From assembly GCF_900215325.1 (NCBI RefSeq), contig NZ_OCMS01000007.1, positions 1 through 48,034 on the forward strand: a stretch of DNA of 48,034 nt, written 5' to 3'. A program made the position numbers and the translations under genes. This DNA comes from Fibrobacter sp. UWB16 (lineage in GTDB: Bacteria > Fibrobacterota > Fibrobacteria > Fibrobacterales > Fibrobacteraceae). This document shows positions 1 through 48,034 of this stretch, one piece after another (the first letter of the stretch is position 1; each line of letters begins with the position of its first letter). The notes beneath the pieces were generated by a model that did no database searches, was not told the DNA's origin, and saw nothing but the letters and a program-made list of their open reading frames with translations.

Positions 1-64
1 ACTTGCATGTATAAGACACGCCACCAGCGTTCGTTCTGAGCCAGGATCAAACTCTTCATTGATT
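1..64 (-). rRNA. rrs: 16S ribosomal RNA, 5' end (partial)
   Basis: Read on the minus strand, the segment contains GAGTTTGATCCTGGCTCAG, the universal 5' primer site of bacterial 16S rRNA, followed by AACGAACGCTGGTGGCGTG and ACATGCAAGT. The rest of the gene lies beyond the left edge. The mature 5' end is placed near 64 by comparison with the E. coli 16S start, so it may be off by a few bases. Transcription runs leftwards out of the window. Confidence 0.97.
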
Positions 65-241
65 TTCTAAATAGTCTGTCCTGTTTTTCGTAAATTTGAC
101 TTCCAAGAAATTTTCTTGGGCCGTCACTAAGCACATCTCCGATTCCTTCAATCTTCCCGAAAGTCTCGCGGGCTTTCGCTTTTTCCTTCGTTCTCGACTT
201 TCGTTTCTTCGTTTCGGCCTCGTCTCTCAGGAACGGCGCCA
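65..241 (-). other. rRNA operon leader (transcribed spacer)
   Basis: This stretch lies between the rRNA promoter and the 16S 5' end and has no credible gene. It contains a GC-rich hairpin whose arms are GAAAG and CTTTC around the tctcgcggg segment near 158-178. I see no clear boxA. Small open frames here have no start signals and I do not call them. Confidence 0.6.
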
Positions 242-269
242 ATTATAGAATTTTCACGAACATTTGCAA
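242..269 (-). promoter_or_regulatory. rRNA operon promoter
   Basis: On the minus strand a -35 box TTGCAA (264-269) is followed after 16 bases by a perfect -10 box TATAAT (242-247). The bases after the -10 (TGGCGCCG) are GC-rich, as in the discriminators of stringently controlled rRNA promoters. A long A/T-rich stretch lies just upstream (270-320) and could act as an UP element. A DnaA-box sequence is at 346-354. Promoter activity is inferred from sequence only. Confidence 0.75.
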
Positions 270-345
270 GGGGTAATTGTGAAAAAAATTCACTTTTTTT
301 CACTTTTTTCGATAAAAACGGGATGTATGCCGCCGGCACTACACA

Positions 346-354
346 TTATCCACA
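346..354 (+). promoter_or_regulatory. Isolated DnaA-box sequence
   Basis: TTATCCACA, a perfect match to the DnaA-box consensus, about 80 bases upstream of the rRNA -35 box. Two more perfect matches occur in the window, both intergenic (26608 and 47529). A single box is weak evidence of function. Confidence 0.35.
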
Positions 355-418
355 TTCTGTAAACAGAAATCTTTTTTGGCAGGGGGCGGAGGCCGGGGCG
401 CCAAAACACGAAAAGCGA

Positions 419-446
419 CTGGATCCTTCGCTCTGCTCAGGATGAC
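419..446. repeat. Dispersed palindromic repeat, family 1
   Basis: Copy of the ctggatccttcg...gctcaggatgac element found at least twelve times in the window. It is an imperfect palindrome and here lies in the non-coding stretch between the rRNA promoter and the first GH45 gene. Apart from this copy, the DnaA box and the terminator at 586-617, I see nothing in 270-650. Confidence 0.75.
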
Positions 447-585
447 GGGGTAAAATTCAGGGTGACAAGAGTGAAAAAAGGCAATTCCGGCATCCCGGAA
501 CTCGTCCAGGGCAGGTTCAAGCCAGGGTGACTGCGCGGACACTTCGGCTAATTCGACAGGCTCATCAACCAGCTTAGCGACCGTG

Positions 586-617
586 CAAAAAAAATCCCGG
601 GAGCAATGCTTCCGGGA
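586..617 (-). terminator. Rho-independent terminator of the first GH45 gene
   Basis: On the minus strand a stem with arms TCCCGG and CCGGGA, extended by more pairs across one mismatch, is followed by a run of eight T (586-593). It lies about 35 bases after the GH45 stop codon. Confidence 0.85.
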
Positions 618-650
618 CAACATTTCAAATAAATTCGTTCTTACACAGGA

Positions 651-2105
651 CTAGTAGGTCTTTGCCTTGTCTGCAGCCAACTGGTCTGGATCGCAGTATT
701 CGTGCTGATCGTTGGGTGTGCCGCTGCAAGCGTCTGTGGTGATAAATTCACCGCCCTTGTATTTAGACCAATCTGACTGGAACAGAATCTTGGTTTCAAT
801 GGATCTGCTGATAGTCGTCTCGTACTTGTCAACCAAGTACTGCGGGCATTCGACTTCTTCCCACTGATAGGTCGGGTTGTCGGCAGCCATAAACCAATCG
901 GCAAACCAGTGACAGCCACGGAGCAGGTTCGGATAGTTGGAGTCACCAAAGGCAGCGTCGCACATTTCGTTGACGCAACTCTGGTAGCATTCCAGCGTAC
1001 CATCATAACCGCACTTCTCTCCGTTCTGGCAGTATGTCAAGAAACCGCCGTAAGTGGCACCCCATTCAATGCCGGGCTTAGTGATCTGAAGCTGCAGGGC
1101 ATTGAAGATACCCGGTCCACCACCCGGAACCATGAGGTCGAACTGGCCAGGCTTCACGTCGTGACCGATGTTGGATGCCATCACGATGATATGCTTACCC
1201 TTAAGAGCCTTGTGCGTTCCCTTGGGAGCATTATTGCCATCGGCATCCTTAAAGCTACCGTCATACTGCAAATGGAAGCACTTGCCACACGAAGTTGTCG
1301 CATCGCTACCAGCAACGAAAGCATATGCCAAAGTATCATTCACAGCTACAGGGGCCATGTCGGTACAGGTAAAGCCGCCACCAGATGCAGGGTCTGCTTC
1401 CTGGCATGCGTTTGGCGTATTCTGGATACCGATCCAGTAGCGTTCCAAGCCCTTGCTATAGGTAAACGTAGGAATTTCAATGTCGTTGATATTGCAGACG
1501 CGTGCCGTATAATGGCTAGCCGCGTATTCTTCCTGAGTATTGATCTTGGGCTTGCCTTCGGCGCCATCGGTACTCGTCTGGGAGCAGTGAGCCTTACAGG
1601 CGTCCCAATAGCGGGTATTCCAGCCACTAGTGCCATTGCCAAGAATATTCTTGAGCGTTGGCACAGGGTACAACTTAATGTCTTCTTCGGGATTGCCAAC
1701 AGTCTTGACAGGCCCATTGCTGCTAGAGCTTTCAACAGCAGAAGAACCCGGAGTTGCGCTAGATGTCGGATTTACAGACGAACTAGACTGAGACGGATTA
1801 ACGACGCTGGAGCTAGAACCCGGAACCGGAGCAACCACGCTAGAACTCGAAAGCGGATTCGACGGAACAACACTAGAAGAACTGGAAAGCGGATTAGAAC
1901 CACTAGAGCCTGGCACTACAGCAGAGCTAGAACCCGGAATCGGAGCAATTGCGCTGGAACTGCTAGAAGCACCCGGAAAATAGCCCGAATCGCTCGACGT
2001 CGGAGCCGCAATAGGAGAAGAAGCGGTAACGGGGTCATCAGAGCAGGCGCTGAACATTGAAAAAGCACCTGCAGCCAATAAAGAACTCAGTAAAAGTTTT
2101 TTCAT
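651..2105 (-). CDS. GH45 endoglucanase, lipoprotein with Ser-rich linker
   Basis: Predicted 484-residue secreted cellulase (endo-beta-1,4-glucanase). It starts with a lipoprotein-type signal (lipobox ending FSAC near residue 21) and a long Ser/Pro/Val linker of about 110 residues. The C-terminal half is a GH45 catalytic domain: TRYWDACK carries the conserved catalytic Asp (about residue 168), and HDVKPGQFDLMVPGGG carries the second catalytic Asp. ATYGG and the C-terminal ADNPTYQWEEVECP also fit the family. One Cys of the usual WDCCK motif is Ala here, and a segment of about 45 residues is inserted after the first motif, so this copy diverges from the two GH45 genes at 43.7-47.0 kb. The start chosen is the ATG at 2105, preceded by AAGGA; an upstream GTG at 2120 is less likely. 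Probable role: surface-bound cellulose hydrolysis. Confidence 0.92.
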   Translation of the reverse strand: MKKLLLSSLLAAGAFSMFSACSDDPVTASSPIAAPTSSDSGYFPGASSSSSAIAPIPGSSSAVVPGSSGSNPLSSSSSVVPSNPLSSSSVVAPVPGSSSSVVNPSQSSSSVNPTSSATPGSSAVESSSSNGPVKTVGNPEEDIKLYPVPTLKNILGNGTSGWNTRYWDACKAHCSQTSTDGAEGKPKINTQEEYAASHYTARVCNINDIEIPTFTYSKGLERYWIGIQNTPNACQEADPASGGGFTCTDMAPVAVNDTLAYAFVAGSDATTSCGKCFHLQYDGSFKDADGNNAPKGTHKALKGKHIIVMASNIGHDVKPGQFDLMVPGGGPGIFNALQLQITKPGIEWGATYGGFLTYCQNGEKCGYDGTLECYQSCVNEMCDAAFGDSNYPNLLRGCHWFADWFMAADNPTYQWEEVECPQYLVDKYETTISRSIETKILFQSDWSKYKGGEFITTDACSGTPNDQHEYCDPDQLAADKAKTY

Positions 2106-2199
2106 ATTTTTCCTTTTCACACCTCGTCAAAAATTAGATTTTATTCCAACAAAAGGCACGAAAAAAAGTTTTTTGAAAGCTGTTATGTGAGTTGGAACA

Positions 2200-2232
2200 A
2201 AAAAAGGCCGCACTTGCGTGCAAGCCTTTTGG
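2200..2232 (-). terminator. Terminator downstream of purM
   Basis: On the minus strand a hairpin with arms AAAGGCTTGCACG and CGTGCGGCCTTT-like complement, with small bulges, is followed by seven T (2200-2206). It lies about 90 bases beyond the purM stop and probably ends the minus-strand operon. Confidence 0.7.
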
Positions 2233-2322
2233 TTATTAGCTATTAGCCAATAGTCATCAGCCTTAGTTAGGCGCCAAAGGCGCGATTATTTAAACCAATA
2301 ACCAATGACCAACTACTAATGA
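2233..2322. repeat. Degenerate tandem repeat of TAATGACTA-like units
   Basis: The spacer after purM is made of loosely repeated units such as ttattagc, tagccaatagtcat, aataaccaatgacc and actaatgactag. A clearer version of this composition occurs at 32245-32298 between parA and parB, and fragments at 36150-36190 and 47155-47210. No coding potential is seen. Confidence 0.5.
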
Positions 2323-3348
2323 CTAGTCGCGGAACTTCACCTGCTTGGTGCCGGCGACGACTTCACCGATCTGCGTCCACTTTTCACCCTTAGCTTCGAG
2401 GTGAGCGACGACTTCAGCCTTGTCAGCCGGGTCGATGAAGATAAGCATGCCCATGCCCATGTTGAACGTGGAGTACATTTCGTCCTTTTCAACAGAGCCA
2501 GCCTGCTGGATGAGCTTGAAGATCATCGGAGGATCCCACGTGGTGCGGTCGATAATCACGTCAACGTTGTCCGGAAGGATACGCGGGATGTTGCCCTGGT
2601 AGCCCGAACCGGTGATGTGAGCAAGGCCCTGAATCTTCTTCTTGTTGCAGAGGTCGATGAGGCTCGGGTAGTAACTGCGGTGCGGAGTGGCAAGAGCTTC
2701 GCCGATGGACTTGTCCATGCCGTCCACGACCGTGTCGACCTTGTAGCCGGCCACGTCGAACAACACCTTACGGGCGAGAGAGTAACCGTTGGTGTGGAGA
2801 CCCGTAGAAGGCAGGCCAAGGATAATGGTACCCGGCTTGATCTTCTTGCCGTCAATGATGTTTTCGCGTTCCACGACACCCACGATAGTACCGGAAATGT
2901 CATAGTCGCCCGGACCGTAGAAGCCCGGCATTTCAGCAGTTTCACCGCCAATCAGAACGAGATCGTTTTCGCGACAGGCCTTGGCCATACCGGCAACCAG
3001 CTTGTCCATGACACCCGGTTCCAAGCGGCCCGTAGCCACGTAGTCGAGGAAGAACAGCGGACGTGCGCCCTGAACGAGGATATCGTCACAGCAGTGGTTC
3101 ACGATGTCCTGGCCCGGCAGTTCGTGCGTGCCCATTTCGATATCGACCTTGAGCTTGGTGCCCACGCCGTCGACGGAGCTCACGAGGACAGGGTCCTTCA
3201 TGCCGAGGTGGTTCAGCGTGAACAGGCCACCGAAGTTGCCCACGTCGCCGAGAACGCCCTGGTTGAATGTGGTACGGACGGACTTCTTGACACCGACCAT
3301 TGCCTCATCGGCACGTGCCAAGGAAACTCCTGCGTCTGCGTAATTCAT
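2323..3348 (-). CDS. purM: Phosphoribosylformylglycinamidine cyclo-ligase (AIR synthetase)
   Basis: Purine biosynthesis enzyme: ATP-dependent ring closure of FGAM to give 5-aminoimidazole ribotide, in the cytoplasm. The 341-residue length matches the bacterial enzyme. Clear family motifs are YADAGVSLARAD at the N-terminus, SVDGVGTKLKVD in the ATP-binding region, the GGETAEMPG signature and the C-terminal NMGMGM stretch. The start ATG at 3348 is preceded by AAGGA at good spacing. It is the last gene of a minus-strand set, 39 bases after the cyclic-nucleotide-domain gene and followed by a terminator at 2200-2232. The other genes of the set are not purine genes, so the grouping looks positional. 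Confidence 0.97.
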   Translation of the reverse strand: MNYADAGVSLARADEAMVGVKKSVRTTFNQGVLGDVGNFGGLFTLNHLGMKDPVLVSSVDGVGTKLKVDIEMGTHELPGQDIVNHCCDDILVQGARPLFFLDYVATGRLEPGVMDKLVAGMAKACRENDLVLIGGETAEMPGFYGPGDYDISGTIVGVVERENIIDGKKIKPGTIILGLPSTGLHTNGYSLARKVLFDVAGYKVDTVVDGMDKSIGEALATPHRSYYPSLIDLCNKKKIQGLAHITGSGYQGNIPRILPDNVDVIIDRTTWDPPMIFKLIQQAGSVEKDEMYSTFNMGMGMLIFIDPADKAEVVAHLEAKGEKWTQIGEVVAGTKQVKFRD

Positions 3349-3387
3349 CTTTTTTCCTTTGCCCTACGAGCGGGCAGCGATTTGGCC

Positions 3388-4188
3388 CTATTTACGGGCA
3401 CTTTGTTTTTCATCAATATTTCTGAGCGCATCAAGGATGAGGCTTGTGGTATCCGACATCTGGTTGATGTTTATAACGTCGGGCATCACATGCGTATCCA
3501 GCTTGAACAATGTCTCGTCACCCCAGGAAAGCATCTTTTCGAGTGCATCCGGACCTGCAAGCTTGCCGCACTTGGCACAGCAGATTCGGCCGTCCTGGAA
3601 AGCGATAAAGCCCGATTCACCGGAGCATTCGAAAATGACCGTTCCGGTAATGCGGCTCTTTTCCATCGTCTGCGCAAAATCAATAAACGGGAGAACCTTC
3701 GCCGAAGCCAAAAGCGACAAGCGTTCGAATTCATCAAGCGCCTGATTCTTTGCACGGAGACGATCCGCCATCACCTTGTAGAGGTAAAGCAAGGCACTCG
3801 GATTCTTGTCGAGGAACTTCAAAAATTCCGCCTTCGGAATGTGAAGCACCGTGCAGCCGTCTTCGGCGGCAATAATCGTATTGGCGGTAGGTTCGCCACA
3901 CAGGATAGACATTTCGCCAAAACAGGAGCCGCTTTCCAAAGTCGCAAGCGCGCTGTAATGGCCATCGGACAGAATCTGGCCGCAAATGACAACGCGTCCG
4001 CTCTGCAAGACGCAGAAGCAGTCGCCTTCGACTCCGCCCTGGAGGATGATTTCGCCAGCATCGTATTCGCGAATCTGCGAATTTAAAAGCAGATAGTCCG
4101 CATATTCCCTGGGCACCTGTTGCAAGAACGGTACACCAAGGTCATACTGAGCAGAAATCCAATCTCCAATACCTGTGTGTGACATCAT
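3388..4188 (-). CDS. Cyclic-nucleotide-binding domain protein with PATAN/DUF4388-like C-terminus
   Basis: Predicted 266-residue cytoplasmic sensor. Residues 20-140 look like a CRP-type cNMP-binding beta roll: IILQGGVEGDCFCVLQSGRVVI, then the phosphate-binding-cassette-like GSCFGEMSILCGEPTANTI. The Arg that normally contacts the cyclic phosphate is not at its usual place, so binding of cAMP or cGMP is uncertain. The C-terminal part (about 165-250: GFIAFQDGRICCAKCGKLAGPDALEKMLSWGD) resembles the PATAN/DUF4388 domain used in bacterial signalling proteins. No helix-turn-helix is seen, so it is not an ordinary CRP regulator. It begins 3 bases after the substrate-binding lipoprotein gene. Met2 is an alternative start. 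Confidence 0.75.
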   Translation of the reverse strand: MMSHTGIGDWISAQYDLGVPFLQQVPREYADYLLLNSQIREYDAGEIILQGGVEGDCFCVLQSGRVVICGQILSDGHYSALATLESGSCFGEMSILCGEPTANTIIAAEDGCTVLHIPKAEFLKFLDKNPSALLYLYKVMADRLRAKNQALDEFERLSLLASAKVLPFIDFAQTMEKSRITGTVIFECSGESGFIAFQDGRICCAKCGKLAGPDALEKMLSWGDETLFKLDTHVMPDVININQMSDTTSLILDALRNIDEKQSARK

Positions 4189-4191
4189 ACG

Positions 4192-5541
4192 CTAAAAATT
4201 ATAGATATTTCTGTACCATTTGTAACTGGTGTCAATCGAATTTACCCTCGGAACGGAGCCTTTTATGCATTTTGTAAGATTCCACAGGAGTTCTGCCGGT
4301 CGAGTGATGGCTCCTTCGTAAAAATCATTACCTGCCCCGGGGCCCTTAAGCCCATCATTCTGGAAAACTAGCTTATCCCTGAATGCCTTGATATTTTTCA
4401 CGCGAGGCTCCAGCGAGAGAATTTCATCGACAGTACCAAACGCAGACGGATTCACCCACATGTCCACGCTATCGGCAAGCGCATAGACTTCTTCGAAAGA
4501 GAACGTGAGTTCACGTGAAGTATCGGAAGCCCACACATAGCAGCCTCCCGCATCGCGAACCAAGTTTGCCGTAAAGCTTTTACCGCCAGAAGCATGCCAC
4601 ACACCGCCATAGGACATGCCGGCGAGAACTCTAGGGCAATGTTCAGACGAATGACGAGAAACGAGAGACGAGAGGGAGTCTGTAGAAGCAATCAAAGCCT
4701 TTAGCGTTTCGTACTTTTCTTTCTCTTGTCTGTAAATAGAATCGGCAAGCGGACGAATTCCAAACAGGATTCCGTACAACTTAATCCATTCCAGTTTTGC
4801 AAGCGGAGTATTTTCCTGCCACTCGGACGTAAGCATCAACGGAAGATTCGTGCGTGCAATTTGTTCGTAGTTATCGTAATCACCGCCTGTAGTAAAGTCA
4901 AGCACCAAGTCCAGATTCAGCGCCATCAGCTTTTCCAAGGCGCCCGCATCGTAACCGATACTCGCTACAGATTTATTTTTTGCACGTTCATACAAAATGC
5001 TATCCACGATATACTGCCCGTCCGAGACACCGACAATGTTATCGCGGAGCCCGAGCCTGAGCATGTAGCCGACCTGCGAAGTCGAAAGAGCAGCCACACG
5101 ATTGAGCGGCACACGCAATACAACCGCCGAAAGCCACTCTTCTGGGAACCCCCGACGTTGCAAATCCGTCCCGAGAGCAGCCGCAGCAGAATCCATCATC
5201 ACGTACTTGTGGACGAGCGTATCCTTGCCGACCACGGAACGCACAACAGCGACATCCACCCCGCACAGTTTGCCAATCGAGAAATAGTCGCTCTCGACCG
5301 ATTCGAATTGAACCGATTCGCTGCACTTTTCCACCGACGTTTTCGCCTGCAAATCCTTCGGCGCTTCACGACACCCAGTCAGGAATACCCCACCAACCAA
5401 GGCGCCACCCCACAAAAGCGATAACAAACCCGAACGTGAAACACAAGGCAAACATTCCGAAAAACTAAACCGCAACCCATGGAACGAATGGCAAAACAGG
5501 CTTAATTTCTTGATTTTCAACAATCTATCGTAAAATTTCAT
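4192..5541 (-). CDS. ABC-type substrate-binding lipoprotein (iron/cobalamin type)
   Basis: Predicted 449-residue cell-envelope lipoprotein of the FepB/BtuF (TroA-like) periplasmic binding superfamily. A hydrophobic stretch ending in GGVFLTGC gives the lipobox, after an unusually long N-terminal region of about 50 residues. Family-like segments are RVAALSTSQVGYMLRLGLRD with NIVGVSDG (first lobe), LEKLMALNLDLVLDF, and the second-lobe region around YGGVWHASGGKSF with residues like DEILSLEPRVKNI. No permease or ATPase gene is adjacent, so the transporter partner must lie elsewhere. The ATG at 5541 is chosen because the frame upstream opens only with TTG; ribosome binding is weak. The gene is divergent from the plus-strand gene at 5621. 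Confidence 0.72.
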   Translation of the reverse strand: MKFYDRLLKIKKLSLFCHSFHGLRFSFSECLPCVSRSGLLSLLWGGALVGGVFLTGCREAPKDLQAKTSVEKCSESVQFESVESDYFSIGKLCGVDVAVVRSVVGKDTLVHKYVMMDSAAAALGTDLQRRGFPEEWLSAVVLRVPLNRVAALSTSQVGYMLRLGLRDNIVGVSDGQYIVDSILYERAKNKSVASIGYDAGALEKLMALNLDLVLDFTTGGDYDNYEQIARTNLPLMLTSEWQENTPLAKLEWIKLYGILFGIRPLADSIYRQEKEKYETLKALIASTDSLSSLVSRHSSEHCPRVLAGMSYGGVWHASGGKSFTANLVRDAGGCYVWASDTSRELTFSFEEVYALADSVDMWVNPSAFGTVDEILSLEPRVKNIKAFRDKLVFQNDGLKGPGAGNDFYEGAITRPAELLWNLTKCIKGSVPRVNSIDTSYKWYRNIYNF

Positions 5542-5620
5542 GCACAAAACCGGAAGATAATGTATTTTATTGTTTGACTTAATATCTCTTTTTTGAGATT
5601 CCTATTAGGAGAGAGCCTTT

Positions 5621-6490
5621 ATGAAGACAAAAATAGCCTCTTTGTGCTTGGCCGCGGTATTTAGCATTCTTGCATTTGCCAGTAATTCCTCCGCTGCCGA
5701 AGAAGGATTTTACGACAAGGACCACATCCGCGGATTCATTTCTTTTGGCGGTGATTTCCGTGGCATGTTCTCCGGATTCCACGACTACGTGAACGCAGTC
5801 CCCTTTGCAGTTGGCGGCCTCAAGTACAAGAGCGGTTCCGACACTTCCCTTTACTACGGTTCCGCAAAATACAGCAAGTTCAACAAGTACTACCCCAACC
5901 TCCACTTCAATATCGGTGCGCAGTACAAGCAGTTCCTCACATGGTTCAGCATCAACTTCGCCATCACGCAGATATCCGAAAGACCGAGATCCACAGTTAC
6001 CGCATACGCTATGGACTCCACGGGCGTCCCCACTGGCAGCACTGCATCATTCCCCCTCTACGACGCACGCTGGTTTAACTATGGTGCCGACTGGATGTTC
6101 GGCTGGAAACTTCTCGGCGAAGACGCGTTCTTCAACTTGATCCCTGCTGTAGGTATCGGCTTCAACATGATGAACATCCACTTTACCTCTAACTACGTTG
6201 TCACGAGCGAAAGTAACAAGTCCCAAACTCTCATGCGCGACCGCTACTACAGCACCATGGCCGCCACATTCAACTCCGAACTCGAAGCCCGCCTCCAGTT
6301 CGAACAGTTCTCCATCGGCCTCTATGGCGGTTACCGCGCCGTACGCTACAATGAACTTGACGTCGAAGGTGAAAAGCTCGATACGCACAGCTTCAACACT
6401 GACAACGATGGCGATACCTGGTTCGTGGGTCTCCGCATAGGCTGGACATTCTTAAGTCCCTGGACCAAGAAACAGTTGGACAAAATCTAA
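5621..6490 (+). CDS. Secreted beta-barrel-like envelope protein, unknown function
   Basis: 289-residue protein with a clear signal peptide (MKTKIASLCLAAVFSILAFA, cleavage near SSAAEE). The mature part alternates hydrophobic and polar residues, is rich in Tyr, Phe and Gly, and ends with a strand-like WFVGLRIGWTFLSPW, consistent with an outer-membrane beta barrel. I recognise no named family. The ATG follows a strong AGGAGAG ribosome site, and the gene is closed by a terminator at 6515-6539. It is a single-gene unit, divergent from the substrate-binding lipoprotein. Confidence 0.7.
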   Translation: MKTKIASLCLAAVFSILAFASNSSAAEEGFYDKDHIRGFISFGGDFRGMFSGFHDYVNAVPFAVGGLKYKSGSDTSLYYGSAKYSKFNKYYPNLHFNIGAQYKQFLTWFSINFAITQISERPRSTVTAYAMDSTGVPTGSTASFPLYDARWFNYGADWMFGWKLLGEDAFFNLIPAVGIGFNMMNIHFTSNYVVTSESNKSQTLMRDRYYSTMAATFNSELEARLQFEQFSIGLYGGYRAVRYNELDVEGEKLDTHSFNTDNDGDTWFVGLRIGWTFLSPWTKKQLDKI

Positions 6491-6507
6491 GATTCAATTA
6501 GTTTATG

Positions 6508-7278
6508 CTAACCGAGCCTCGCTAACGCGGGGCTTTTTTCATACCTGCAATTGCTCTTGCATTCAGGTTCCGGATTGTCCAGAGAAGCCATGATTTCTTG
6601 CAAGTACGTATTCCACACATTCGTTCTCTTTGATGAATGCATGCCATATGGCAGCATGAATAGATTTTTCGCGGCACTACGCTTAGGAGGGTATTTTTCG
6701 GCGACCTCCTCCATGGCGACATAATAACCGCTCAACTCGCGTAGGCATGAATCCGTCCTCCAGAACACTTTGGTATTCCCTCTCTCATAATCGAAATTCC
6801 ACCCCAAAAGAAGCATAGGAACCCCCACCCTCTTGAGCCGTTCCGGCAATGATGAATACTGCCCCTGCGTACTCAACAAAACGAGAACATCAATCTTGCG
6901 GTAATACGCATAAAGATATGCGTCCTCGACAAGCTGCATGTTCGGCCCCAGCTTTTTTGCATCTGCAGAGGCATTGTAATGCACCTCGAACCCGGCGAGC
7001 ATGAGCTGCTTTTCCAGACGGTCCAAACCGTTCTCCTCCGTCGGTTCGGCAACGTCAAAACTCCTCTCGTACGGATGGTAATAATGCGACTCCAGTTCGA
7101 CGATGCACCCTTCACGGCCAAACAGCCTCATCACGTAATCCCTCACCCAGCCCTTGAGTTCTCTAAAATCCAGGCGGGAATGGAACTTGTGGTACTTGAG
7201 ATAATACTCGTTGACCTTCTTAAGCGTATAACCGTCCAAAAAGAAGCCAACCCGCAAAACGGACAACTTGCTCGGCAT
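6508..7278 (-). CDS. NYN-domain (LabA/DUF88-like) protein, atypical active site
   Basis: 256 residues. The N-terminal VGFFLDGYTL and the core DVLVLLSTQGQYSSLPERLKRVGVPMLLLG follow the plan of NYN domains, PIN-like nucleases that act on RNA. In active members the second block usually reads LxSGDGDF with acidic residues that bind metal; here it reads STQGQY, so those acids are missing, although the first Asp (residue 15) and an ED pair (about 119-120) remain. It may be inactive or binding-only. Translation starts after a perfect AGGAGG at six bases. The 3' end overlaps the terminator of the convergent gene, which encodes the last residues (ALARLG). An inverted repeat lies in the leader (7293-7322). 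Confidence 0.65.
   Translation of the reverse strand: MPSKLSVLRVGFFLDGYTLKKVNEYYLKYHKFHSRLDFRELKGWVRDYVMRLFGREGCIVELESHYYHPYERSFDVAEPTEENGLDRLEKQLMLAGFEVHYNASADAKKLGPNMQLVEDAYLYAYYRKIDVLVLLSTQGQYSSLPERLKRVGVPMLLLGWNFDYERGNTKVFWRTDSCLRELSGYYVAMEEVAEKYPPKRSAAKNLFMLPYGMHSSKRTNVWNTYLQEIMASLDNPEPECKSNCRYEKSPALARLG
6515..6539 (+). terminator. Terminator of the 5621 gene, inside the NYN coding end
   Basis: Eight-base-pair stem (AGCCTCGC with GCGGGGCT, including one G-T pair), loop TAAC, then six T on the plus strand. It lies inside the final codons of the convergent NYN gene. Confidence 0.85.
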
Positions 7279-7292
7279 AAAAAACCTCCTGA

Positions 7293-7322
7293 TGTGTTAA
7301 TGAGCTTCTACTTTATTAACAC
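7293..7322. promoter_or_regulatory. Inverted repeat in the NYN gene leader
   Basis: GTGTTAAT (7294-7301) and its exact complement ATTAACAC (7315-7322), separated by 13 bases, just upstream of the AGGAGG site of the NYN gene. It could be an operator or an RNA hairpin close to the ribosome site. The arms share GTTAAT/ATTAAC with the larger inverted repeat at 8431-8460. Confidence 0.4.
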
Positions 7323-7392
7323 GCTTTTTTGCCGAATTTATTTCGATATTTTTTTGATAATTTTTAGAAACAATACGGGATATGGCTAAAAA

Positions 7393-8328
7393 CTAAATCA
7401 GCTTGCGATCGGTAAGGTCGTCGATGAGCGAACCGGGCATCCACTTTTTCATTTTCTGATAGTCCGGATCATTGAGCTTTTTGCGCTGTTCTGCCGACTT
7501 CGCATTATCACCGGCATCGTGATAGATGCGGATGAGGTTCAAGATAGAACACCAATAGCGAATGGACTTGCCTGTGCGCTCGAGGTAATCGGCGGCGCTC
7601 TTTTCGTAAATAGCGGCGGCTTCGTCGTAGCGTTCGAGCCTGTAAAGCATATCGGCCTTGATCTGGAGCATCACCGGATGATTCGGGGCCTTCTTGAGGC
7701 CGCGTTCAGCAAGCGAAAGGCCCGTCTTGTAGTCCTTGCGGTCGTAGTGCATCCAGATGAGCGGCGTCAGGAACAACGGCCAGAAACGTGTCGAACGCAG
7801 GGAGCCGGAATCAAGAATCTTGAGGTAAGCCTCGCGATTGTCGGACTTGAACGGAAGCCAGCCAAAGCTGTTATCGACATAGTACGCGTAAATCGCATAG
7901 AAGGCCTTGGATTCATAATCCTTGGCATCTTCGAACTGGCTTGCGGCCGAGCGAGTCTGCATGGCGCCCTTAACGGAGTGGCCCGTCTCGGTAAGCACGT
8001 AGCCAATCTCGAAATTGCGGAGCGCATCCCACAGACCTTCGGTCTTGCAGGTTTCAAGATTCTTGGCGGCGACCTTGAGCGATGTCGTATCGCCCTTGTC
8101 GTCGTACATGCTCACGCGGATGATGTTCTGGAACACGCAGCCGACACCGTCGTTTTCGAGGCGAAGCTTGCGGGCCAAATTGAAAGCTTCAACGTAATTG
8201 AGTTCCATCGTCTTTTGCGTCACCTGTTCGGCAAGTGCATTTTGCGCCGGAGAAAGTGCAAAAGAAAGTTCGTCGGCAAACGAAATGCCGGCAACCATTA
8301 AAAGCGGTGCGATGATTCTCGAAAACAT
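7393..8328 (-). CDS. Exported TPR-like protein
   Basis: 311 residues with an N-terminal signal peptide (MFSRIIAPLLMVAGISFA). The remainder is helical with TPR-like repeats, clearest around YKTGLSLAERGLKKAPNHP and RLERYDEAAAIYEKSAADYL (about residues 200-250). TPR arrays mediate protein contacts; no partner is evident. It stands alone on the minus strand, downstream of a possible divergent regulatory region shared with the small plus-strand gene at 8555. No good ribosome site precedes the ATG. Confidence 0.7.
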   Translation of the reverse strand: MFSRIIAPLLMVAGISFADELSFALSPAQNALAEQVTQKTMELNYVEAFNLARKLRLENDGVGCVFQNIIRVSMYDDKGDTTSLKVAAKNLETCKTEGLWDALRNFEIGYVLTETGHSVKGAMQTRSAASQFEDAKDYESKAFYAIYAYYVDNSFGWLPFKSDNREAYLKILDSGSLRSTRFWPLFLTPLIWMHYDRKDYKTGLSLAERGLKKAPNHPVMLQIKADMLYRLERYDEAAAIYEKSAADYLERTGKSIRYWCSILNLIRIYHDAGDNAKSAEQRKKLNDPDYQKMKKWMPGSLIDDLTDRKLI

Positions 8329-8392
8329 TATAAGCGCAATTTAGAAACTTTTGTTTCGCCATACCACCTTCCATTTTGGAATATGGCAGAGC

Positions 8393-8421
8393 TTGTTTGC
8401 GGAGCAAAAAAAATGTATAAA
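8393..8421 (+). promoter_or_regulatory. Putative promoter of the small gene at 8555
   Basis: TTGTTT (8393-8398), a 17-base spacer and TATAAA (8416-8421). A perfect 10-base-pair inverted repeat follows at 8431-8460 at the expected start of transcription. Confidence 0.4.
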
Positions 8422-8430
8422 TACAATAGA

Positions 8431-8460
8431 TGTTAATAAGAAATAAACATCTTATTAACA
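8431..8460. promoter_or_regulatory. Perfect 10-bp inverted repeat, candidate operator
   Basis: TGTTAATAAG (8431-8440) and CTTATTAACA (8451-8460) are exact complements separated by 10 bases. The position just downstream of a putative promoter and between two divergent genes fits an operator. No T-run follows, so it is not a terminator. Confidence 0.5.
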
Positions 8461-8554
8461 GTCTGTCAAGAAAAATGTAGCTAAGTGGTTATCAGAAGAA
8501 GACTTACAAGAATTCATCCAGGTGCCACAACAACTCTTTTCTATGGAGGCCACC

Positions 8555-8764
8555 ATGAAGATGCTCCACAAAACACAGACCGCAGCACTCTACTACCTGC
8601 TCCACACGGGATTCCAGGCATTCAAGGCTCGCATCAAAGACGAGCTGACCTCCACCAGCGGCGTCAATCTAGAAGACATCATGGACGACTCTAACCTTTA
8701 CACCTATTACCAGCAAGGTGAATCGGCAGATTTCGTAGCGGCATGCATCGCCGCAAATAGCTAA
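8555..8764 (+). CDS. Small conserved-looking protein, unknown function
   Basis: 69-residue acidic protein beginning MKMLHKTQTAALYYLLHTGF, with no signal peptide or membrane segment. The ATG at 8555 is chosen because GGAGG lies at 8545-8549, whereas longer in-frame starts at 8522 and 8543 lack a ribosome site. A promoter-like sequence, a perfect inverted repeat upstream and a strong terminator downstream (8815-8846) together make it a convincing real gene despite its size. I do not recognise a family. Confidence 0.65.
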   Translation: MKMLHKTQTAALYYLLHTGFQAFKARIKDELTSTSGVNLEDIMDDSNLYTYYQQGESADFVAACIAANS

Positions 8765-8814
8765 CCTTACGGAGCTATATTATGTGATAGCCGCAGTAGC
8801 GGCAGAAACAAAAG

Positions 8815-8846
8815 GACCCTGTGGCAAAGCCGCAGGGTTCTTTTTT
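8815..8846 (+). terminator. Terminator of the small gene
   Basis: Stem ACCCTGTGGC with GCCGCAGGGT (one T-G pair), loop AAA, followed by TT-C-TTTTTT on the plus strand. Confidence 0.85.
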
Positions 8847-8872
8847 AAAGCTTGTGCAACTACTAGACTTAA

Positions 8873-8901
8873 CTGGATCCTTCGCATTCGCTCAGGATGA
8901 C
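8873..8901. repeat. Dispersed palindromic repeat, family 1
   Basis: ctggatcc...cgctcaggatgac copy between the small gene's terminator and the convergent TPR-PBP gene, in direct tandem with the next copy about 20 bases on. Confidence 0.75.
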
Positions 8902-8921
8902 GAGTGCAAATCAAGACTTGA

Positions 8922-8953
8922 CTGGGTCCTTCGGGCTTTGCCCTCAGGACGAC
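8922..8953. repeat. Dispersed palindromic repeat, family 1 (variant)
   Basis: ctgggtccttcgggctttgc type variant ending ctcaggacgac. The two adjacent copies share the flanking words gacttgactg and gacgagtgcg/gacgagtgca, suggesting local duplication. Confidence 0.65.
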
Positions 8954-8960
8954 GAGTGCG

Positions 8961-10802
8961 TTACTTCTTTTTCTTGGACTTGGCGGATTCTTTTGCCTTG
9001 TCCTGGCGTTCGCAGGTCGTCACGACTTCGAACTTGCCCTTGTTCACCGTAATGATCTTCGTATTGGCATTTGCACCGCGACGGAACTGGATGTCACCGT
9101 AAATGCCCTTGAAGTCCTTGGTCGCATTGATGTAATGCGTCATGTCATCGTCTTTGCCCGTCACAGCGGCAAGCGAAGTAAAGATGATGTTTGCGGCATC
9201 GTAGCTGAGACCGCTTACCTTGTCTTCACCCGGTTCCACGCCCCATCGAGCCGTGAAGTCCTTCACGAAGTTCGTGTAGGCGGTGTTCCCCTTGTTCATG
9301 TCGATGCTCGGAACGCTGAAGTAAGAACCTTCGACAAGGCGCTTGCCCTGAATCAAAAGTTCACGACCATACCAGCCGGATGTTCCGAGATATGTGCCGG
9401 AAACCTTGTTGAATGCGGCCTGGCTCACCATGGCACCTGCATCTGCCGGATTTGTTGCCGGAATGAAGAGGCCCGGGAATTCAACGGTAGAGTCGGCGAG
9501 GTAAAGCTTGCGGTCACGCGGGTTCACAGAGCTCAGATCATTCACGCCCTTAGCGATATTGCGACGGCGGTTTTCCTGATTGAAGCGGACATCGCGCATG
9601 AGGTTGAATTCCGTCTTGTAGTCCGGACGGCCTTCTTCGTAATTGCGGAAGCCGACAACATCACCACCACGACGTTCAACAGCACGGGTAAAGCTTTCGG
9701 ACATGGCCGTACCGAAATCGCCGAGCGGGCTCATCACGCCAAATTCGCGGATGTCGAGGCACTTGATAGCGAAGTCCGCAATCGTCTGGGCGAGGATGTC
9801 CATGGTGAGGTTCACCTGGAAGATGTTCGGGCCAAGCTTTGCGATGCCAGCATCCGTTGCAGTCGGAGTAAGCATCGGCACATGCTGGAAGTTTGCACCA
9901 AGCCATGCAGCAACAGACGTTGCCGGAGCACTCATGATAGGACCAATAATAGCGATAATGCTATCCTGGTTCACAGCGCGTTGCGTACGCATAAGAGCGA
10001 TAGCGGCATCGGCGTGCGTGTCCTGGAAGATTATGTTCACCTTGCCCTTGAGGTTTGCCTGTTCGTAAGCGAGGAGAGAACCCTGCACAGCGGCGGCACC
10101 GAATTCGGCAAAATCGCCGGAAAGCGGAGCAAGCACGAGCACAGTCGGAAGACCGGCGCCGAGACCTTCAAGAGCGCTGATGCCCTTCTTGGCGGTCTTC
10201 TGCAAATTCTCGGAAGAAGTCGTCTTGAGGACCTTCTTGTACCAGTATCTAGCAGCGCGGTAACGCTTGGCGTTCTGGCATTCGCGACCAAGCTGGAGCT
10301 GCATCCAACCCATCACTTCGCGATCAACGGGATACTTTTCAAGCAAAGCCTGAAGCTGGTCTGCCGTAAGGAGGGATGCGGCCAAAGTCTGAATGGCGAC
10401 ATCTTTAGCACGAGACCTTGCAGCCGGGTTGGTCGAATAAGAAAGCACGCGGAGCATGGCTTCGACACCATCGAACACGGAGCCCTTTTCGACATCAATA
10501 ACAGCGCGGGCAAGCTCCATTCGTTCGCGGTAGGCGGACTTCACATGGTATTCCAGGAAGCGGGATGCCACGTCGTAAGCATCATCCTTTTTGCCTGTAC
10601 GCAAATAACATTCGGCAAGCATCACGGAAGCCTTTTCGCCTTCAATCTTGCGGAACGAGGAGCTGTAAATCTTTTGCAGCGGTGCAATTGCATCCGAGCA
10701 GCGACCGTTCTTGACCACAGACTTTACGCGTTCAACATCATCCTGCGCAAAAACAGAGGTGGAGAGGACTGCTGCTAAAAATAAAGGAAACAAGCGATTC
10801 AT
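8961..10802 (-). CDS. TPR plus type-1 periplasmic-binding fold protein (LpoA/LivJ-like)
   Basis: 613-residue exported protein (signal peptide ending SVFAQ). Residues 20-215 are helical with TPR-like repeats (CYLRTGKKDDAYDVASRFLEY; AKRYRAARYWYKKVL). From about 218 (LPTVLVLAPLSGDFAEFGAAAVQG) to near 590 it is a Peripla_BP_6 / LivJ-type fold: IIAIIGPIMSAPATSVA and HVPMLTPTATDAGI are typical. The same order, TPR followed by a LivJ-like domain, occurs in LpoA, the outer-membrane activator of PBP1A, but no lipobox is present here and the C-terminus is a basic Lys-rich tail (KAKESAKSKKKK). The role, whether amino-acid binding or envelope assembly, is open. It follows the nucleotidyltransferase gene by 18 bases, with GAGG before the ATG. 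Confidence 0.78.
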   Translation of the reverse strand: MNRLFPLFLAAVLSTSVFAQDDVERVKSVVKNGRCSDAIAPLQKIYSSSFRKIEGEKASVMLAECYLRTGKKDDAYDVASRFLEYHVKSAYRERMELARAVIDVEKGSVFDGVEAMLRVLSYSTNPAARSRAKDVAIQTLAASLLTADQLQALLEKYPVDREVMGWMQLQLGRECQNAKRYRAARYWYKKVLKTTSSENLQKTAKKGISALEGLGAGLPTVLVLAPLSGDFAEFGAAAVQGSLLAYEQANLKGKVNIIFQDTHADAAIALMRTQRAVNQDSIIAIIGPIMSAPATSVAAWLGANFQHVPMLTPTATDAGIAKLGPNIFQVNLTMDILAQTIADFAIKCLDIREFGVMSPLGDFGTAMSESFTRAVERRGGDVVGFRNYEEGRPDYKTEFNLMRDVRFNQENRRRNIAKGVNDLSSVNPRDRKLYLADSTVEFPGLFIPATNPADAGAMVSQAAFNKVSGTYLGTSGWYGRELLIQGKRLVEGSYFSVPSIDMNKGNTAYTNFVKDFTARWGVEPGEDKVSGLSYDAANIIFTSLAAVTGKDDDMTHYINATKDFKGIYGDIQFRRGANANTKIITVNKGKFEVVTTCERQDKAKESAKSKKKK

Positions 10803-10820
10803 AATTAAACCTCGCCGGTC

Positions 10821-11141
10821 TTACTGGAAGCTATCGGCGGCCTCCTGAACGACTGAATGTTCTTTCTTGATTTGCTTTTGAAGAGATTCGGGGAGCTTCG
10901 ACCAGTCAACGATATCAACACGGAAAGGAAGTCCGCTTTCGACAAATGCCTTTTCCACCGAAGTCATATCATCGAGAGAAATAGGGGAGTCCGAAATGAC
11001 AGCCAATTCCAAATCCGTATCCGGGGTCAAATCCACACCCGTGACACGTGTTCCGTACGCCCAAACTTCGAACCCCTCAAAATGGAGTCCAAGAATCCTT
11101 TGCACGGTTTCTAACTGATCCGATTCTAAACAAAGAGTCAT
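10821..11141 (-). CDS. Stand-alone minimal nucleotidyltransferase domain protein
   Basis: 106 residues containing a DNA-polymerase-beta-type nucleotidyltransferase core: YGTRVTGVDLTPDTDLELAV matches the GSxxxG...DxD pattern, and RVDIVDW supplies the third acidic residue. Such short proteins (MNT/MntA) are often antitoxins paired with a HEPN toxin and act by adding AMP to a target. No HEPN-like gene is adjacent: the neighbours are a TPR-binding protein and a phosphoesterase. It could be a solitary NTase. No ribosome site is obvious. Confidence 0.75.
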   Translation of the reverse strand: MTLCLESDQLETVQRILGLHFEGFEVWAYGTRVTGVDLTPDTDLELAVISDSPISLDDMTSVEKAFVESGLPFRVDIVDWSKLPESLQKQIKKEHSVVQEAADSFQ

Positions 11142-11184
11142 AGTTCGCTAAAATATAGTTAATGTATTTTGACACTGACTGCCA

Positions 11185-12285
11185 TTACAGTCTGTCGGGT
11201 ACAAAACGGAGGAACCAGACTTCGGTATCGCTACCGATACGGACAGGGGGGCCCCAGGAATCGACACCGCTAGAAACAAGCCACTTGACCTGATCCAGTT
11301 CGCCAATTCCATAAGCAAGGCGCCAAACCCAATTGATAATGAGCGTTCCCGGGAAGAACTGGCCATTATGCGTGTGTCCGGACATGGCAAAGTCGGGACG
11401 GCGGCCAGGGTGGTCTTCTTCGATTCCGCGTGGCTGATGATCGAGGAGAAGCCAGGGGAGATTCGATTCTTCGACTGTAGGGCGCAAGCCAAAGAGCGGC
11501 TTTCGCTCGATATCGCGAATCTTGGCAACGTTGTGGTCTATACGGCCGGTAATGCAGGCAAACGGCGTGCAGACGGTGGAGTCTTCCAGCACGACGAAAC
11601 CGTTATTCTGCATCCATTTTTTAAAGTCGCTGCCTTCACGTTCGAGGAACCCTTCGTGATTCCCGTCGATGGCAATCGCTGCCATCCTGGCGGTCGCGGC
11701 AAGCTTTTGCACCAGGAAGTCGTACTCCCAGGCAGAAAGTGTCGAATCCACGACATCCGAGAAGTCACCGCCAAACAGCACCAGGTCCGGGTGGAGGCTA
11801 TCGCTTACATGCACAATGCGTTCCATCTTTTCGCGCTTGAAAAGCGGATCGATGTGGAGGTCGCTAAAGAAGAACGCCGTAAATTCCTTTTCTGTCGGGA
11901 CGGCAATCTTGAACTCGCGAACATGGAAATTGTCGTTTGCACCTGTGCCTGCAATGCGGAAGATGACCGTCAAGAGAACGGAAACAAAGAACAAAAGTCT
12001 CGCCACCGAAATGGCGACGCGTTGATCGAGCGGCTTCTTGACGACAGCGCGACGGATGCCACGAGCAATCCACCAAAGGATATAGAGGAAAAGCGCCTCG
12101 CTAAGCCAGACCGCAAAAAACGACATGCCAAGCGATGCAAAATAAGTTGTTCTAAACAAAAAACAGAGGGGGAGGAGGATTACCGAAATACCGGCAATGA
12201 CGCTCCCTTTGATTCCGGGCGCCACCATTCTCACGTTAAAGAACAGGAAGAATACGCCAAAGATGAGTATGAAGAAAAAGATCAT
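11185..12285 (-). CDS. Membrane-anchored metallophosphoesterase
   Basis: 366 residues. About four hydrophobic helices (residues 1-130) precede a calcineurin-like phosphoesterase domain with all metal-binding blocks: FSDLHID, GGDFSD, GNHEG, and GHTHNGQ near the C-terminus. This arrangement is that of the YkuE/YaeI-like family, some of which act on lipid phosphates; the substrate here is unknown. Its start overlaps the tmk stop in an ATGA, indicating translational coupling. Confidence 0.88.
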   Translation of the reverse strand: MIFFFILIFGVFFLFFNVRMVAPGIKGSVIAGISVILLPLCFLFRTTYFASLGMSFFAVWLSEALFLYILWWIARGIRRAVVKKPLDQRVAISVARLLFFVSVLLTVIFRIAGTGANDNFHVREFKIAVPTEKEFTAFFFSDLHIDPLFKREKMERIVHVSDSLHPDLVLFGGDFSDVVDSTLSAWEYDFLVQKLAATARMAAIAIDGNHEGFLEREGSDFKKWMQNNGFVVLEDSTVCTPFACITGRIDHNVAKIRDIERKPLFGLRPTVEESNLPWLLLDHQPRGIEEDHPGRRPDFAMSGHTHNGQFFPGTLIINWVWRLAYGIGELDQVKWLVSSGVDSWGPPVRIGSDTEVWFLRFVPDRL

Positions 12286-12914
12286 TTCAGTTTCGCTTTA
12301 ATAAGTGAAAGGACATCGCTGTGTACTTCGTCGGGAGTGCGGTCAGCATTGACGACACTCACGCAATCGCTATAATCGCGGCCTGCGGCGAGGTAACCTT
12401 CGCGGACACGCTCGAAGAATTCAGCCTTTTCGCTTTCGAGGCGGTCGGGGGCGCCACCACGAATGGCCATGCGCTTGCGGCTTGATTCGACGGTCAAGTC
12501 GAGAACTACAGTGAGTTCCGGGAAGCAGCCTCCGCAAGTGAGTTCCGTAAGGCGCTGGACTTTATCAGCACCGAGCCCGCGGGCATAACCTTGGTAAGCA
12601 AATGTGCTCCATGCAAAACGGTCAGCGATGACGATGTTCCCTGCATCGAGTGCGGGTTTAATGATTTCGTGAATCACCTGGGCACGGGCGGCATTGTACA
12701 GCAAGAGTTCGGTATCGTCTGCCATGATGCCCTTGAAAGCGGGGTCAAGCAAGAGCTCGCGAATGCGTTCGGAAATTTTGGCGCCACCGGGTTCGCGCAG
12801 CCTCACGACCTTGTGGCCTTCGGATTCCAGCACGCGGACGAGCATGTCGATTTGTGTGGACTTTCCGGAACCATCAATGCCTTCGAGGCTAAAAAAATTC
12901 TTCGCAGTTTTCAT
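12282..12914 (-). CDS. tmk: Thymidylate kinase
   Basis: Phosphorylates dTMP to dTDP with ATP, an essential step in dTTP synthesis. The 210-residue length is usual. The P-loop GIDGSGKST is at residues 12-20, the DRF motif is in ADRFAWSTFAYQGYARGL, and LREPGG is the substrate-binding segment. I choose the ATG at 12914 because the protein then starts right before the conserved strand; an extension to 12983 is possible in frame but has no family counterpart or ribosome site. The coding end overlaps the phosphoesterase gene by 4 bases. Confidence 0.95.
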   Translation of the reverse strand: MKTAKNFFSLEGIDGSGKSTQIDMLVRVLESEGHKVVRLREPGGAKISERIRELLLDPAFKGIMADDTELLLYNAARAQVIHEIIKPALDAGNIVIADRFAWSTFAYQGYARGLGADKVQRLTELTCGGCFPELTVVLDLTVESSRKRMAIRGGAPDRLESEKAEFFERVREGYLAAGRDYSDCVSVVNADRTPDEVHSDVLSLIKAKLK

Positions 12915-12983
12915 AAGAACAAATATGCAAATTTTTTTGAGTGGGCGCCAATGGCTTTTTCTTATTTCATAAAAGTACATCAT

Positions 12984-13181
12984 GCGGGCGGGGCCCCAGC
13001 TCGGAGTTGACGCCTACGGCGTCAGCGGCTTCACTCGGTTATGCCGGTCTGCAAGCAGCCCGTCGCAACACTCGTTTTGCACGCTACTGCGAAGAATATA
13101 CCTTGGCCGACGCTTTATTCTCTCGACGAATTCTTATTTATTCAAAACAAACTGAATATCTCGCTTTTTTTTTATGGATGT
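12984..13181. other. Intergenic region between secA and tmk
   Basis: No convincing gene. It contains a GC-rich part (12981-13100) with a short palindrome of arms GACGCC and GGCGTC (13009-13023), then becomes AT-rich. The minus-strand promoter of tmk should lie here, but I cannot place it with confidence. Confidence 0.4.
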
Positions 13182-13217
13182 AAAAAAAATCCTCGGCGGG
13201 GAAGCCGAGGATTTTTT
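13182..13217. terminator. Bidirectional terminator after secA
   Basis: Stem CCTCGGC (13191-13197) with GCCGAGG (13204-13210), flanked by eight A on the left and six T on the right, so it can work in both directions. It serves secA on the minus strand. Confidence 0.85.
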
Positions 13218-13256
13218 CAATTACGTTTTATGCGAGAGTGCTCGCGATTCTTGGAA

Positions 13257-13284
13257 GGAGATGCCCGATTAAATCGGGCATGAC
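13257..13284. repeat. Dispersed palindromic repeat, family 2
   Basis: ggagatgcccgatt...atcgggcatgac: inverted repeat of the gtcatgcccg/cgggcatctcc family, between the secA stop and its terminator. Confidence 0.7.
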
Positions 13285-13293
13285 AATTCCGAA

Positions 13294-16281
13294 TTATTCA
13301 ACGTCCTTGCCGTGGCACTTCTTGTACTTGAGGCCAGAACCACACCAGCAGAGGTCATTGCGGCCGAGCTTTGCACCAGCCTGCTGCTGGGCGCGCTTCA
13401 CAGCGGCAGCAAGGGCGGCGTTAGCGGCAGCGGAGCGGTTCGGGCGAGTGCCCGGGAGTGCGCTCTGCGGCATCGGCTGTGCCTGCTGATCTTCAGAAAG
13501 GGCGTTCGTTTCAGAAGAAGCTGCCTGACCGGCGAGACCTGCGGCCTTTGCACCTTCGGCACTCAGCTGTTCGGAAGAACCTTCACTGGATCCTTCGCTT
13601 TGCTCAGGATGACTTTCTGCATTAGCATCGCCAGCGTTACCTGCGGCAGCGGCGGCTTCTTCAGCAGCCTTGCGTTCGGCATCGATCTGTTCCTGGCTCT
13701 TGAGCTGGAGCTGGTCCGGAGAAACCGTCACACCGTTCGGGAGCGTGATGCGGATGTTCAAAATGCGGAGAGCCGTAAGCGTTGCAATCTTTTCCATGCA
13801 GCTTTCGAACATCTTGAAGCCGTCGTTCTTGTAGACCATCAGCGGATCCTTCTGGGCGTATCCGTGGAAGCGGATAGCATCCTTCAGCTGGTCCATAGCA
13901 TACAAGTGTTCCTTCCACACCTGGTCAATCGTCATGAGGAGGAAGCGGCGTTCGATATTGCGGAAGTCGGCATCCGGAATAATCTTCGTGAGCTTGTCGT
14001 AACGCACCTTGCAAAGGTCGATGATTTCATCGAGCACCTGTTCCGGCGTCTTCGAAACAGCATCTTCAAGCGTAAGGCTGTATTCCATGCCGAGCGTGCG
14101 CTGCAAGTCTTCGTGCAAGCCTTCGAGGTTCCACTGTTCCGCATAGCTCTTTGCCGGGATGTAGTTAGAAACCTTGATATCGCAAGCGTCTTCGATGCGG
14201 TTCATGATTTCGTCACGGATATCTTCACCGTTCAAGATGCGGCGGCGGAGCCCGTAAATCACCTTGCGCTGTTCGTTCATCACGTTATCGTAGTCGAGCA
14301 AGTGCTTACGGATATCGAAGCTCTGACTTTCGACGCGGCGCTGTGCACCACGGATGGAACGGGAAACGATCGGGTGGGTAATCACTTCGTCTTCGCCCAC
14401 GCCAAAACGGTTCATGAGGTTCTTGACGTTGTCACCACCGAAGATACGCATCAGGTTATCGTCGAGGGAGAGGAAGTACTGGCTAGAACCCGGGTCACCC
14501 TGACGACCGGAACGACCGCGCAACTGGTTATCAATACGGCGAGATTCATGGCGTTCCGTACCGAGCACATGCAAACCGCCGAGTTCAGTCACTCCCGGTC
14601 CAAGAGCAATGTCAGTACCACGACCAGCCATGTTCGTTGCAATCGTCACCTTGTCCTTGTGACCAGCGTACTGAATGATTTCAGCTTCGCGGCCATGGTT
14701 CTTGGCGTTCAAGACTTCGTGCGGGATGCCTTCCTTTTCGAGCATGCCGTGGAGGATTTCGGACTTTTCAATGGAAGCCGTACCCACGAGGAGCGGCTGG
14801 CCCTTTGCATGGCGTTCCTTGATTTCAGCAACAATGGCGCGCCACTTGGCATCTTCGGACTTATAAACGAGGTCCTGCAAGTCCTTACGGATGCACGGCT
14901 TGTTTGTCGGAATGACCCACGTGTTCATGTTGTAAATCTTGATGAATTCCGTTGCTTCGGTTTCAGCCGTACCGGTCATACCGGAGAGCTTCTTGTACAT
15001 ACGGAAGTAGTTCTGGAACGTAATCGTTGCAAGCGTCTGGTTTTCGCGACGGATCTGCACGTTTTCCTTGGCTTCGATGGCCTGGTGGATACCGTTGGAG
15101 TAGCGGCGGCCTTCCATCAAGCGGCCCGTATTTTCGTCGACGATGATAATTTCACCGTCACGGACGATATAGTCGACATCCTTTTCGAAGAGGTACCAAG
15201 CGCGGAGAGCGTTATCGAGGAAGTGAACCCAGTCGGCATGTTCGCCATAGAGGTTCGTAATGTGCATCAAGTCCTGGATGTGGAGCACGCCCTTTTCGGT
15301 AAACTGGATGTTCTTGTCCTTTTCGTCGACAGAGAAGTCCTTGTTACGGACGAGCTGCTTTGCAATTTCGTTTGCCTTTGCATACTTTTCGGTAGCGTCT
15401 TCGGCAGGACCACTGATGATGAGCGGCGTACGGGCTTCATCAATCAAGATGGAGTCGACTTCGTCAACGATACAGAAGTTGAGTTCACGCTGCACGAGCT
15501 GGTTCGGTTCAACAGCCATGTTGTCGCGGAGGTAGTCGAAACCGAATTCGTTGTTGGTACCGTAAGTCACGTCGGAGTTGTAGCTTTGACGGCGCTGTTC
15601 CGCATCGAGGCCATTCACAATAAGACCAACCGTAAGGCCGAGGAACTTATAGACCAAGCCCATCTGCTTAGCGTCACGACCAGCGAGGTAATCGTTCACC
15701 GTCACCACATGCACGCCGTGGCCAGAAAGACCGTTCAAGTAAACCGGGAGAGCAGCGGCAAGCGTCTTACCTTCACCGGTAGCCATTTCAGCGATGGCAC
15801 CTTCGTGGAGCACGAGGCCACCGATCATCTGCACGTCGAAAGGCAACATACGGAACGGCTTCACGGATTCCGGATAGAGTTCGCGAACCTTAGCGTAGAG
15901 GGCAGCCGGGAGGTAGACTTCCCATTCGTTCTTTCCGCTTTCGAGTTCTGCCTTAGCCTTGTTCACGGCTTCCTGGAGTTCCGGGCCGAGGCGGCTAAAG
16001 TCAAAGCCAAATTCCGGCTTGAAGATGTTGAAGATACCGAGACGGCGGTCGCAAGCTTCGCGGCATACGGCAAAGGCATCAACCTTGATATCGTCGAGGG
16101 TAGCTCCATTATTCAGTTTTTCGCGGAATTCAGCGCTCTTTGCAGCAAGTTCCGCGTCATCGAGCGTTGCGAGAGCCTTGCAGGCTTCGTGAATCTTTGC
16201 AATCACCGGGCGGAGCTGTTTCACCTTACGTTCATGAGGTGTACCAAAAATCTTATGGAGTACTGTATCTACAATGCTCAT
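13294..16281 (-). CDS. secA: Protein translocase ATPase SecA
   Basis: Motor ATPase of the Sec export pathway, acting at SecYEG on the inner membrane. At 995 residues it is somewhat longer than the E. coli protein. Motifs: Walker A MATGEGKT, DEAD-like VDEVDSILIDEARTPLI, TGTAETEATEF, AGRGTDIALG and the helicase motif QLRGRSGRQGDPGSS. The C-terminus carries the zinc-binding SEC-C motif (CWCGSGLKYKKCHG). Before it is a low-complexity Ala/Glu/Ser linker in which residues about 890-899 (HPEQSEGS) are encoded by a family 1 dispersed repeat at 13586-13613. The start ATG has AAGGA upstream. The gene is divergent from the phosphatase operon. Confidence 0.98.
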   Translation of the reverse strand: MSIVDTVLHKIFGTPHERKVKQLRPVIAKIHEACKALATLDDAELAAKSAEFREKLNNGATLDDIKVDAFAVCREACDRRLGIFNIFKPEFGFDFSRLGPELQEAVNKAKAELESGKNEWEVYLPAALYAKVRELYPESVKPFRMLPFDVQMIGGLVLHEGAIAEMATGEGKTLAAALPVYLNGLSGHGVHVVTVNDYLAGRDAKQMGLVYKFLGLTVGLIVNGLDAEQRRQSYNSDVTYGTNNEFGFDYLRDNMAVEPNQLVQRELNFCIVDEVDSILIDEARTPLIISGPAEDATEKYAKANEIAKQLVRNKDFSVDEKDKNIQFTEKGVLHIQDLMHITNLYGEHADWVHFLDNALRAWYLFEKDVDYIVRDGEIIIVDENTGRLMEGRRYSNGIHQAIEAKENVQIRRENQTLATITFQNYFRMYKKLSGMTGTAETEATEFIKIYNMNTWVIPTNKPCIRKDLQDLVYKSEDAKWRAIVAEIKERHAKGQPLLVGTASIEKSEILHGMLEKEGIPHEVLNAKNHGREAEIIQYAGHKDKVTIATNMAGRGTDIALGPGVTELGGLHVLGTERHESRRIDNQLRGRSGRQGDPGSSQYFLSLDDNLMRIFGGDNVKNLMNRFGVGEDEVITHPIVSRSIRGAQRRVESQSFDIRKHLLDYDNVMNEQRKVIYGLRRRILNGEDIRDEIMNRIEDACDIKVSNYIPAKSYAEQWNLEGLHEDLQRTLGMEYSLTLEDAVSKTPEQVLDEIIDLCKVRYDKLTKIIPDADFRNIERRFLLMTIDQVWKEHLYAMDQLKDAIRFHGYAQKDPLMVYKNDGFKMFESCMEKIATLTALRILNIRITLPNGVTVSPDQLQLKSQEQIDAERKAAEEAAAAAGNAGDANAESHPEQSEGSSEGSSEQLSAEGAKAAGLAGQAASSETNALSEDQQAQPMPQSALPGTRPNRSAAANAALAAAVKRAQQQAGAKLGRNDLCWCGSGLKYKKCHGKDVE
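13586..13613. repeat. Family 1 repeat inside secA
   Basis: A 28-base near-consensus copy (ctggatccttcgctttgctc then aggatgac) read in frame through the C-terminal linker of SecA, adding the peptide ESHPEQSEGSS. It lies in a tolerant region between the motor core and the zinc tail. Confidence 0.85.
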
Positions 16282-16448
16282 GGTTGTCCTTGATTAAAAA
16301 TTAAACGTGGTAAAAGTTAGCAAAAGATGTGCCAAATATATTTTCGTTTCATATTGAAAAGCCCCTTTAAAGTGCGTTTTTACGGGGATTACAGGCTTTA
16401 ACGATTTAGTTTACTCACACCGCAACACCAATATATTATATTGGAGAC

Positions 16449-17846
16449 ATGAAAAAAATGGATTTTGCCAAGGGCATTTTTGTACTCGCGACGGGATTTT
16501 TCCTTGCTGCACCCGTGAACGCGCAAGTTAGCGATGAAGAACTCGCCAAGCATCCTGAATTCACTTCTAGTGGCTATTTAGTGTACCCGGAACCTGCAAA
16601 TATTAAATATACGAAGGCTCCCGCCGGCTACAAGCCGTTCTATATCAGCCATTACGGGCGTCACGGCAGCCGCTACCACCACAGTGGCGAAGAGTACACC
16701 TACCTCTTTGAAACTCTCGCCAAGGCAGATTCCGCCCAAAAGCTCACCGAGCTCGGCAAACAGGCACTCGCCTACACGAAAGTCCTCGTAGACGAGGCGG
16801 CCCCCCGCAAAGGAGACCTCACGCAAGTGGGCGTCAAGCAGCACGAAGGGATTGCAAACCGCATGTCCAAGAATTTTGGGGACGTTTTCAAGGACTGGAA
16901 TATCGGCGGGAAAAAGATCACGCCGTACGTCAGGTCATATGCGAGCACGAGCGGCCGCTGCATCGTAAGCATGGCCGCCTTCATCGGGGAACTCCGTTCG
17001 CTGAACCCGAAAATCCATTCCGAACTCATCTCCGGCAAAAGCTACATGAAGTTCATCAGCGCCTTTGACTGGGGCAAGCTCGACTATTCCAAAGTCAAGA
17101 CGTACACAGACGAAAGCGACAAGCTCTGGAAAAACGTCAATCCGCAACAGTTCCTAGAAAAGCTGTTCAATGACTACAAATACGTTGCAAATAACGTAGA
17201 CACCAACGGGTTCTACAATCACTTCTTTGAAATTGCAACATCGCTCCAAGGGATGGATAAACCGCTCCTCGACGAAATCGCCCAAGCCGCCAAAGTGCCC
17301 GCGGACACCTTTGTAAACTTGTTCACAACTGAAGAAAAAATTGCACGCTGGAAAGCGCAAAACGCCTGGTGGTACAGTCTCGAAGGTACAAGCCCGCTCA
17401 TCAACCGCCCCGATGGCCTCAACTTCGCCAAGCCTACGCTCCAGAACATTTTGGAAGAAGCCGACGAAGCGATTGCATTGGACACATCGATAAATGCGCG
17501 CGCCACCCAAGCGCCGATTGCCGCCACGCTCCGCTTTGGCCACGACGCCACACTCCTCCCGCTTTCCGCACTCATGCAGTTGCCCGTTGCAAACGCCAAG
17601 GTTTCGGACCTCTCCAAGTTGCATGAACAGTGGAACGACTTTAGAATCATCCCAATGGCAGCAAACCTGCAGATGGTATTTTACAAATCAAAAAACAAGC
17701 CCATCCTCGTCAAAATTTTGTACAATGAAATTGAACAGACGTTACCCATCGAATGCAAGGCCGCGGACAAAACACAATGCCCCGCCGCCCCGTACTACCG
17801 CTGGGATGACGTCCGTAACTTCTATAGCGCCCTTCTCAAGAACTAA
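16449..17846 (+). CDS. Histidine acid phosphatase (phytase/MINPP-like), exported
   Basis: 465 residues with a signal peptide (cleavage near PVNAQ). The clade-2 histidine phosphatase signature HYGRHGSRY supplies the phosphorylated His (RHG, residues 71-73), and RFGHDATLLPL supplies the HD proton donor (residues 365-366). Enzymes of this group hydrolyse phosphate monoesters, including inositol phosphates such as phytate, in the periplasm or outside; the exact substrate here is not shown. It opens a three-gene plus-strand operon (6-base gap to the TPR gene). Start: ATG close after TTGGAGAC. Confidence 0.88.
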   Translation: MKKMDFAKGIFVLATGFFLAAPVNAQVSDEELAKHPEFTSSGYLVYPEPANIKYTKAPAGYKPFYISHYGRHGSRYHHSGEEYTYLFETLAKADSAQKLTELGKQALAYTKVLVDEAAPRKGDLTQVGVKQHEGIANRMSKNFGDVFKDWNIGGKKITPYVRSYASTSGRCIVSMAAFIGELRSLNPKIHSELISGKSYMKFISAFDWGKLDYSKVKTYTDESDKLWKNVNPQQFLEKLFNDYKYVANNVDTNGFYNHFFEIATSLQGMDKPLLDEIAQAAKVPADTFVNLFTTEEKIARWKAQNAWWYSLEGTSPLINRPDGLNFAKPTLQNILEEADEAIALDTSINARATQAPIAATLRFGHDATLLPLSALMQLPVANAKVSDLSKLHEQWNDFRIIPMAANLQMVFYKSKNKPILVKILYNEIEQTLPIECKAADKTQCPAAPYYRWDDVRNFYSALLKN

Positions 17847-17852
17847 CTTATC

Positions 17853-18929
17853 ATGAAAAAATCTATCGCTCTCATTTTAGCTCTAGCCGTCACGCTTTTT
17901 GCTGCACCAAATGCAACCTCTAAGGCATCGCCCAAGACTTCCAAAGCCGAAGCCGTAAAAAATCTCGTCGATCAAGGCGTGCAATTTCACGAACAAGGTC
18001 AGTACGACGAAGCTCTCGCCAAATATAAGGAAGCCGAGAAAAAAGATCCGAAGAGCGCCCTCGTCAAATACGAAATGGCCTTTACTTACCATGCCAAGCG
18101 CGATTTAGACAAGTCGCTCCATTACGCCAAAGCCGCCATAAAGCTGAAAACCGAAGGCATCGAAGAAAATCTCTACAGCCTGCTCGGAACAGTTTACGAC
18201 GACAAAGGTATGCCAGATTCTGCGCTCGCCGTCTATCGCGAAGCTTTTGCCAAGGTGCCAAACTCGTTCAACATTCCATACAATGCGACCATCACGTACA
18301 TGCGCATGAACAACGCTGACAGCGCCTACGCCTGGGTCAAACGGAGCATCAACAATTCCCGCACGCATGAAGGCAGCTATTACTACATGGGATTCCTTGC
18401 AAGCCAACTAGGAAAATGGCCACAATTCTACGGTTACACCATGTACTCGACATTCATTACTAAAAAAGGCGAAATCATCCGCGACAATCTTTCAAGGCTT
18501 TATGGCAAGACCAAATACCTTGTCTTGAAAAAGGACAATGCCGTCGAAATGAACACGCCGAACATCAAGCAAACCGATAGCGATTCCACCGTCAACAACG
18601 AATTTTTACTTGCAATCCAGACCATGCTCGCCACAGATTCTATCGGTGCACGCAAACTCTACGACAAGGATTCAAATGCAACGCAGCAAACGGAATTCCT
18701 GATTCACGTTCTCGAGAAAATTATCAAACTTGTCGCCTTCACCGACGAAATCAATGACCCGATTCAAAGATTTTATCAGGGCCTCATCCGCGAAAGACTC
18801 GTAGACGCATTCATTTATTCCATTTGTGAACCCATCGACCGCCCGACATTTGCGCAGTGGCTGATCAAGAACCGCACCGAACAGGCGCGACTTTTCCAAT
18901 GGTTCAATAAAGAGTGGCTGATGCTGTAA
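17853..18929 (+). CDS. Exported TPR protein
   Basis: 358 residues, signal peptide MKKSIALILALAVTLFA. Three or more TPR units are visible between residues 40 and 190 (GVQFHEQGQYDEALAKYKEA; YAKAAIKLKTEGIEENLYSL; VYDDKGMPDSALAVYREAFA). The C-terminal 150 residues are helical without a recognised domain. It sits 6 bases after the phosphatase gene and 9 bases before the dehydrogenase gene, so the three are probably co-transcribed. Confidence 0.75.
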   Translation: MKKSIALILALAVTLFAAPNATSKASPKTSKAEAVKNLVDQGVQFHEQGQYDEALAKYKEAEKKDPKSALVKYEMAFTYHAKRDLDKSLHYAKAAIKLKTEGIEENLYSLLGTVYDDKGMPDSALAVYREAFAKVPNSFNIPYNATITYMRMNNADSAYAWVKRSINNSRTHEGSYYYMGFLASQLGKWPQFYGYTMYSTFITKKGEIIRDNLSRLYGKTKYLVLKKDNAVEMNTPNIKQTDSDSTVNNEFLLAIQTMLATDSIGARKLYDKDSNATQQTEFLIHVLEKIIKLVAFTDEINDPIQRFYQGLIRERLVDAFIYSICEPIDRPTFAQWLIKNRTEQARLFQWFNKEWLML

Positions 18930-18938
18930 GGAGACTCC

Positions 18939-20108
18939 ATGCGATTTTACGTACCTACCGATATTTACGTTGAAAAGGAATGCGTGAAAAACCACGCGAA
19001 AGAATTGCTCGCCGTCGGGAAGCGCGCACTCATCGTTACCGGACACAGCTCTGCTAAAGCTAACGGTTCCTTGAACGACGTGACTGAAGTCCTGAACGCT
19101 GGGGGAGTCGCCTACCAGATCTTTGATGAAGTCGAAGAAAACCCGTCCACCGATACCGTAGGGAAAGGCGCAAAAATCGCCCGAGAATTCGGTGCCGAAT
19201 TTATCATCGGCATTGGGGGAGGTTCTGCCATCGATGCTGCAAAAGCCATGGCAATCCTCCTCGTAAATCCGGAATTGGATGCTGATGAACTACACAAAGC
19301 GCCGAGTCATCCGCTTAACCACGCGCCCGTTGTCGCCGTGCCGACAACTTGTGGAACAGGCTCCGAAGCAACGCCGGTCGCCATCATCACGAACCACAAA
19401 ATCAATTTAAAAAAAAGCATCCCGCACAGGATTTTCCCGGTGCTCGCACTCGTTGACGGAAAATATCTCGCCTCTGCCAAAAAGCAGCTGATTGTGAACA
19501 CTGCCGTCGATGCGCTCGCGCACATGGTCGAAAGCATTTTGAACGTTCACTCGAACATGCTCAACCGCATGTGCCCCGAATACGGCCTCAAGCTCTGGGG
19601 AGAATGCAAAGAAGCGCTCCTCGCCTCTGAAAATGATGCTACGAAAAATGATTCGGGAAATGCCGCTGCGCAAAAAGCGACACAAGATGCCGCGCCCATC
19701 GATGCAAGTTTGTACGAAAAGTTCATGCTCACCTCGACAATTGCCGGCATGTCCATCGCCATGACAAGCACTGCCGTACCGCACGGCATGAGCTATGACC
19801 TTACGCTCAGCAAAGGCACGCCGCACGGCCCCGCCGTAGGCTACTTCCTCGCCGCCTACGTCGAAGTCTGCCAAAAGAAAGTTCCGGCCGATGTCGAAAA
19901 AATCCTCTCGCTGTTGGGACTCAAAAACATCGAAGAATTTGCAGCAATGCTCCGCAAACTCATCGGCACATGCACCGTCACACGCGAATTGCGTGACAAG
20001 TTCGCCACCGCGATGAAAACAAATCACTCCAAACTTGACCTCGTTCCCGGCGGCATCACCCCCGACGAAGTCGAGTACATCTACGATAAATCGCTAGTGG
20101 TGAAGTAG
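18939..20108 (+). CDS. Iron-containing alcohol dehydrogenase
   Basis: 389-residue cytoplasmic NAD(P)-dependent dehydrogenase of the Fe-ADH family. The NAD-binding GGGSAIDAAKAMA, the VPTTCGTGSEATPVA block, and metal ligands in VDALAHMVE (Asp, His), PHGMSYDLT (His) and TPHGPAVG (His) are all present. The substrate cannot be deduced; related enzymes reduce aldehydes or act on butanol, lactaldehyde or propanediol. An Asn/Ala/Asp-rich insertion of about 25 residues (near 228-253) breaks the helical domain. Strong AAGGAG upstream. Confidence 0.92.
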   Translation: MRFYVPTDIYVEKECVKNHAKELLAVGKRALIVTGHSSAKANGSLNDVTEVLNAGGVAYQIFDEVEENPSTDTVGKGAKIAREFGAEFIIGIGGGSAIDAAKAMAILLVNPELDADELHKAPSHPLNHAPVVAVPTTCGTGSEATPVAIITNHKINLKKSIPHRIFPVLALVDGKYLASAKKQLIVNTAVDALAHMVESILNVHSNMLNRMCPEYGLKLWGECKEALLASENDATKNDSGNAAAQKATQDAAPIDASLYEKFMLTSTIAGMSIAMTSTAVPHGMSYDLTLSKGTPHGPAVGYFLAAYVEVCQKKVPADVEKILSLLGLKNIEEFAAMLRKLIGTCTVTRELRDKFATAMKTNHSKLDLVPGGITPDEVEYIYDKSLVVK

Positions 20109-20128
20109 GGGAGACGCCAATTTGCACT

Positions 20129-20158
20129 GTCATTCCCGCCCCCGAGCGGGAATCTCCT
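20129..20158. repeat. Dispersed palindromic repeat, family 2
   Basis: gtcattcccg...cgggaatctcc copy in the ADH-LemA spacer, followed after 13 bases by a family 1 copy. Confidence 0.7.
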
Positions 20159-20171
20159 GTTCCACGCCGTG

Positions 20172-20199
20172 TCATCCTGAGCAACGCGAAGGATCCAGT
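20172..20199. repeat. Dispersed palindromic repeat, family 1
   Basis: gtcatcctgagcaacgcgaa then ggatccag, in the opposite orientation to the copy at 419, in the ADH-LemA spacer. Confidence 0.75.
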
Positions 20200-20264
20200 A
20201 ACATTTGCCATTACTTTGCCACATCCCGAAATTTGTATATTAACGCAGTAAAACTGGAGAATTT

Positions 20265-20870
20265 ATGAAAAAAGCTTTAATCGCCGTTATAGTTGTCGTC
20301 GTCATCCTGCTCATCATCGTAGGGAAGGGCATCGGCACCTACAATAACATCATCGCTCTCGAAGAAGGCGTAAAGGCGCAGTGGGCACAAGTCGAAAACA
20401 CCTACCAGCGCCGCTTTGACCTCATCCCGAATCTCGTCAGCACCGTGCAAGGCGAAGCCAACTTCGAAAAGAGCACCCTCACCGAAGTTATGGACATGCG
20501 CAGCCGCATGGGCGGAACCGTCAAACTCGACGAAAGCCTCATGAACGACGAAGCTGCCCTCAAGCGATTCCAGGAAATGCAAGGCACCCTCGGTGGCGCC
20601 CTCCAGCGCTTAATGGCCGTCTCCGAAAACTACCCGGATCTCAAAAGCAACAAGAGCTTCCAGGAACTCCGTGTGCAACTCGAAGGCGCCGAAAATCGCA
20701 TCGCCGTCGAACGCAAGCGCTACAACGAAACCGTTCAGGCGTACAACACCACCATTCGCCAGTTCCCCACAAACCTCGTCGCCGGATTCGCAGGTGCCTC
20801 CCCGAAAGCCCTCTTCTCCGCTGACGCAGGCGCAAGTACAGCACCAAAAGTGCAGTTTGATGTGAAGTAA
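20265..20870 (+). CDS. lemA: LemA family protein (copy 1)
   Basis: 201 residues. An N-terminal membrane helix (VVVILLIIVGKGIGTYN) is followed by the LemA domain: YNNIIALEEGVKAQWAQVENTYQRR, FDLIPNLVSTVQGEANFE, ENYPDLKSNKSFQELRVQLEGAENRIAVERKRYN, and FPTNLVAG. LemA proteins are membrane proteins with an external helical domain of poorly defined function. A paralogue next to an M48 protease is at 41528. Ribosome site TGGAGA. Confidence 0.93.
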   Translation: MKKALIAVIVVVVILLIIVGKGIGTYNNIIALEEGVKAQWAQVENTYQRRFDLIPNLVSTVQGEANFEKSTLTEVMDMRSRMGGTVKLDESLMNDEAALKRFQEMQGTLGGALQRLMAVSENYPDLKSNKSFQELRVQLEGAENRIAVERKRYNETVQAYNTTIRQFPTNLVAGFAGASPKALFSADAGASTAPKVQFDVK

Positions 20871-20993
20871 AAAGTGCGGCTGTCGCCTCGGCCACTGCGC
20901 CAGGGACACCTAGCAAAGCGTCATTGCGTTTACGCATGACTTGTTCGCCTCAGTAATGCGAAAGCAAGCATTCGCGCTACTCTCGACTCCGTC

Positions 20994-21026
20994 GTCATTC
21001 TGAACCCGCTAGGGTGAAGAATCCAG
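20994..21026. repeat. Dispersed palindromic repeat, family 1
   Basis: gtcattctgaacccgctagg ... gaagaatccag, the ATTC/GAAT variant. It marks the left edge of the AT-rich island; a matching variant in inverted orientation is at 24315-24348 on the right edge. Confidence 0.7.
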
Positions 21027-21051
21027 TAAAATCTAGATTCGCAAAAAGCCA

Positions 21052-21078
21052 GTCATGCCCGCCACTGAGCGGGCATGT
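21052..21078. repeat. Dispersed palindromic repeat, family 2
   Basis: gtcatgcccgccactgagcg then ggcatgtg, just left of the AT-rich island. Confidence 0.65.
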
Positions 21079-21122
21079 GATTTTTAATATTTCCCATCGA
21101 AAAATTAGCATATATTATATTC

Positions 21123-21902
21123 ATGCTGTTATTCATTATCGCAATCATCATAATTACTCTTATTACTCTGTTCAATTTTATGTGTGCAAAGCCGAATGAC
21201 TCTGCCGCCTATGTTCCACCCAAACTCAGCGGCAATCAACCATTCCCCATACAACGAAAAATCAAAGAAAATCAAGAAGAATACGACAAGAAAATTCTTG
21301 CAAGCCCATTCAACGTAAACGACTGGCTCAGCATACATCCCGGTAACGATAAACTTGGCCCCTATGGAGAGTTTCTAACAACAAAGAAAGCCGTTAATGC
21401 CTGCAAAGAAACAACAACCTATTTTAAGATTTTAAATAACCTGTACATAAATACGGATAAAGGCTCTACAGAAATTGATGTTCTCATGATTCACGAAACT
21501 GGAATCTACGTATTCGAAAGCAAAAATTTCAGTGGACAAATTTATGGAGAATACAAACAAAAAAAATGGTTGCAATATTTAGGCAATGAACGTAACCATT
21601 TCTACAATCCAATTTGGCAGAATGAAGGACATATCGATGCATTAAAATCAGTACTTGGAAACGAATTACCCTATATTTCAATTATCGTTTTCAGCGAAAG
21701 ATGCGAACTTAAAGAAATTCCTGATAATAAAACCGATATGATTATTTTAAATCGATATTCTCTGGAAAGTAAACTTGTCCATGAATTTAATCAACGAAAT
21801 AAAGATATAACTATTGAACAAGTTGATGAAATTTACGACAGGATGAAAAATTTTGCAAATGGAGATATATACAAGAATTCAGAGTTAGATCCATTTAGCT
21901 AA
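21123..21902 (+). CDS. Membrane-anchored NERD-domain protein
   Basis: 259 residues. One N-terminal membrane helix (LLFIIAIIIITLITLFNFM), then from about residue 78 a NERD (nuclease-related) domain: GPYGEFLTTKKAV, ILNNLYINTDKGSTEIDVLMIHETGIYVFESKNFSG. The EID...ESKN residues match the metal-binding pattern of the restriction-endonuclease-like fold, so the active site looks intact. NERD proteins are associated with DNA processing and often with defence. It is the first gene of an AT-rich stretch and is convergent to the ATPase/DUF4435 operon. No ribosome site is seen. Confidence 0.82.
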   Translation: MLLFIIAIIIITLITLFNFMCAKPNDSAAYVPPKLSGNQPFPIQRKIKENQEEYDKKILASPFNVNDWLSIHPGNDKLGPYGEFLTTKKAVNACKETTTYFKILNNLYINTDKGSTEIDVLMIHETGIYVFESKNFSGQIYGEYKQKKWLQYLGNERNHFYNPIWQNEGHIDALKSVLGNELPYISIIVFSERCELKEIPDNKTDMIILNRYSLESKLVHEFNQRNKDITIEQVDEIYDRMKNFANGDIYKNSELDPFS

Positions 21903-21933
21903 TTTCAATTCGAGACTTGTAAAAAATAAATGC

Positions 21934-21962
21934 AAAAAACGGTTATCGCAAAACAATAACCG
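21934..21962 (-). terminator. Terminator of the ATPase/DUF4435 operon
   Basis: Arms CGGTTAT (21940-21946) and ATAACCG (21956-21962); on the minus strand the stem is followed by six T. It lies between two convergent transcription units. Confidence 0.75.
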
Positions 21963-22003
21963 AATAATTAAATGTATTAATTAATCTATTTATACTTTAA
22001 AAA

Positions 22004-22897
22004 TTACGCAAGTCCATTTGCCTTCAAAAAAACTTCTAGTTGATTATCCAAAGGAACATAATTTACTAAAGAAGATATAGTGGCACATGGAATATTAGGT
22101 TTTGATTTTATCTTTCCACTTTTTAAAAGTTCCTTTGCATTCTCAATAATTGAATCTATTTGTTGTTTATAAAGCAAAAATACCCACTTTCCCCTATAAT
22201 AAAAAAATGGTTTTTCATGTATATAGCATGATGCTAAATCTTCTTTTTCTTTATTACTAGGCATCATCGCTTCAGGAAATTTTTCTGATAAATATTTCCA
22301 CGAATCTTTTGCTTTCAAAAAATCCTTTATGTTAACATCATCAAAACAAACTTTTCTATAATTATTTCCTTTTTTCCGCTGAAAAAAAGCCCACGAATTC
22401 AAAATTGCAATTTTACCTATATTATTTAGAAAAGAATTATAAAAATGTTTTTTTAAATAATCTAATTTTTCAGGGTCTATACAATTTTGAATATTTAATT
22501 CAGACTTTACAAAACGCTCAAATGCTTCTCCCGAACAATAAAAATTTTCTATTGCATAACAAGGAGTTGTATACATTGGAACATCATTTTCTAAAATTAT
22601 ATCATCAAAATCATGATCAACAAAAGAAATAGTTCTGTATTTTTTTAATGATTTATTATTTTTTATTTGATTAACAACTTTATATACATTAGATTTTCGT
22701 GCACAAACTATGGAATGATGGCATTCTTTTTTACTTTCGCTAAAAAAATGGCTATAAAAAATATTGTCATCAGGGCCTTCATATAAACAAATTGGCCAAT
22801 CCTTTTCCTTTGAAACGGCTTTCGTTATATCGGAAATTATATCTGATATTTTTTTCTCTGTTTCTCTCTTTTTTTTATCTACATAATCTATGGACAT
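22004..22897 (-). CDS. DUF4435 protein, AriB-like effector (PARIS-type)
   Basis: 297 residues. The order of acidic motifs, LYEGPDDNIFY (Glu40), FVDHDFDD (Asp94/96/98) and YAIENFYCS (Glu117), is that of DUF4435, a TOPRIM-like nuclease domain. In the PARIS anti-phage system the DUF4435 protein AriB is the toxic effector released from the ATPase AriA when a phage anti-restriction protein is sensed. Here it begins one base after the stop of an ABC-type ATPase gene, the PARIS order. Very AT-rich codon use (many AAA, AAT, TTT) sets it apart from the flanking housekeeping genes. Assignment is by motif and gene order; a different ATPase/TOPRIM defence family is possible. Confidence 0.72.
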   Translation of the reverse strand: MSIDYVDKKKRETEKKISDIISDITKAVSKEKDWPICLYEGPDDNIFYSHFFSESKKECHHSIVCARKSNVYKVVNQIKNNKSLKKYRTISFVDHDFDDIILENDVPMYTTPCYAIENFYCSGEAFERFVKSELNIQNCIDPEKLDYLKKHFYNSFLNNIGKIAILNSWAFFQRKKGNNYRKVCFDDVNIKDFLKAKDSWKYLSEKFPEAMMPSNKEKEDLASCYIHEKPFFYYRGKWVFLLYKQQIDSIIENAKELLKSGKIKSKPNIPCATISSLVNYVPLDNQLEVFLKANGLA

Positions 22898-22898
22898 T

Positions 22899-24161
22899 TT
22901 AACAACCCCTCATAGATTCAAGTGGAATAACATTATTTATATATTCATTTTCAATAATATAAGGAGAATGTGTAGCGCAAATCAAACATTTTACAGATGT
23001 GGAGTTCATAATATCAGTTATCAATTGTTCCTGCCATTCTGTAGACAACGAAATCTCAGGTTCATCAATAATGATTGTATAATCACTAGACTCCGATAAA
23101 TATAAGAAAGAAAAGATCCCAACTATTTGCTTTTCACCTGAACTCAAATAATCTAAATCAATCGCATCCTTACTTTCCAAATCAATGCATTTAATCTTCA
23201 CAGTTCTATCATCATAAACAAACTTATTTCTACGCAAATACTTATTAACAACTTCAACGAATTTTTTTATTTTATTATCTTTCTTCTTTAACTCCAAAAA
23301 TCCCTCAGTTAAATGATAAATTATTTGAGCCAAAGCAGCATTTGATTCATAAAAATTTTTTGAATAGATTAATTTAATTAATTTATTTTTTTCTGTTGTT
23401 ATTTGAGTTCTATCCAACATTAAATCAATATCATCTTCTAAATCGCCTATTGACTCAAAAAATTTTTTTGGAGGTTTTTTATCACTCATCGCATCTACAA
23501 TTAATTTTTTATTTATAGATGACGCTAAATTCAATGCTTCTGTAGATAAATCTCGTTCAATTCTATCAAATTTTTCTTTTACATCTTTCATACCAAAGGC
23601 TATATGAATTTCTTTTTCATATTTATCTAACTTTACACTTAAATCTTGTTCTACTCGACGGTAAGTTGGAAAGAAAATAACATTATCTCTTTTCAATTTA
23701 TTAGCTTTATCCAATACACTTATAAGTTGCTTTTTATTATAAGTAGGTCCATCCAGGAAGCGATAATAATGGGATGACGCAACATCATAATCAAAAGAAA
23801 GCCTTCTTAGATAATGAAAAATTTCATCACTCCTTAAATTCAAAAAATTATCTGATGGTATTTCTTTTTTCACCCGTTCATATTTTTGCAAATCTCTCTT
23901 TTTCAGCTGGCTCAATAGAAGATAATAAGGATTTACTATTTCTTTTCTTGAAATTTCCGTTCTTTTACGCCCATCAATAATCCGAATATTGTCAAAAGGA
24001 ATATCAACTAGATTTTCCAAACGTCCAGTAAATATAGATTCAATAAATTTTAAGGTCGTAGTTTTACCACTTCCATTTTCCGCCATAATAATAGAAACAT
24101 CATCATTTAATTCCAATGAATAATTCCTTCGACCATACAACCCATTTATTTCTATTTTCAT
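22899..24161 (-). CDS. ABC/SMC-type AAA ATPase, AriA-like sensor (PARIS-type)
   Basis: 420 residues. Walker A AENGSGKTT (27-35), ABC signature LSSGEKQ (339-345), Walker B IIIDEPE (363-369) and a switch His in ATHSPYI (about 397) form a complete AAA15/ABC-like ATPase; the central part (80-320) is helical and rich in Lys. This architecture, together with the downstream DUF4435 gene, matches AriA of PARIS. It has its own promoter (24195-24221) and ribosome site (AAGGA). Base composition is AT-rich, pointing to horizontal acquisition. Confidence 0.75.
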   Translation of the reverse strand: MKIEINGLYGRRNYSLELNDDVSIIMAENGSGKTTTLKFIESIFTGRLENLVDIPFDNIRIIDGRKRTEISRKEIVNPYYLLLSQLKKRDLQKYERVKKEIPSDNFLNLRSDEIFHYLRRLSFDYDVASSHYYRFLDGPTYNKKQLISVLDKANKLKRDNVIFFPTYRRVEQDLSVKLDKYEKEIHIAFGMKDVKEKFDRIERDLSTEALNLASSINKKLIVDAMSDKKPPKKFFESIGDLEDDIDLMLDRTQITTEKNKLIKLIYSKNFYESNAALAQIIYHLTEGFLELKKKDNKIKKFVEVVNKYLRRNKFVYDDRTVKIKCIDLESKDAIDLDYLSSGEKQIVGIFSFLYLSESSDYTIIIDEPEISLSTEWQEQLITDIMNSTSVKCLICATHSPYIIENEYINNVIPLESMRGC

Positions 24162-24194
24162 TTTATTTCCTTTTTTTGTAATTTATTTGCACAA

Positions 24195-24221
24195 TTTATA
24201 CTTAATTTAACATAATGTCAA
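24195..24221 (-). promoter_or_regulatory. Promoter of the ATPase/DUF4435 operon
   Basis: On the minus strand TTGACA (24216-24221), a 15-base spacer and TATAAA (24195-24200), about 35 bases before the ATPase ATG. The spacer is shorter than usual, but the -35 box is perfect. Confidence 0.5.
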
Positions 24222-24670
24222 CAATAGTTATCAAAGTAAGTTTTTTATAAAGTCTCAACCAATTCTCGGCGCATTCTCGATTAAGAATCGACCCATCTTC
24301 TCTCTAAACCTTCACTGGATTCTTCGCGGCGTTGCCGTTCAGAATGACGTAGTAGGAGAGGGTGGGCGGTGCAATATTCAGCGCAATTTCCATCAGACTT
24401 TACGCGCACAGTTCCTTTTACATTGCCCAAAACATTCTTTATTATAACCGATGCAGGAACGGAGTCCGGCATGACAATTCCGCACGCAGTCCCATTCAGC
24501 ATCCCGCGGGACTCTTGTCCAACATCCCGAACATTTTCGTCTAGTATATCCGCGCATTCCTTTTCCGAGTCTCGCGCACTCTCATCAAACATTCTCCGCG
24601 CATCTCGTTTAGCAAACTCAGCGCTATTTCCTTTCTGCATTCCTCAAAACTTTTTACTACTTTTCCCACT
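24222..24670. other. Non-coding region right of the AT-rich island
   Basis: No supported gene. It holds a family 1 repeat at 24315-24348, a half family 2 repeat at 24456-24475, and a stretch (24476-24640) with many short words such as gcgcattcc, gcgcactc and gcgcatctcg. GC content returns to the chromosomal level within this region. Open frames here carry only repeat-derived peptides. Confidence 0.5.
24315..24348. repeat. Dispersed palindromic repeat, family 1
   Basis: ctggattcttcgcggcgttg ... ttcagaatgac, the GAAT variant, inverted relative to the copy at the left edge of the island (20994-21026). Confidence 0.7.
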
Positions 24671-25726
24671 ATGAATAGAACGCAAGTTATCGTGCATCCT
24701 TACGACATGGCGCAACCGGACTGGGTGCGCTGCATTTTACCGTGCCTCCAGTTCATGGGCAAGAACGATTTTCAGATCATTCCGTCCATTACAGAAATCA
24801 TCTGCACCAACAAGGACGCGCTCAAGCAGACTCGTGCGGTTGTCTTGCAGAAGCCGACGGCGCCGGGCCGCGCCCAAATTGCGTTATACTATGCGAAGCT
24901 CAAAAAGGAATGCGGTTTCAAGCTGGTGACCGACATGGACGATCTCCTATGGGATCTTTCTCCGATTATCGCGTCCTATGCAAAGCACATCCCGAACCAC
25001 GACCAGATGATGCTCACGAGTCTCAAGCAAGTGTTGCCGTTGTTCGACACCGTGGTCTGTTCCACGCGTTACCTTGCTAGCCGCGTCAAGTCCGATCTCG
25101 GTGTAAATGCGGTCGTGATGCCGAACGGTGTGTCCAAGTCGCTATTCGGAATGACCCAGAGAAAGTCCGCTTTCACGGGAGTCCCGAAGGTGATGTATGC
25201 CGGCAGTCTCGGTCATTTTGCCGATGGCGTCCAGGGCGACCTCGAAGGCGCATGGATTCCATGGATCCGCAAGCACGTTGCAGACGGAAGCATCGATCTC
25301 TACATTTTTGGTGAACCCGACTTTTTGAAAGATCTCGAAGGCAAGTACACGAAACTTCCGTACACGAACTTTTTGCCGTTCGCACAAACGGTCGCCTCTT
25401 ACAAGCCGGACTTTTTCCTGGCGCCGCTTGCACCCAACAATTTCAACAGGGCAAAGAGCGACCTGAAACTCAAGGAAGCCGCCGCACTCGGAGCGGTTTT
25501 CATCGGGAGCGATTTCGCAAGTTCCCCGTACAGCTATGCACCGAAGGAACAGCTAGTCGCTTCAGGCGCAACGGTCGATGACCTCGATGCGATTTTCAAG
25601 AATCTCTGCGAACCGGAAAAATTCATGCAGGCCATCAACTGGCAGTACCAGGCAATGGAAGAAAAGCACTGGGCACACGAAGATCCGGAATTTCAGAAAA
25701 AATACGTCGCGACGTATTTCGGTTAA
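24671..25726 (+). CDS. Glycosyltransferase, GT-B fold
   Basis: 351 residues. LVTDMDDLLWDL (about 96-107), CSTRYLASRVKSDLGVNAVVMPNGVSKSLF and the C-terminal KSDLKLKEAAALGAVFIGSDF follow the pattern of GT4-like glycosyltransferases, where PNGV and an acidic C-terminal motif contact the nucleotide sugar. The sugar and acceptor are unknown; surface polysaccharide synthesis is plausible. It stands alone on the plus strand. The last codons contain a perfect 20-base palindrome (25700-25719). Confidence 0.75.
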   Translation: MNRTQVIVHPYDMAQPDWVRCILPCLQFMGKNDFQIIPSITEIICTNKDALKQTRAVVLQKPTAPGRAQIALYYAKLKKECGFKLVTDMDDLLWDLSPIIASYAKHIPNHDQMMLTSLKQVLPLFDTVVCSTRYLASRVKSDLGVNAVVMPNGVSKSLFGMTQRKSAFTGVPKVMYAGSLGHFADGVQGDLEGAWIPWIRKHVADGSIDLYIFGEPDFLKDLEGKYTKLPYTNFLPFAQTVASYKPDFFLAPLAPNNFNRAKSDLKLKEAAALGAVFIGSDFASSPYSYAPKEQLVASGATVDDLDAIFKNLCEPEKFMQAINWQYQAMEEKHWAHEDPEFQKKYVATYFG

Positions 25727-25756
25727 GGGAGATTCCCGCTCGGTGACGGGAATGAC
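25727..25756. repeat. Dispersed palindromic repeat, family 2
   Basis: ggagattcccgctcggtgac then gggaatgac, immediately after the glycosyltransferase stop, between convergent genes; it could double as a hairpin between the two transcripts. Confidence 0.7.
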
Positions 25757-25767
25757 AGCAAGAAAAA

Positions 25768-26460
25768 TTATTGTTTATCCCTAAGCTGGTCGGCGGCACG
25801 TTCAATTTCGCGCTCGCGGATAATTTCATCAACACGCTTGCGGAAAAGCGTTTCTGTGTGAACATTGAAAAGTTCACGTTCTTGTGCAATATAAAAAGTG
25901 AAACACTGGATGTAGAGTCCGATACAGACGACGGTCAAAATGTTTTCGAGCAAATCGCGAACAGAAGAACCCGAGGATTCGCCGATTCCCAAAAACATCA
26001 ATATGGAGCAGCCAACCGAGGCAAGTAGCCATCCGATTAAAAATTTCTTCGGGAACCTTTTCTTCAAGAGACCGCGCTCCTGCATGCAGTCTTCTTGACG
26101 TTCGGCCATATCGTTGAAAATCCAGAAATGCAAAATGAAACCGACAAATGGAATGCAGGTAAGGAGGACCGCACCCATGGGCGAGAAGTCGGTTACCGAA
26201 ATAACACGCAAGTTTGCAACCGCACGATGCAGCCACGAAATAAAACAGACAAAAAATGCAAACAAGACAAAAAGCATTCCCAAACTGAATACAGCGCCCA
26301 AAATAAAACGAATCAAAAGTGAGGCCGTCATCGTGCTATCACTCGCTCCCGAAAGAATAGCGTTGACTGGCGAACTCCAAAAGAAATACAGGATGAAAAT
26401 TACAAAGATCGCTTTCATCCAAAAAAGAGCTCGTTCGCCACGTTTCGTATTGTCCTGCAT
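25768..26460 (-). CDS. Multi-pass membrane protein, DUF4328-like
   Basis: 230 residues with about four to five hydrophobic helices (near 13-33, 48-76, 95-115, 140-160, 172-195). The segment FISWLHRAVANLRVISVTDFSPMGAVLLTCIPFVGFIL resembles DUF4328 proteins, which share a WxxRaxxNL...FSP...P pattern. The C-terminal 30 residues are charged and probably cytoplasmic (DEIIREREIERAADQLR). No function is known. A GGAGG ribosome site precedes the ATG. Confidence 0.65.
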   Translation of the reverse strand: MQDNTKRGERALFWMKAIFVIFILYFFWSSPVNAILSGASDSTMTASLLIRFILGAVFSLGMLFVLFAFFVCFISWLHRAVANLRVISVTDFSPMGAVLLTCIPFVGFILHFWIFNDMAERQEDCMQERGLLKKRFPKKFLIGWLLASVGCSILMFLGIGESSGSSVRDLLENILTVVCIGLYIQCFTFYIAQERELFNVHTETLFRKRVDEIIREREIERAADQLRDKQ

Positions 26461-26607
26461 AAAGCCTCCACAATGAAATATAATATATGTAAACCAAATA
26501 AATGAATGCCTTACTGAATTTTTAGCCGTATATCAGCAAAAACAATTGTTTATACAATGTGATTACGTAATATCGTAAATTAACCACTTATCGCACAATT
26601 TTACATA

Positions 26608-26616
26608 TTATCCACA
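26608..26616 (+). promoter_or_regulatory. DnaA-box sequence next to parS
   Basis: TTATCCACA, perfect consensus, 11 bases upstream of a parS palindrome in a strongly AT-rich stretch. Confidence 0.5.
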
Positions 26617-26627
26617 AAATTCAATTA

Positions 26628-26643
26628 CGTTTCACGTGAAACA
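26628..26643. promoter_or_regulatory. parS: parS site 1 (ParB binding)
   Basis: CGTTTCACGTGAAACA contains the 14-bp palindrome GTTTCACGTGAAAC and matches the conserved bacterial parS consensus TGTTNCACGTGAAACA except at the first base. This copy is not part of a composite repeat. parAB lies about 4.7 kb to the right. Confidence 0.88.
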
Positions 26644-26833
26644 CTGCAAATGTGATAAAATCTGTTCATTAACTATTAACAGTAAAAATAAATATTTGAG
26701 AAATTTCCAATTTAAAAATTTCATAGTTAATAAAATCAAGTCAATTTATCAACTATATAATATATGTTGTACTAGAATTTAGGATCACAACGCATGTCTA
26801 GGTGATACCTTTTCCCAATTTTATGATAGGAAC

Positions 26834-26895
26834 AAAAAAAATACCGAGCTCGCTGGGAACTCGGCGTTTAAAAAATCCCGGAACGGAGTCCGGGA
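26834..26895 (-). terminator. Tandem terminators of the flavin-fold gene
   Basis: Two successive hairpins with T-runs on the minus strand: TCCCGGA/TCCGGGA (26876-26895, part of a family 2 repeat) followed by a T-run at 26869-26875, then CCGAG/CTCGG (26844-26864) with seven T at 26834-26840. Confidence 0.75.
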
Positions 26896-26928
26896 TGACA
26901 AGGAAACAGGCAGGCCCAAAAGGTCTGT

Positions 26929-27327
26929 TTAGAACTTCACGGTACGCGGAGGTTCAGTGAAACTGCAGAACGTGGCGGTTGCATCCTTGAAGTAGAGGAC
27001 TTCGGTGTTTTCGTCGTCCGGGGAATACATGCGCTTGAGTTCGGGATAGGCTTCGAGCATATGGACCTTAGGTTCACGACGGTCATCACGGACGAGTGTT
27101 CCGCTCAAACGGAGCCACTTATTGCCAGCCTTGTTCATAGCGCAAAGCTGAACCTTGCCATTTTTCTGAATCTGCTTCGAGACATTCTTGGACTTGCCCG
27201 TTTGGATGTAGAGCTTGCCTTCGAAAATTTCAATAGTCCCGAAGGGGCGTACTTTCGGTTCGTCGCCATCAACCGTTGCGAGAAAATAGGCGCCGCATTC
27301 CTTGATAAAGTTTTTGACTTCTTCCAT
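26929..27327 (-). CDS. Pyridoxamine-5'-phosphate-oxidase-fold flavin protein
   Basis: 132-residue small protein with the split-barrel flavin-binding pattern: FLATVDGDEPKVRPFGTIEIFEGKLYIQTGKSKNVSKQI and KWLRLSGTLVRDDRREPK. Similar short proteins bind FMN or F420 and are often annotated as general stress or pyridoxamine oxidase family; the reaction is not predictable. AAGGAG precedes the ATG, and tandem terminators follow. Confidence 0.85.
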   Translation of the reverse strand: MEEVKNFIKECGAYFLATVDGDEPKVRPFGTIEIFEGKLYIQTGKSKNVSKQIQKNGKVQLCAMNKAGNKWLRLSGTLVRDDRREPKVHMLEAYPELKRMYSPDDENTEVLYFKDATATFCSFTEPPRTVKF

Positions 27328-27420
27328 TATATACTCCTTAATGAAATTACAGTAGATAATATATAAAAAGAATAGGGTATTAAAGTGAGAATAATTGAAT
27401 TTGCCGATGAAGCGTCCTTT

Positions 27421-27927
27421 TTACCGTACTTTCGTCACCTCAAGCTTGTAGATTTTTTCCATCTCCGCGCTGAAGCAGCAGAAGATGACCTTCTTGACAT
27501 TCCGTGCGGAATATTCGCGAACCGTTTTCACGGCAATTTCGGTCGCCTCTTTCCAGGGGTAGCCATAAACGCCGGTGGAGATTGCGGGGAAGGCGACAGT
27601 TTCACAGCTGTTTTCTTCGGCAAGAGTGAGGCAGTTCTTGTAGCACGACTCCAAAAGTTTGGGTTCACCATGCAGGCCATCACGATAAATCGGACCCGGG
27701 GTATGGATTACAAACTTCGCCGGGAGCTTAAACCCGGGAGTGATTTTAGCCTGGCCAGTCTCACAACCGTTCAGGGGAATGCATGCTTGTAAAAGTTCCA
27801 GACCCGCCGCACGATGGATTGCCCCATCGACACCGCTGCCACCTAACAGCGAACAATTCGCCGCATTCACAATGGCATCCACCTTCAACTTGGTGATGTC
27901 GCCCTGGATAATTTCAATATCGATCAT
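27421..27927 (-). CDS. Macrodomain protein (O-acetyl-ADP-ribose deacetylase-like)
   Basis: 168 residues forming a single macrodomain: IIQGDITKLKVDAIVNAANCSLLGGSGVDGAIHRAAG is the ADP-ribose-binding N-terminal part and FPAISTGVYGYPWKEATEIA the conserved C-terminal loop. This is the YmdB-type family that hydrolyses O-acetyl-ADP-ribose or removes ADP-ribose from proteins. The ATG at 27927 follows AGGAGG; the frame extends one TTG codon further upstream, which is not needed. It stands alone. Confidence 0.93.
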   Translation of the reverse strand: MIDIEIIQGDITKLKVDAIVNAANCSLLGGSGVDGAIHRAAGLELLQACIPLNGCETGQAKITPGFKLPAKFVIHTPGPIYRDGLHGEPKLLESCYKNCLTLAEENSCETVAFPAISTGVYGYPWKEATEIAVKTVREYSARNVKKVIFCCFSAEMEKIYKLEVTKVR

Positions 27928-28038
27928 CAAAACCTCCTATGACTTTACCCTTAAATATAATTCACTATATAACAATGGTAAATAGGTCCCTTTTATGTAT
28001 ATTAAAATGGTTTTTGTTTAGAAAACTCGGTTGTGTTT

Positions 28039-28138
28039 GGCCTATGGTAAAACCATAGGCCGACACCCATCGGTCAGCAAATGAAAAAATGCAAGCATTT
28101 TTTCGCTTTCTGACCTCGGTTGTGTTTCACGTGAAACA
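28039..28138. repeat. Composite parS repeat, copy A
   Basis: Three inverted repeats in a row: arms GGCCTATGGT/ACCATAGGCC (28039-28061), a nested hairpin with outer GGTCAG/CTGACC and inner AAAAAATGC/GCATTTTTT (28072-28115), and parS (28123-28138). The linker words cgacacccatc and tcgg.tgtgttt are shared with other copies. It lies 60 bases before the VOC gene. Confidence 0.85.
28123..28138. promoter_or_regulatory. parS: parS site 2
   Basis: TGTTTCACGTGAAACA, a perfect 16-bp parS palindrome at the end of composite repeat copy A. Confidence 0.92.
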
Positions 28139-28197
28139 TGTTCACGGTTTAGGGGGTCTTTTTGACTGGAATTAGGTATATTGTTTATAGAGGTTTT

Positions 28198-28779
28198 ATG
28201 AAGATTGAGCATGTTGCCATTTGGGTCAGAGATGTCGATAAGGTTTGTGAGTTCTACCGGAAGTACTTCGGTGGGGTAGTCCACCCGATTTACCACAACC
28301 CGGCAAAACAGTTTACCAGCCGGTTCATTACCTTCGATGACGGTGCCCGTCTGGAAATCATGCATCGTCCTGATATATGTGTTGAACGAAATGTTGGGAC
28401 TGTAACTTCGTTACAGTCCGACACCCATCGGTCAGCAAATGAAAAAATGCAAGCATTTTTTCGCTTTCTGACCTCGGCCGTGTTTCACGTGAAACAATTG
28501 CAAACCGAGGAAGCGGCGGGAAACTCGTTTACCGACATTTCCGAGGTGCAGCAAGTTGGCTCCGAAGGAGCAAACACGATAGCGAAGCCAGACACCCAAC
28601 ATCTCGGATTTACCCATCTTTCCTTTTCCGTTGATTCAAAAGAAGAGGTTGACCACCTGACCCAACAAATGTCTTCCGAAGGTGTACCCGTTGTAGGTCA
28701 ACCTCGAACTACCGGCGACGGGTATTACGAAAGTGTTGTCCTCGACCCCGAAGGGAACAGAATAGAAATTACTATATAA
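28198..28779 (+). CDS. VOC-family (glyoxalase-like) protein with an in-frame parS repeat
   Basis: 193 residues. The N-terminal half MKIEHVAIWVRDVDKVCEFYRKYFGG ... FDDGARLEIMHRPDI and the C-terminal half LGFTHLSFSVDSKEEVDHL ... DGYYESVVLDPEGNRIEI are the two betaalphabetabetabeta repeats of a VOC metalloprotein; the His and Glu ligands (His5, Glu in LEIM, His in FTHLSF, Glu in NRIEI) are present. Between them residues about 65-101 are encoded by composite repeat copy B, with parS read as VFHVKQ (95-100), plus about 35 further residues of unknown origin. The loop lengthens the protein from the usual ~130. ATG with AGAGG upstream is preferred over an upstream TTG. Confidence 0.82.
   Translation: MKIEHVAIWVRDVDKVCEFYRKYFGGVVHPIYHNPAKQFTSRFITFDDGARLEIMHRPDICVERNVGTVTSLQSDTHRSANEKMQAFFRFLTSAVFHVKQLQTEEAAGNSFTDISEVQQVGSEGANTIAKPDTQHLGFTHLSFSVDSKEEVDHLTQQMSSEGVPVVGQPRTTGDGYYESVVLDPEGNRIEITI
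28397..28496. repeat. Composite parS repeat, copy B (inside the VOC gene)
   Basis: First arms GGACTGTAAC/GTTACAGTCC (28397-28419) differ from copy A but are again fully complementary; nested hairpin at 28430-28473 is the same as in copy A; parS at 28481-28496. The whole unit is open in the VOC reading frame. Confidence 0.85.
28481..28496. promoter_or_regulatory. parS: parS site 3, within coding sequence
   Basis: TGTTTCACGTGAAACA, perfect, located inside the VOC gene and translated as part of VFHVKQ. Confidence 0.92.
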
Positions 28780-28805
28780 TGTTAAAACTCTCAGCTCATG
28801 TGTTG

Positions 28806-28986
28806 GGACTATGATTACATCATAGTCCTACACCCTTCAGTTTCCAAATAAAAATGCGCAAGCACATTTTCGCTCGGAAACCTCGGCTGTGTTAGGACAC
28901 TTCGTGTCCTACCTTAATCGGCTCGGAAATAGAAACAAATATATTTGTTTCTGCTTCACTCGCCTTATAAGGTTTCACATGAAACC
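28806..28986. repeat. Composite parS repeat, copy C (diverged)
   Basis: Arms GGACTATGAT/ATCATAGTCC (28806-28828); outer hairpin arms changed to GTTTCC/GGAAAC (28840-28881), still complementary; then GGACAC/GTGTCC (28895-28909), an 18-bp perfect palindrome AAACAAATATATTTGTTT (28933-28950), and a degenerate parS GGTTTCACATGAAACC (28971-28986) in which the central CG is CA. Confidence 0.8.
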
Positions 28987-29060
28987 TCTTTGGGCTCAAC
29001 AACTGCAAACTTTCTCCAATATAATTCTCATAAATTAATTTATTTACTATATTACAATAC

Positions 29061-29846
29061 ATGAAGAAGAAAATCACACTTATACTTTTCGCTTTAGCTC
29101 TATTTTCTCAATCCTTCGCCAATTGCCTCCAGGCAATTTTCGATATGGAAAAAATAGAGATTGCCATGTTTGACGAAAATTATGAAGGTCTCGTCCCAGA
29201 TAGTGCATACTGGGACAAAGGAACAGCCAATACAAGAGGTAAATCCATTTACATCTGGAAAGCATACTGGAATAACGAAAAAATCGACAGTATCTATGAA
29301 GCAAACCTCCGTAATGGGGAATGGACCTATAGAACAACCAAGGTTCCTCACGATAGTATCAAGGTCACTCACGAAGAAAATATATGGACCATAAGTGCTG
29401 CGATAGATAGTATGGGTACTTCACCGACAACCATCTACTTTGATGGAGACTCCATAGCCACTACTAACACTGATGAAGAAGGCGAATACACTTTCATCTA
29501 CGTCATGAAAAACGACACCATTTTTAGACGCGACCAAACCGAGATTATAGTCATGGACGAAAAAGACACTAATACATGCTATCAGAAAGATGATCGCGAC
29601 AATTACCAGACTATATGGTACCGTTATAAAAGCGCTTTTATAAATGGAAGACCCACACTCAGCAAGACATATATAGAAGAAGGACTTGATCACAAAACAG
29701 TTACCTACTTTTTCCATGAACGAAAAAAAGGCATATCATCAATCCATAATATAATCCGCCCAAAACTACATATCGAAAAACGCGGACATTTTGATTTAAT
29801 GGGACGACCGGCCAAAGGAAAATTCACAGTCCAATTTTTAAAGTAA
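29061..29846 (+). CDS. Secreted protein of unknown function
   Basis: 261 residues, signal peptide MKKKITLILFALALFSQSFA. The mature part is rich in Asp, Thr, Tyr and Ile and looks beta-rich. The C-terminus HFDLMGRPAKGKFTVQFLK resembles short FDxxGRP-type tails of secreted proteins of this group; a broken gene with a comparable end (FNPLGRPANSKHIIKVNK) lies 440 bases downstream. It is flanked on both sides by composite parS repeats and followed by its own terminator. No named family recognised. Confidence 0.65.
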   Translation: MKKKITLILFALALFSQSFANCLQAIFDMEKIEIAMFDENYEGLVPDSAYWDKGTANTRGKSIYIWKAYWNNEKIDSIYEANLRNGEWTYRTTKVPHDSIKVTHEENIWTISAAIDSMGTSPTTIYFDGDSIATTNTDEEGEYTFIYVMKNDTIFRRDQTEIIVMDEKDTNTCYQKDDRDNYQTIWYRYKSAFINGRPTLSKTYIEEGLDHKTVTYFFHERKKGISSIHNIIRPKLHIEKRGHFDLMGRPAKGKFTVQFLK

Positions 29847-29867
29847 TTAACTACTAAAAATAGATAA

Positions 29868-29896
29868 CCCTCGCTATGAACACGAGGGATTTTTTT
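29868..29896 (+). terminator. Terminator of the secreted protein gene
   Basis: CCCTCG (29868-29873) and CGAGGG (29883-29888) followed by seven T. Confidence 0.85.
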
Positions 29897-29931
29897 GACT
29901 CTTCGAGTCCTACCTTAATCAGCTTATGTTG

Positions 29932-29993
29932 GGCCTATAACAAGTTATAGGCCTACACTCTGCGGATACCAAATAAAAACATACGAGTATGTT
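29932..29993. repeat. Composite repeat, copy D (without parS)
   Basis: Arms GGCCTATAAC/GTTATAGGCC (29932-29953) and inner hairpin AACATAC/GTATGTT (29978-29993). Both stems differ from those of the other copies and remain perfect. Copy E follows directly in place of a parS. Confidence 0.78.
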
Positions 29994-30018
29994 CTGCGAC
30001 ACTCACTATCGCATGTTT

Positions 30019-30118
30019 GGACTATGGCAAAGCCATAGTCCAACACCCATCGGTCAGCAAATGAAAAAATGCAAGCATTTTTTCGCTTTCTGACCTCGGC
30101 TGCGTTTCACGTGAAACA
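30019..30118. repeat. Composite parS repeat, copy E
   Basis: Arms GGACTATGGC/GCCATAGTCC (30019-30041), nested hairpin identical to copy A (30052-30095), parS at 30103-30118. Confidence 0.85.
30103..30118. promoter_or_regulatory. parS: parS site 4
   Basis: CGTTTCACGTGAAACA: the 14-bp core palindrome is perfect, first base differs from consensus, as in site 1. Confidence 0.88.
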
Positions 30119-30120
30119 TA

Positions 30121-30289
30121 GGTTACTTCATCGTTCATGATCCAGACAATAAAGATCAATGCATCGAAAAGAAATACTACCTCGCTAAAGAAAAATACCC
30201 ACCCAACAATTATACCGAAAGGTGTTCAACTTTTCAACCCTCTCGGTCGACCTGCCAATAGTAAACACATTATAAAGGTTAATAAGTAA
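30121..30289 (+). pseudogene. Remnant of a secreted-protein gene
   Basis: No start codon. One frame reads VHDPDNKDQCIEKKYYLAKE and a shifted frame then reads QLFNPLGRPANSKHIIKVNK before a stop at 30287-30289. The ending resembles the C-terminus of the secreted protein at 29061-29846 (FDLMGRPAKGKFTVQFLK). A terminator follows at 30300-30324. The simplest reading is the truncated, frameshifted 3' end of a related gene whose 5' part was lost where composite repeat copy E now stands. Confidence 0.5.
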
Positions 30290-30299
30290 CATCAAACAC

Positions 30300-30324
30300 A
30301 ATCTCCTTAACAGGAGATTTTTTG
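30300..30324 (+). terminator. Terminator after the gene remnant
   Basis: AATCTCC and GGAGATT around a TTAACA loop, followed by TTTTT on the plus strand. Confidence 0.8.
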
Positions 30325-30468
30325 TTTTCGCAGCATTCAGCTTAACAGTTTCTCAACATTTATCAAAATGTTATCAACAACTATTTTATGATTTTTATAG
30401 GGCAGGGGAGTTTGTGAATTGTTTTCTAAAAAAGTTATACTAAATTTCAATTCGGAACAGAAATGTTT

Positions 30469-30560
30469 GGACACTTCGTGTCCTACATGCTCATGCTCGG
30501 TCATAAAAATATGCAAGCATATTTTTGCGACACTCGCTATCGCATGTTTCACGTGGAACA
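30469..30560. repeat. Composite parS repeat, copy F
   Basis: Arms GGACAC/GTGTCC (30469-30483), inner hairpin AAATATGC/GCATATTT (30507-30524), then the words gcgacactcgctatcgcatg shared with copy D, and parS at 30545-30560. It ends about 80 bases before rsmG. The region 30325-30468 before it is AT-rich without a gene. Confidence 0.8.
30545..30560. promoter_or_regulatory. parS: parS site 5
   Basis: TGTTTCACGTGGAACA; read on the other strand it is TGTTCCACGTGAAACA, which fits the TGTTNCACGTGAAACA consensus fully. Confidence 0.92.
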
Positions 30561-30598
30561 TTTTTGTTTCACTACACAAAAGTTCTAGCAAAACTTAA

Positions 30599-30629
30599 CT
30601 GGATCCTTCCCCTTTCGGGTCAGGATGAC
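30599..30629. repeat. Family 1 repeat abutting the rsmG start
   Basis: ctggatccttcccctttcgg then gtcaggatgac, ending 12 bases before the proposed TTG start of rsmG, where a ribosome site would normally be. Confidence 0.75.
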
Positions 30630-30641
30630 GTCAAAAGAAAA

Positions 30642-31355
30642 TTGAGCTATAGAATTAACAAAGCGCAGCAAGATCTTTTAAACCAGTTCCTTTCGGGACA
30701 TGGTGTACAGCTGTCCGAAGAGACTCTCGACAAGCTTTACCAGTTTGCAGACTTGGTGGTGGACACCAAGGAATATGGTAACTTGATTTCGGCAAAGGAT
30801 TCTGAAAAGTTTTTGAGCAGGCACATCGCCGACTCTCTTGTTCCCTTCGTGTTTATGGGGAAGTCACTGGATCCTTCGACTTCGCCTAACGGCTCCGCTC
30901 AGGATGACAAGCTCCGTCAAGCGAGGACAGGCGTCGGGAATGACAAAATCCGTTGGGCCGATATGGGTGCTGGTGCAGGTTGCCCAGTTTTCCCGCTTGC
31001 AATTGCCATGCCAAACGTGCAGTTCTATGCAGTCGAACCACGCCACATGCGCGTGAACTTTATGCAGATGGTCAAGGAAAAGCTCCACTTGGACAACTTG
31101 ACCGTCGTCGGCAAGCGCTTTGAAACTTCCGGCCTGACCGACCTTGACTTTATCAGCTGCCGTGCCCTCTCGACTTTCGAAAACGACTGGGAACGTGCCC
31201 AGGCAGGTCTCAAGCAGGGCGGAACTTTTGTCACGCTGAAGAGCTTCAACAATATTGCCCATTTGGAAAACGATCCGAAAGTGCATATCCAGAAGTATGA
31301 ACTTCCAGAAGAAGAACAGGTGTACGCTCTAGTCACCCGAGGTAATAATGAGTAA
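30642..31355 (+). CDS. rsmG: 16S rRNA (guanine-N7) methyltransferase RsmG, with repeat insertion
   Basis: SAM-dependent methyltransferase that modifies a guanine of 16S rRNA (G527 in E. coli). ADMGAGAGCPVFPLAIAMP is the SAM-binding motif, with ISCRALSTFE and the NNL-like YGNLISAKDSEKFLSRHIADSL of the family. Residues about 76-102 are encoded by a family 1 repeat (30867-30908) plus a family 2 piece (30916-30945), inserted right before the SAM motif. No ATG exists upstream of the conserved N-terminal region in this frame; TTG at 30642 is the best candidate, so the start is uncertain. It overlaps parA by 8 bases, the usual rsmG-parA-parB order. Confidence 0.88.
   Translation: MSYRINKAQQDLLNQFLSGHGVQLSEETLDKLYQFADLVVDTKEYGNLISAKDSEKFLSRHIADSLVPFVFMGKSLDPSTSPNGSAQDDKLRQARTGVGNDKIRWADMGAGAGCPVFPLAIAMPNVQFYAVEPRHMRVNFMQMVKEKLHLDNLTVVGKRFETSGLTDLDFISCRALSTFENDWERAQAGLKQGGTFVTLKSFNNIAHLENDPKVHIQKYELPEEEQVYALVTRGNNE
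30867..30945. repeat. Family 1 plus family 2 repeat inside rsmG
   Basis: ctggatccttcgacttcgcc ... cgctcaggatgac (30867-30908) followed by tcaagcgaggacaggcgtcg then ggaatgac (to 30945). The 79 bases stay open in the rsmG frame and encode an extra loop beginning SLDPSTSPNGSAQDD. Confidence 0.85.
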
Positions 31356-32133
31356 AATTATCGCCATATGCAACCAAAAAGGTGGCGTCGGTAAAACTAC
31401 TACGGCCGTGAACTTGGCCGCGAGTTTTGCAGCCCTTGAAAAGAAGACCCTTCTTTTAGACATGGACCCGCAGGGTAATGCCTCTCAAGGTCTCGGTTTC
31501 ATGGAATCCCAGGATATGGATATCCACGAAATCCTGGACATGGCTGGTAATCCGGACAATCTCACGCTCGAAAATATCAAGCCCGCCATCTTGGACACGT
31601 CGCTTGAATACCTCAAGGTCATCACTTCTGGACCTGACCTCGCCGTCATGGAAATTGAACTTGTCAACGCCATGAGCCGCGAACGCAGACTCGAACGCGT
31701 GATGAACGTTCTCAAGCAGGAGTTCGATTTCATCATCATCGACGCTCCTCCGAGCTTGAACTTACTCACAATTAATACACTGACGGCCGCAACGAGCGTG
31801 CTCATTCCGGTGCAGTGTGAATATTATGCATTGCAGGGTATGACTGAACTTTTCAAGACTATCCGTGAAGTCCAGAAAAATCTGAACTCCAACTTGAAAA
31901 TTGAAGGCGCCCTCCTCACGATGTACGATTCCCGTCTGAGCCTTTCGAAGCAGGTTGCCGAAGAAGTTCGCGAAAACTTGAGCGACACCGTTTTCCAGAC
32001 GATGATTCCGCGCAACGTGAAACTCTCCGAAGCTCCGTCCCACGGCAAGCCGGTCATCCTTTACGATGTGCAGAGCACAGGTTCGCAGGCATACATGAAG
32101 CTCGCCGAAGAAATATTGAATAAGGAAAAGTGA
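31348..32133 (+). CDS. parA: Chromosome partitioning ATPase ParA (Soj)
   Basis: 261-residue Walker-type ATPase that binds DNA non-specifically and moves ParB-parS complexes during chromosome segregation. The deviant Walker A KGGVGKTT is at residues 11-18, followed by LLLDMDPQGNASQGLG, and DAPPSLNLLT is the Walker B region. It lacks an N-terminal helix-turn-helix, so it is of the chromosomal Soj type. The start overlaps the end of rsmG. Confidence 0.97.
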   Translation: MSKIIAICNQKGGVGKTTTAVNLAASFAALEKKTLLLDMDPQGNASQGLGFMESQDMDIHEILDMAGNPDNLTLENIKPAILDTSLEYLKVITSGPDLAVMEIELVNAMSRERRLERVMNVLKQEFDFIIIDAPPSLNLLTINTLTAATSVLIPVQCEYYALQGMTELFKTIREVQKNLNSNLKIEGALLTMYDSRLSLSKQVAEEVRENLSDTVFQTMIPRNVKLSEAPSHGKPVILYDVQSTGSQAYMKLAEEILNKEK

Positions 32134-32137
32134 CGAA

Positions 32138-32179
32138 GTCATCCTGACTCTAGAACGAAGTGATAGGGGAAGGATCCAG
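32138..32179. repeat. Family 1 repeat in the parA-parB spacer
   Basis: gtcatcctgactctagaacg ... aaggatccag, inverted relative to the next copy at 32192; the two form a larger inverted pair. Confidence 0.7.
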
Positions 32180-32191
32180 GCAACAATTTCA

Positions 32192-32233
32192 CTGGATTCT
32201 TCGACTTCGCCTAACGGCTTCGCTCAGAATGAC
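32192..32233. repeat. Family 1 repeat in the parA-parB spacer
   Basis: ctggattcttcgacttcgcc ... gctcagaatgac. Nearly the same long form as the copy inside rsmG. Confidence 0.75.
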
Positions 32234-32244
32234 ACTTGCATAAA

Positions 32245-32298
32245 CTTTTAACTAATAACCATTGACTACTAACTATTGACTAGTAACTAATAACTAGG
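32245..32298. repeat. Tandem TAACTATTGACTA-like repeat
   Basis: Repeated units taactaataaccat, tgactactaactat, tgactagtaactaa and taactagg directly upstream of parB. No strong ribosome site separates it from the parB ATG (gaactaaaaaATG). Confidence 0.6.
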
Positions 32299-32307
32299 AA
32301 CTAAAAA

Positions 32308-33306
32308 ATGGGTAAACAAGCACTTGGTCGCGGTCTCTCTGCAATTTTTAAGGCACACGATGTTCTCGGCAACTCTGTCGATAACGCTATCAACAATACC
32401 GCTACAAACGAAAACGTAAATCCGGACAATCAGAAAATCGTCGAAATCAACATCGACTTGATTGACCCGAACCCGTTCCAGCCGCGTAAGTTCTTCGATG
32501 ACGATGAACTTGTCGAACTTGCTGAAACCATCGAAAAGCACGGACTCATCCAGCCGATTGCTGTCCGCAAGGTGGGCGACCGTTACCAGATCATCAGCGG
32601 TGAACGCCGTACCCGTGCATCGAAACTCGCCAACTGCAGAACCATCAAGGCTCAGGTTTACGAAAATCTCGACGACAAGACCATGAGCGAATGGGCACTC
32701 ATCGAGAACATCCAGCGCGTGGACTTGAATCCGATCGAAGTGGCACAGTCCTACCAGCAGTTGATCGACAACCACAACTACACACATGATGACTTGGCCA
32801 AGACAGTCGGCAAGTCCCGTTCCGCCATCACGAACGCACTTCGTCTTTTGAAGCTCCCGAACCAGGTGCAGGCCTGGATTCAGGAAGGCAAACTTGCAGG
32901 CGGTGCCGCCCGTGCTCTCTGCAGTGAAAAAATTGCAGACCCGGAATCTCTCGCAAAGCGCGTCATCGAAGAAGGCTTGAACGTCCGCCAGATCGAAGCG
33001 ATTGCCCGCGGTGAGGACCCGTTCGCCCAGACAAAAGACGAGGGTGAAACGAAAGAAGCAGAACCTGAAAATGGCGCAGTCGTTCCTGAAGAAGATGAAA
33101 TGCCGGAAGTTCACGGCAGCGAACCGAGACCAAAGCCGGAACTCAGCGCTGACCTCAAGAACTTCGAAAACAGACTCGAAACATTCTTCGGTACAAAGGT
33201 TGCACTCAACCCGAATGCCAAGGACCAGACCAAGGGCACCATCGTCATCAACTATTATTCCATGGATGACCTGACAAGAATCCAGGAAATAATGGACAAC
33301 CGTTAA
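32308..33306 (+). CDS. parB: Chromosome partitioning protein ParB (Spo0J)
   Basis: 332 residues. CTP-dependent DNA clamp that loads at parS and spreads. The N-terminal GKQALGRGLSAIF is the ParA-contact motif; PNPFQPRKFFDDDELVELAETI and GERRTRAS form the CTP-binding domain; ENIQRVDLNPIEVA and the helix-turn-helix around YTHDDLAKTVGKSRSAITNALRLL bind parS. An acidic linker (about 230-275) precedes the C-terminal dimerisation domain. Five parS-like sites lie within 6 kb upstream. Confidence 0.97.
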   Translation: MGKQALGRGLSAIFKAHDVLGNSVDNAINNTATNENVNPDNQKIVEINIDLIDPNPFQPRKFFDDDELVELAETIEKHGLIQPIAVRKVGDRYQIISGERRTRASKLANCRTIKAQVYENLDDKTMSEWALIENIQRVDLNPIEVAQSYQQLIDNHNYTHDDLAKTVGKSRSAITNALRLLKLPNQVQAWIQEGKLAGGAARALCSEKIADPESLAKRVIEEGLNVRQIEAIARGEDPFAQTKDEGETKEAEPENGAVVPEEDEMPEVHGSEPRPKPELSADLKNFENRLETFFGTKVALNPNAKDQTKGTIVINYYSMDDLTRIQEIMDNR

Positions 33307-33316
33307 TGGTAAAATT

Positions 33317-34117
33317 GTGAGTCGTAAGTTCTACACTATCCAGATTATTCCGGAAAACACGACCGGTGCAAGGAAGTACCGCATATCGAGCAAGCAATTT
33401 TACTTGTTCCATATCGGGCTTGTCCTGGTCGCTATTATTCTTATTTTGTTCATAGTCCACATTGCAAAGATCAACAAGACACTCATCTCTTACGAAAAGA
33501 TGCGCGTACACAATGCACAGCTCATCAAGCAGAATGCAAACTACGAAGAGCTCTTTTCGCGACTTGATTCTCTGTGGATTATGGAAAATAGAATCCAGAA
33601 TATTTTCGAGACGTTCCTCGAAAACGACTCCAACAAAATTAACAGCATCATCGAGCGCAACCGATTTGCGCATGTGCCGTCCGCGAAAAACCAAATCGAC
33701 TTCGAAGGGATACACAACTGGCTTACGACCGACGAAAAAATTCGCTTGGAACGAATCCCGAACGTGATCCCGGCTGTTGGCATTATCAGCAAAAAGTTCT
33801 CCTACGAAAACAAGCACCTGGGAATCGACATTTCGGCCCGAAAAGGAAACCCGGTATTTGCATCGGGTAGTGGCAAGGTCACTTACGCCGGCAACAGCGG
33901 CGATCTCGGAAACACGGTTGTCATCGATCACCAGAACGGATACAAGTCGTCTTATTCACACCTCAAGAGTATTCGAACCCGAAAAGGTGCCAATGTTACA
34001 AAAGGCGATGTCATCGGTTATGTAGGCGATACCGGAAATACCAGCGGTCCACATTTGCATTATTCTATTACCAAGAATAATTTACCGCAGGATCCGGAAA
34101 CGATATTTACATACTAG
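33317..34117 (+). CDS. M23 family peptidoglycan endopeptidase, membrane-anchored
   Basis: 266 residues: short cytoplasmic N-terminus, one membrane helix (LFHIGLVLVAIILILFIVHIA), a coiled-coil-like segment (about 55-115) and a C-terminal LytM/M23 domain. Zinc ligands are seen in HLGIDISA (His, Asp) and SGPHLHYSI (HxH); GNTVVIDHQNGYKSSYSHL is the conserved core. These enzymes cut peptide cross-links in the wall. The start is GTG at 33317, 10 bases after parB. The adjacent bactofilin suggests that it is a scaffolded cell-shape hydrolase. Confidence 0.92.
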   Translation: MSRKFYTIQIIPENTTGARKYRISSKQFYLFHIGLVLVAIILILFIVHIAKINKTLISYEKMRVHNAQLIKQNANYEELFSRLDSLWIMENRIQNIFETFLENDSNKINSIIERNRFAHVPSAKNQIDFEGIHNWLTTDEKIRLERIPNVIPAVGIISKKFSYENKHLGIDISARKGNPVFASGSGKVTYAGNSGDLGNTVVIDHQNGYKSSYSHLKSIRTRKGANVTKGDVIGYVGDTGNTSGPHLHYSITKNNLPQDPETIFTY

Positions 34118-34127
34118 AGGAAAAAAT

Positions 34128-34457
34128 ATGGGGAGCAAAAGCGAACAGGAATTTACTCAAATCGGAAGGAATGTCCTAATTGATGGGGACATTACCGGTA
34201 AAACTGATTTGCGAATCGCCGGAAAGGTTCACGGAAGTGTTATCATCGATGGCGAATTGATTCTTGAAAAACTTGGAATAATCGAAGGCGACGTCAAGTG
34301 TGGCGCTGCCATTCTTGCAGGTGTTATCAAAGGAAACGTAGATTGCAAAAAGAAACTCGTCCTTCAGGATAATGCAAAAATTTTAGGAAACGTAAAAGCA
34401 GAACAGCTCGTCATAGACGAAGGTGCCATATTACAGGGCAACTGCGACATGAAGTAA
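34128..34457 (+). CDS. Bactofilin
   Basis: 109-residue cytoskeletal protein of the bactofilin (DUF583) family; the central beta-helix repeats are visible (IDGDITGKTDLRIAGKVHG; LGIIEGDVKCGAAILAGVI; NAKILGNVKAEQLVIDEGAI). Bactofilins polymerise without nucleotide and often recruit M23 peptidases for cell-curvature or stalk growth, and in Myxococcus they organise ParAB. Here it follows parAB and an M23 gene at 10-base spacing. AGAGGAAA ribosome site. Confidence 0.95.
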   Translation: MGSKSEQEFTQIGRNVLIDGDITGKTDLRIAGKVHGSVIIDGELILEKLGIIEGDVKCGAAILAGVIKGNVDCKKKLVLQDNAKILGNVKAEQLVIDEGAILQGNCDMK

Positions 34458-34846
34458 ACGCCTGCAATCAAGAAGTAAAAGTAATCAACCACCTATATTA
34501 AATAATACTAAATATATTTATATATGATAATTAGTATTTAATGTAGTGAATAGTGGATAGAAATTTTAAATCGATTTCGTAAGTCTATGAAAATCAACGA
34601 GTTACAGAATTAAAGCAAATGTGGATTGATGTTGAAAGTTTAAAATTTATTCACTTTCTTCAACGTTGATAGATGTTGAACCTGAGTTTTCAATGCTAAT
34701 TCACCAAATGGTCACGAAAGTATGTTGAAGATTATGTGACAAAGTTCACAAAAGTATTTACATTGTCGAAAAAATCATAAAAAAACGTATTAAGTTTTCA
34801 TTTTTTTATCTCAATAGCTATATTCATATAGAATTTACGTAGTTGT
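34458..34846. other. AT-rich intergenic region after bactofilin
   Basis: No gene or clear terminator. An imperfect AT-rich palindrome spans about 34496-34545 (arms around TACTAA and TTAGTA). From 34620 to 34730 the word GTTGA recurs five times (gatgttgaaag, aacgttgatag, atgttgaacc, atgttgaag), with an inverted partner cttcaacg. Function unknown. Confidence 0.4.
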
Positions 34847-35596
34847 ATGAAGAAAGACGTTCTTAAGATTGGTCAGATATCTGATACCCACATCGGTGAA
34901 GATGCGAGTTTAGTCCAGGATATTGATGTCTGTAAGAACTTTTTGACGGCCTATAACTCTGAAACCATGAAGGATCTGGATCTTTTGGTGATTTCTGGAG
35001 ATTTGGCCGATGACTTTAAACCAGGTGCCTACTCTTATATAGCCAACGTATTAAAAGACTGCAAAGTTCCAGTTTGCGTTATTCCGGGAAATCATGACAA
35101 CATTGAAGTCATGCAGAAGTATTTTGACTTGGAAGGCAAAATACATAATGGAAAGTGTTATTATCGCTATGATATTGACGGACATTCCATTTTCTTTTTG
35201 GATAGTGCAGATGGGACAGTTTCAAGTGAGCAGCTTTTATGGCTAGAGCAGGAAACTGCAAAAGTGGATGGTGAGGTTTTGCTGTTCCTACATCATCCAC
35301 CATGCCATTGCAACCACAAGTTCATGGACTTGAGATATGCGCTAAAGAACATTGGAGAAGTTCAGGCGACGCTTTTGAAGATAAAGAATCTCAAGCATAT
35401 ATTTGTGGGACACTATCACAGCGAGATGGTCGAAAATTTTGGAGATAAGACCGTCTATGTGACTCCGTCGACGCAAATGCAGATTGACCCGAATATGTCG
35501 GTATTTTGTCTGAGTTCTGCTGCACCGGGTTGGCGCGTGATTGAATGGGGCGAAAATTTTATGGAAACAAAGGTTTATTTTTCAAATACCCCTTGA
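34847..35596 (+). CDS. Metallophosphoesterase, class III phosphodiesterase-like
   Basis: 249 residues with all calcineurin-fold blocks: QISDTHIGED, VISGDLADDF, IPGNHDN, LHHPPCH and GHYHSEMVEN. This set is that of the CpdA/Icc-type cyclic-nucleotide phosphodiesterases, but the substrate is not certain. No signal peptide, so it is cytoplasmic. It precedes the tRNA-Met gene by 35 bases. Ribosome site is poor. Confidence 0.87.
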   Translation: MKKDVLKIGQISDTHIGEDASLVQDIDVCKNFLTAYNSETMKDLDLLVISGDLADDFKPGAYSYIANVLKDCKVPVCVIPGNHDNIEVMQKYFDLEGKIHNGKCYYRYDIDGHSIFFLDSADGTVSSEQLLWLEQETAKVDGEVLLFLHHPPCHCNHKFMDLRYALKNIGEVQATLLKIKNLKHIFVGHYHSEMVENFGDKTVYVTPSTQMQIDPNMSVFCLSSAAPGWRVIEWGENFMETKVYFSNTP

Positions 35597-35631
35597 AATT
35601 CCTAAAATCTTTTACTAAATTTGCAATCAAT

Positions 35632-35703
35632 GGCGGTTTAGCTCAGCGGTAGAGCACTGGAATCATAATCCATTGGTCCGGGGTTCAAATCCCTGAACCG
35701 CTA
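35632..35703 (+). tRNA. tRNA-Met (anticodon CAU)
   Basis: Cloverleaf: acceptor GGCGGTT with AACCGCT (first pair G-U), D stem GCTC/GAGC, anticodon loop ATCATAA with anticodon CAT, and T arm CGGGG-TTCAAAT-CCCTG. The 3' CCA is not encoded. Sequence around the anticodon resembles elongator tRNA-Met; a CAU tRNA-Ile2 cannot be fully excluded. The G1-U72 end and AGCTCAGCGG D-loop argue against an initiator tRNA. Confidence 0.93.
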
Positions 35704-35724
35704 TTACAAAAAAAAGAGGCGAGC

Positions 35725-36150
35725 ATGTCAAAAAAAATTCTAGTAATTTCACTTTTGGCAATCGCCTCTTTTTTTGTTTCTTGTTCTGACAAGCAGCCGG
35801 AAGCAAAGCCTGCAAGTCAGGTCGTGTTGCCGCAGTCGCAGCCGATTGTTCCTGTGCTTCCGTTCACGGCTCCTGCAAAATCCAATATCACTGATGAAAA
35901 GGCGGTTGTTTACGCAAAAGCTAGCAATGGCCTTGTAGAGCTTGGCGTCAAGTGGTCCGAACGTATCGACAACGCCAAGGATTTTGAAAAGATCCAGATT
36001 CTCAATGCATATAACGTCGCACGTGACCAGCTCTGCGCTCGTGCAGGTTTGCAAGGCGGCATTGCTGAATTTGACTGGATTACGAATGTAGCCATGAAGA
36101 ATCCGGAAAACAGATCTGCTTTCGAAAAGGCCGGATTTAAGGTAAAGTAA
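35725..36150 (+). CDS. Small lipoprotein, unknown function
   Basis: 141 residues, signal MSKKILVISLLAIASFFVSC with a good lipobox (FVSC), a Pro/Gln-rich linker (20-50), then a compact helical region of about 90 residues without a recognised family. It begins 22 bases after the tRNA, whose transcript may supply its promoter, and ends with a strong terminator (36206-36229). Ribosome site GAGG. Confidence 0.7.
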   Translation: MSKKILVISLLAIASFFVSCSDKQPEAKPASQVVLPQSQPIVPVLPFTAPAKSNITDEKAVVYAKASNGLVELGVKWSERIDNAKDFEKIQILNAYNVARDQLCARAGLQGGIAEFDWITNVAMKNPENRSAFEKAGFKVK

Positions 36151-36205
36151 TTTAATTAGTTAATAATTCAAAGTTACTAGTTACTAGAAATATCGAAAAA
36201 AATTG

Positions 36206-36229
36206 CCGCGAAGAATCGCGGTTTTTTTT
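36206..36229. terminator. Bidirectional terminator
   Basis: CCGCG (36206-36210) and CGCGG (36217-36221) plus A-T pairs, followed by eight T on the plus strand and an A-rich stretch on the other side. Between the convergent lipoprotein and GT4 genes. Confidence 0.8.
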
Positions 36230-37448
36230 ATTGCTGAAGGCGCTTATAAACTTCAATCTGGCGTTCGATAATGCCATCCCAGGTGAAGCATTCTTCAATG
36301 CGCTTGCGGGCGCCAGCGAGAAGTTTTTGAATCAATGTCGGGTCTGCTTCGAGACGCTTAAAGGCGTCGGCAAGCGCAACAGGGTCTTTTTCGGGAACAA
36401 GAATTCCGGACTCTCCGTCGACAACGACATCCGGGATACCGCCGACATTGCTTGCGACAATCGGCAGTCCAAGTTCCATGGCTTCGATGAGCACGACTCC
36501 GAGTCCTTCTGTGTCGCCCTTGTGGTCGACGATAGCTGGAAGTGTAAAGACGTTTGCCGTCTTGTATTCGTTTGCGAGATCTTCAGGCGAGAGCTTGCCC
36601 GTGAAAATGATTTCGGCGCCGTCGTTTACTGCGGCTGCTTGCTGCTTAAGCTGTTCGGTCAAGTCACCGACACCGACGATGCGGATTTCGAACTTGTCTC
36701 TAGGCAAATGCTTTGCAGCTTCGATGAGATAGCAGATTCCCTTGCGTTCGATGTGTCGACCGACAAAGAGAATTTTGAATTTGCCATTCACTGGATGCGG
36801 AACAATTGTGACTGGATCCTTCGTTTCACTCAGGATGACGCCACTCTCGTCTTTATTATCCTCTAGCGTAGTTCCGTACGGGCTCCATTCGACGTTTACG
36901 TTGCGGAGCGCCTTGATTTTACCGGCGGTAAAACTTGAATTTGCGAAGATTGCCTGTGCCTGCCCGATGGCAAATTTCAGGAGTGGCTTGACCCATTTCT
37001 TTTTGCGGATGAGCAAGAGCTCTGCACCGTGGAAATTCAGTACGAGCGGAATTTTAAAAAGCTTGGCTGCACCGAGTGCGATGTAGGCGTGCGGGAACGG
37101 CCAGTGCGCGTGAATCACGTCAGGGCGCCACTTGCGGCAAATCCTGATGCACTGGAAAAATCCGTTGATGATATAGGGGATGGCAAGCAGCTGTAACCAT
37201 GGCTTGGAGGCCATCTTGCTTGGGGCGCCTTCTTCGTGTGTGAGGATTTCCCAGCTTGCAGGCGCATAGCGGAAACGGTTCACGTGCGTGCCGTCAATGT
37301 CATGGCTCTTGAGGCCCTTGTACGCAGGCGCAAGCACCTGAATTTCGACACCCGCTTTTTTCAAGTGGGCGATAGATGTACGCAGCCAAGGGACTTCGGC
37401 GTCTTCTTGAAATCTTGGATAGACGGAGCCTATGACGAGTACTTTCAT
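36228..37448 (-). CDS. Glycosyltransferase family 4, with repeat-derived loop
   Basis: 406-residue GT-B enzyme. The N-terminal domain has WRPDVIHAHWPFPHAY and LNFHGAELL; the C-terminal domain has KILFVGRHIERKGICYLIEA and EGLGVVLIEAMELGLPIVAS, the E-x7-E motif that binds the nucleotide sugar. Donor and acceptor are unknown. Residues about 204-213 (VILSETKDPVT), just before the second domain, are encoded by a family 1 repeat at 36812-36839. The gene overlaps the upstream gene by 4 bases (ATGA). Confidence 0.92.
   Translation of the reverse strand: MKVLVIGSVYPRFQEDAEVPWLRTSIAHLKKAGVEIQVLAPAYKGLKSHDIDGTHVNRFRYAPASWEILTHEEGAPSKMASKPWLQLLAIPYIINGFFQCIRICRKWRPDVIHAHWPFPHAYIALGAAKLFKIPLVLNFHGAELLLIRKKKWVKPLLKFAIGQAQAIFANSSFTAGKIKALRNVNVEWSPYGTTLEDNKDESGVILSETKDPVTIVPHPVNGKFKILFVGRHIERKGICYLIEAAKHLPRDKFEIRIVGVGDLTEQLKQQAAAVNDGAEIIFTGKLSPEDLANEYKTANVFTLPAIVDHKGDTEGLGVVLIEAMELGLPIVASNVGGIPDVVVDGESGILVPEKDPVALADAFKRLEADPTLIQKLLAGARKRIEECFTWDGIIERQIEVYKRLQQ
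36812..36839. repeat. Family 1 repeat inside the GT4 gene
   Basis: ctggatccttcgtttcactc then aggatgac, open in frame, encoding GVILSETKDPV in the interdomain linker. Confidence 0.85.
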
Positions 37449-37909
37449 TGTTCCTGCTTTGCGGTCTGCTGTGTCTGGATATCCTGGATACAGCTCGGAT
37501 AGACGATAGGCTTTACGTTTTTATCAAGCACAAGGCTTATGATTTCGAAGTTCTGGGCGCTTGCGGTACGCATGAATCGTCCTGCAAGACGCGTCCAGCC
37601 ATCGAGCTTGGAATCCAGTAGCAAAAGGCCGATTCCGCTTTCATGTTCGAGGAAACCGAGAATATCGTTTCCGCGCTTGTTCTTGGAAAGCGTTTCCATG
37701 AAGATATTCCAGAACTGCTGGGAATTGCTCTCGTTGCCGAGGGTTGCATTGATGGAATCGAAGTCAAATTCAATGTATACGAAGGAGCTCTTATCCTCAT
37801 CACTGCGGATAATTTCTTCCTGACAACGTCTTTCAAAAATATCTTCCGTATAGATGGAGATATTGTATTGATGTTTTTTAATCAAGTTGAAGAGGTATTC
37901 CTTCATCAT
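37445..37909 (-). CDS. Degenerate GGDEF-fold-like protein, unknown function
   Basis: 154 residues, cytoplasmic. The pattern SSFVYIEFDFDSIN ... FMETLSKNKRGNDILGFLEHESGIGLLLLDSKLDGWTRLAGRFMR is reminiscent of the nucleotide-cyclase fold of GGDEF domains, which show a DxD strand followed by R.sD.....dg...lLp, but the GGDEF signature itself is absent. Such degenerate domains occur next to polysaccharide genes. It is translationally coupled to the GT4 gene (ATGA overlap), so a regulatory role in that pathway is possible. Fold assignment is tentative. Confidence 0.55.
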   Translation of the reverse strand: MMKEYLFNLIKKHQYNISIYTEDIFERRCQEEIIRSDEDKSSFVYIEFDFDSINATLGNESNSQQFWNIFMETLSKNKRGNDILGFLEHESGIGLLLLDSKLDGWTRLAGRFMRTASAQNFEIISLVLDKNVKPIVYPSCIQDIQTQQTAKQEQ

Positions 37910-37937
37910 CGCCCCTAATTTAGTCTATTTTTTAACC

Positions 37938-39806
37938 ATGCAGCGATTGTTAAAATTGAAAAAAGCGCTGAAGAGCAGTGTTTTGGCTACTTCGGTCGAG
38001 AATTTTAAAGTCATCAAATCAGCGACTGGCAAGTACCGTCCGATGACGGCGTTTGAAATCCAGATTTTGGAGAAAAACGGAAACAGTTGCGACGACTGGT
38101 CGAAGGTTCTAGTCGAGCCCGACTTTGACCCGAATCGAATTTTCCGTTCGAGTTTTATGGGCGATGTGCGCCTCCCGAAATTCTTTGGTACACTCCTCTT
38201 GCCGGGTGATGTTTCGGTCGCTACAGGTATTTACGATTGCATGGTCCATAACTGCATTATCGAGAACGCCTTGATTTATAAGGTCTCAACGCTGAGCAAT
38301 GTGCTTGTACGCAGTAGTGCGGTTGTGCAAAATGTTGGCACGCTCGTGAGCAGCGGCAAAATCAACTACATGGTTGGTTCGTCCATTAATGTCGGTAACG
38401 AGATGGGTGGTCGCGAAGTGCTGGTGTTCCCGGAACTCACGACGGAGCTTGTCGACTTGCAGCTGTTCCACAAGGCTGAACAGAGCGTCCAGGATTCTTT
38501 TGCTGAAATGCTCAGCACGTATAGGTCCGAACTTGCACTCCCGTTTGGAATCGTGGGGAAGGGCGCCGTCGTTTCGAATACGAACATTATCCGCAATAGC
38601 TGGATTGGTGCACATGCCCGCATCGAAGGTGCCGCAAAGATTCGCAATTCCATTATCATGAGTTCGCTCGAAGAATCGAGCCATGTCTATGATTCCGTGA
38701 TTCTTGAAAACACGAATGTGCAGATGGGCGTTAAGGTGCATACGGGCGCCGAGGTCCAGAGTTCTGTTCTGATGAGCCGTTGCAAGGTGGGGAGCAAGGC
38801 TATCGTGAAGTCTTCCATCATTGCGCCGTGCTGCCATATCGAAGAAGGCGAGGTGAACAGTTCTTACATGGGACCGATGACGCAGATGCACCATCATTCG
38901 CTTTTGATTGCAGCACTTTGGCCAGAAGGCTGTGGCAACTTGGGCTATGGTGCAAATGTCGGTAGTAACCACACGGGCCGCATGCCAGACCAGGAAGTAA
39001 TGCCTGGTCAGGGCATGTTCTTTGGTCTTGGCGTGAACATCAAGTTCCCGTCGAATTTCCGCGAGTCTCCGTTTACTTTGATTGCAAGCGGACTTACGAC
39101 TTTGCCGCAACGACTTAAGTTCCCGTTCTCGCTGATCCACGCGGGCGACCCGCAGCTGGTGGGTGTAGCTCCACGCTTGAACGAAATTGTGCCGGGCTGG
39201 AACTATGCAAAGAATGCGTATGCGCTCGATCGCAATGCGTACAAATATTCCATTCGCGGTAAGGGCATTGTGCCTTCTACGTTCTACTCGATTTACAATC
39301 CTGAAACAGCTCGCTTGGTGTTTGATGCGTACAACCGCTTGCAGGTGAGCAAGGTCAAGGATGTTTATACGAAATCTGATATTGACGGGCTTGGTGAAAA
39401 CTTCATGCGCGAACGCGTGCGCCAGAGTGCTATCAAGACGTATGGTGAATATCTGGAACGCTACGTGCTTGATCTGATGCTTACGCTTGTGGAAAGTGAC
39501 GAGTCCCTTTCGAAACAGTCGCCACGCGAATTGCGCAAGCTTCTCGGTGATACAAATAAAGAAATAGCCCGTGTCGTGACACTCCCTGAAACGATGGATG
39601 ACTTGGTCAAGCGTTACAGGCAGCTTGACAAGGAATGGTTCGATAATGTAAGCCATGGACTTGATCGCGATAACGAACGCGGCCGCAAGATTTTTGATGA
39701 TTACGACAGTGCCCATCCGGTGGACAAGGGATTCATGGAATGGGAGAGGACGCGTCTCGAAGAATCGGCAAAGCGTTTGAGTGCATTCGTGAAAAATCTC
39801 GCTTAA
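37938..39806 (+). CDS. DUF4954-like left-handed beta-helix protein
   Basis: 622 residues. Hexapeptide-type repeats of a left-handed beta helix run through residues 65-330 (NCIIENALIYKVSTLSNVLV; GKGAVVSNTNIIRNSWIGAH; KVGSKAIVKSSIIAPCCHIEEG), followed by a segment GNLGYGANVGSNHTGRMPDQ and a helical C-terminus. Large proteins of this type are DUF4954 and resemble acyl- or nucleotidyltransferases of the NDP-sugar group, though the function is not established. Start at 37938 (MQRLLKLKKAL) avoids overlap with the divergent gene at 37909; the longer frame is possible. Confidence 0.82.
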   Translation: MQRLLKLKKALKSSVLATSVENFKVIKSATGKYRPMTAFEIQILEKNGNSCDDWSKVLVEPDFDPNRIFRSSFMGDVRLPKFFGTLLLPGDVSVATGIYDCMVHNCIIENALIYKVSTLSNVLVRSSAVVQNVGTLVSSGKINYMVGSSINVGNEMGGREVLVFPELTTELVDLQLFHKAEQSVQDSFAEMLSTYRSELALPFGIVGKGAVVSNTNIIRNSWIGAHARIEGAAKIRNSIIMSSLEESSHVYDSVILENTNVQMGVKVHTGAEVQSSVLMSRCKVGSKAIVKSSIIAPCCHIEEGEVNSSYMGPMTQMHHHSLLIAALWPEGCGNLGYGANVGSNHTGRMPDQEVMPGQGMFFGLGVNIKFPSNFRESPFTLIASGLTTLPQRLKFPFSLIHAGDPQLVGVAPRLNEIVPGWNYAKNAYALDRNAYKYSIRGKGIVPSTFYSIYNPETARLVFDAYNRLQVSKVKDVYTKSDIDGLGENFMRERVRQSAIKTYGEYLERYVLDLMLTLVESDESLSKQSPRELRKLLGDTNKEIARVVTLPETMDDLVKRYRQLDKEWFDNVSHGLDRDNERGRKIFDDYDSAHPVDKGFMEWERTRLEESAKRLSAFVKNLA

Positions 39807-39835
39807 GCATAGATTGCACTGCGCATATTTCTGTT

Positions 39836-40399
39836 ATGTTGTTATATATTTTACTTTGTCTAGAAATTGTACTCCGCGCTGTAATTGAAGTTCGTGAACG
39901 CAGGTTGACGCAATTGCGTGGTGGTGTTTTTGCTGTGTTGCGATTGATTCCGCTAGTGAACGACATTGCACCGCTTCCGGAAAATCGCAAGGAACCTCAG
40001 AAGAGCCTGTTCGTGGAAAAGCACGAAGAAGGCCATCGCATTTTGCACCATTCGATTTTGCGGAACTTGATGAAGGTGGCGTTCCTGATGGTTGCCGTGT
40101 GGTTCTTGGCTGCGATGGTCACTCGTTGGAATGCAAGTTTCTTCGAATCGATTCTGTGGCTGCACCTGGTGGCAATTCCGTTCCGCTACTTTTTCAATTG
40201 GTACTGCTGGACTCAGGAATTCGAAGCGGATGCGTATGCGTTTAAGGAATTGGGTAAGCAGAAAGCGAAAGCTGCCATGCAGGAACTTGCCGAATGCGAA
40301 ATCCCGTACTCAAAGCTTTTTGCATCGATTTACAGGGAACACCCGACCGTCGCACTACGCAGCCAGAGAATACTGAAGAAAGTGATTGGTAAACGGTAG
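39836..40399 (+). CDS. Short membrane metalloprotease (M48-like)
   Basis: 187 residues. KHEEGHRILHH provides an HExxH zinc motif (HEEGH), and WTQEFEADAYAFKELG further on provides the ExxxD third ligand of M48 (HtpX/Ste24) peptidases. Two hydrophobic helices lie near residues 3-20 and 85-130. It is shorter than typical HtpX. The ATG at 39836 gives a membrane start MLLYILLCLEIVL; no ribosome site is evident. It lies 29 bases after the DUF4954 gene and upstream of other envelope genes. Confidence 0.72.
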   Translation: MLLYILLCLEIVLRAVIEVRERRLTQLRGGVFAVLRLIPLVNDIAPLPENRKEPQKSLFVEKHEEGHRILHHSILRNLMKVAFLMVAVWFLAAMVTRWNASFFESILWLHLVAIPFRYFFNWYCWTQEFEADAYAFKELGKQKAKAAMQELAECEIPYSKLFASIYREHPTVALRSQRILKKVIGKR

Positions 40400-40410
40400 G
40401 ACGTTTTTTT

Positions 40411-40480
40411 GTCATGCCCGACGCCTGTCCTCGCGCCTGTCCTCGCTTGACGGGGATGACGGGGATGATCGGGCATCTCC
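40411..40480. repeat. Family 2 repeat, expanded form
   Basis: gtcatgcccg ... cgggcatctcc with an interior containing the direct duplication cgcctgtcctcg and the direct duplication acggggatg, making a 70-base long inverted repeat in the 130-base spacer. Confidence 0.7.
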
Positions 40481-40529
40481 TATTACTTTACAGTTGCATT
40501 TTTTTGTATATTCCTTTTTGAGGTTTAAA

Positions 40530-41480
40530 ATGTCTCGTTTTACTTCATTGAAAAGTTTCAAGATTCTTTTTTCGCTTGCGGTACTTTTAGTTGCTTCTGC
40601 CAACGCTTTTGACTTGAGTGTCAAGGCAAATGTCGATAACGCACAGGTCTTTATCGGCGACAAGTTCAATTATGAAATCCAGGTCACGGCGCCTGAAAAT
40701 GCGATTGTCGATTTACCGAGCTTTGTCGGTAACCTTGGCAGTTTTGAAGTCAAGGAAATGAAGAACGAGAAGATTACCGAGGGCATGCCTAAAGGCACTG
40801 CGAAGTTCACTTGGCTTGCAACGCTCAATACATTTGTGAGTGGCGATTTTCTCATTGCTCCGCAAGAAGTGAATGCTGTTGTCGGTACGGATACGGTCAA
40901 GACGCATACGGACCCGGTCGCGGTCAAGGTTTCTAACCGCACAACTGGCGAAGAAGCTGATATTCTCGAAGTGGAAGACCCACTGAGCGACCCGAGACTC
41001 CCGCAGTGGCTTTATGTATTGCTCGCTGTACTTGGTGTTGCTTTGCTCGTATTCCTTGGCTGGTTCCTGCACAAGAAATTTGCAAAGCGTGGCGAAGCCC
41101 CACAGCTCCCGCCGTACGAAGAAGCTGTACTTGCTCTCAAGAATTTGCGTAACAAGAATTACCTTGCCGAAGGTAATCAGGGTGATTACTTTATGTCGCT
41201 TGGATTCATTACCCGTCGCTACATTGAGCGCCGCTTTGAAGTCGATATTCTCGATGCGACTGTCGCGGAACTCAAGAAGCGTATGGCACATGTCGCAGGG
41301 CTCCCGCAGGCATACAAGGAATCCGTGGTGACGCTTGCCGTCGAAACAGAACCGGTGAAGTTTGCAAAAATGAAGCTTGAAGGTGAACGCTGCAAGTTCT
41401 GGGATGAATGGGCCGACCGCCTGCTTGAAGATACCAAGCCGATGCCAGAAGAAGAAAAGGCGAAAGACAAGAAGAAGTAA
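40530..41480 (+). CDS. BatD-like membrane protein
   Basis: 316 residues: signal peptide (to NAFD), an extracytoplasmic beta-rich region (VDNAQVFIGDKFNYEIQVTAPENA ... GTAKFTWLATLNTFVSGDFLIAPQEV) resembling the BatD oxygen-tolerance family, one membrane helix near residues 160-182 (WLYVLLAVLGVALLVFLGWFL) and a cytoplasmic region of about 130 residues. BatD proteins are found with MoxR/BatA/BatB; here the neighbours are LemA and an M48 protease instead. ATG follows GAGG. Confidence 0.7.
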   Translation: MSRFTSLKSFKILFSLAVLLVASANAFDLSVKANVDNAQVFIGDKFNYEIQVTAPENAIVDLPSFVGNLGSFEVKEMKNEKITEGMPKGTAKFTWLATLNTFVSGDFLIAPQEVNAVVGTDTVKTHTDPVAVKVSNRTTGEEADILEVEDPLSDPRLPQWLYVLLAVLGVALLVFLGWFLHKKFAKRGEAPQLPPYEEAVLALKNLRNKNYLAEGNQGDYFMSLGFITRRYIERRFEVDILDATVAELKKRMAHVAGLPQAYKESVVTLAVETEPVKFAKMKLEGERCKFWDEWADRLLEDTKPMPEEEKAKDKKK

Positions 41481-41527
41481 AACTAAAATTCTTATATATA
41501 TTTGTTTATAAGAATCAAGGAGAAAAT

Positions 41528-42085
41528 ATGACCGTAGTTATCGTTGTCGCAGTCATTTTTATTGTCATCGCCGTGTTCATTTCCATGTACAACGGGCTTG
41601 TAAAACTTCGCAACAATCGCGAAAACGCATTTGCGAATATCGATGTGCAGCTCAAGCAGCGCTATGATCTTGTACCACAGCTTGTCTCGACGGTCAAGGG
41701 CTATGCAACTCACGAAAAGCAGGTTCTTGAAGAAGTGACTGCCGCCCGTGCTGCTGCCATCAATGCCAAGACTATCGACGAGAAGGTTGCTGCTGACAAG
41801 TCGCTTTCTGCAGCCCTTTCGGGACTCCGTATTTCGCTGGAAGCTTATCCGGAACTCAAGGCGAACCAGAACTTCTTGCAGTTGCAGACGGAGCTTGCCG
41901 ACATTGAGAACAAGCTTGCCGCTGCCCGCCGATTCTTCAACTCCTCGACGCGCGAATACAACAACGCTTGCGAAGTCTTCCCGAGCAACATCATTGCAGG
42001 CATGTTCCACTTTACACGTGCCGCCATGTACGAGGCAACTGAAAATAGGGCTACGCTCGAAAAGGCTCCTGAAGTGAAGTTTTAA
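41528..42085 (+). CDS. lemA: LemA family protein (copy 2)
   Basis: 185 residues: N-terminal membrane helix (VVIVVAVIFIVIAVFISMYNGL) and a LemA domain (NRENAFANIDVQLKQRYDLVPQLVSTVKGYATHE; LRISLEAYPELKANQNFLQLQTELADIENKLAAARRFFN). Paralogue of the gene at 20265. It precedes an M48 metalloprotease by 9 bases, a common bacterial pairing (lemA-htpX). Ribosome site AAGGAG. Confidence 0.94.
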   Translation: MTVVIVVAVIFIVIAVFISMYNGLVKLRNNRENAFANIDVQLKQRYDLVPQLVSTVKGYATHEKQVLEEVTAARAAAINAKTIDEKVAADKSLSAALSGLRISLEAYPELKANQNFLQLQTELADIENKLAAARRFFNSSTREYNNACEVFPSNIIAGMFHFTRAAMYEATENRATLEKAPEVKF

Positions 42086-42094
42086 TTTCCTTCA

Positions 42095-43147
42095 ATGAAA
42101 TACGTCGGTCTCCAGACTCAGATATGGCGGAATAACCGTAATACGGTAATTCTGCTTTTCATGTTCCCGGTAATATTATTGGGGATGGTTTTTCTGGTTA
42201 TTCTGGGGCTTGATTTTTTCGGTGCTATTTGCGATATTGTCGAAGGCGGTTGCCCTGCGGACCATGCTTCATATACAAAGTATGGAACAATGCACTGGCC
42301 CGAAATATGGCATTGCTTCAAAGTCGTGATTCCGTACACCTTGCAGATTGTAGGTGTATGGTTCATTATCGCCTATTGCGCCAATACCGCCATTATCCGG
42401 CATGCGACTCATGCAAAACCTGTTGAACGCAAGGATAACTTGCGTGTCTACAACATTGTCGAAAATCTCTGCATTGCAGGCGGCATCGAAATGCCGCAAA
42501 TCAATATTATCCAGGATTCGGGAATGAACGCCTTTGCAAGCGGTATCGATATTCCTTCGTTTACCATTACGCTTACGACGGGTCTTATCGAAAAGCTGGA
42601 TGATAGGGAACTTTCGGCAGTCGTGGGTCACGAGCTTACGCATATCAAGAATCGCGATACGCGCCTTATGGTCGTGTGCATTGTGTTCGTTGGAATTTTT
42701 GCGACGATTCAGACGGTGTCGCTCAAGTTGATGAGCGCCATGATCCATACTCCGCGTCGTTCGTCCAGGCGTGACCGCAATAGTGGACGAGCTGATGTGT
42801 ATCTAATCCTTGTTCTCTTGCTTGTGTTTATTTGGAGTTCTATCGGCTATGTCTTCACTTGGTTCACTCGCCTTGCAATTTCGCGTAAGCGCGAGTACGT
42901 CGCTGACGCCGGCGGGGCGGAACTTTGTGGAGATCCCTTGGCACTCGCTTCTGCACTGCGGAAAATTTCCAATGATCCAGGGCTCATGTCGGTACAGCGT
43001 AACGATATTGCGCAGCTTTACGTGATCCATCCGGATGAGGAATTCGATAACAATATGGGATTAAAGGGGTGGGTCGCAAAGGCGAATATCTTGTTCTGCA
43101 CGCACCCGGACACGCCCGAACGCATTCGGCTGCTTGAACAATTCTAA
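42095..43147 (+). CDS. htpX: M48 family metalloprotease, HtpX-like
   Basis: 350-residue integral membrane zinc protease. Helices near 16-40 and 80-105 in the N-terminal part, then VVGHELTHIKNRDTRLMV with the HExxH motif, further helices (near 205-225 and 240-270), and SRKREYVADAGGAEL with the third zinc ligand Glu. HtpX degrades misfolded membrane proteins. It is translated directly after lemA, with no separate strong ribosome site. Confidence 0.9.
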   Translation: MKYVGLQTQIWRNNRNTVILLFMFPVILLGMVFLVILGLDFFGAICDIVEGGCPADHASYTKYGTMHWPEIWHCFKVVIPYTLQIVGVWFIIAYCANTAIIRHATHAKPVERKDNLRVYNIVENLCIAGGIEMPQINIIQDSGMNAFASGIDIPSFTITLTTGLIEKLDDRELSAVVGHELTHIKNRDTRLMVVCIVFVGIFATIQTVSLKLMSAMIHTPRRSSRRDRNSGRADVYLILVLLLVFIWSSIGYVFTWFTRLAISRKREYVADAGGAELCGDPLALASALRKISNDPGLMSVQRNDIAQLYVIHPDEEFDNNMGLKGWVAKANILFCTHPDTPERIRLLEQF

Positions 43148-43148
43148 A

Positions 43149-43178
43149 AACGCCTGCGATTATGGCTTAGGCGTTTTT
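43149..43178. terminator. Bidirectional terminator between htpX and the XRE gene
   Basis: AACGCCT (43149-43155) and AGGCGTT (43169-43175) with A and T runs on either side. It closes the BatD-LemA-HtpX operon and overlaps the end of the convergent XRE gene. Confidence 0.82.
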
Positions 43179-43509
43179 ATTTTGGATTACTTTTTTCCAG
43201 AATGTTTTTATTGATATAGTTTATGCCCTTAGCCTTGTCGGCGGCGGCAGGCGTTTGGAGCTTGATTTGCTCCAACATTAAAGCTTCGAGCTTGTACATC
43301 AGTTCGGTGGCTGTACAGCCGAAGGCATCGGCAAGGTCGCAAAATGATTTGACTGAAAGATTGCGTTTGCCTTTTGCGACGAGACCGAGGTGCTGACGGC
43401 TAATCCCGCTATCGAGAGCGAGCTTTTTCTTCGTGATTGAAGTAGCCCCTTGCATCTGTGCTAAAAGTTCTATTTCAGCTTTTCGGATGACATCAATGTC
43501 ATATCGCAT
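43177..43509 (-). CDS. XRE-type helix-turn-helix regulator
   Basis: 110 residues with one HTH: SITKKKLALDSGISRQHLGLVAKGKRNLSVKSFCDLADAFG matches the Cro/CI-type DNA-binding domain. It has no separate sensor domain; the C-terminal 35 residues are polar. It is a single gene, divergent from nothing obvious, and its target is unknown. GGAG lies very close to the ATG. Confidence 0.85.
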   Translation of the reverse strand: MRYDIDVIRKAEIELLAQMQGATSITKKKLALDSGISRQHLGLVAKGKRNLSVKSFCDLADAFGCTATELMYKLEALMLEQIKLQTPAAADKAKGINYINKNILEKSNPK

Positions 43510-43603
43510 TCTCCAATGTTATGAATTACCCCAAAATATCGTGCAAACAATTGTTTCCATAATTTCGAGAAAATTTTTGGATTTCAGCGATGTAATCATA
43601 ATC

Positions 43604-43632
43604 AAAAAAGCACCCTTTGGCAGGGTGCTTCT
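43604..43632 (-). terminator. Terminator of the second GH45 gene
   Basis: AAGCACCCT / AGGGTGCTT stem with a TTGGC loop; six T follow on the minus strand. About 45 bases beyond the GH45 stop. Confidence 0.85.
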
Positions 43633-43675
43633 ATAAATTTTAAATATGACTAATAGTAATTTTTGCCGTTTTTGA

Positions 43676-45358
43676 TTAGAATTTGGCCTTCAAAGCAGAC
43701 GGGCATTCGACTTCTTTATAAGTGTGGTTCGGGTTGCCTGCAGCTTCCATCCATGTGGCGAGGAAGAGGCAGCCTTCCTTGGCCTGGGTGTCACTTCCGA
43801 AGGACTTGTTGCATTTTTCGGTGAGGCACTGCTTACGCTTGGTCAAGAGGTCGCCACTGTATCCGACTTCGCTTTCGCATTCGGTGAGGAGACCGCCGTA
43901 TGTCGCACCTTGGCTGCCCCAGCCCATGCCTGAGCAACCGTTGTACAAACCGACACCGCCACCCGGGATCATAATGTCAAACTGGCCACCCTGCACGTCG
44001 TAACCGATGTTCGATGCCATCACGACGAGAGTCTTGCCTGCAAGTGCCTTGTGGTTTGCCTTGGTTTCGTACTTGCCGGTACCGGTGAAGGTGAGGGCGA
44101 AGCACTTGCCGCATGTGGCGTCGTTACCCGGAGTTGCAGCGAATGCGTAGGCGAGCTTGTCGCTCACGATTATAGGAATCTGGCTTGTGCATGTCGTGCC
44201 CTGGCCACCAGAGCAGATACTGCCGTTCGTGTTGCCGATTGGGGTCTTGCCCTTGGCATCGCAAGTCTTGGCAGCGCCACCGTGTTCCGGCCAAGCGCAG
44301 TGAGGCATGCAGCAGTCCCAGTAACGGGTTGCAAAGCCCTGCTGTCCACCAGCACCTGCATTGAGGTACTTGGCTTCTTCAGCACCTGCGTTGGGGTTGT
44401 TCTGCTGTTGCTGCTGGCTAGACGAAGATTTCGGCTGGCTGCTGGAGGACTTCGGCTGTTGCTGCTGCTGAGAAGAAGAGGATTTCGGCTGCTGCTGTTG
44501 CTGAGACGAAGAAGACTTCACGCTGGAGCTGGACTTCGGCTGTTCGGACGGGCTGCTTGCCGGTGCGGAGCCGGTGATGTTCTGGCAATTCTTATTGTCA
44601 GGATCGTAGTAGCAGTTTAACTTGCAAGATTCGTCGTAGGCGTATTTTTCGCCCTTAGAGCCTGTGAGCTGTTCGTGATATCCAACGCACTTGCTAGAAG
44701 CGTTATCATAGCATTGGCCGTCGCACTGCTTGCCTGATGTGTTGGCGGAGGACTTCGGCTGTTGCTGTTGTGAAGAAGAGCTTGCGACAGGCTGTTCTGT
44801 CTTTTGAGAAGAGGAGGACACGGCAGGCGTCGGGGTCGGCGTCTTGGCGGAGCTGGAGCTCACGGCCGGAGTGCCCGGATTGTAGACGGAAGAACTGCTT
44901 ACGGTAACAGTGCCCGGAACAGTTGTTGAAGAGCTGCTCACGGTGATACCGTTCGAAAGCGGAACGAGTTCCCCATTGACGATGGCAAGTCTTGTACCGT
45001 CGAGGTATGTGACGGTCTTGTCTGTGCTCAAGATGGGGAGGGTGCTAGTGTCAACATTGGTAATGACAACGTTGCCGTTTAAGTCGTAAATCGTGCCTGT
45101 TGCGACATCGTAAGTGCCGTAAGGAATGCTGAACGGATCAGTGACAGTATAGGTGCCCAATGCGTCAGGCTTAATAAGCAAAGTCTGCGTACCGATATTT
45201 AACATCCAGCAGTTTATATCGACTTCAAATGCATCCTTTGGCTGGACAACGGGGGTTTCGGATGTGTGTTGCGCTGATGTTGCTGGATCGTCAGAGCAGT
45301 TCCATGCGATAACGGAAAGTCCAAAAATGGCGAGGGTTTTGAAAAATTTATTCTTCAT
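43676..45358 (-). CDS. GH45 endoglucanase with two Ser-rich linkers and Cys-rich module
   Basis: 560 residues. N-terminal signal ending AWNCSDD (Cys present, lipobox not canonical), a beta-rich N-terminal domain (about 35-135: GTIYDLNGNVVITNVDTSTLPIL), a Ser linker, a small Cys-rich module (QCDGQCYDNASSKCVGYHEQ ... DPDNKNCQN, six Cys), a Ser/Gln linker (SSSQQQQQPK units) and a GH45 catalytic domain. Catalytic Asp residues occur in ATRYWDCCMPHCAWPEH and GQFDIMIPGGGVGLYNGC. Both half-sites and C-terminal GNPNHTYKEVECP are intact. Role: hydrolysis of beta-1,4-glucan, probably at the cell surface. It is tandem with the 45577 gene, each with its own terminator. Confidence 0.94.
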   Translation of the reverse strand: MKNKFFKTLAIFGLSVIAWNCSDDPATSAQHTSETPVVQPKDAFEVDINCWMLNIGTQTLLIKPDALGTYTVTDPFSIPYGTYDVATGTIYDLNGNVVITNVDTSTLPILSTDKTVTYLDGTRLAIVNGELVPLSNGITVSSSSTTVPGTVTVSSSSVYNPGTPAVSSSSAKTPTPTPAVSSSSQKTEQPVASSSSQQQQPKSSANTSGKQCDGQCYDNASSKCVGYHEQLTGSKGEKYAYDESCKLNCYYDPDNKNCQNITGSAPASSPSEQPKSSSSVKSSSSQQQQQPKSSSSQQQQQPKSSSSQPKSSSSQQQQQNNPNAGAEEAKYLNAGAGGQQGFATRYWDCCMPHCAWPEHGGAAKTCDAKGKTPIGNTNGSICSGGQGTTCTSQIPIIVSDKLAYAFAATPGNDATCGKCFALTFTGTGKYETKANHKALAGKTLVVMASNIGYDVQGGQFDIMIPGGGVGLYNGCSGMGWGSQGATYGGLLTECESEVGYSGDLLTKRKQCLTEKCNKSFGSDTQAKEGCLFLATWMEAAGNPNHTYKEVECPSALKAKF

Positions 45359-45522
45359 GATATAGTAAGCCCTTATAATTATTATATCACACCCTGTATT
45401 CCAATCATCCGCGGTAAAAGATAAAATCTTATTGTTTGAATTGCTCGTAAATAAGAGTAAAAAGAACTATACAATGACAATTTGTGCGGTTTAGCACAAC
45501 TTATTTATTATCAAAGACTTAC

Positions 45523-45554
45523 AAAAAAGAAAAACGCCCCTGTTCGGGGCGTTT
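45523..45554 (-). terminator. Terminator of the third GH45 gene
   Basis: AACGCCCC (45533-45540) and GGGGCGTT (45546-45553) with a T-rich run on the minus strand (45523-45532). Confidence 0.85.
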
Positions 45555-45576
45555 AGTTCCGTTTTAGACTTTTAGA

Positions 45577-47043
45577 TTAATACTTGTCTTTAAGAACTTG
45601 CGGGCATTCCACTTCGACGTAGTCATGCATCGGGTTGCCTGCGCCGTGCATAAATTCAGCAAGGAAGAGGCAGCCTTGTTTTGCCTTGGCATCGTTGCTG
45701 AACACTTCGGCACACTTGCTCTTGAGGCAGGACAAGGTTGCAGATGCGTTGTAGTTTTTAGCCTTTTCGCAATCGGAGAGGAGGCCGCCGTACTGTTCGC
45801 CCTGCGGGCCCCAGCCCATGGAAGAGCATCCGTTGAACATACCGACGCCACCGCCAGGAATCATGATGTCGAACTGACCTTGCTGAACGTCACCACCGAT
45901 ATTTGTTGTCATGATGATGAGCTTCTTGTCCTTGATGGCTCTGTGGTTTGCATCGGTCGAGTACTTGCCCTTGCCTGTGAAGGTGAGCTGGTAGCACTTG
46001 CCGCAAGAACCACCATCGCTTGCAGGCACTGCTGCGAATGCAAAGCCCATTTCGGTACAGCCGTCAATCGTAAACGGAATCTGGCTTGTGCAGGTCATCT
46101 GGGGACCGCCGCTGCAGATACTGCCGTCGCCCCAGTTCGTGTTTTCAGACTGACCCTTGTTGGTGCACTGCTTGGAGTAATTGCCGCCTGCATGTTCCGG
46201 CCAGGAGCAGTGAGGCTTGCAGCAGTCCCAGTAACGGGTTGCCCAGCCAGATCCTCTCTTGCCGCCGCTCTTCACCTTAATATTTGGGCATTGGCCAGTG
46301 ACGACAGAGGAACTGCTGCTCTTCGGGGCAGAACTACTGCTTTTCGGCTGAGAGCTGCTGCTCTTGGGGGTAGAAGAACTGCTGCTCTTCGGGGTGGGTG
46401 GCACGTAAGAAGAGGAGCTATTGGTGATGTTGTTGCTACTGCTGCTGTAAACCGGAGGAACGTCTGCACTCGAAGACGATGCGATGGGGGAGATGTAGTC
46501 CACGCATCTGGAGTTCGGCTGCAAAATAGGGAGCGACATGATGTTGGCTTGGGTCAGCACAGTACCGTTGAAGTCTGTGATGATGCCTGTCGTGAAGTTT
46601 GCGATACCAATCTGCTTTCCATCCGGGTCGGTCACGATCGAACTGGCGTAGATGAGGTAATTCCCGGTAGCGTCCTTCAGGTGGAAAACGTTGTCGATAG
46701 TCTTGAAACGGACGTTGTCACCAAATATAACTGTAGTTGCAAGGAGGTTGACATTGCTGATGAGCAAGTTACCGGACAAATCCACGATATTGACGTTCGA
46801 AGAATTCGGAATCGCTGTGATAAAGCCGATCTGGACGCCTGCCTCGTCTGTAACGGTCAAGTCACTATAGCCAAGGTAAATACGGTCTCCAGACAAAAGC
46901 CAAGCATTATCGCACGACGTAATGGTAGACTGCTGCTCAGGAACGCCATCATCGCTGCTGGAAGATGGCTTGTCGTCTGAGCAAGAACAAGCTAAAACAA
47001 TCGTCCCAAGAGAAAGAAGGGACTTTAAAAGGGGGTATTTCAT
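45577..47043 (-). CDS. GH45 endoglucanase, lipoprotein with beta-rich N-terminal domain
   Basis: 488 residues. Signal with VLACSCSDDK, an N-terminal beta-rich region of about 165 residues with repeated motifs (GNLLISNVNLLATTVIFGD; GTVLTQANIMSLPIL), a Ser/Pro/Lys linker (SSSSTPKSSSSQPKSSSS) and a C-terminal GH45 domain: ATRYWDCCKPHCSWPEHAGG, GGSCGKCYQLTF, GQFDIMIPGGGVGMFNGC, GEQYGGLLSDCE, AGNPMHDYVEVECP. Both catalytic Asp residues are present. It is closely related to the 43676 gene, suggesting tandem duplication; the first GH45 (651) is more distant. AGGAA ribosome site. Confidence 0.94.
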   Translation of the reverse strand: MKYPLLKSLLSLGTIVLACSCSDDKPSSSSDDGVPEQQSTITSCDNAWLLSGDRIYLGYSDLTVTDEAGVQIGFITAIPNSSNVNIVDLSGNLLISNVNLLATTVIFGDNVRFKTIDNVFHLKDATGNYLIYASSIVTDPDGKQIGIANFTTGIITDFNGTVLTQANIMSLPILQPNSRCVDYISPIASSSSADVPPVYSSSSNNITNSSSSYVPPTPKSSSSSTPKSSSSQPKSSSSAPKSSSSSVVTGQCPNIKVKSGGKRGSGWATRYWDCCKPHCSWPEHAGGNYSKQCTNKGQSENTNWGDGSICSGGPQMTCTSQIPFTIDGCTEMGFAFAAVPASDGGSCGKCYQLTFTGKGKYSTDANHRAIKDKKLIIMTTNIGGDVQQGQFDIMIPGGGVGMFNGCSSMGWGPQGEQYGGLLSDCEKAKNYNASATLSCLKSKCAEVFSNDAKAKQGCLFLAEFMHGAGNPMHDYVEVECPQVLKDKY

Positions 47044-47581
47044 AGAAGTTCCTCGAAATTATCCCCAAACACCTTTGCATAAAGATAGAAATATTATATA
47101 TAATGTCTTGTAAAAAAACTTTTCATGCCATTATCGTGATTTAGGACAATTTATGTTAGCCACTAGTCAGTGATTATTGGTCATCGGTATCTATTAATAG
47201 TTTGTTGGTGGTCGATGGGTGATTTTGGAGATTTGTGTCTTGTTTTTTGAATGAATCGGAGAATCTCAAAATATTGAAGGGCAATGGGTTGGGGAGGTCC
47301 AAAAAGGTAAAACTTTGTAAAATTTTCTGATGTAAAAATCTTTTTACATTGTGAGACTTGGATTGTGAATTGAATTTTGCTGGGTTTGTGAATAATGTTG
47401 ATAAAATGTTGGAAAATTGGTTTTATAGTTGATATAAAATATTGAACCTTTGATTTTTGAGCGAAAAAGGGCAATTCTATCCTAGGAAATGAGCGGGTTT
47501 TCAACGGCCCGAAAACACCCCGAAAAACTGTGGATAAGTCCGAAAATCCGCATTTTTAGCGCAATTTCAAAAGAAAAATAC
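47044..47581. other. AT-rich intergenic region upstream of tuf
   Basis: About 540 bases without a gene. It contains the promoter region of the GH45 gene (minus), fragments of the tandem TAATGACTA-type repeat (47155-47210), a DnaA-like gttgataaaa at 47398, and a perfect DnaA box at 47529-47537 (minus orientation). Small open frames here have no start signals or family features. Confidence 0.45.
47529..47537 (-). promoter_or_regulatory. Isolated DnaA-box sequence
   Basis: TTATCCACA on the minus strand, about 50 bases upstream of the putative tuf -35 box. Confidence 0.35.
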
Positions 47582-47609
47582 TTGCAAATTACCTAGCATT
47601 TATTAAATT
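47582..47609 (+). promoter_or_regulatory. Putative tuf promoter and leader
   Basis: TTGCAA (47582-47587), 16 bases, TAAATT (47604-47609). The -35 box and spacing equal those of the rRNA promoter. The leader that follows contains a hairpin GAGAACT/AGTTCTC near 47659-47677, before the AGAGGA ribosome site. Confidence 0.5.
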
Positions 47610-47720
47610 TGTGTTCCAATTTCGCAGAGTACCGCTTCCTATGCTTTGCGAAAATACGGAGAACTCGTGTAGTTCTCTTGAACTTGAAGCGATAAACCTT
47701 CTGCTGAAGAAGAGGAAAAA

Positions 47721-48034
47721 ATGGCAAAAGAACATTTTGACAGAAGCAAGCCGCACTGCAACATTGGCACCATCGGCCACGTTGACCACGGTAAAACCAC
47801 TTTGACCGCTGCAATCTGCACCACCCTTGCTGCTAAGGGTCTTGCCGCTGCAAAGCGTTTCGACGAAATCGACAACGCTCCGGAAGAAAAGGCTCGTGGT
47901 ATCACGATCAACACCTCCCACGTGGAATACACCACCGCTAACCGTCACTACGCACACGTCGACTGCCCGGGGCATGCTGACTATGTGAAGAACATGGTGA
48001 CTGGTGCTGCTCAGATGGACGGCGCTATCCTCGT
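47721..48034 (+). CDS. tuf: Elongation factor Tu, N-terminal part (gene continues beyond window)
   Basis: The ATG at 47721 follows AGAGGAAAAA. The frame stays open to the window end and encodes the start of EF-Tu: [19 protein letters not shown], the G1 P-loop GHVDHGKT (19-26), the switch I region [16 protein letters not shown] and [12 protein letters not shown] (G3). EF-Tu delivers aminoacyl-tRNA to the ribosome in a GTP-dependent way. No stop codon is within the window, so only about 104 residues are visible. Confidence 0.97.

Follow-up and report, generated by a model that had tools for sequence, protein, structure and literature searches.

Candidate surface lipoprotein cellulases of family GH45 with a beta-flower-like N-terminal unit in Fibrobacter sp. 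UWB16

Fibrobacter, a gut bacterium living on plant fibre, digests crystalline cellulose without a cellulosome and mostly without recognizable carbohydrate-binding modules (CBMs), which raises the question of how its enzymes are retained near the cell and the fibre. Here we analyse a 48,034-nucleotide stretch of the Fibrobacter sp. UWB16 genome (contig NZ_OCMS01000007.1, the window), which encodes three GH45 cellulases with different accessory parts. On balance, we favor reading these proteins as cellulases displayed on the surface as lipoproteins, with a pedestal near the membrane, a Ser-rich stalk and, in some, a small disulfide module.

Three GH45 cellulases and their putative lipid anchors

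All three proteins, encoded on the minus strand, score with the GH45 profile PF02015 above its curated cut-off of 27 bits (P0001, 92.5; P0002, 108.5; P0003, 82 bits). According to its translation, P0001 (43676..45358; 560 aa; E 4.6e-26) consists of a signal, the lipid Cys21, one copy of a 57-residue unit, a Ser linker, a Cys module, a Ser/Gln linker and the catalytic domain with the motif WDCCM (43679..44353). P0002 (45577..47043; 488 aa; E 5.8e-31) starts likewise with a signal and a lipid Cys (Cys19 or Cys21), followed by two units, a Ser linker and the catalytic domain with WDCCK (45580..46278). P0003 (651..2120; 489 aa; E 7.4e-23) possesses a signal, Cys26, a long Ser linker, a GH45 domain (WDACK) with insertions and a 56-residue C-terminal extension. 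A preliminary description of the window had already proposed three GH45 cellulases with differing accessory parts, an N-terminal domain with GN.xISNV-like repeats common to the tandem pair, a six-Cys module flanked on both sides by Ser linkers in one of the pair, and the lack of both in the third protein. The profile matches, the unit counts of one, two and zero, the position of the module in P0001 (44576..44737) and the absence of unit and module from P0003 bear this out.

The Asp of TRYWD and the Asp of QFDxMxPGGG, which by HiCel45A we take to be the catalytic residues, do not vary among the 11 catalytic domains that were aligned, those of P0001 to P0003 included. Besides GH45, Pfam and NCBIfam returned nothing of note for the three proteins, and the C-terminal sorting domain of the type 9 secretion system (T9SS; TIGR04183) did not match any of them. 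The UWB16 genome holds four GH45 genes, i.e. the tandem pair, the third about 42 kb off, and one more. Because a terminator-like hairpin (45532..45554, minus strand; 9 pairs and a T tail, by consensus match only) lies between P0002 and P0001, the tandem genes are probably separate transcription units; a second such hairpin, likewise a consensus match only, is found 3' of P0001 (43606..43632, minus strand).

For P0003 the preliminary description had reported an insertion of about 45 residues and an Ala in place of one Cys of WDCCK. The net gain over P0002 is indeed 45 residues; it is not a single insertion, since 49 residues are inserted at nine places (the largest 16 and 14) and 4 are deleted, with the C-terminal extension coming in addition. 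The Ala is likewise present, although not as an isolated change, as it co-varies with a second Cys at PGGGxGxFNGC. Hereby, in 83 alignment rows legible at both motifs (some of them copies of one gene, with 4 rows excluded), the first Cys is accompanied by the second in 47 of 47 rows; where the first is absent, the second is missing too in 29 of 36 rows, and the remaining 7 read Ser/Cys. This paired absence fits the loss of one disulfide. The missing unit of P0003 may also represent a loss rather than the original state, as two of its three closest neighbours among the rows of the tree carry one.

The preliminary description had overlooked a lipoprotein-like signal at the start of all three proteins (P0001, AWNC-SDD; P0002, ACSC-SDD; P0003, FSAC-SDD). 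In P0001 it extends over 45296..45358 (minus strand) to Cys21 according to a rule-based lipobox scan and is followed by Ser-Asp-Asp, and each of the three shows the basic N-terminus, the hydrophobic stretch and the Cys near residue 15-30 of bacterial lipoproteins. By our own rule, and with near-copies retained, 168 of 176 distinct GH45 proteins from the genus and its neighbours contain a lipobox; of the other eight, some visibly have a signal and some are cut or have a wrong start codon. The classical lipobox has Gly, Ala or Ser at position -1, against which the Asn found there in 104 of the 168 proteins has to be weighed. Judged from these sequences, lipid anchoring of the three GH45s is likely.

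The 57-residue unit

The GN.xISNV pieces belong to a 57-residue unit that is detected in the UWB16 genome with E-values between 7.9e-17 and 9.5e-20. P0001 carries a single copy (45029..45211, minus strand; E 9.5e-20), and in its N-terminal part Cys50 is the only Cys besides the lipid Cys and those of the Cys module. The two copies of P0002 (46726..46905 and 46519..46686, minus strand) form a domain with flanking Cys44 and Cys180 (46486..46920, minus strand), which AlphaFold2 models with a pLDDT of 87.3 and a pTM of 0.65. In a survey of 167 genomes of the phylum the unit occurs in 80/80 genomes of the genus, 11/31 others of the family and 0/56 beyond; the corresponding figures for GH45 are 79/80, 29/31 and 14/56, which corrects an initial view (0/16 outside) of GH45 as restricted to this genus.

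The 176 GH45 proteins contain zero, one, two or three units in 31, 78, 50 and 17 cases, respectively. Hereby, the unit is N-terminal of the catalytic domain in 145 of 145 proteins, at a median distance of 27 residues from the lipid Cys (141 proteins). Inspection by eye also revealed it behind a lipobox in a GH8 protein (L209; GH8 confirmed by profile), in three FISUMP proteins (L210, L211; one confirmed by profile) and in seven stand-alone lipoproteins of 114-140 residues, the latter in at least seven genomes. A further match (L212, 0.0046) resembles a carboxypeptidase-regulatory-like repeat, and the protein is therefore left out of the unit carriers. Since the unit follows the lipid anchor regardless of whether GH45, GH8, FISUMP or nothing comes next, it appears to belong to the anchor side of these proteins; it is not needed for anchoring as such, as P0003 and 31 of the 176 GH45s have none detectable.

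What the unit is related to was addressed by profile and structure comparisons. The N-terminal domains of the window gave no Pfam or NCBIfam match worth keeping, and no Pfam CBM profile matched either them or the Cys module. Comparison of the unit profile with PDB sequences yielded nothing convincing (best ComZ, 0.0015 over 23 positions; SusC and teneurin weaker). Foldseek found no match to the two-unit domain at E<=0.001 in PDB or BFVD, and the best VIA-align hits, sialidases with Z 4.3 and an rmsd of 3.0 over 52 residues, may merely reflect a common arrangement. Relatives of the unit are more informative: three of ten chosen ones exceed the DUF3659 (PF12396) cut-off of 24.8 bits (30.3, 25.9 and 25.2 bits), the same profile gives weak scores for 14 of 38 two-unit domains (best E 0.0025), and Bflower_2 (PF21785) reaches 28.4 bits in the relative L162, below its cut-off of 38. 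P0001 to P0003 themselves do not score with the Pfam profiles of DUF3659 and the beta-flowers; the unit domain is nevertheless homologous to the domains that do, as hhalign aligns it to these relatives with a probability of 99.0% and an E-value of 7e-18. For the two-unit domain of P0002 12 strands are predicted, beta-flowers having 8, 10 or 12 short strands that close into a shallow symmetric barrel, and the motif [DNEQ]xxG is found at five of the six turns between its successive predicted strands. Among 165 non-redundant units this motif is found at the two turn columns with frequencies of 71% and 48%, against a maximum of 9% after shuffling. Based on sequence and model, we describe the unit as beta-flower-like without filing it as a member of the beta-flower families.

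The preliminary description had suggested that the N-terminal domains are new glucan-binding or anchoring modules. The lack of a match to a known CBM or anchor family agrees with their novelty, which is qualified by the existence of kin scoring with DUF3659, and the proposed comparison of predicted structures, in which a fold shared with a solved CBM may have gone undetected, gave weak matches throughout. Could the unit then be an unnamed CBM that ties GH45 to cellulose? We regard this as rather unlikely, even though the unit occurs mostly on cellulases (GH45, once GH8) and has a mostly conserved Trp and Tyr, and although, as the genome paper of Fibrobacter succinogenes S85 notes, a recognizable CBM is missing from most Fibrobacter cellulases (PMC3079729). 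The unit is located towards the membrane, 27 residues past the lipid Cys as against a median of 111 residues that separate it from the catalytic domain (145 proteins), it occurs alone and on FISUMP proteins that have no glycosidase domain, and neither of the families closest to it by score, DUF3659 and Bflower_2, is a CBM. The alternatives of the preliminary description can be divided between the parts, the unit being anchor-side by position and the Cys module the better binding candidate.

Evidence for export to the outer surface

In Bacteroides fragilis the lipoprotein export signal (LES) has the form SDDDD, with Ser in position +2 followed by Asp in +3/+4 (PMC5080379). A pattern of this type, with a polar residue at +2 and acids at +3/+4, is present in P0001 and P0003, and also in P0002 provided that Cys21 is lipidated. 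Of the GH45s with a lipobox, 86% have Asp or Glu at +3 and 84% at +4, with both positions acidic in 119 of 168; as the GH45s are related to one another, common ancestry accounts for part of this. As controls we used BamD and Pal, which we take to be lipoproteins facing the periplasm. The acid pair was present in 0/13 BamD proteins of the genus (two read by eye, one with Asp-Asp at +4/+5), and equally in none of the 10 legible Pal proteins (12 in total, 2 without a readable signal). Of the FISUMP lipoproteins of UWB16 itself, 8 of 16 with a readable lipobox have the pair (26 distinct proteins among the top 30 of 87 matches; 10 without a readable signal). In a sample of 37 proteins from the same genome, the acid pair was not significantly associated with surface-type architecture (6/8 versus 12/29, p 0.12), the rule used being crude with visible false positives. 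Since the LES-like acidic motif is present in the GH45s and absent from BamD and Pal, we rate exposure of the GH45 lipoproteins on the outer surface as fairly likely.

The same contrast speaks against inner-leaflet GH45s that face the periplasm and cut cellodextrins there, as does the long Ser stalk, which is unusual in periplasmic enzymes. We consider such a location improbable, although a model of periplasmic hydrolysis exists for S85 and is discussed in PMC4668043.

For surface lipoprotein cellulases the following picture would emerge. After cleavage of the signal, the lipidated Cys would tether the protein to the outer membrane, with the following Ser/Gly-Asp/Glu-Asp/Glu stretch acting like a Bacteroidota LES to direct it to the outer face. 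Next, P0001 and P0002 would have a pedestal folded from one or two units of three beta-hairpins each, which may rest on the lipid/LPS surface or pack with neighbours. The long Ser-rich stalk, bearing a small disulfide module in P0001, would bring the catalytic domain to the cellulose; P0003 would manage with anchor and stalk only. Quantification in the cell envelope of S85 included two GH45s, of which FSU_1893 was up on cellulose while FSU_1947 was unchanged (PMC6851124). Counting against this picture, in PMC4668043 the CAZymes that degrade cellulose were found more in the extracellular fraction than in the outer membrane or periplasm, and none could be statistically assigned to the outer membrane. 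If correct, the picture provides a testable account of how GH45 enzymes stay between cell and cellulose without a cellulosome.

The six-Cys module and comparison with known systems

The six-Cys module of P0001 (44576..44737, minus strand; profile 1.6e-28) is modelled confidently, with a pLDDT of 90.7 and a pTM of 0.70. Its first and third Cys are kept together in 27 sequences and lost together in 11, with no discordant case among the 38. Comparison of its profile with PDB sequences gave nothing convincing, Foldseek no match at E<=0.001, and VIA-align at best fibronectin type I modules, tied with others (Z 4.0, rmsd 3.0, 44 residues), maybe again a common arrangement. Scytovirin (0.0053, 2/33 members), Meleagrin (0.0085, 4/33 members) and Kunitz (0.014, 1/33 members; conkunitzin chain 0.08) were rejected as too weak, and the co-varying Cys pair presumably does not correspond to a Kunitz pairing. 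The module is C-terminal of the unit in 36 of 36 proteins and recurs in two GH5 proteins (L090, L091), of which L090, when scanned, proved to be a GH5 with a T9SS tail (TIGR04183). As it follows cellulases whatever their anchor, and is shared with a GH5 cellulase that leaves the cell by another route, it is the better candidate for a binding module and probably binds substrate or a partner. The tails of GH45s outside the unit clade look like sorting tails by eye; T9SS secretion of these was dropped, as L166, the one that was scanned, matched no T9SS model.

That unit and Cys module are merely passive, fast-evolving spacers without a binding partner would agree with the variable unit number and with the 54 changes that six architecture labels require on a quick 197-row tree. 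We hold this to be improbable as well in view of the conserved [DNEQ]xxG, the concordant Cys pair and the stand-alone unit protein.

More doubtful still is the idea that a single unit is half a beta-flower and that units of different lipoproteins (two GH45s, GH45 and GH8, or GH45 and the stand-alone protein) would pair in trans on the surface, sometimes locked by a lone Cys before the unit such as Cys50 of P0001, while the two-unit P0002 would close on itself. Exactly one Cys at that place in or around the unit is found in 30 of 78 single-unit GH45s. Against the idea, 31 of the 78 have none, and of 15 proteins with this Cys and no Cys module, 10 have a linker Cys as a possible inner partner; moreover, Cys residues flank both sides in only 2 of 49 two-unit proteins (P0002 and a near-copy), though in 10 of 16 three-unit proteins. 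If true, this would be a dockerin-free way of assembling cellulases on a membrane.

Among the closest known systems are the GH45 endoglucanases of S85: its genome paper lists four GH45 genes (Fisuc_1425/1426, 1473 and 1933; PMC3079729), of which two are numbered consecutively and a third lies 47 numbers off, resembling the adjacent pair with a third apart in UWB16. In contrast to the lipoprotein-like signals and N-terminal modules seen here, that paper, with which the comparison was made, found no evidence that any cellulase has a domain for anchoring to membrane or cell wall, and it lists no CBM for the GH45s. With the CBMs of cellulases, the parts described here share their small size and linkage to a GH domain; no CBM family matches, however, and the unit sits at the anchor end. 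The Cys module offers a short candidate binding module. The Bacteroidota LES resembles the window GH45s in its polar +2 and acidic +3/+4 positions, but Fibrobacter belongs to another phylum, Fibrobacterota; a single literature search joining LES with Fibrobacter found no paper. If our reading is right, LES-type export would extend beyond the Bacteroidota. The beta-flowers (PF21784, PF21785, PF21786), finally, differ in that the window sequences do not score and their relatives stay below the Bflower_2 cut-off, and in that the pieces here are three-hairpin units in ones, twos or threes. Together with DUF3659 they share the hairpin repeats, the [DNEQ]xxG turns and the 12 strands per two units, and some beta-flowers also bear lipoprotein motifs. 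A genus-wide pedestal would give a beta-flower-like domain a biological setting.

GH45 domains and their genomic setting

The window is a complete contig of 48,034 bases, from a genome with Fibrobacter relatives. Three minus-strand genes, P0001 (43676-45358), P0002 (45577-47043) and P0003 (651-2120), encode proteins that lie far over the cut-off of the GH45 profile. The divergent cellulases with different accessory parts of the preliminary description are real and well bounded. The fourth GH45 of the genome is located on another contig. The catalytic domains of P0001 and P0002 are 58.2% identical to each other and 43.2% and 37.8% identical, respectively, to that of P0003, while the closest named record, from a Fibrobacter MAG (L093), is identical to the P0002 catalytic domain over 225 residues. 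In a tree built quickly from 197 GH45 domains, with poor support for 53 of its 194 inner branches, P0001 and P0002 fall into different groups, and P0003 sits separately from both in a 32-row group that is mostly of the WDAC type. The Ala described for P0003 in place of one Cys of WDCCK is present but not unusual. Among the GH45 rows compared, it goes together with a further lost Cys at PGGGxGxFNxx: Cys occupies both sites in 47 rows, neither in 29 and the second alone in 7 (4 unreadable). The differences within the window are old ones between paralogues and not peculiar to this genome. The enzymes themselves are ordinary GH45s, and the new part is the putative display system around them.

A terminator-like hairpin lies between P0002 and P0001, so that the tandem genes are probably transcribed separately. 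Two GH45 genes adjoin rRNA operons, which explains the contig break: the window contig stops 62 bases into a 16S rRNA gene (positions 1-62, minus strand), and the one bearing the fourth GH45 (C3) finishes with a 95-base stretch that is 98% identical (L033:2997-3091). A 290-base leader is also common to both ends (97%). Apart from this, an interspersed repeat of 29-30 bases occurs at 418-447, 13585 and 20199 and in other stretches of the genome.

Lipoprotein-like signals and the acid pair

Read from the sequence, all three proteins have a lipoprotein-like start with Ser-Asp-Asp after the Cys, the candidate lipid Cys of P0002 being residue 19 or 21. Applied to 176 distinct GH45 proteins (near-copies not removed), our own rule finds a lipoprotein-like signal in 168, with an acid at +3 in 86% and at +4 in 84% of them and an acid pair behind the candidate lipid Cys in 119. 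The residue at lipobox -1 is Asn, a non-classical choice, in 104 of the 168. BamD and Pal, assumed to face the periplasm, were used as controls; the pair is found in none of 13 BamD proteins, one of which has it one residue further on, and in none of the 10 readable among 12 Pal proteins. Sampled blind, 37 putative lipoproteins encoded in 400 kb of the window's own genome have an acid at +3 in 49% and at +4 in 38% of cases, and the pair showed no significant association with surface-type architecture (p 0.12). According to the available text of PMC5080379, the Bacteroides fragilis lipoprotein export signal reads SDDDD, its Asp residues falling for the most part at +3 and +4. FISUMP (TIGR02145) has 87 matches in the genome; from the best 30 of these, 26 distinct proteins were read, 16 with a lipoprotein-like signal, and the acid pair is present in 8 of 16 with a readable lipobox.

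For Fibrobacter succinogenes S85, the accessible part of the genome paper reports no evidence of membrane anchoring for any cellulase and leaves two of the four GH45 proteins without a listed signal peptide (PMC3079729), which could be because lipoprotein signals were not sought. As far as the available portions of the two studies go, two GH45 proteins were quantified in the S85 cell envelope (PMC6851124), whereas such enzymes were elsewhere located chiefly in the extracellular fraction (PMC4668043).

Distribution and putative roles of the unit and the Cys module

The 57-residue unit (consensus AWLLDADQDYLIYPDGVVTDANGNPVGTFDTATGTIVDLDGNPIVTNVDLSTLPVVT) occurs in one, two or three copies in 78, 50 and 17 of the 176 GH45 proteins, is absent from 31, and precedes the GH45 domain in all 145 carriers. 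A survey of 167 genomes from the phylum found it in 80/80 of the genus, 11/31 of the rest of the family and 0/56 beyond the family, the last placed from list order without individual listing. GH45 is present in 90 of the 91 genomes with the unit, the exception (G115) being 70% complete. Carriers in the genome of the window are the two tandem GH45s and a stand-alone lipoprotein (L092:3677-4051, on C1); such proteins, read in seven genomes (also L213-L218), have 114-140 residues and comprise one unit and little else. Further carriers seen are one GH8 enzyme and three FISUMP proteins; in these, as in the stand-alone proteins, the lipoboxes were judged by eye. Outside the unit clade, neither the unit nor the Cys module was found in 25 GH45 ORFs (20 regions read, family and phylum). 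These GH45s have a plain signal peptide in front or are lipoproteins without the unit, and lipid anchoring thus appears to be older than the unit. Those with a plain signal peptide have C-termini resembling sorting tails; in the one scanned (L166), no T9SS model matched.

The Cys module turned up in 14 of the 25 genomes searched from the genus and in none of 16 others. Of its 16 matches, 14 lie inside GH45 clusters; the other two fall within the GH5 proteins L090 and L091, and L090, which was scanned, has a T9SS tail. Its first and third Cys are both kept in 27 cases, both lost in 11 and never lost singly, which argues for a disulfide. The structural model is confident (pLDDT 90.7, pTM 0.70), and fold searches found no clearly related solved structure. 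In other GH45s a different module ('GNITVxGxLxQTV...'), without a Pfam name in three proteins scanned, occupies its place; in some Fibrobacter GH45 proteins (L220:579-2468, L044:1492-3213 and others) the module there is an unnamed one, 'GNITVTGNLTQTVAKNASISTIVFSGV...'. The six architecture labels require 54 changes on the GH45 tree versus a shuffled mean of 118; module changes are thus frequent yet non-random. One long GH45 protein from a horse-faeces MAG (L130:6723-9512) has two Cys modules.

As far as seen, the unit accompanies the anchor while the attached part varies, and the Cys module accompanies cellulases while the anchor type varies. Since the unit tracks the anchor, we read it as a putative membrane-proximal pedestal; the Cys module, tracking the cellulases, would be the better candidate for binding a substrate or partner. 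P0001 has a lone Cys ahead of its only unit, which prompts the bold reading that single units may pair from one molecule to the next. The Cys pattern, seen in 30 of 78 single-unit GH45 proteins, is not general; Cys on both flanks occurs in 2/49 two-unit and 10/16 three-unit proteins.

Relation of the unit to beta-flowers

Searches of the window sequences against Pfam gave no match of note except GH45, in line with the earlier proposal that the N-terminal domains may be new modules. The more regular N-domains of relatives do match DUF3659 (PF12396) in 8 of 10 cases at E<=1, three over the cut-off, and Bflower_2 (PF21785) likewise in 8 of 10, none over the cut-off; as the ten were picked for their regular look, this tally is not blind. 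DUF3659 is also weakly matched by 14 of 38 two-unit domains (best 0.0025). At the sequence level, the kinship of the window unit to these scoring relatives is firm: hhalign of two alignments with no row in common gave 99.0% and E 7e-18 over 107 columns, and a nine-unit profile, with search space fixed at 1000, found 11 proteins in loci of eight relatives (full-sequence E<=1.4e-5; best single domains 3.7e-8 to 0.009).

According to the available text of PMC10584680, beta-flowers have a [DNEQ]xxG motif, 8, 10 or 12 strands and, in some, lipoprotein motifs; a literature search for Fibrobacter together with beta-flower found no paper in the library searched. The structure prediction proposed beforehand as a check on the N-terminal domains was run on the two-unit domain of P0002. 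Its AlphaFold2 model (pLDDT 87.3, pTM 0.65; pLDDT range of five models 76.7-87.3) has 12 strands, which we took in consecutive pairs as hairpins. Because scores stay under the Pfam cut-off for the fold and barrel closure is unseen, we call the unit beta-flower-like. While its relatives stay under the Bflower_2 cut-off, the two-unit domain resembles beta-flowers in its 12 predicted strands and in [DNEQ]xxG at five of the six turns so defined.
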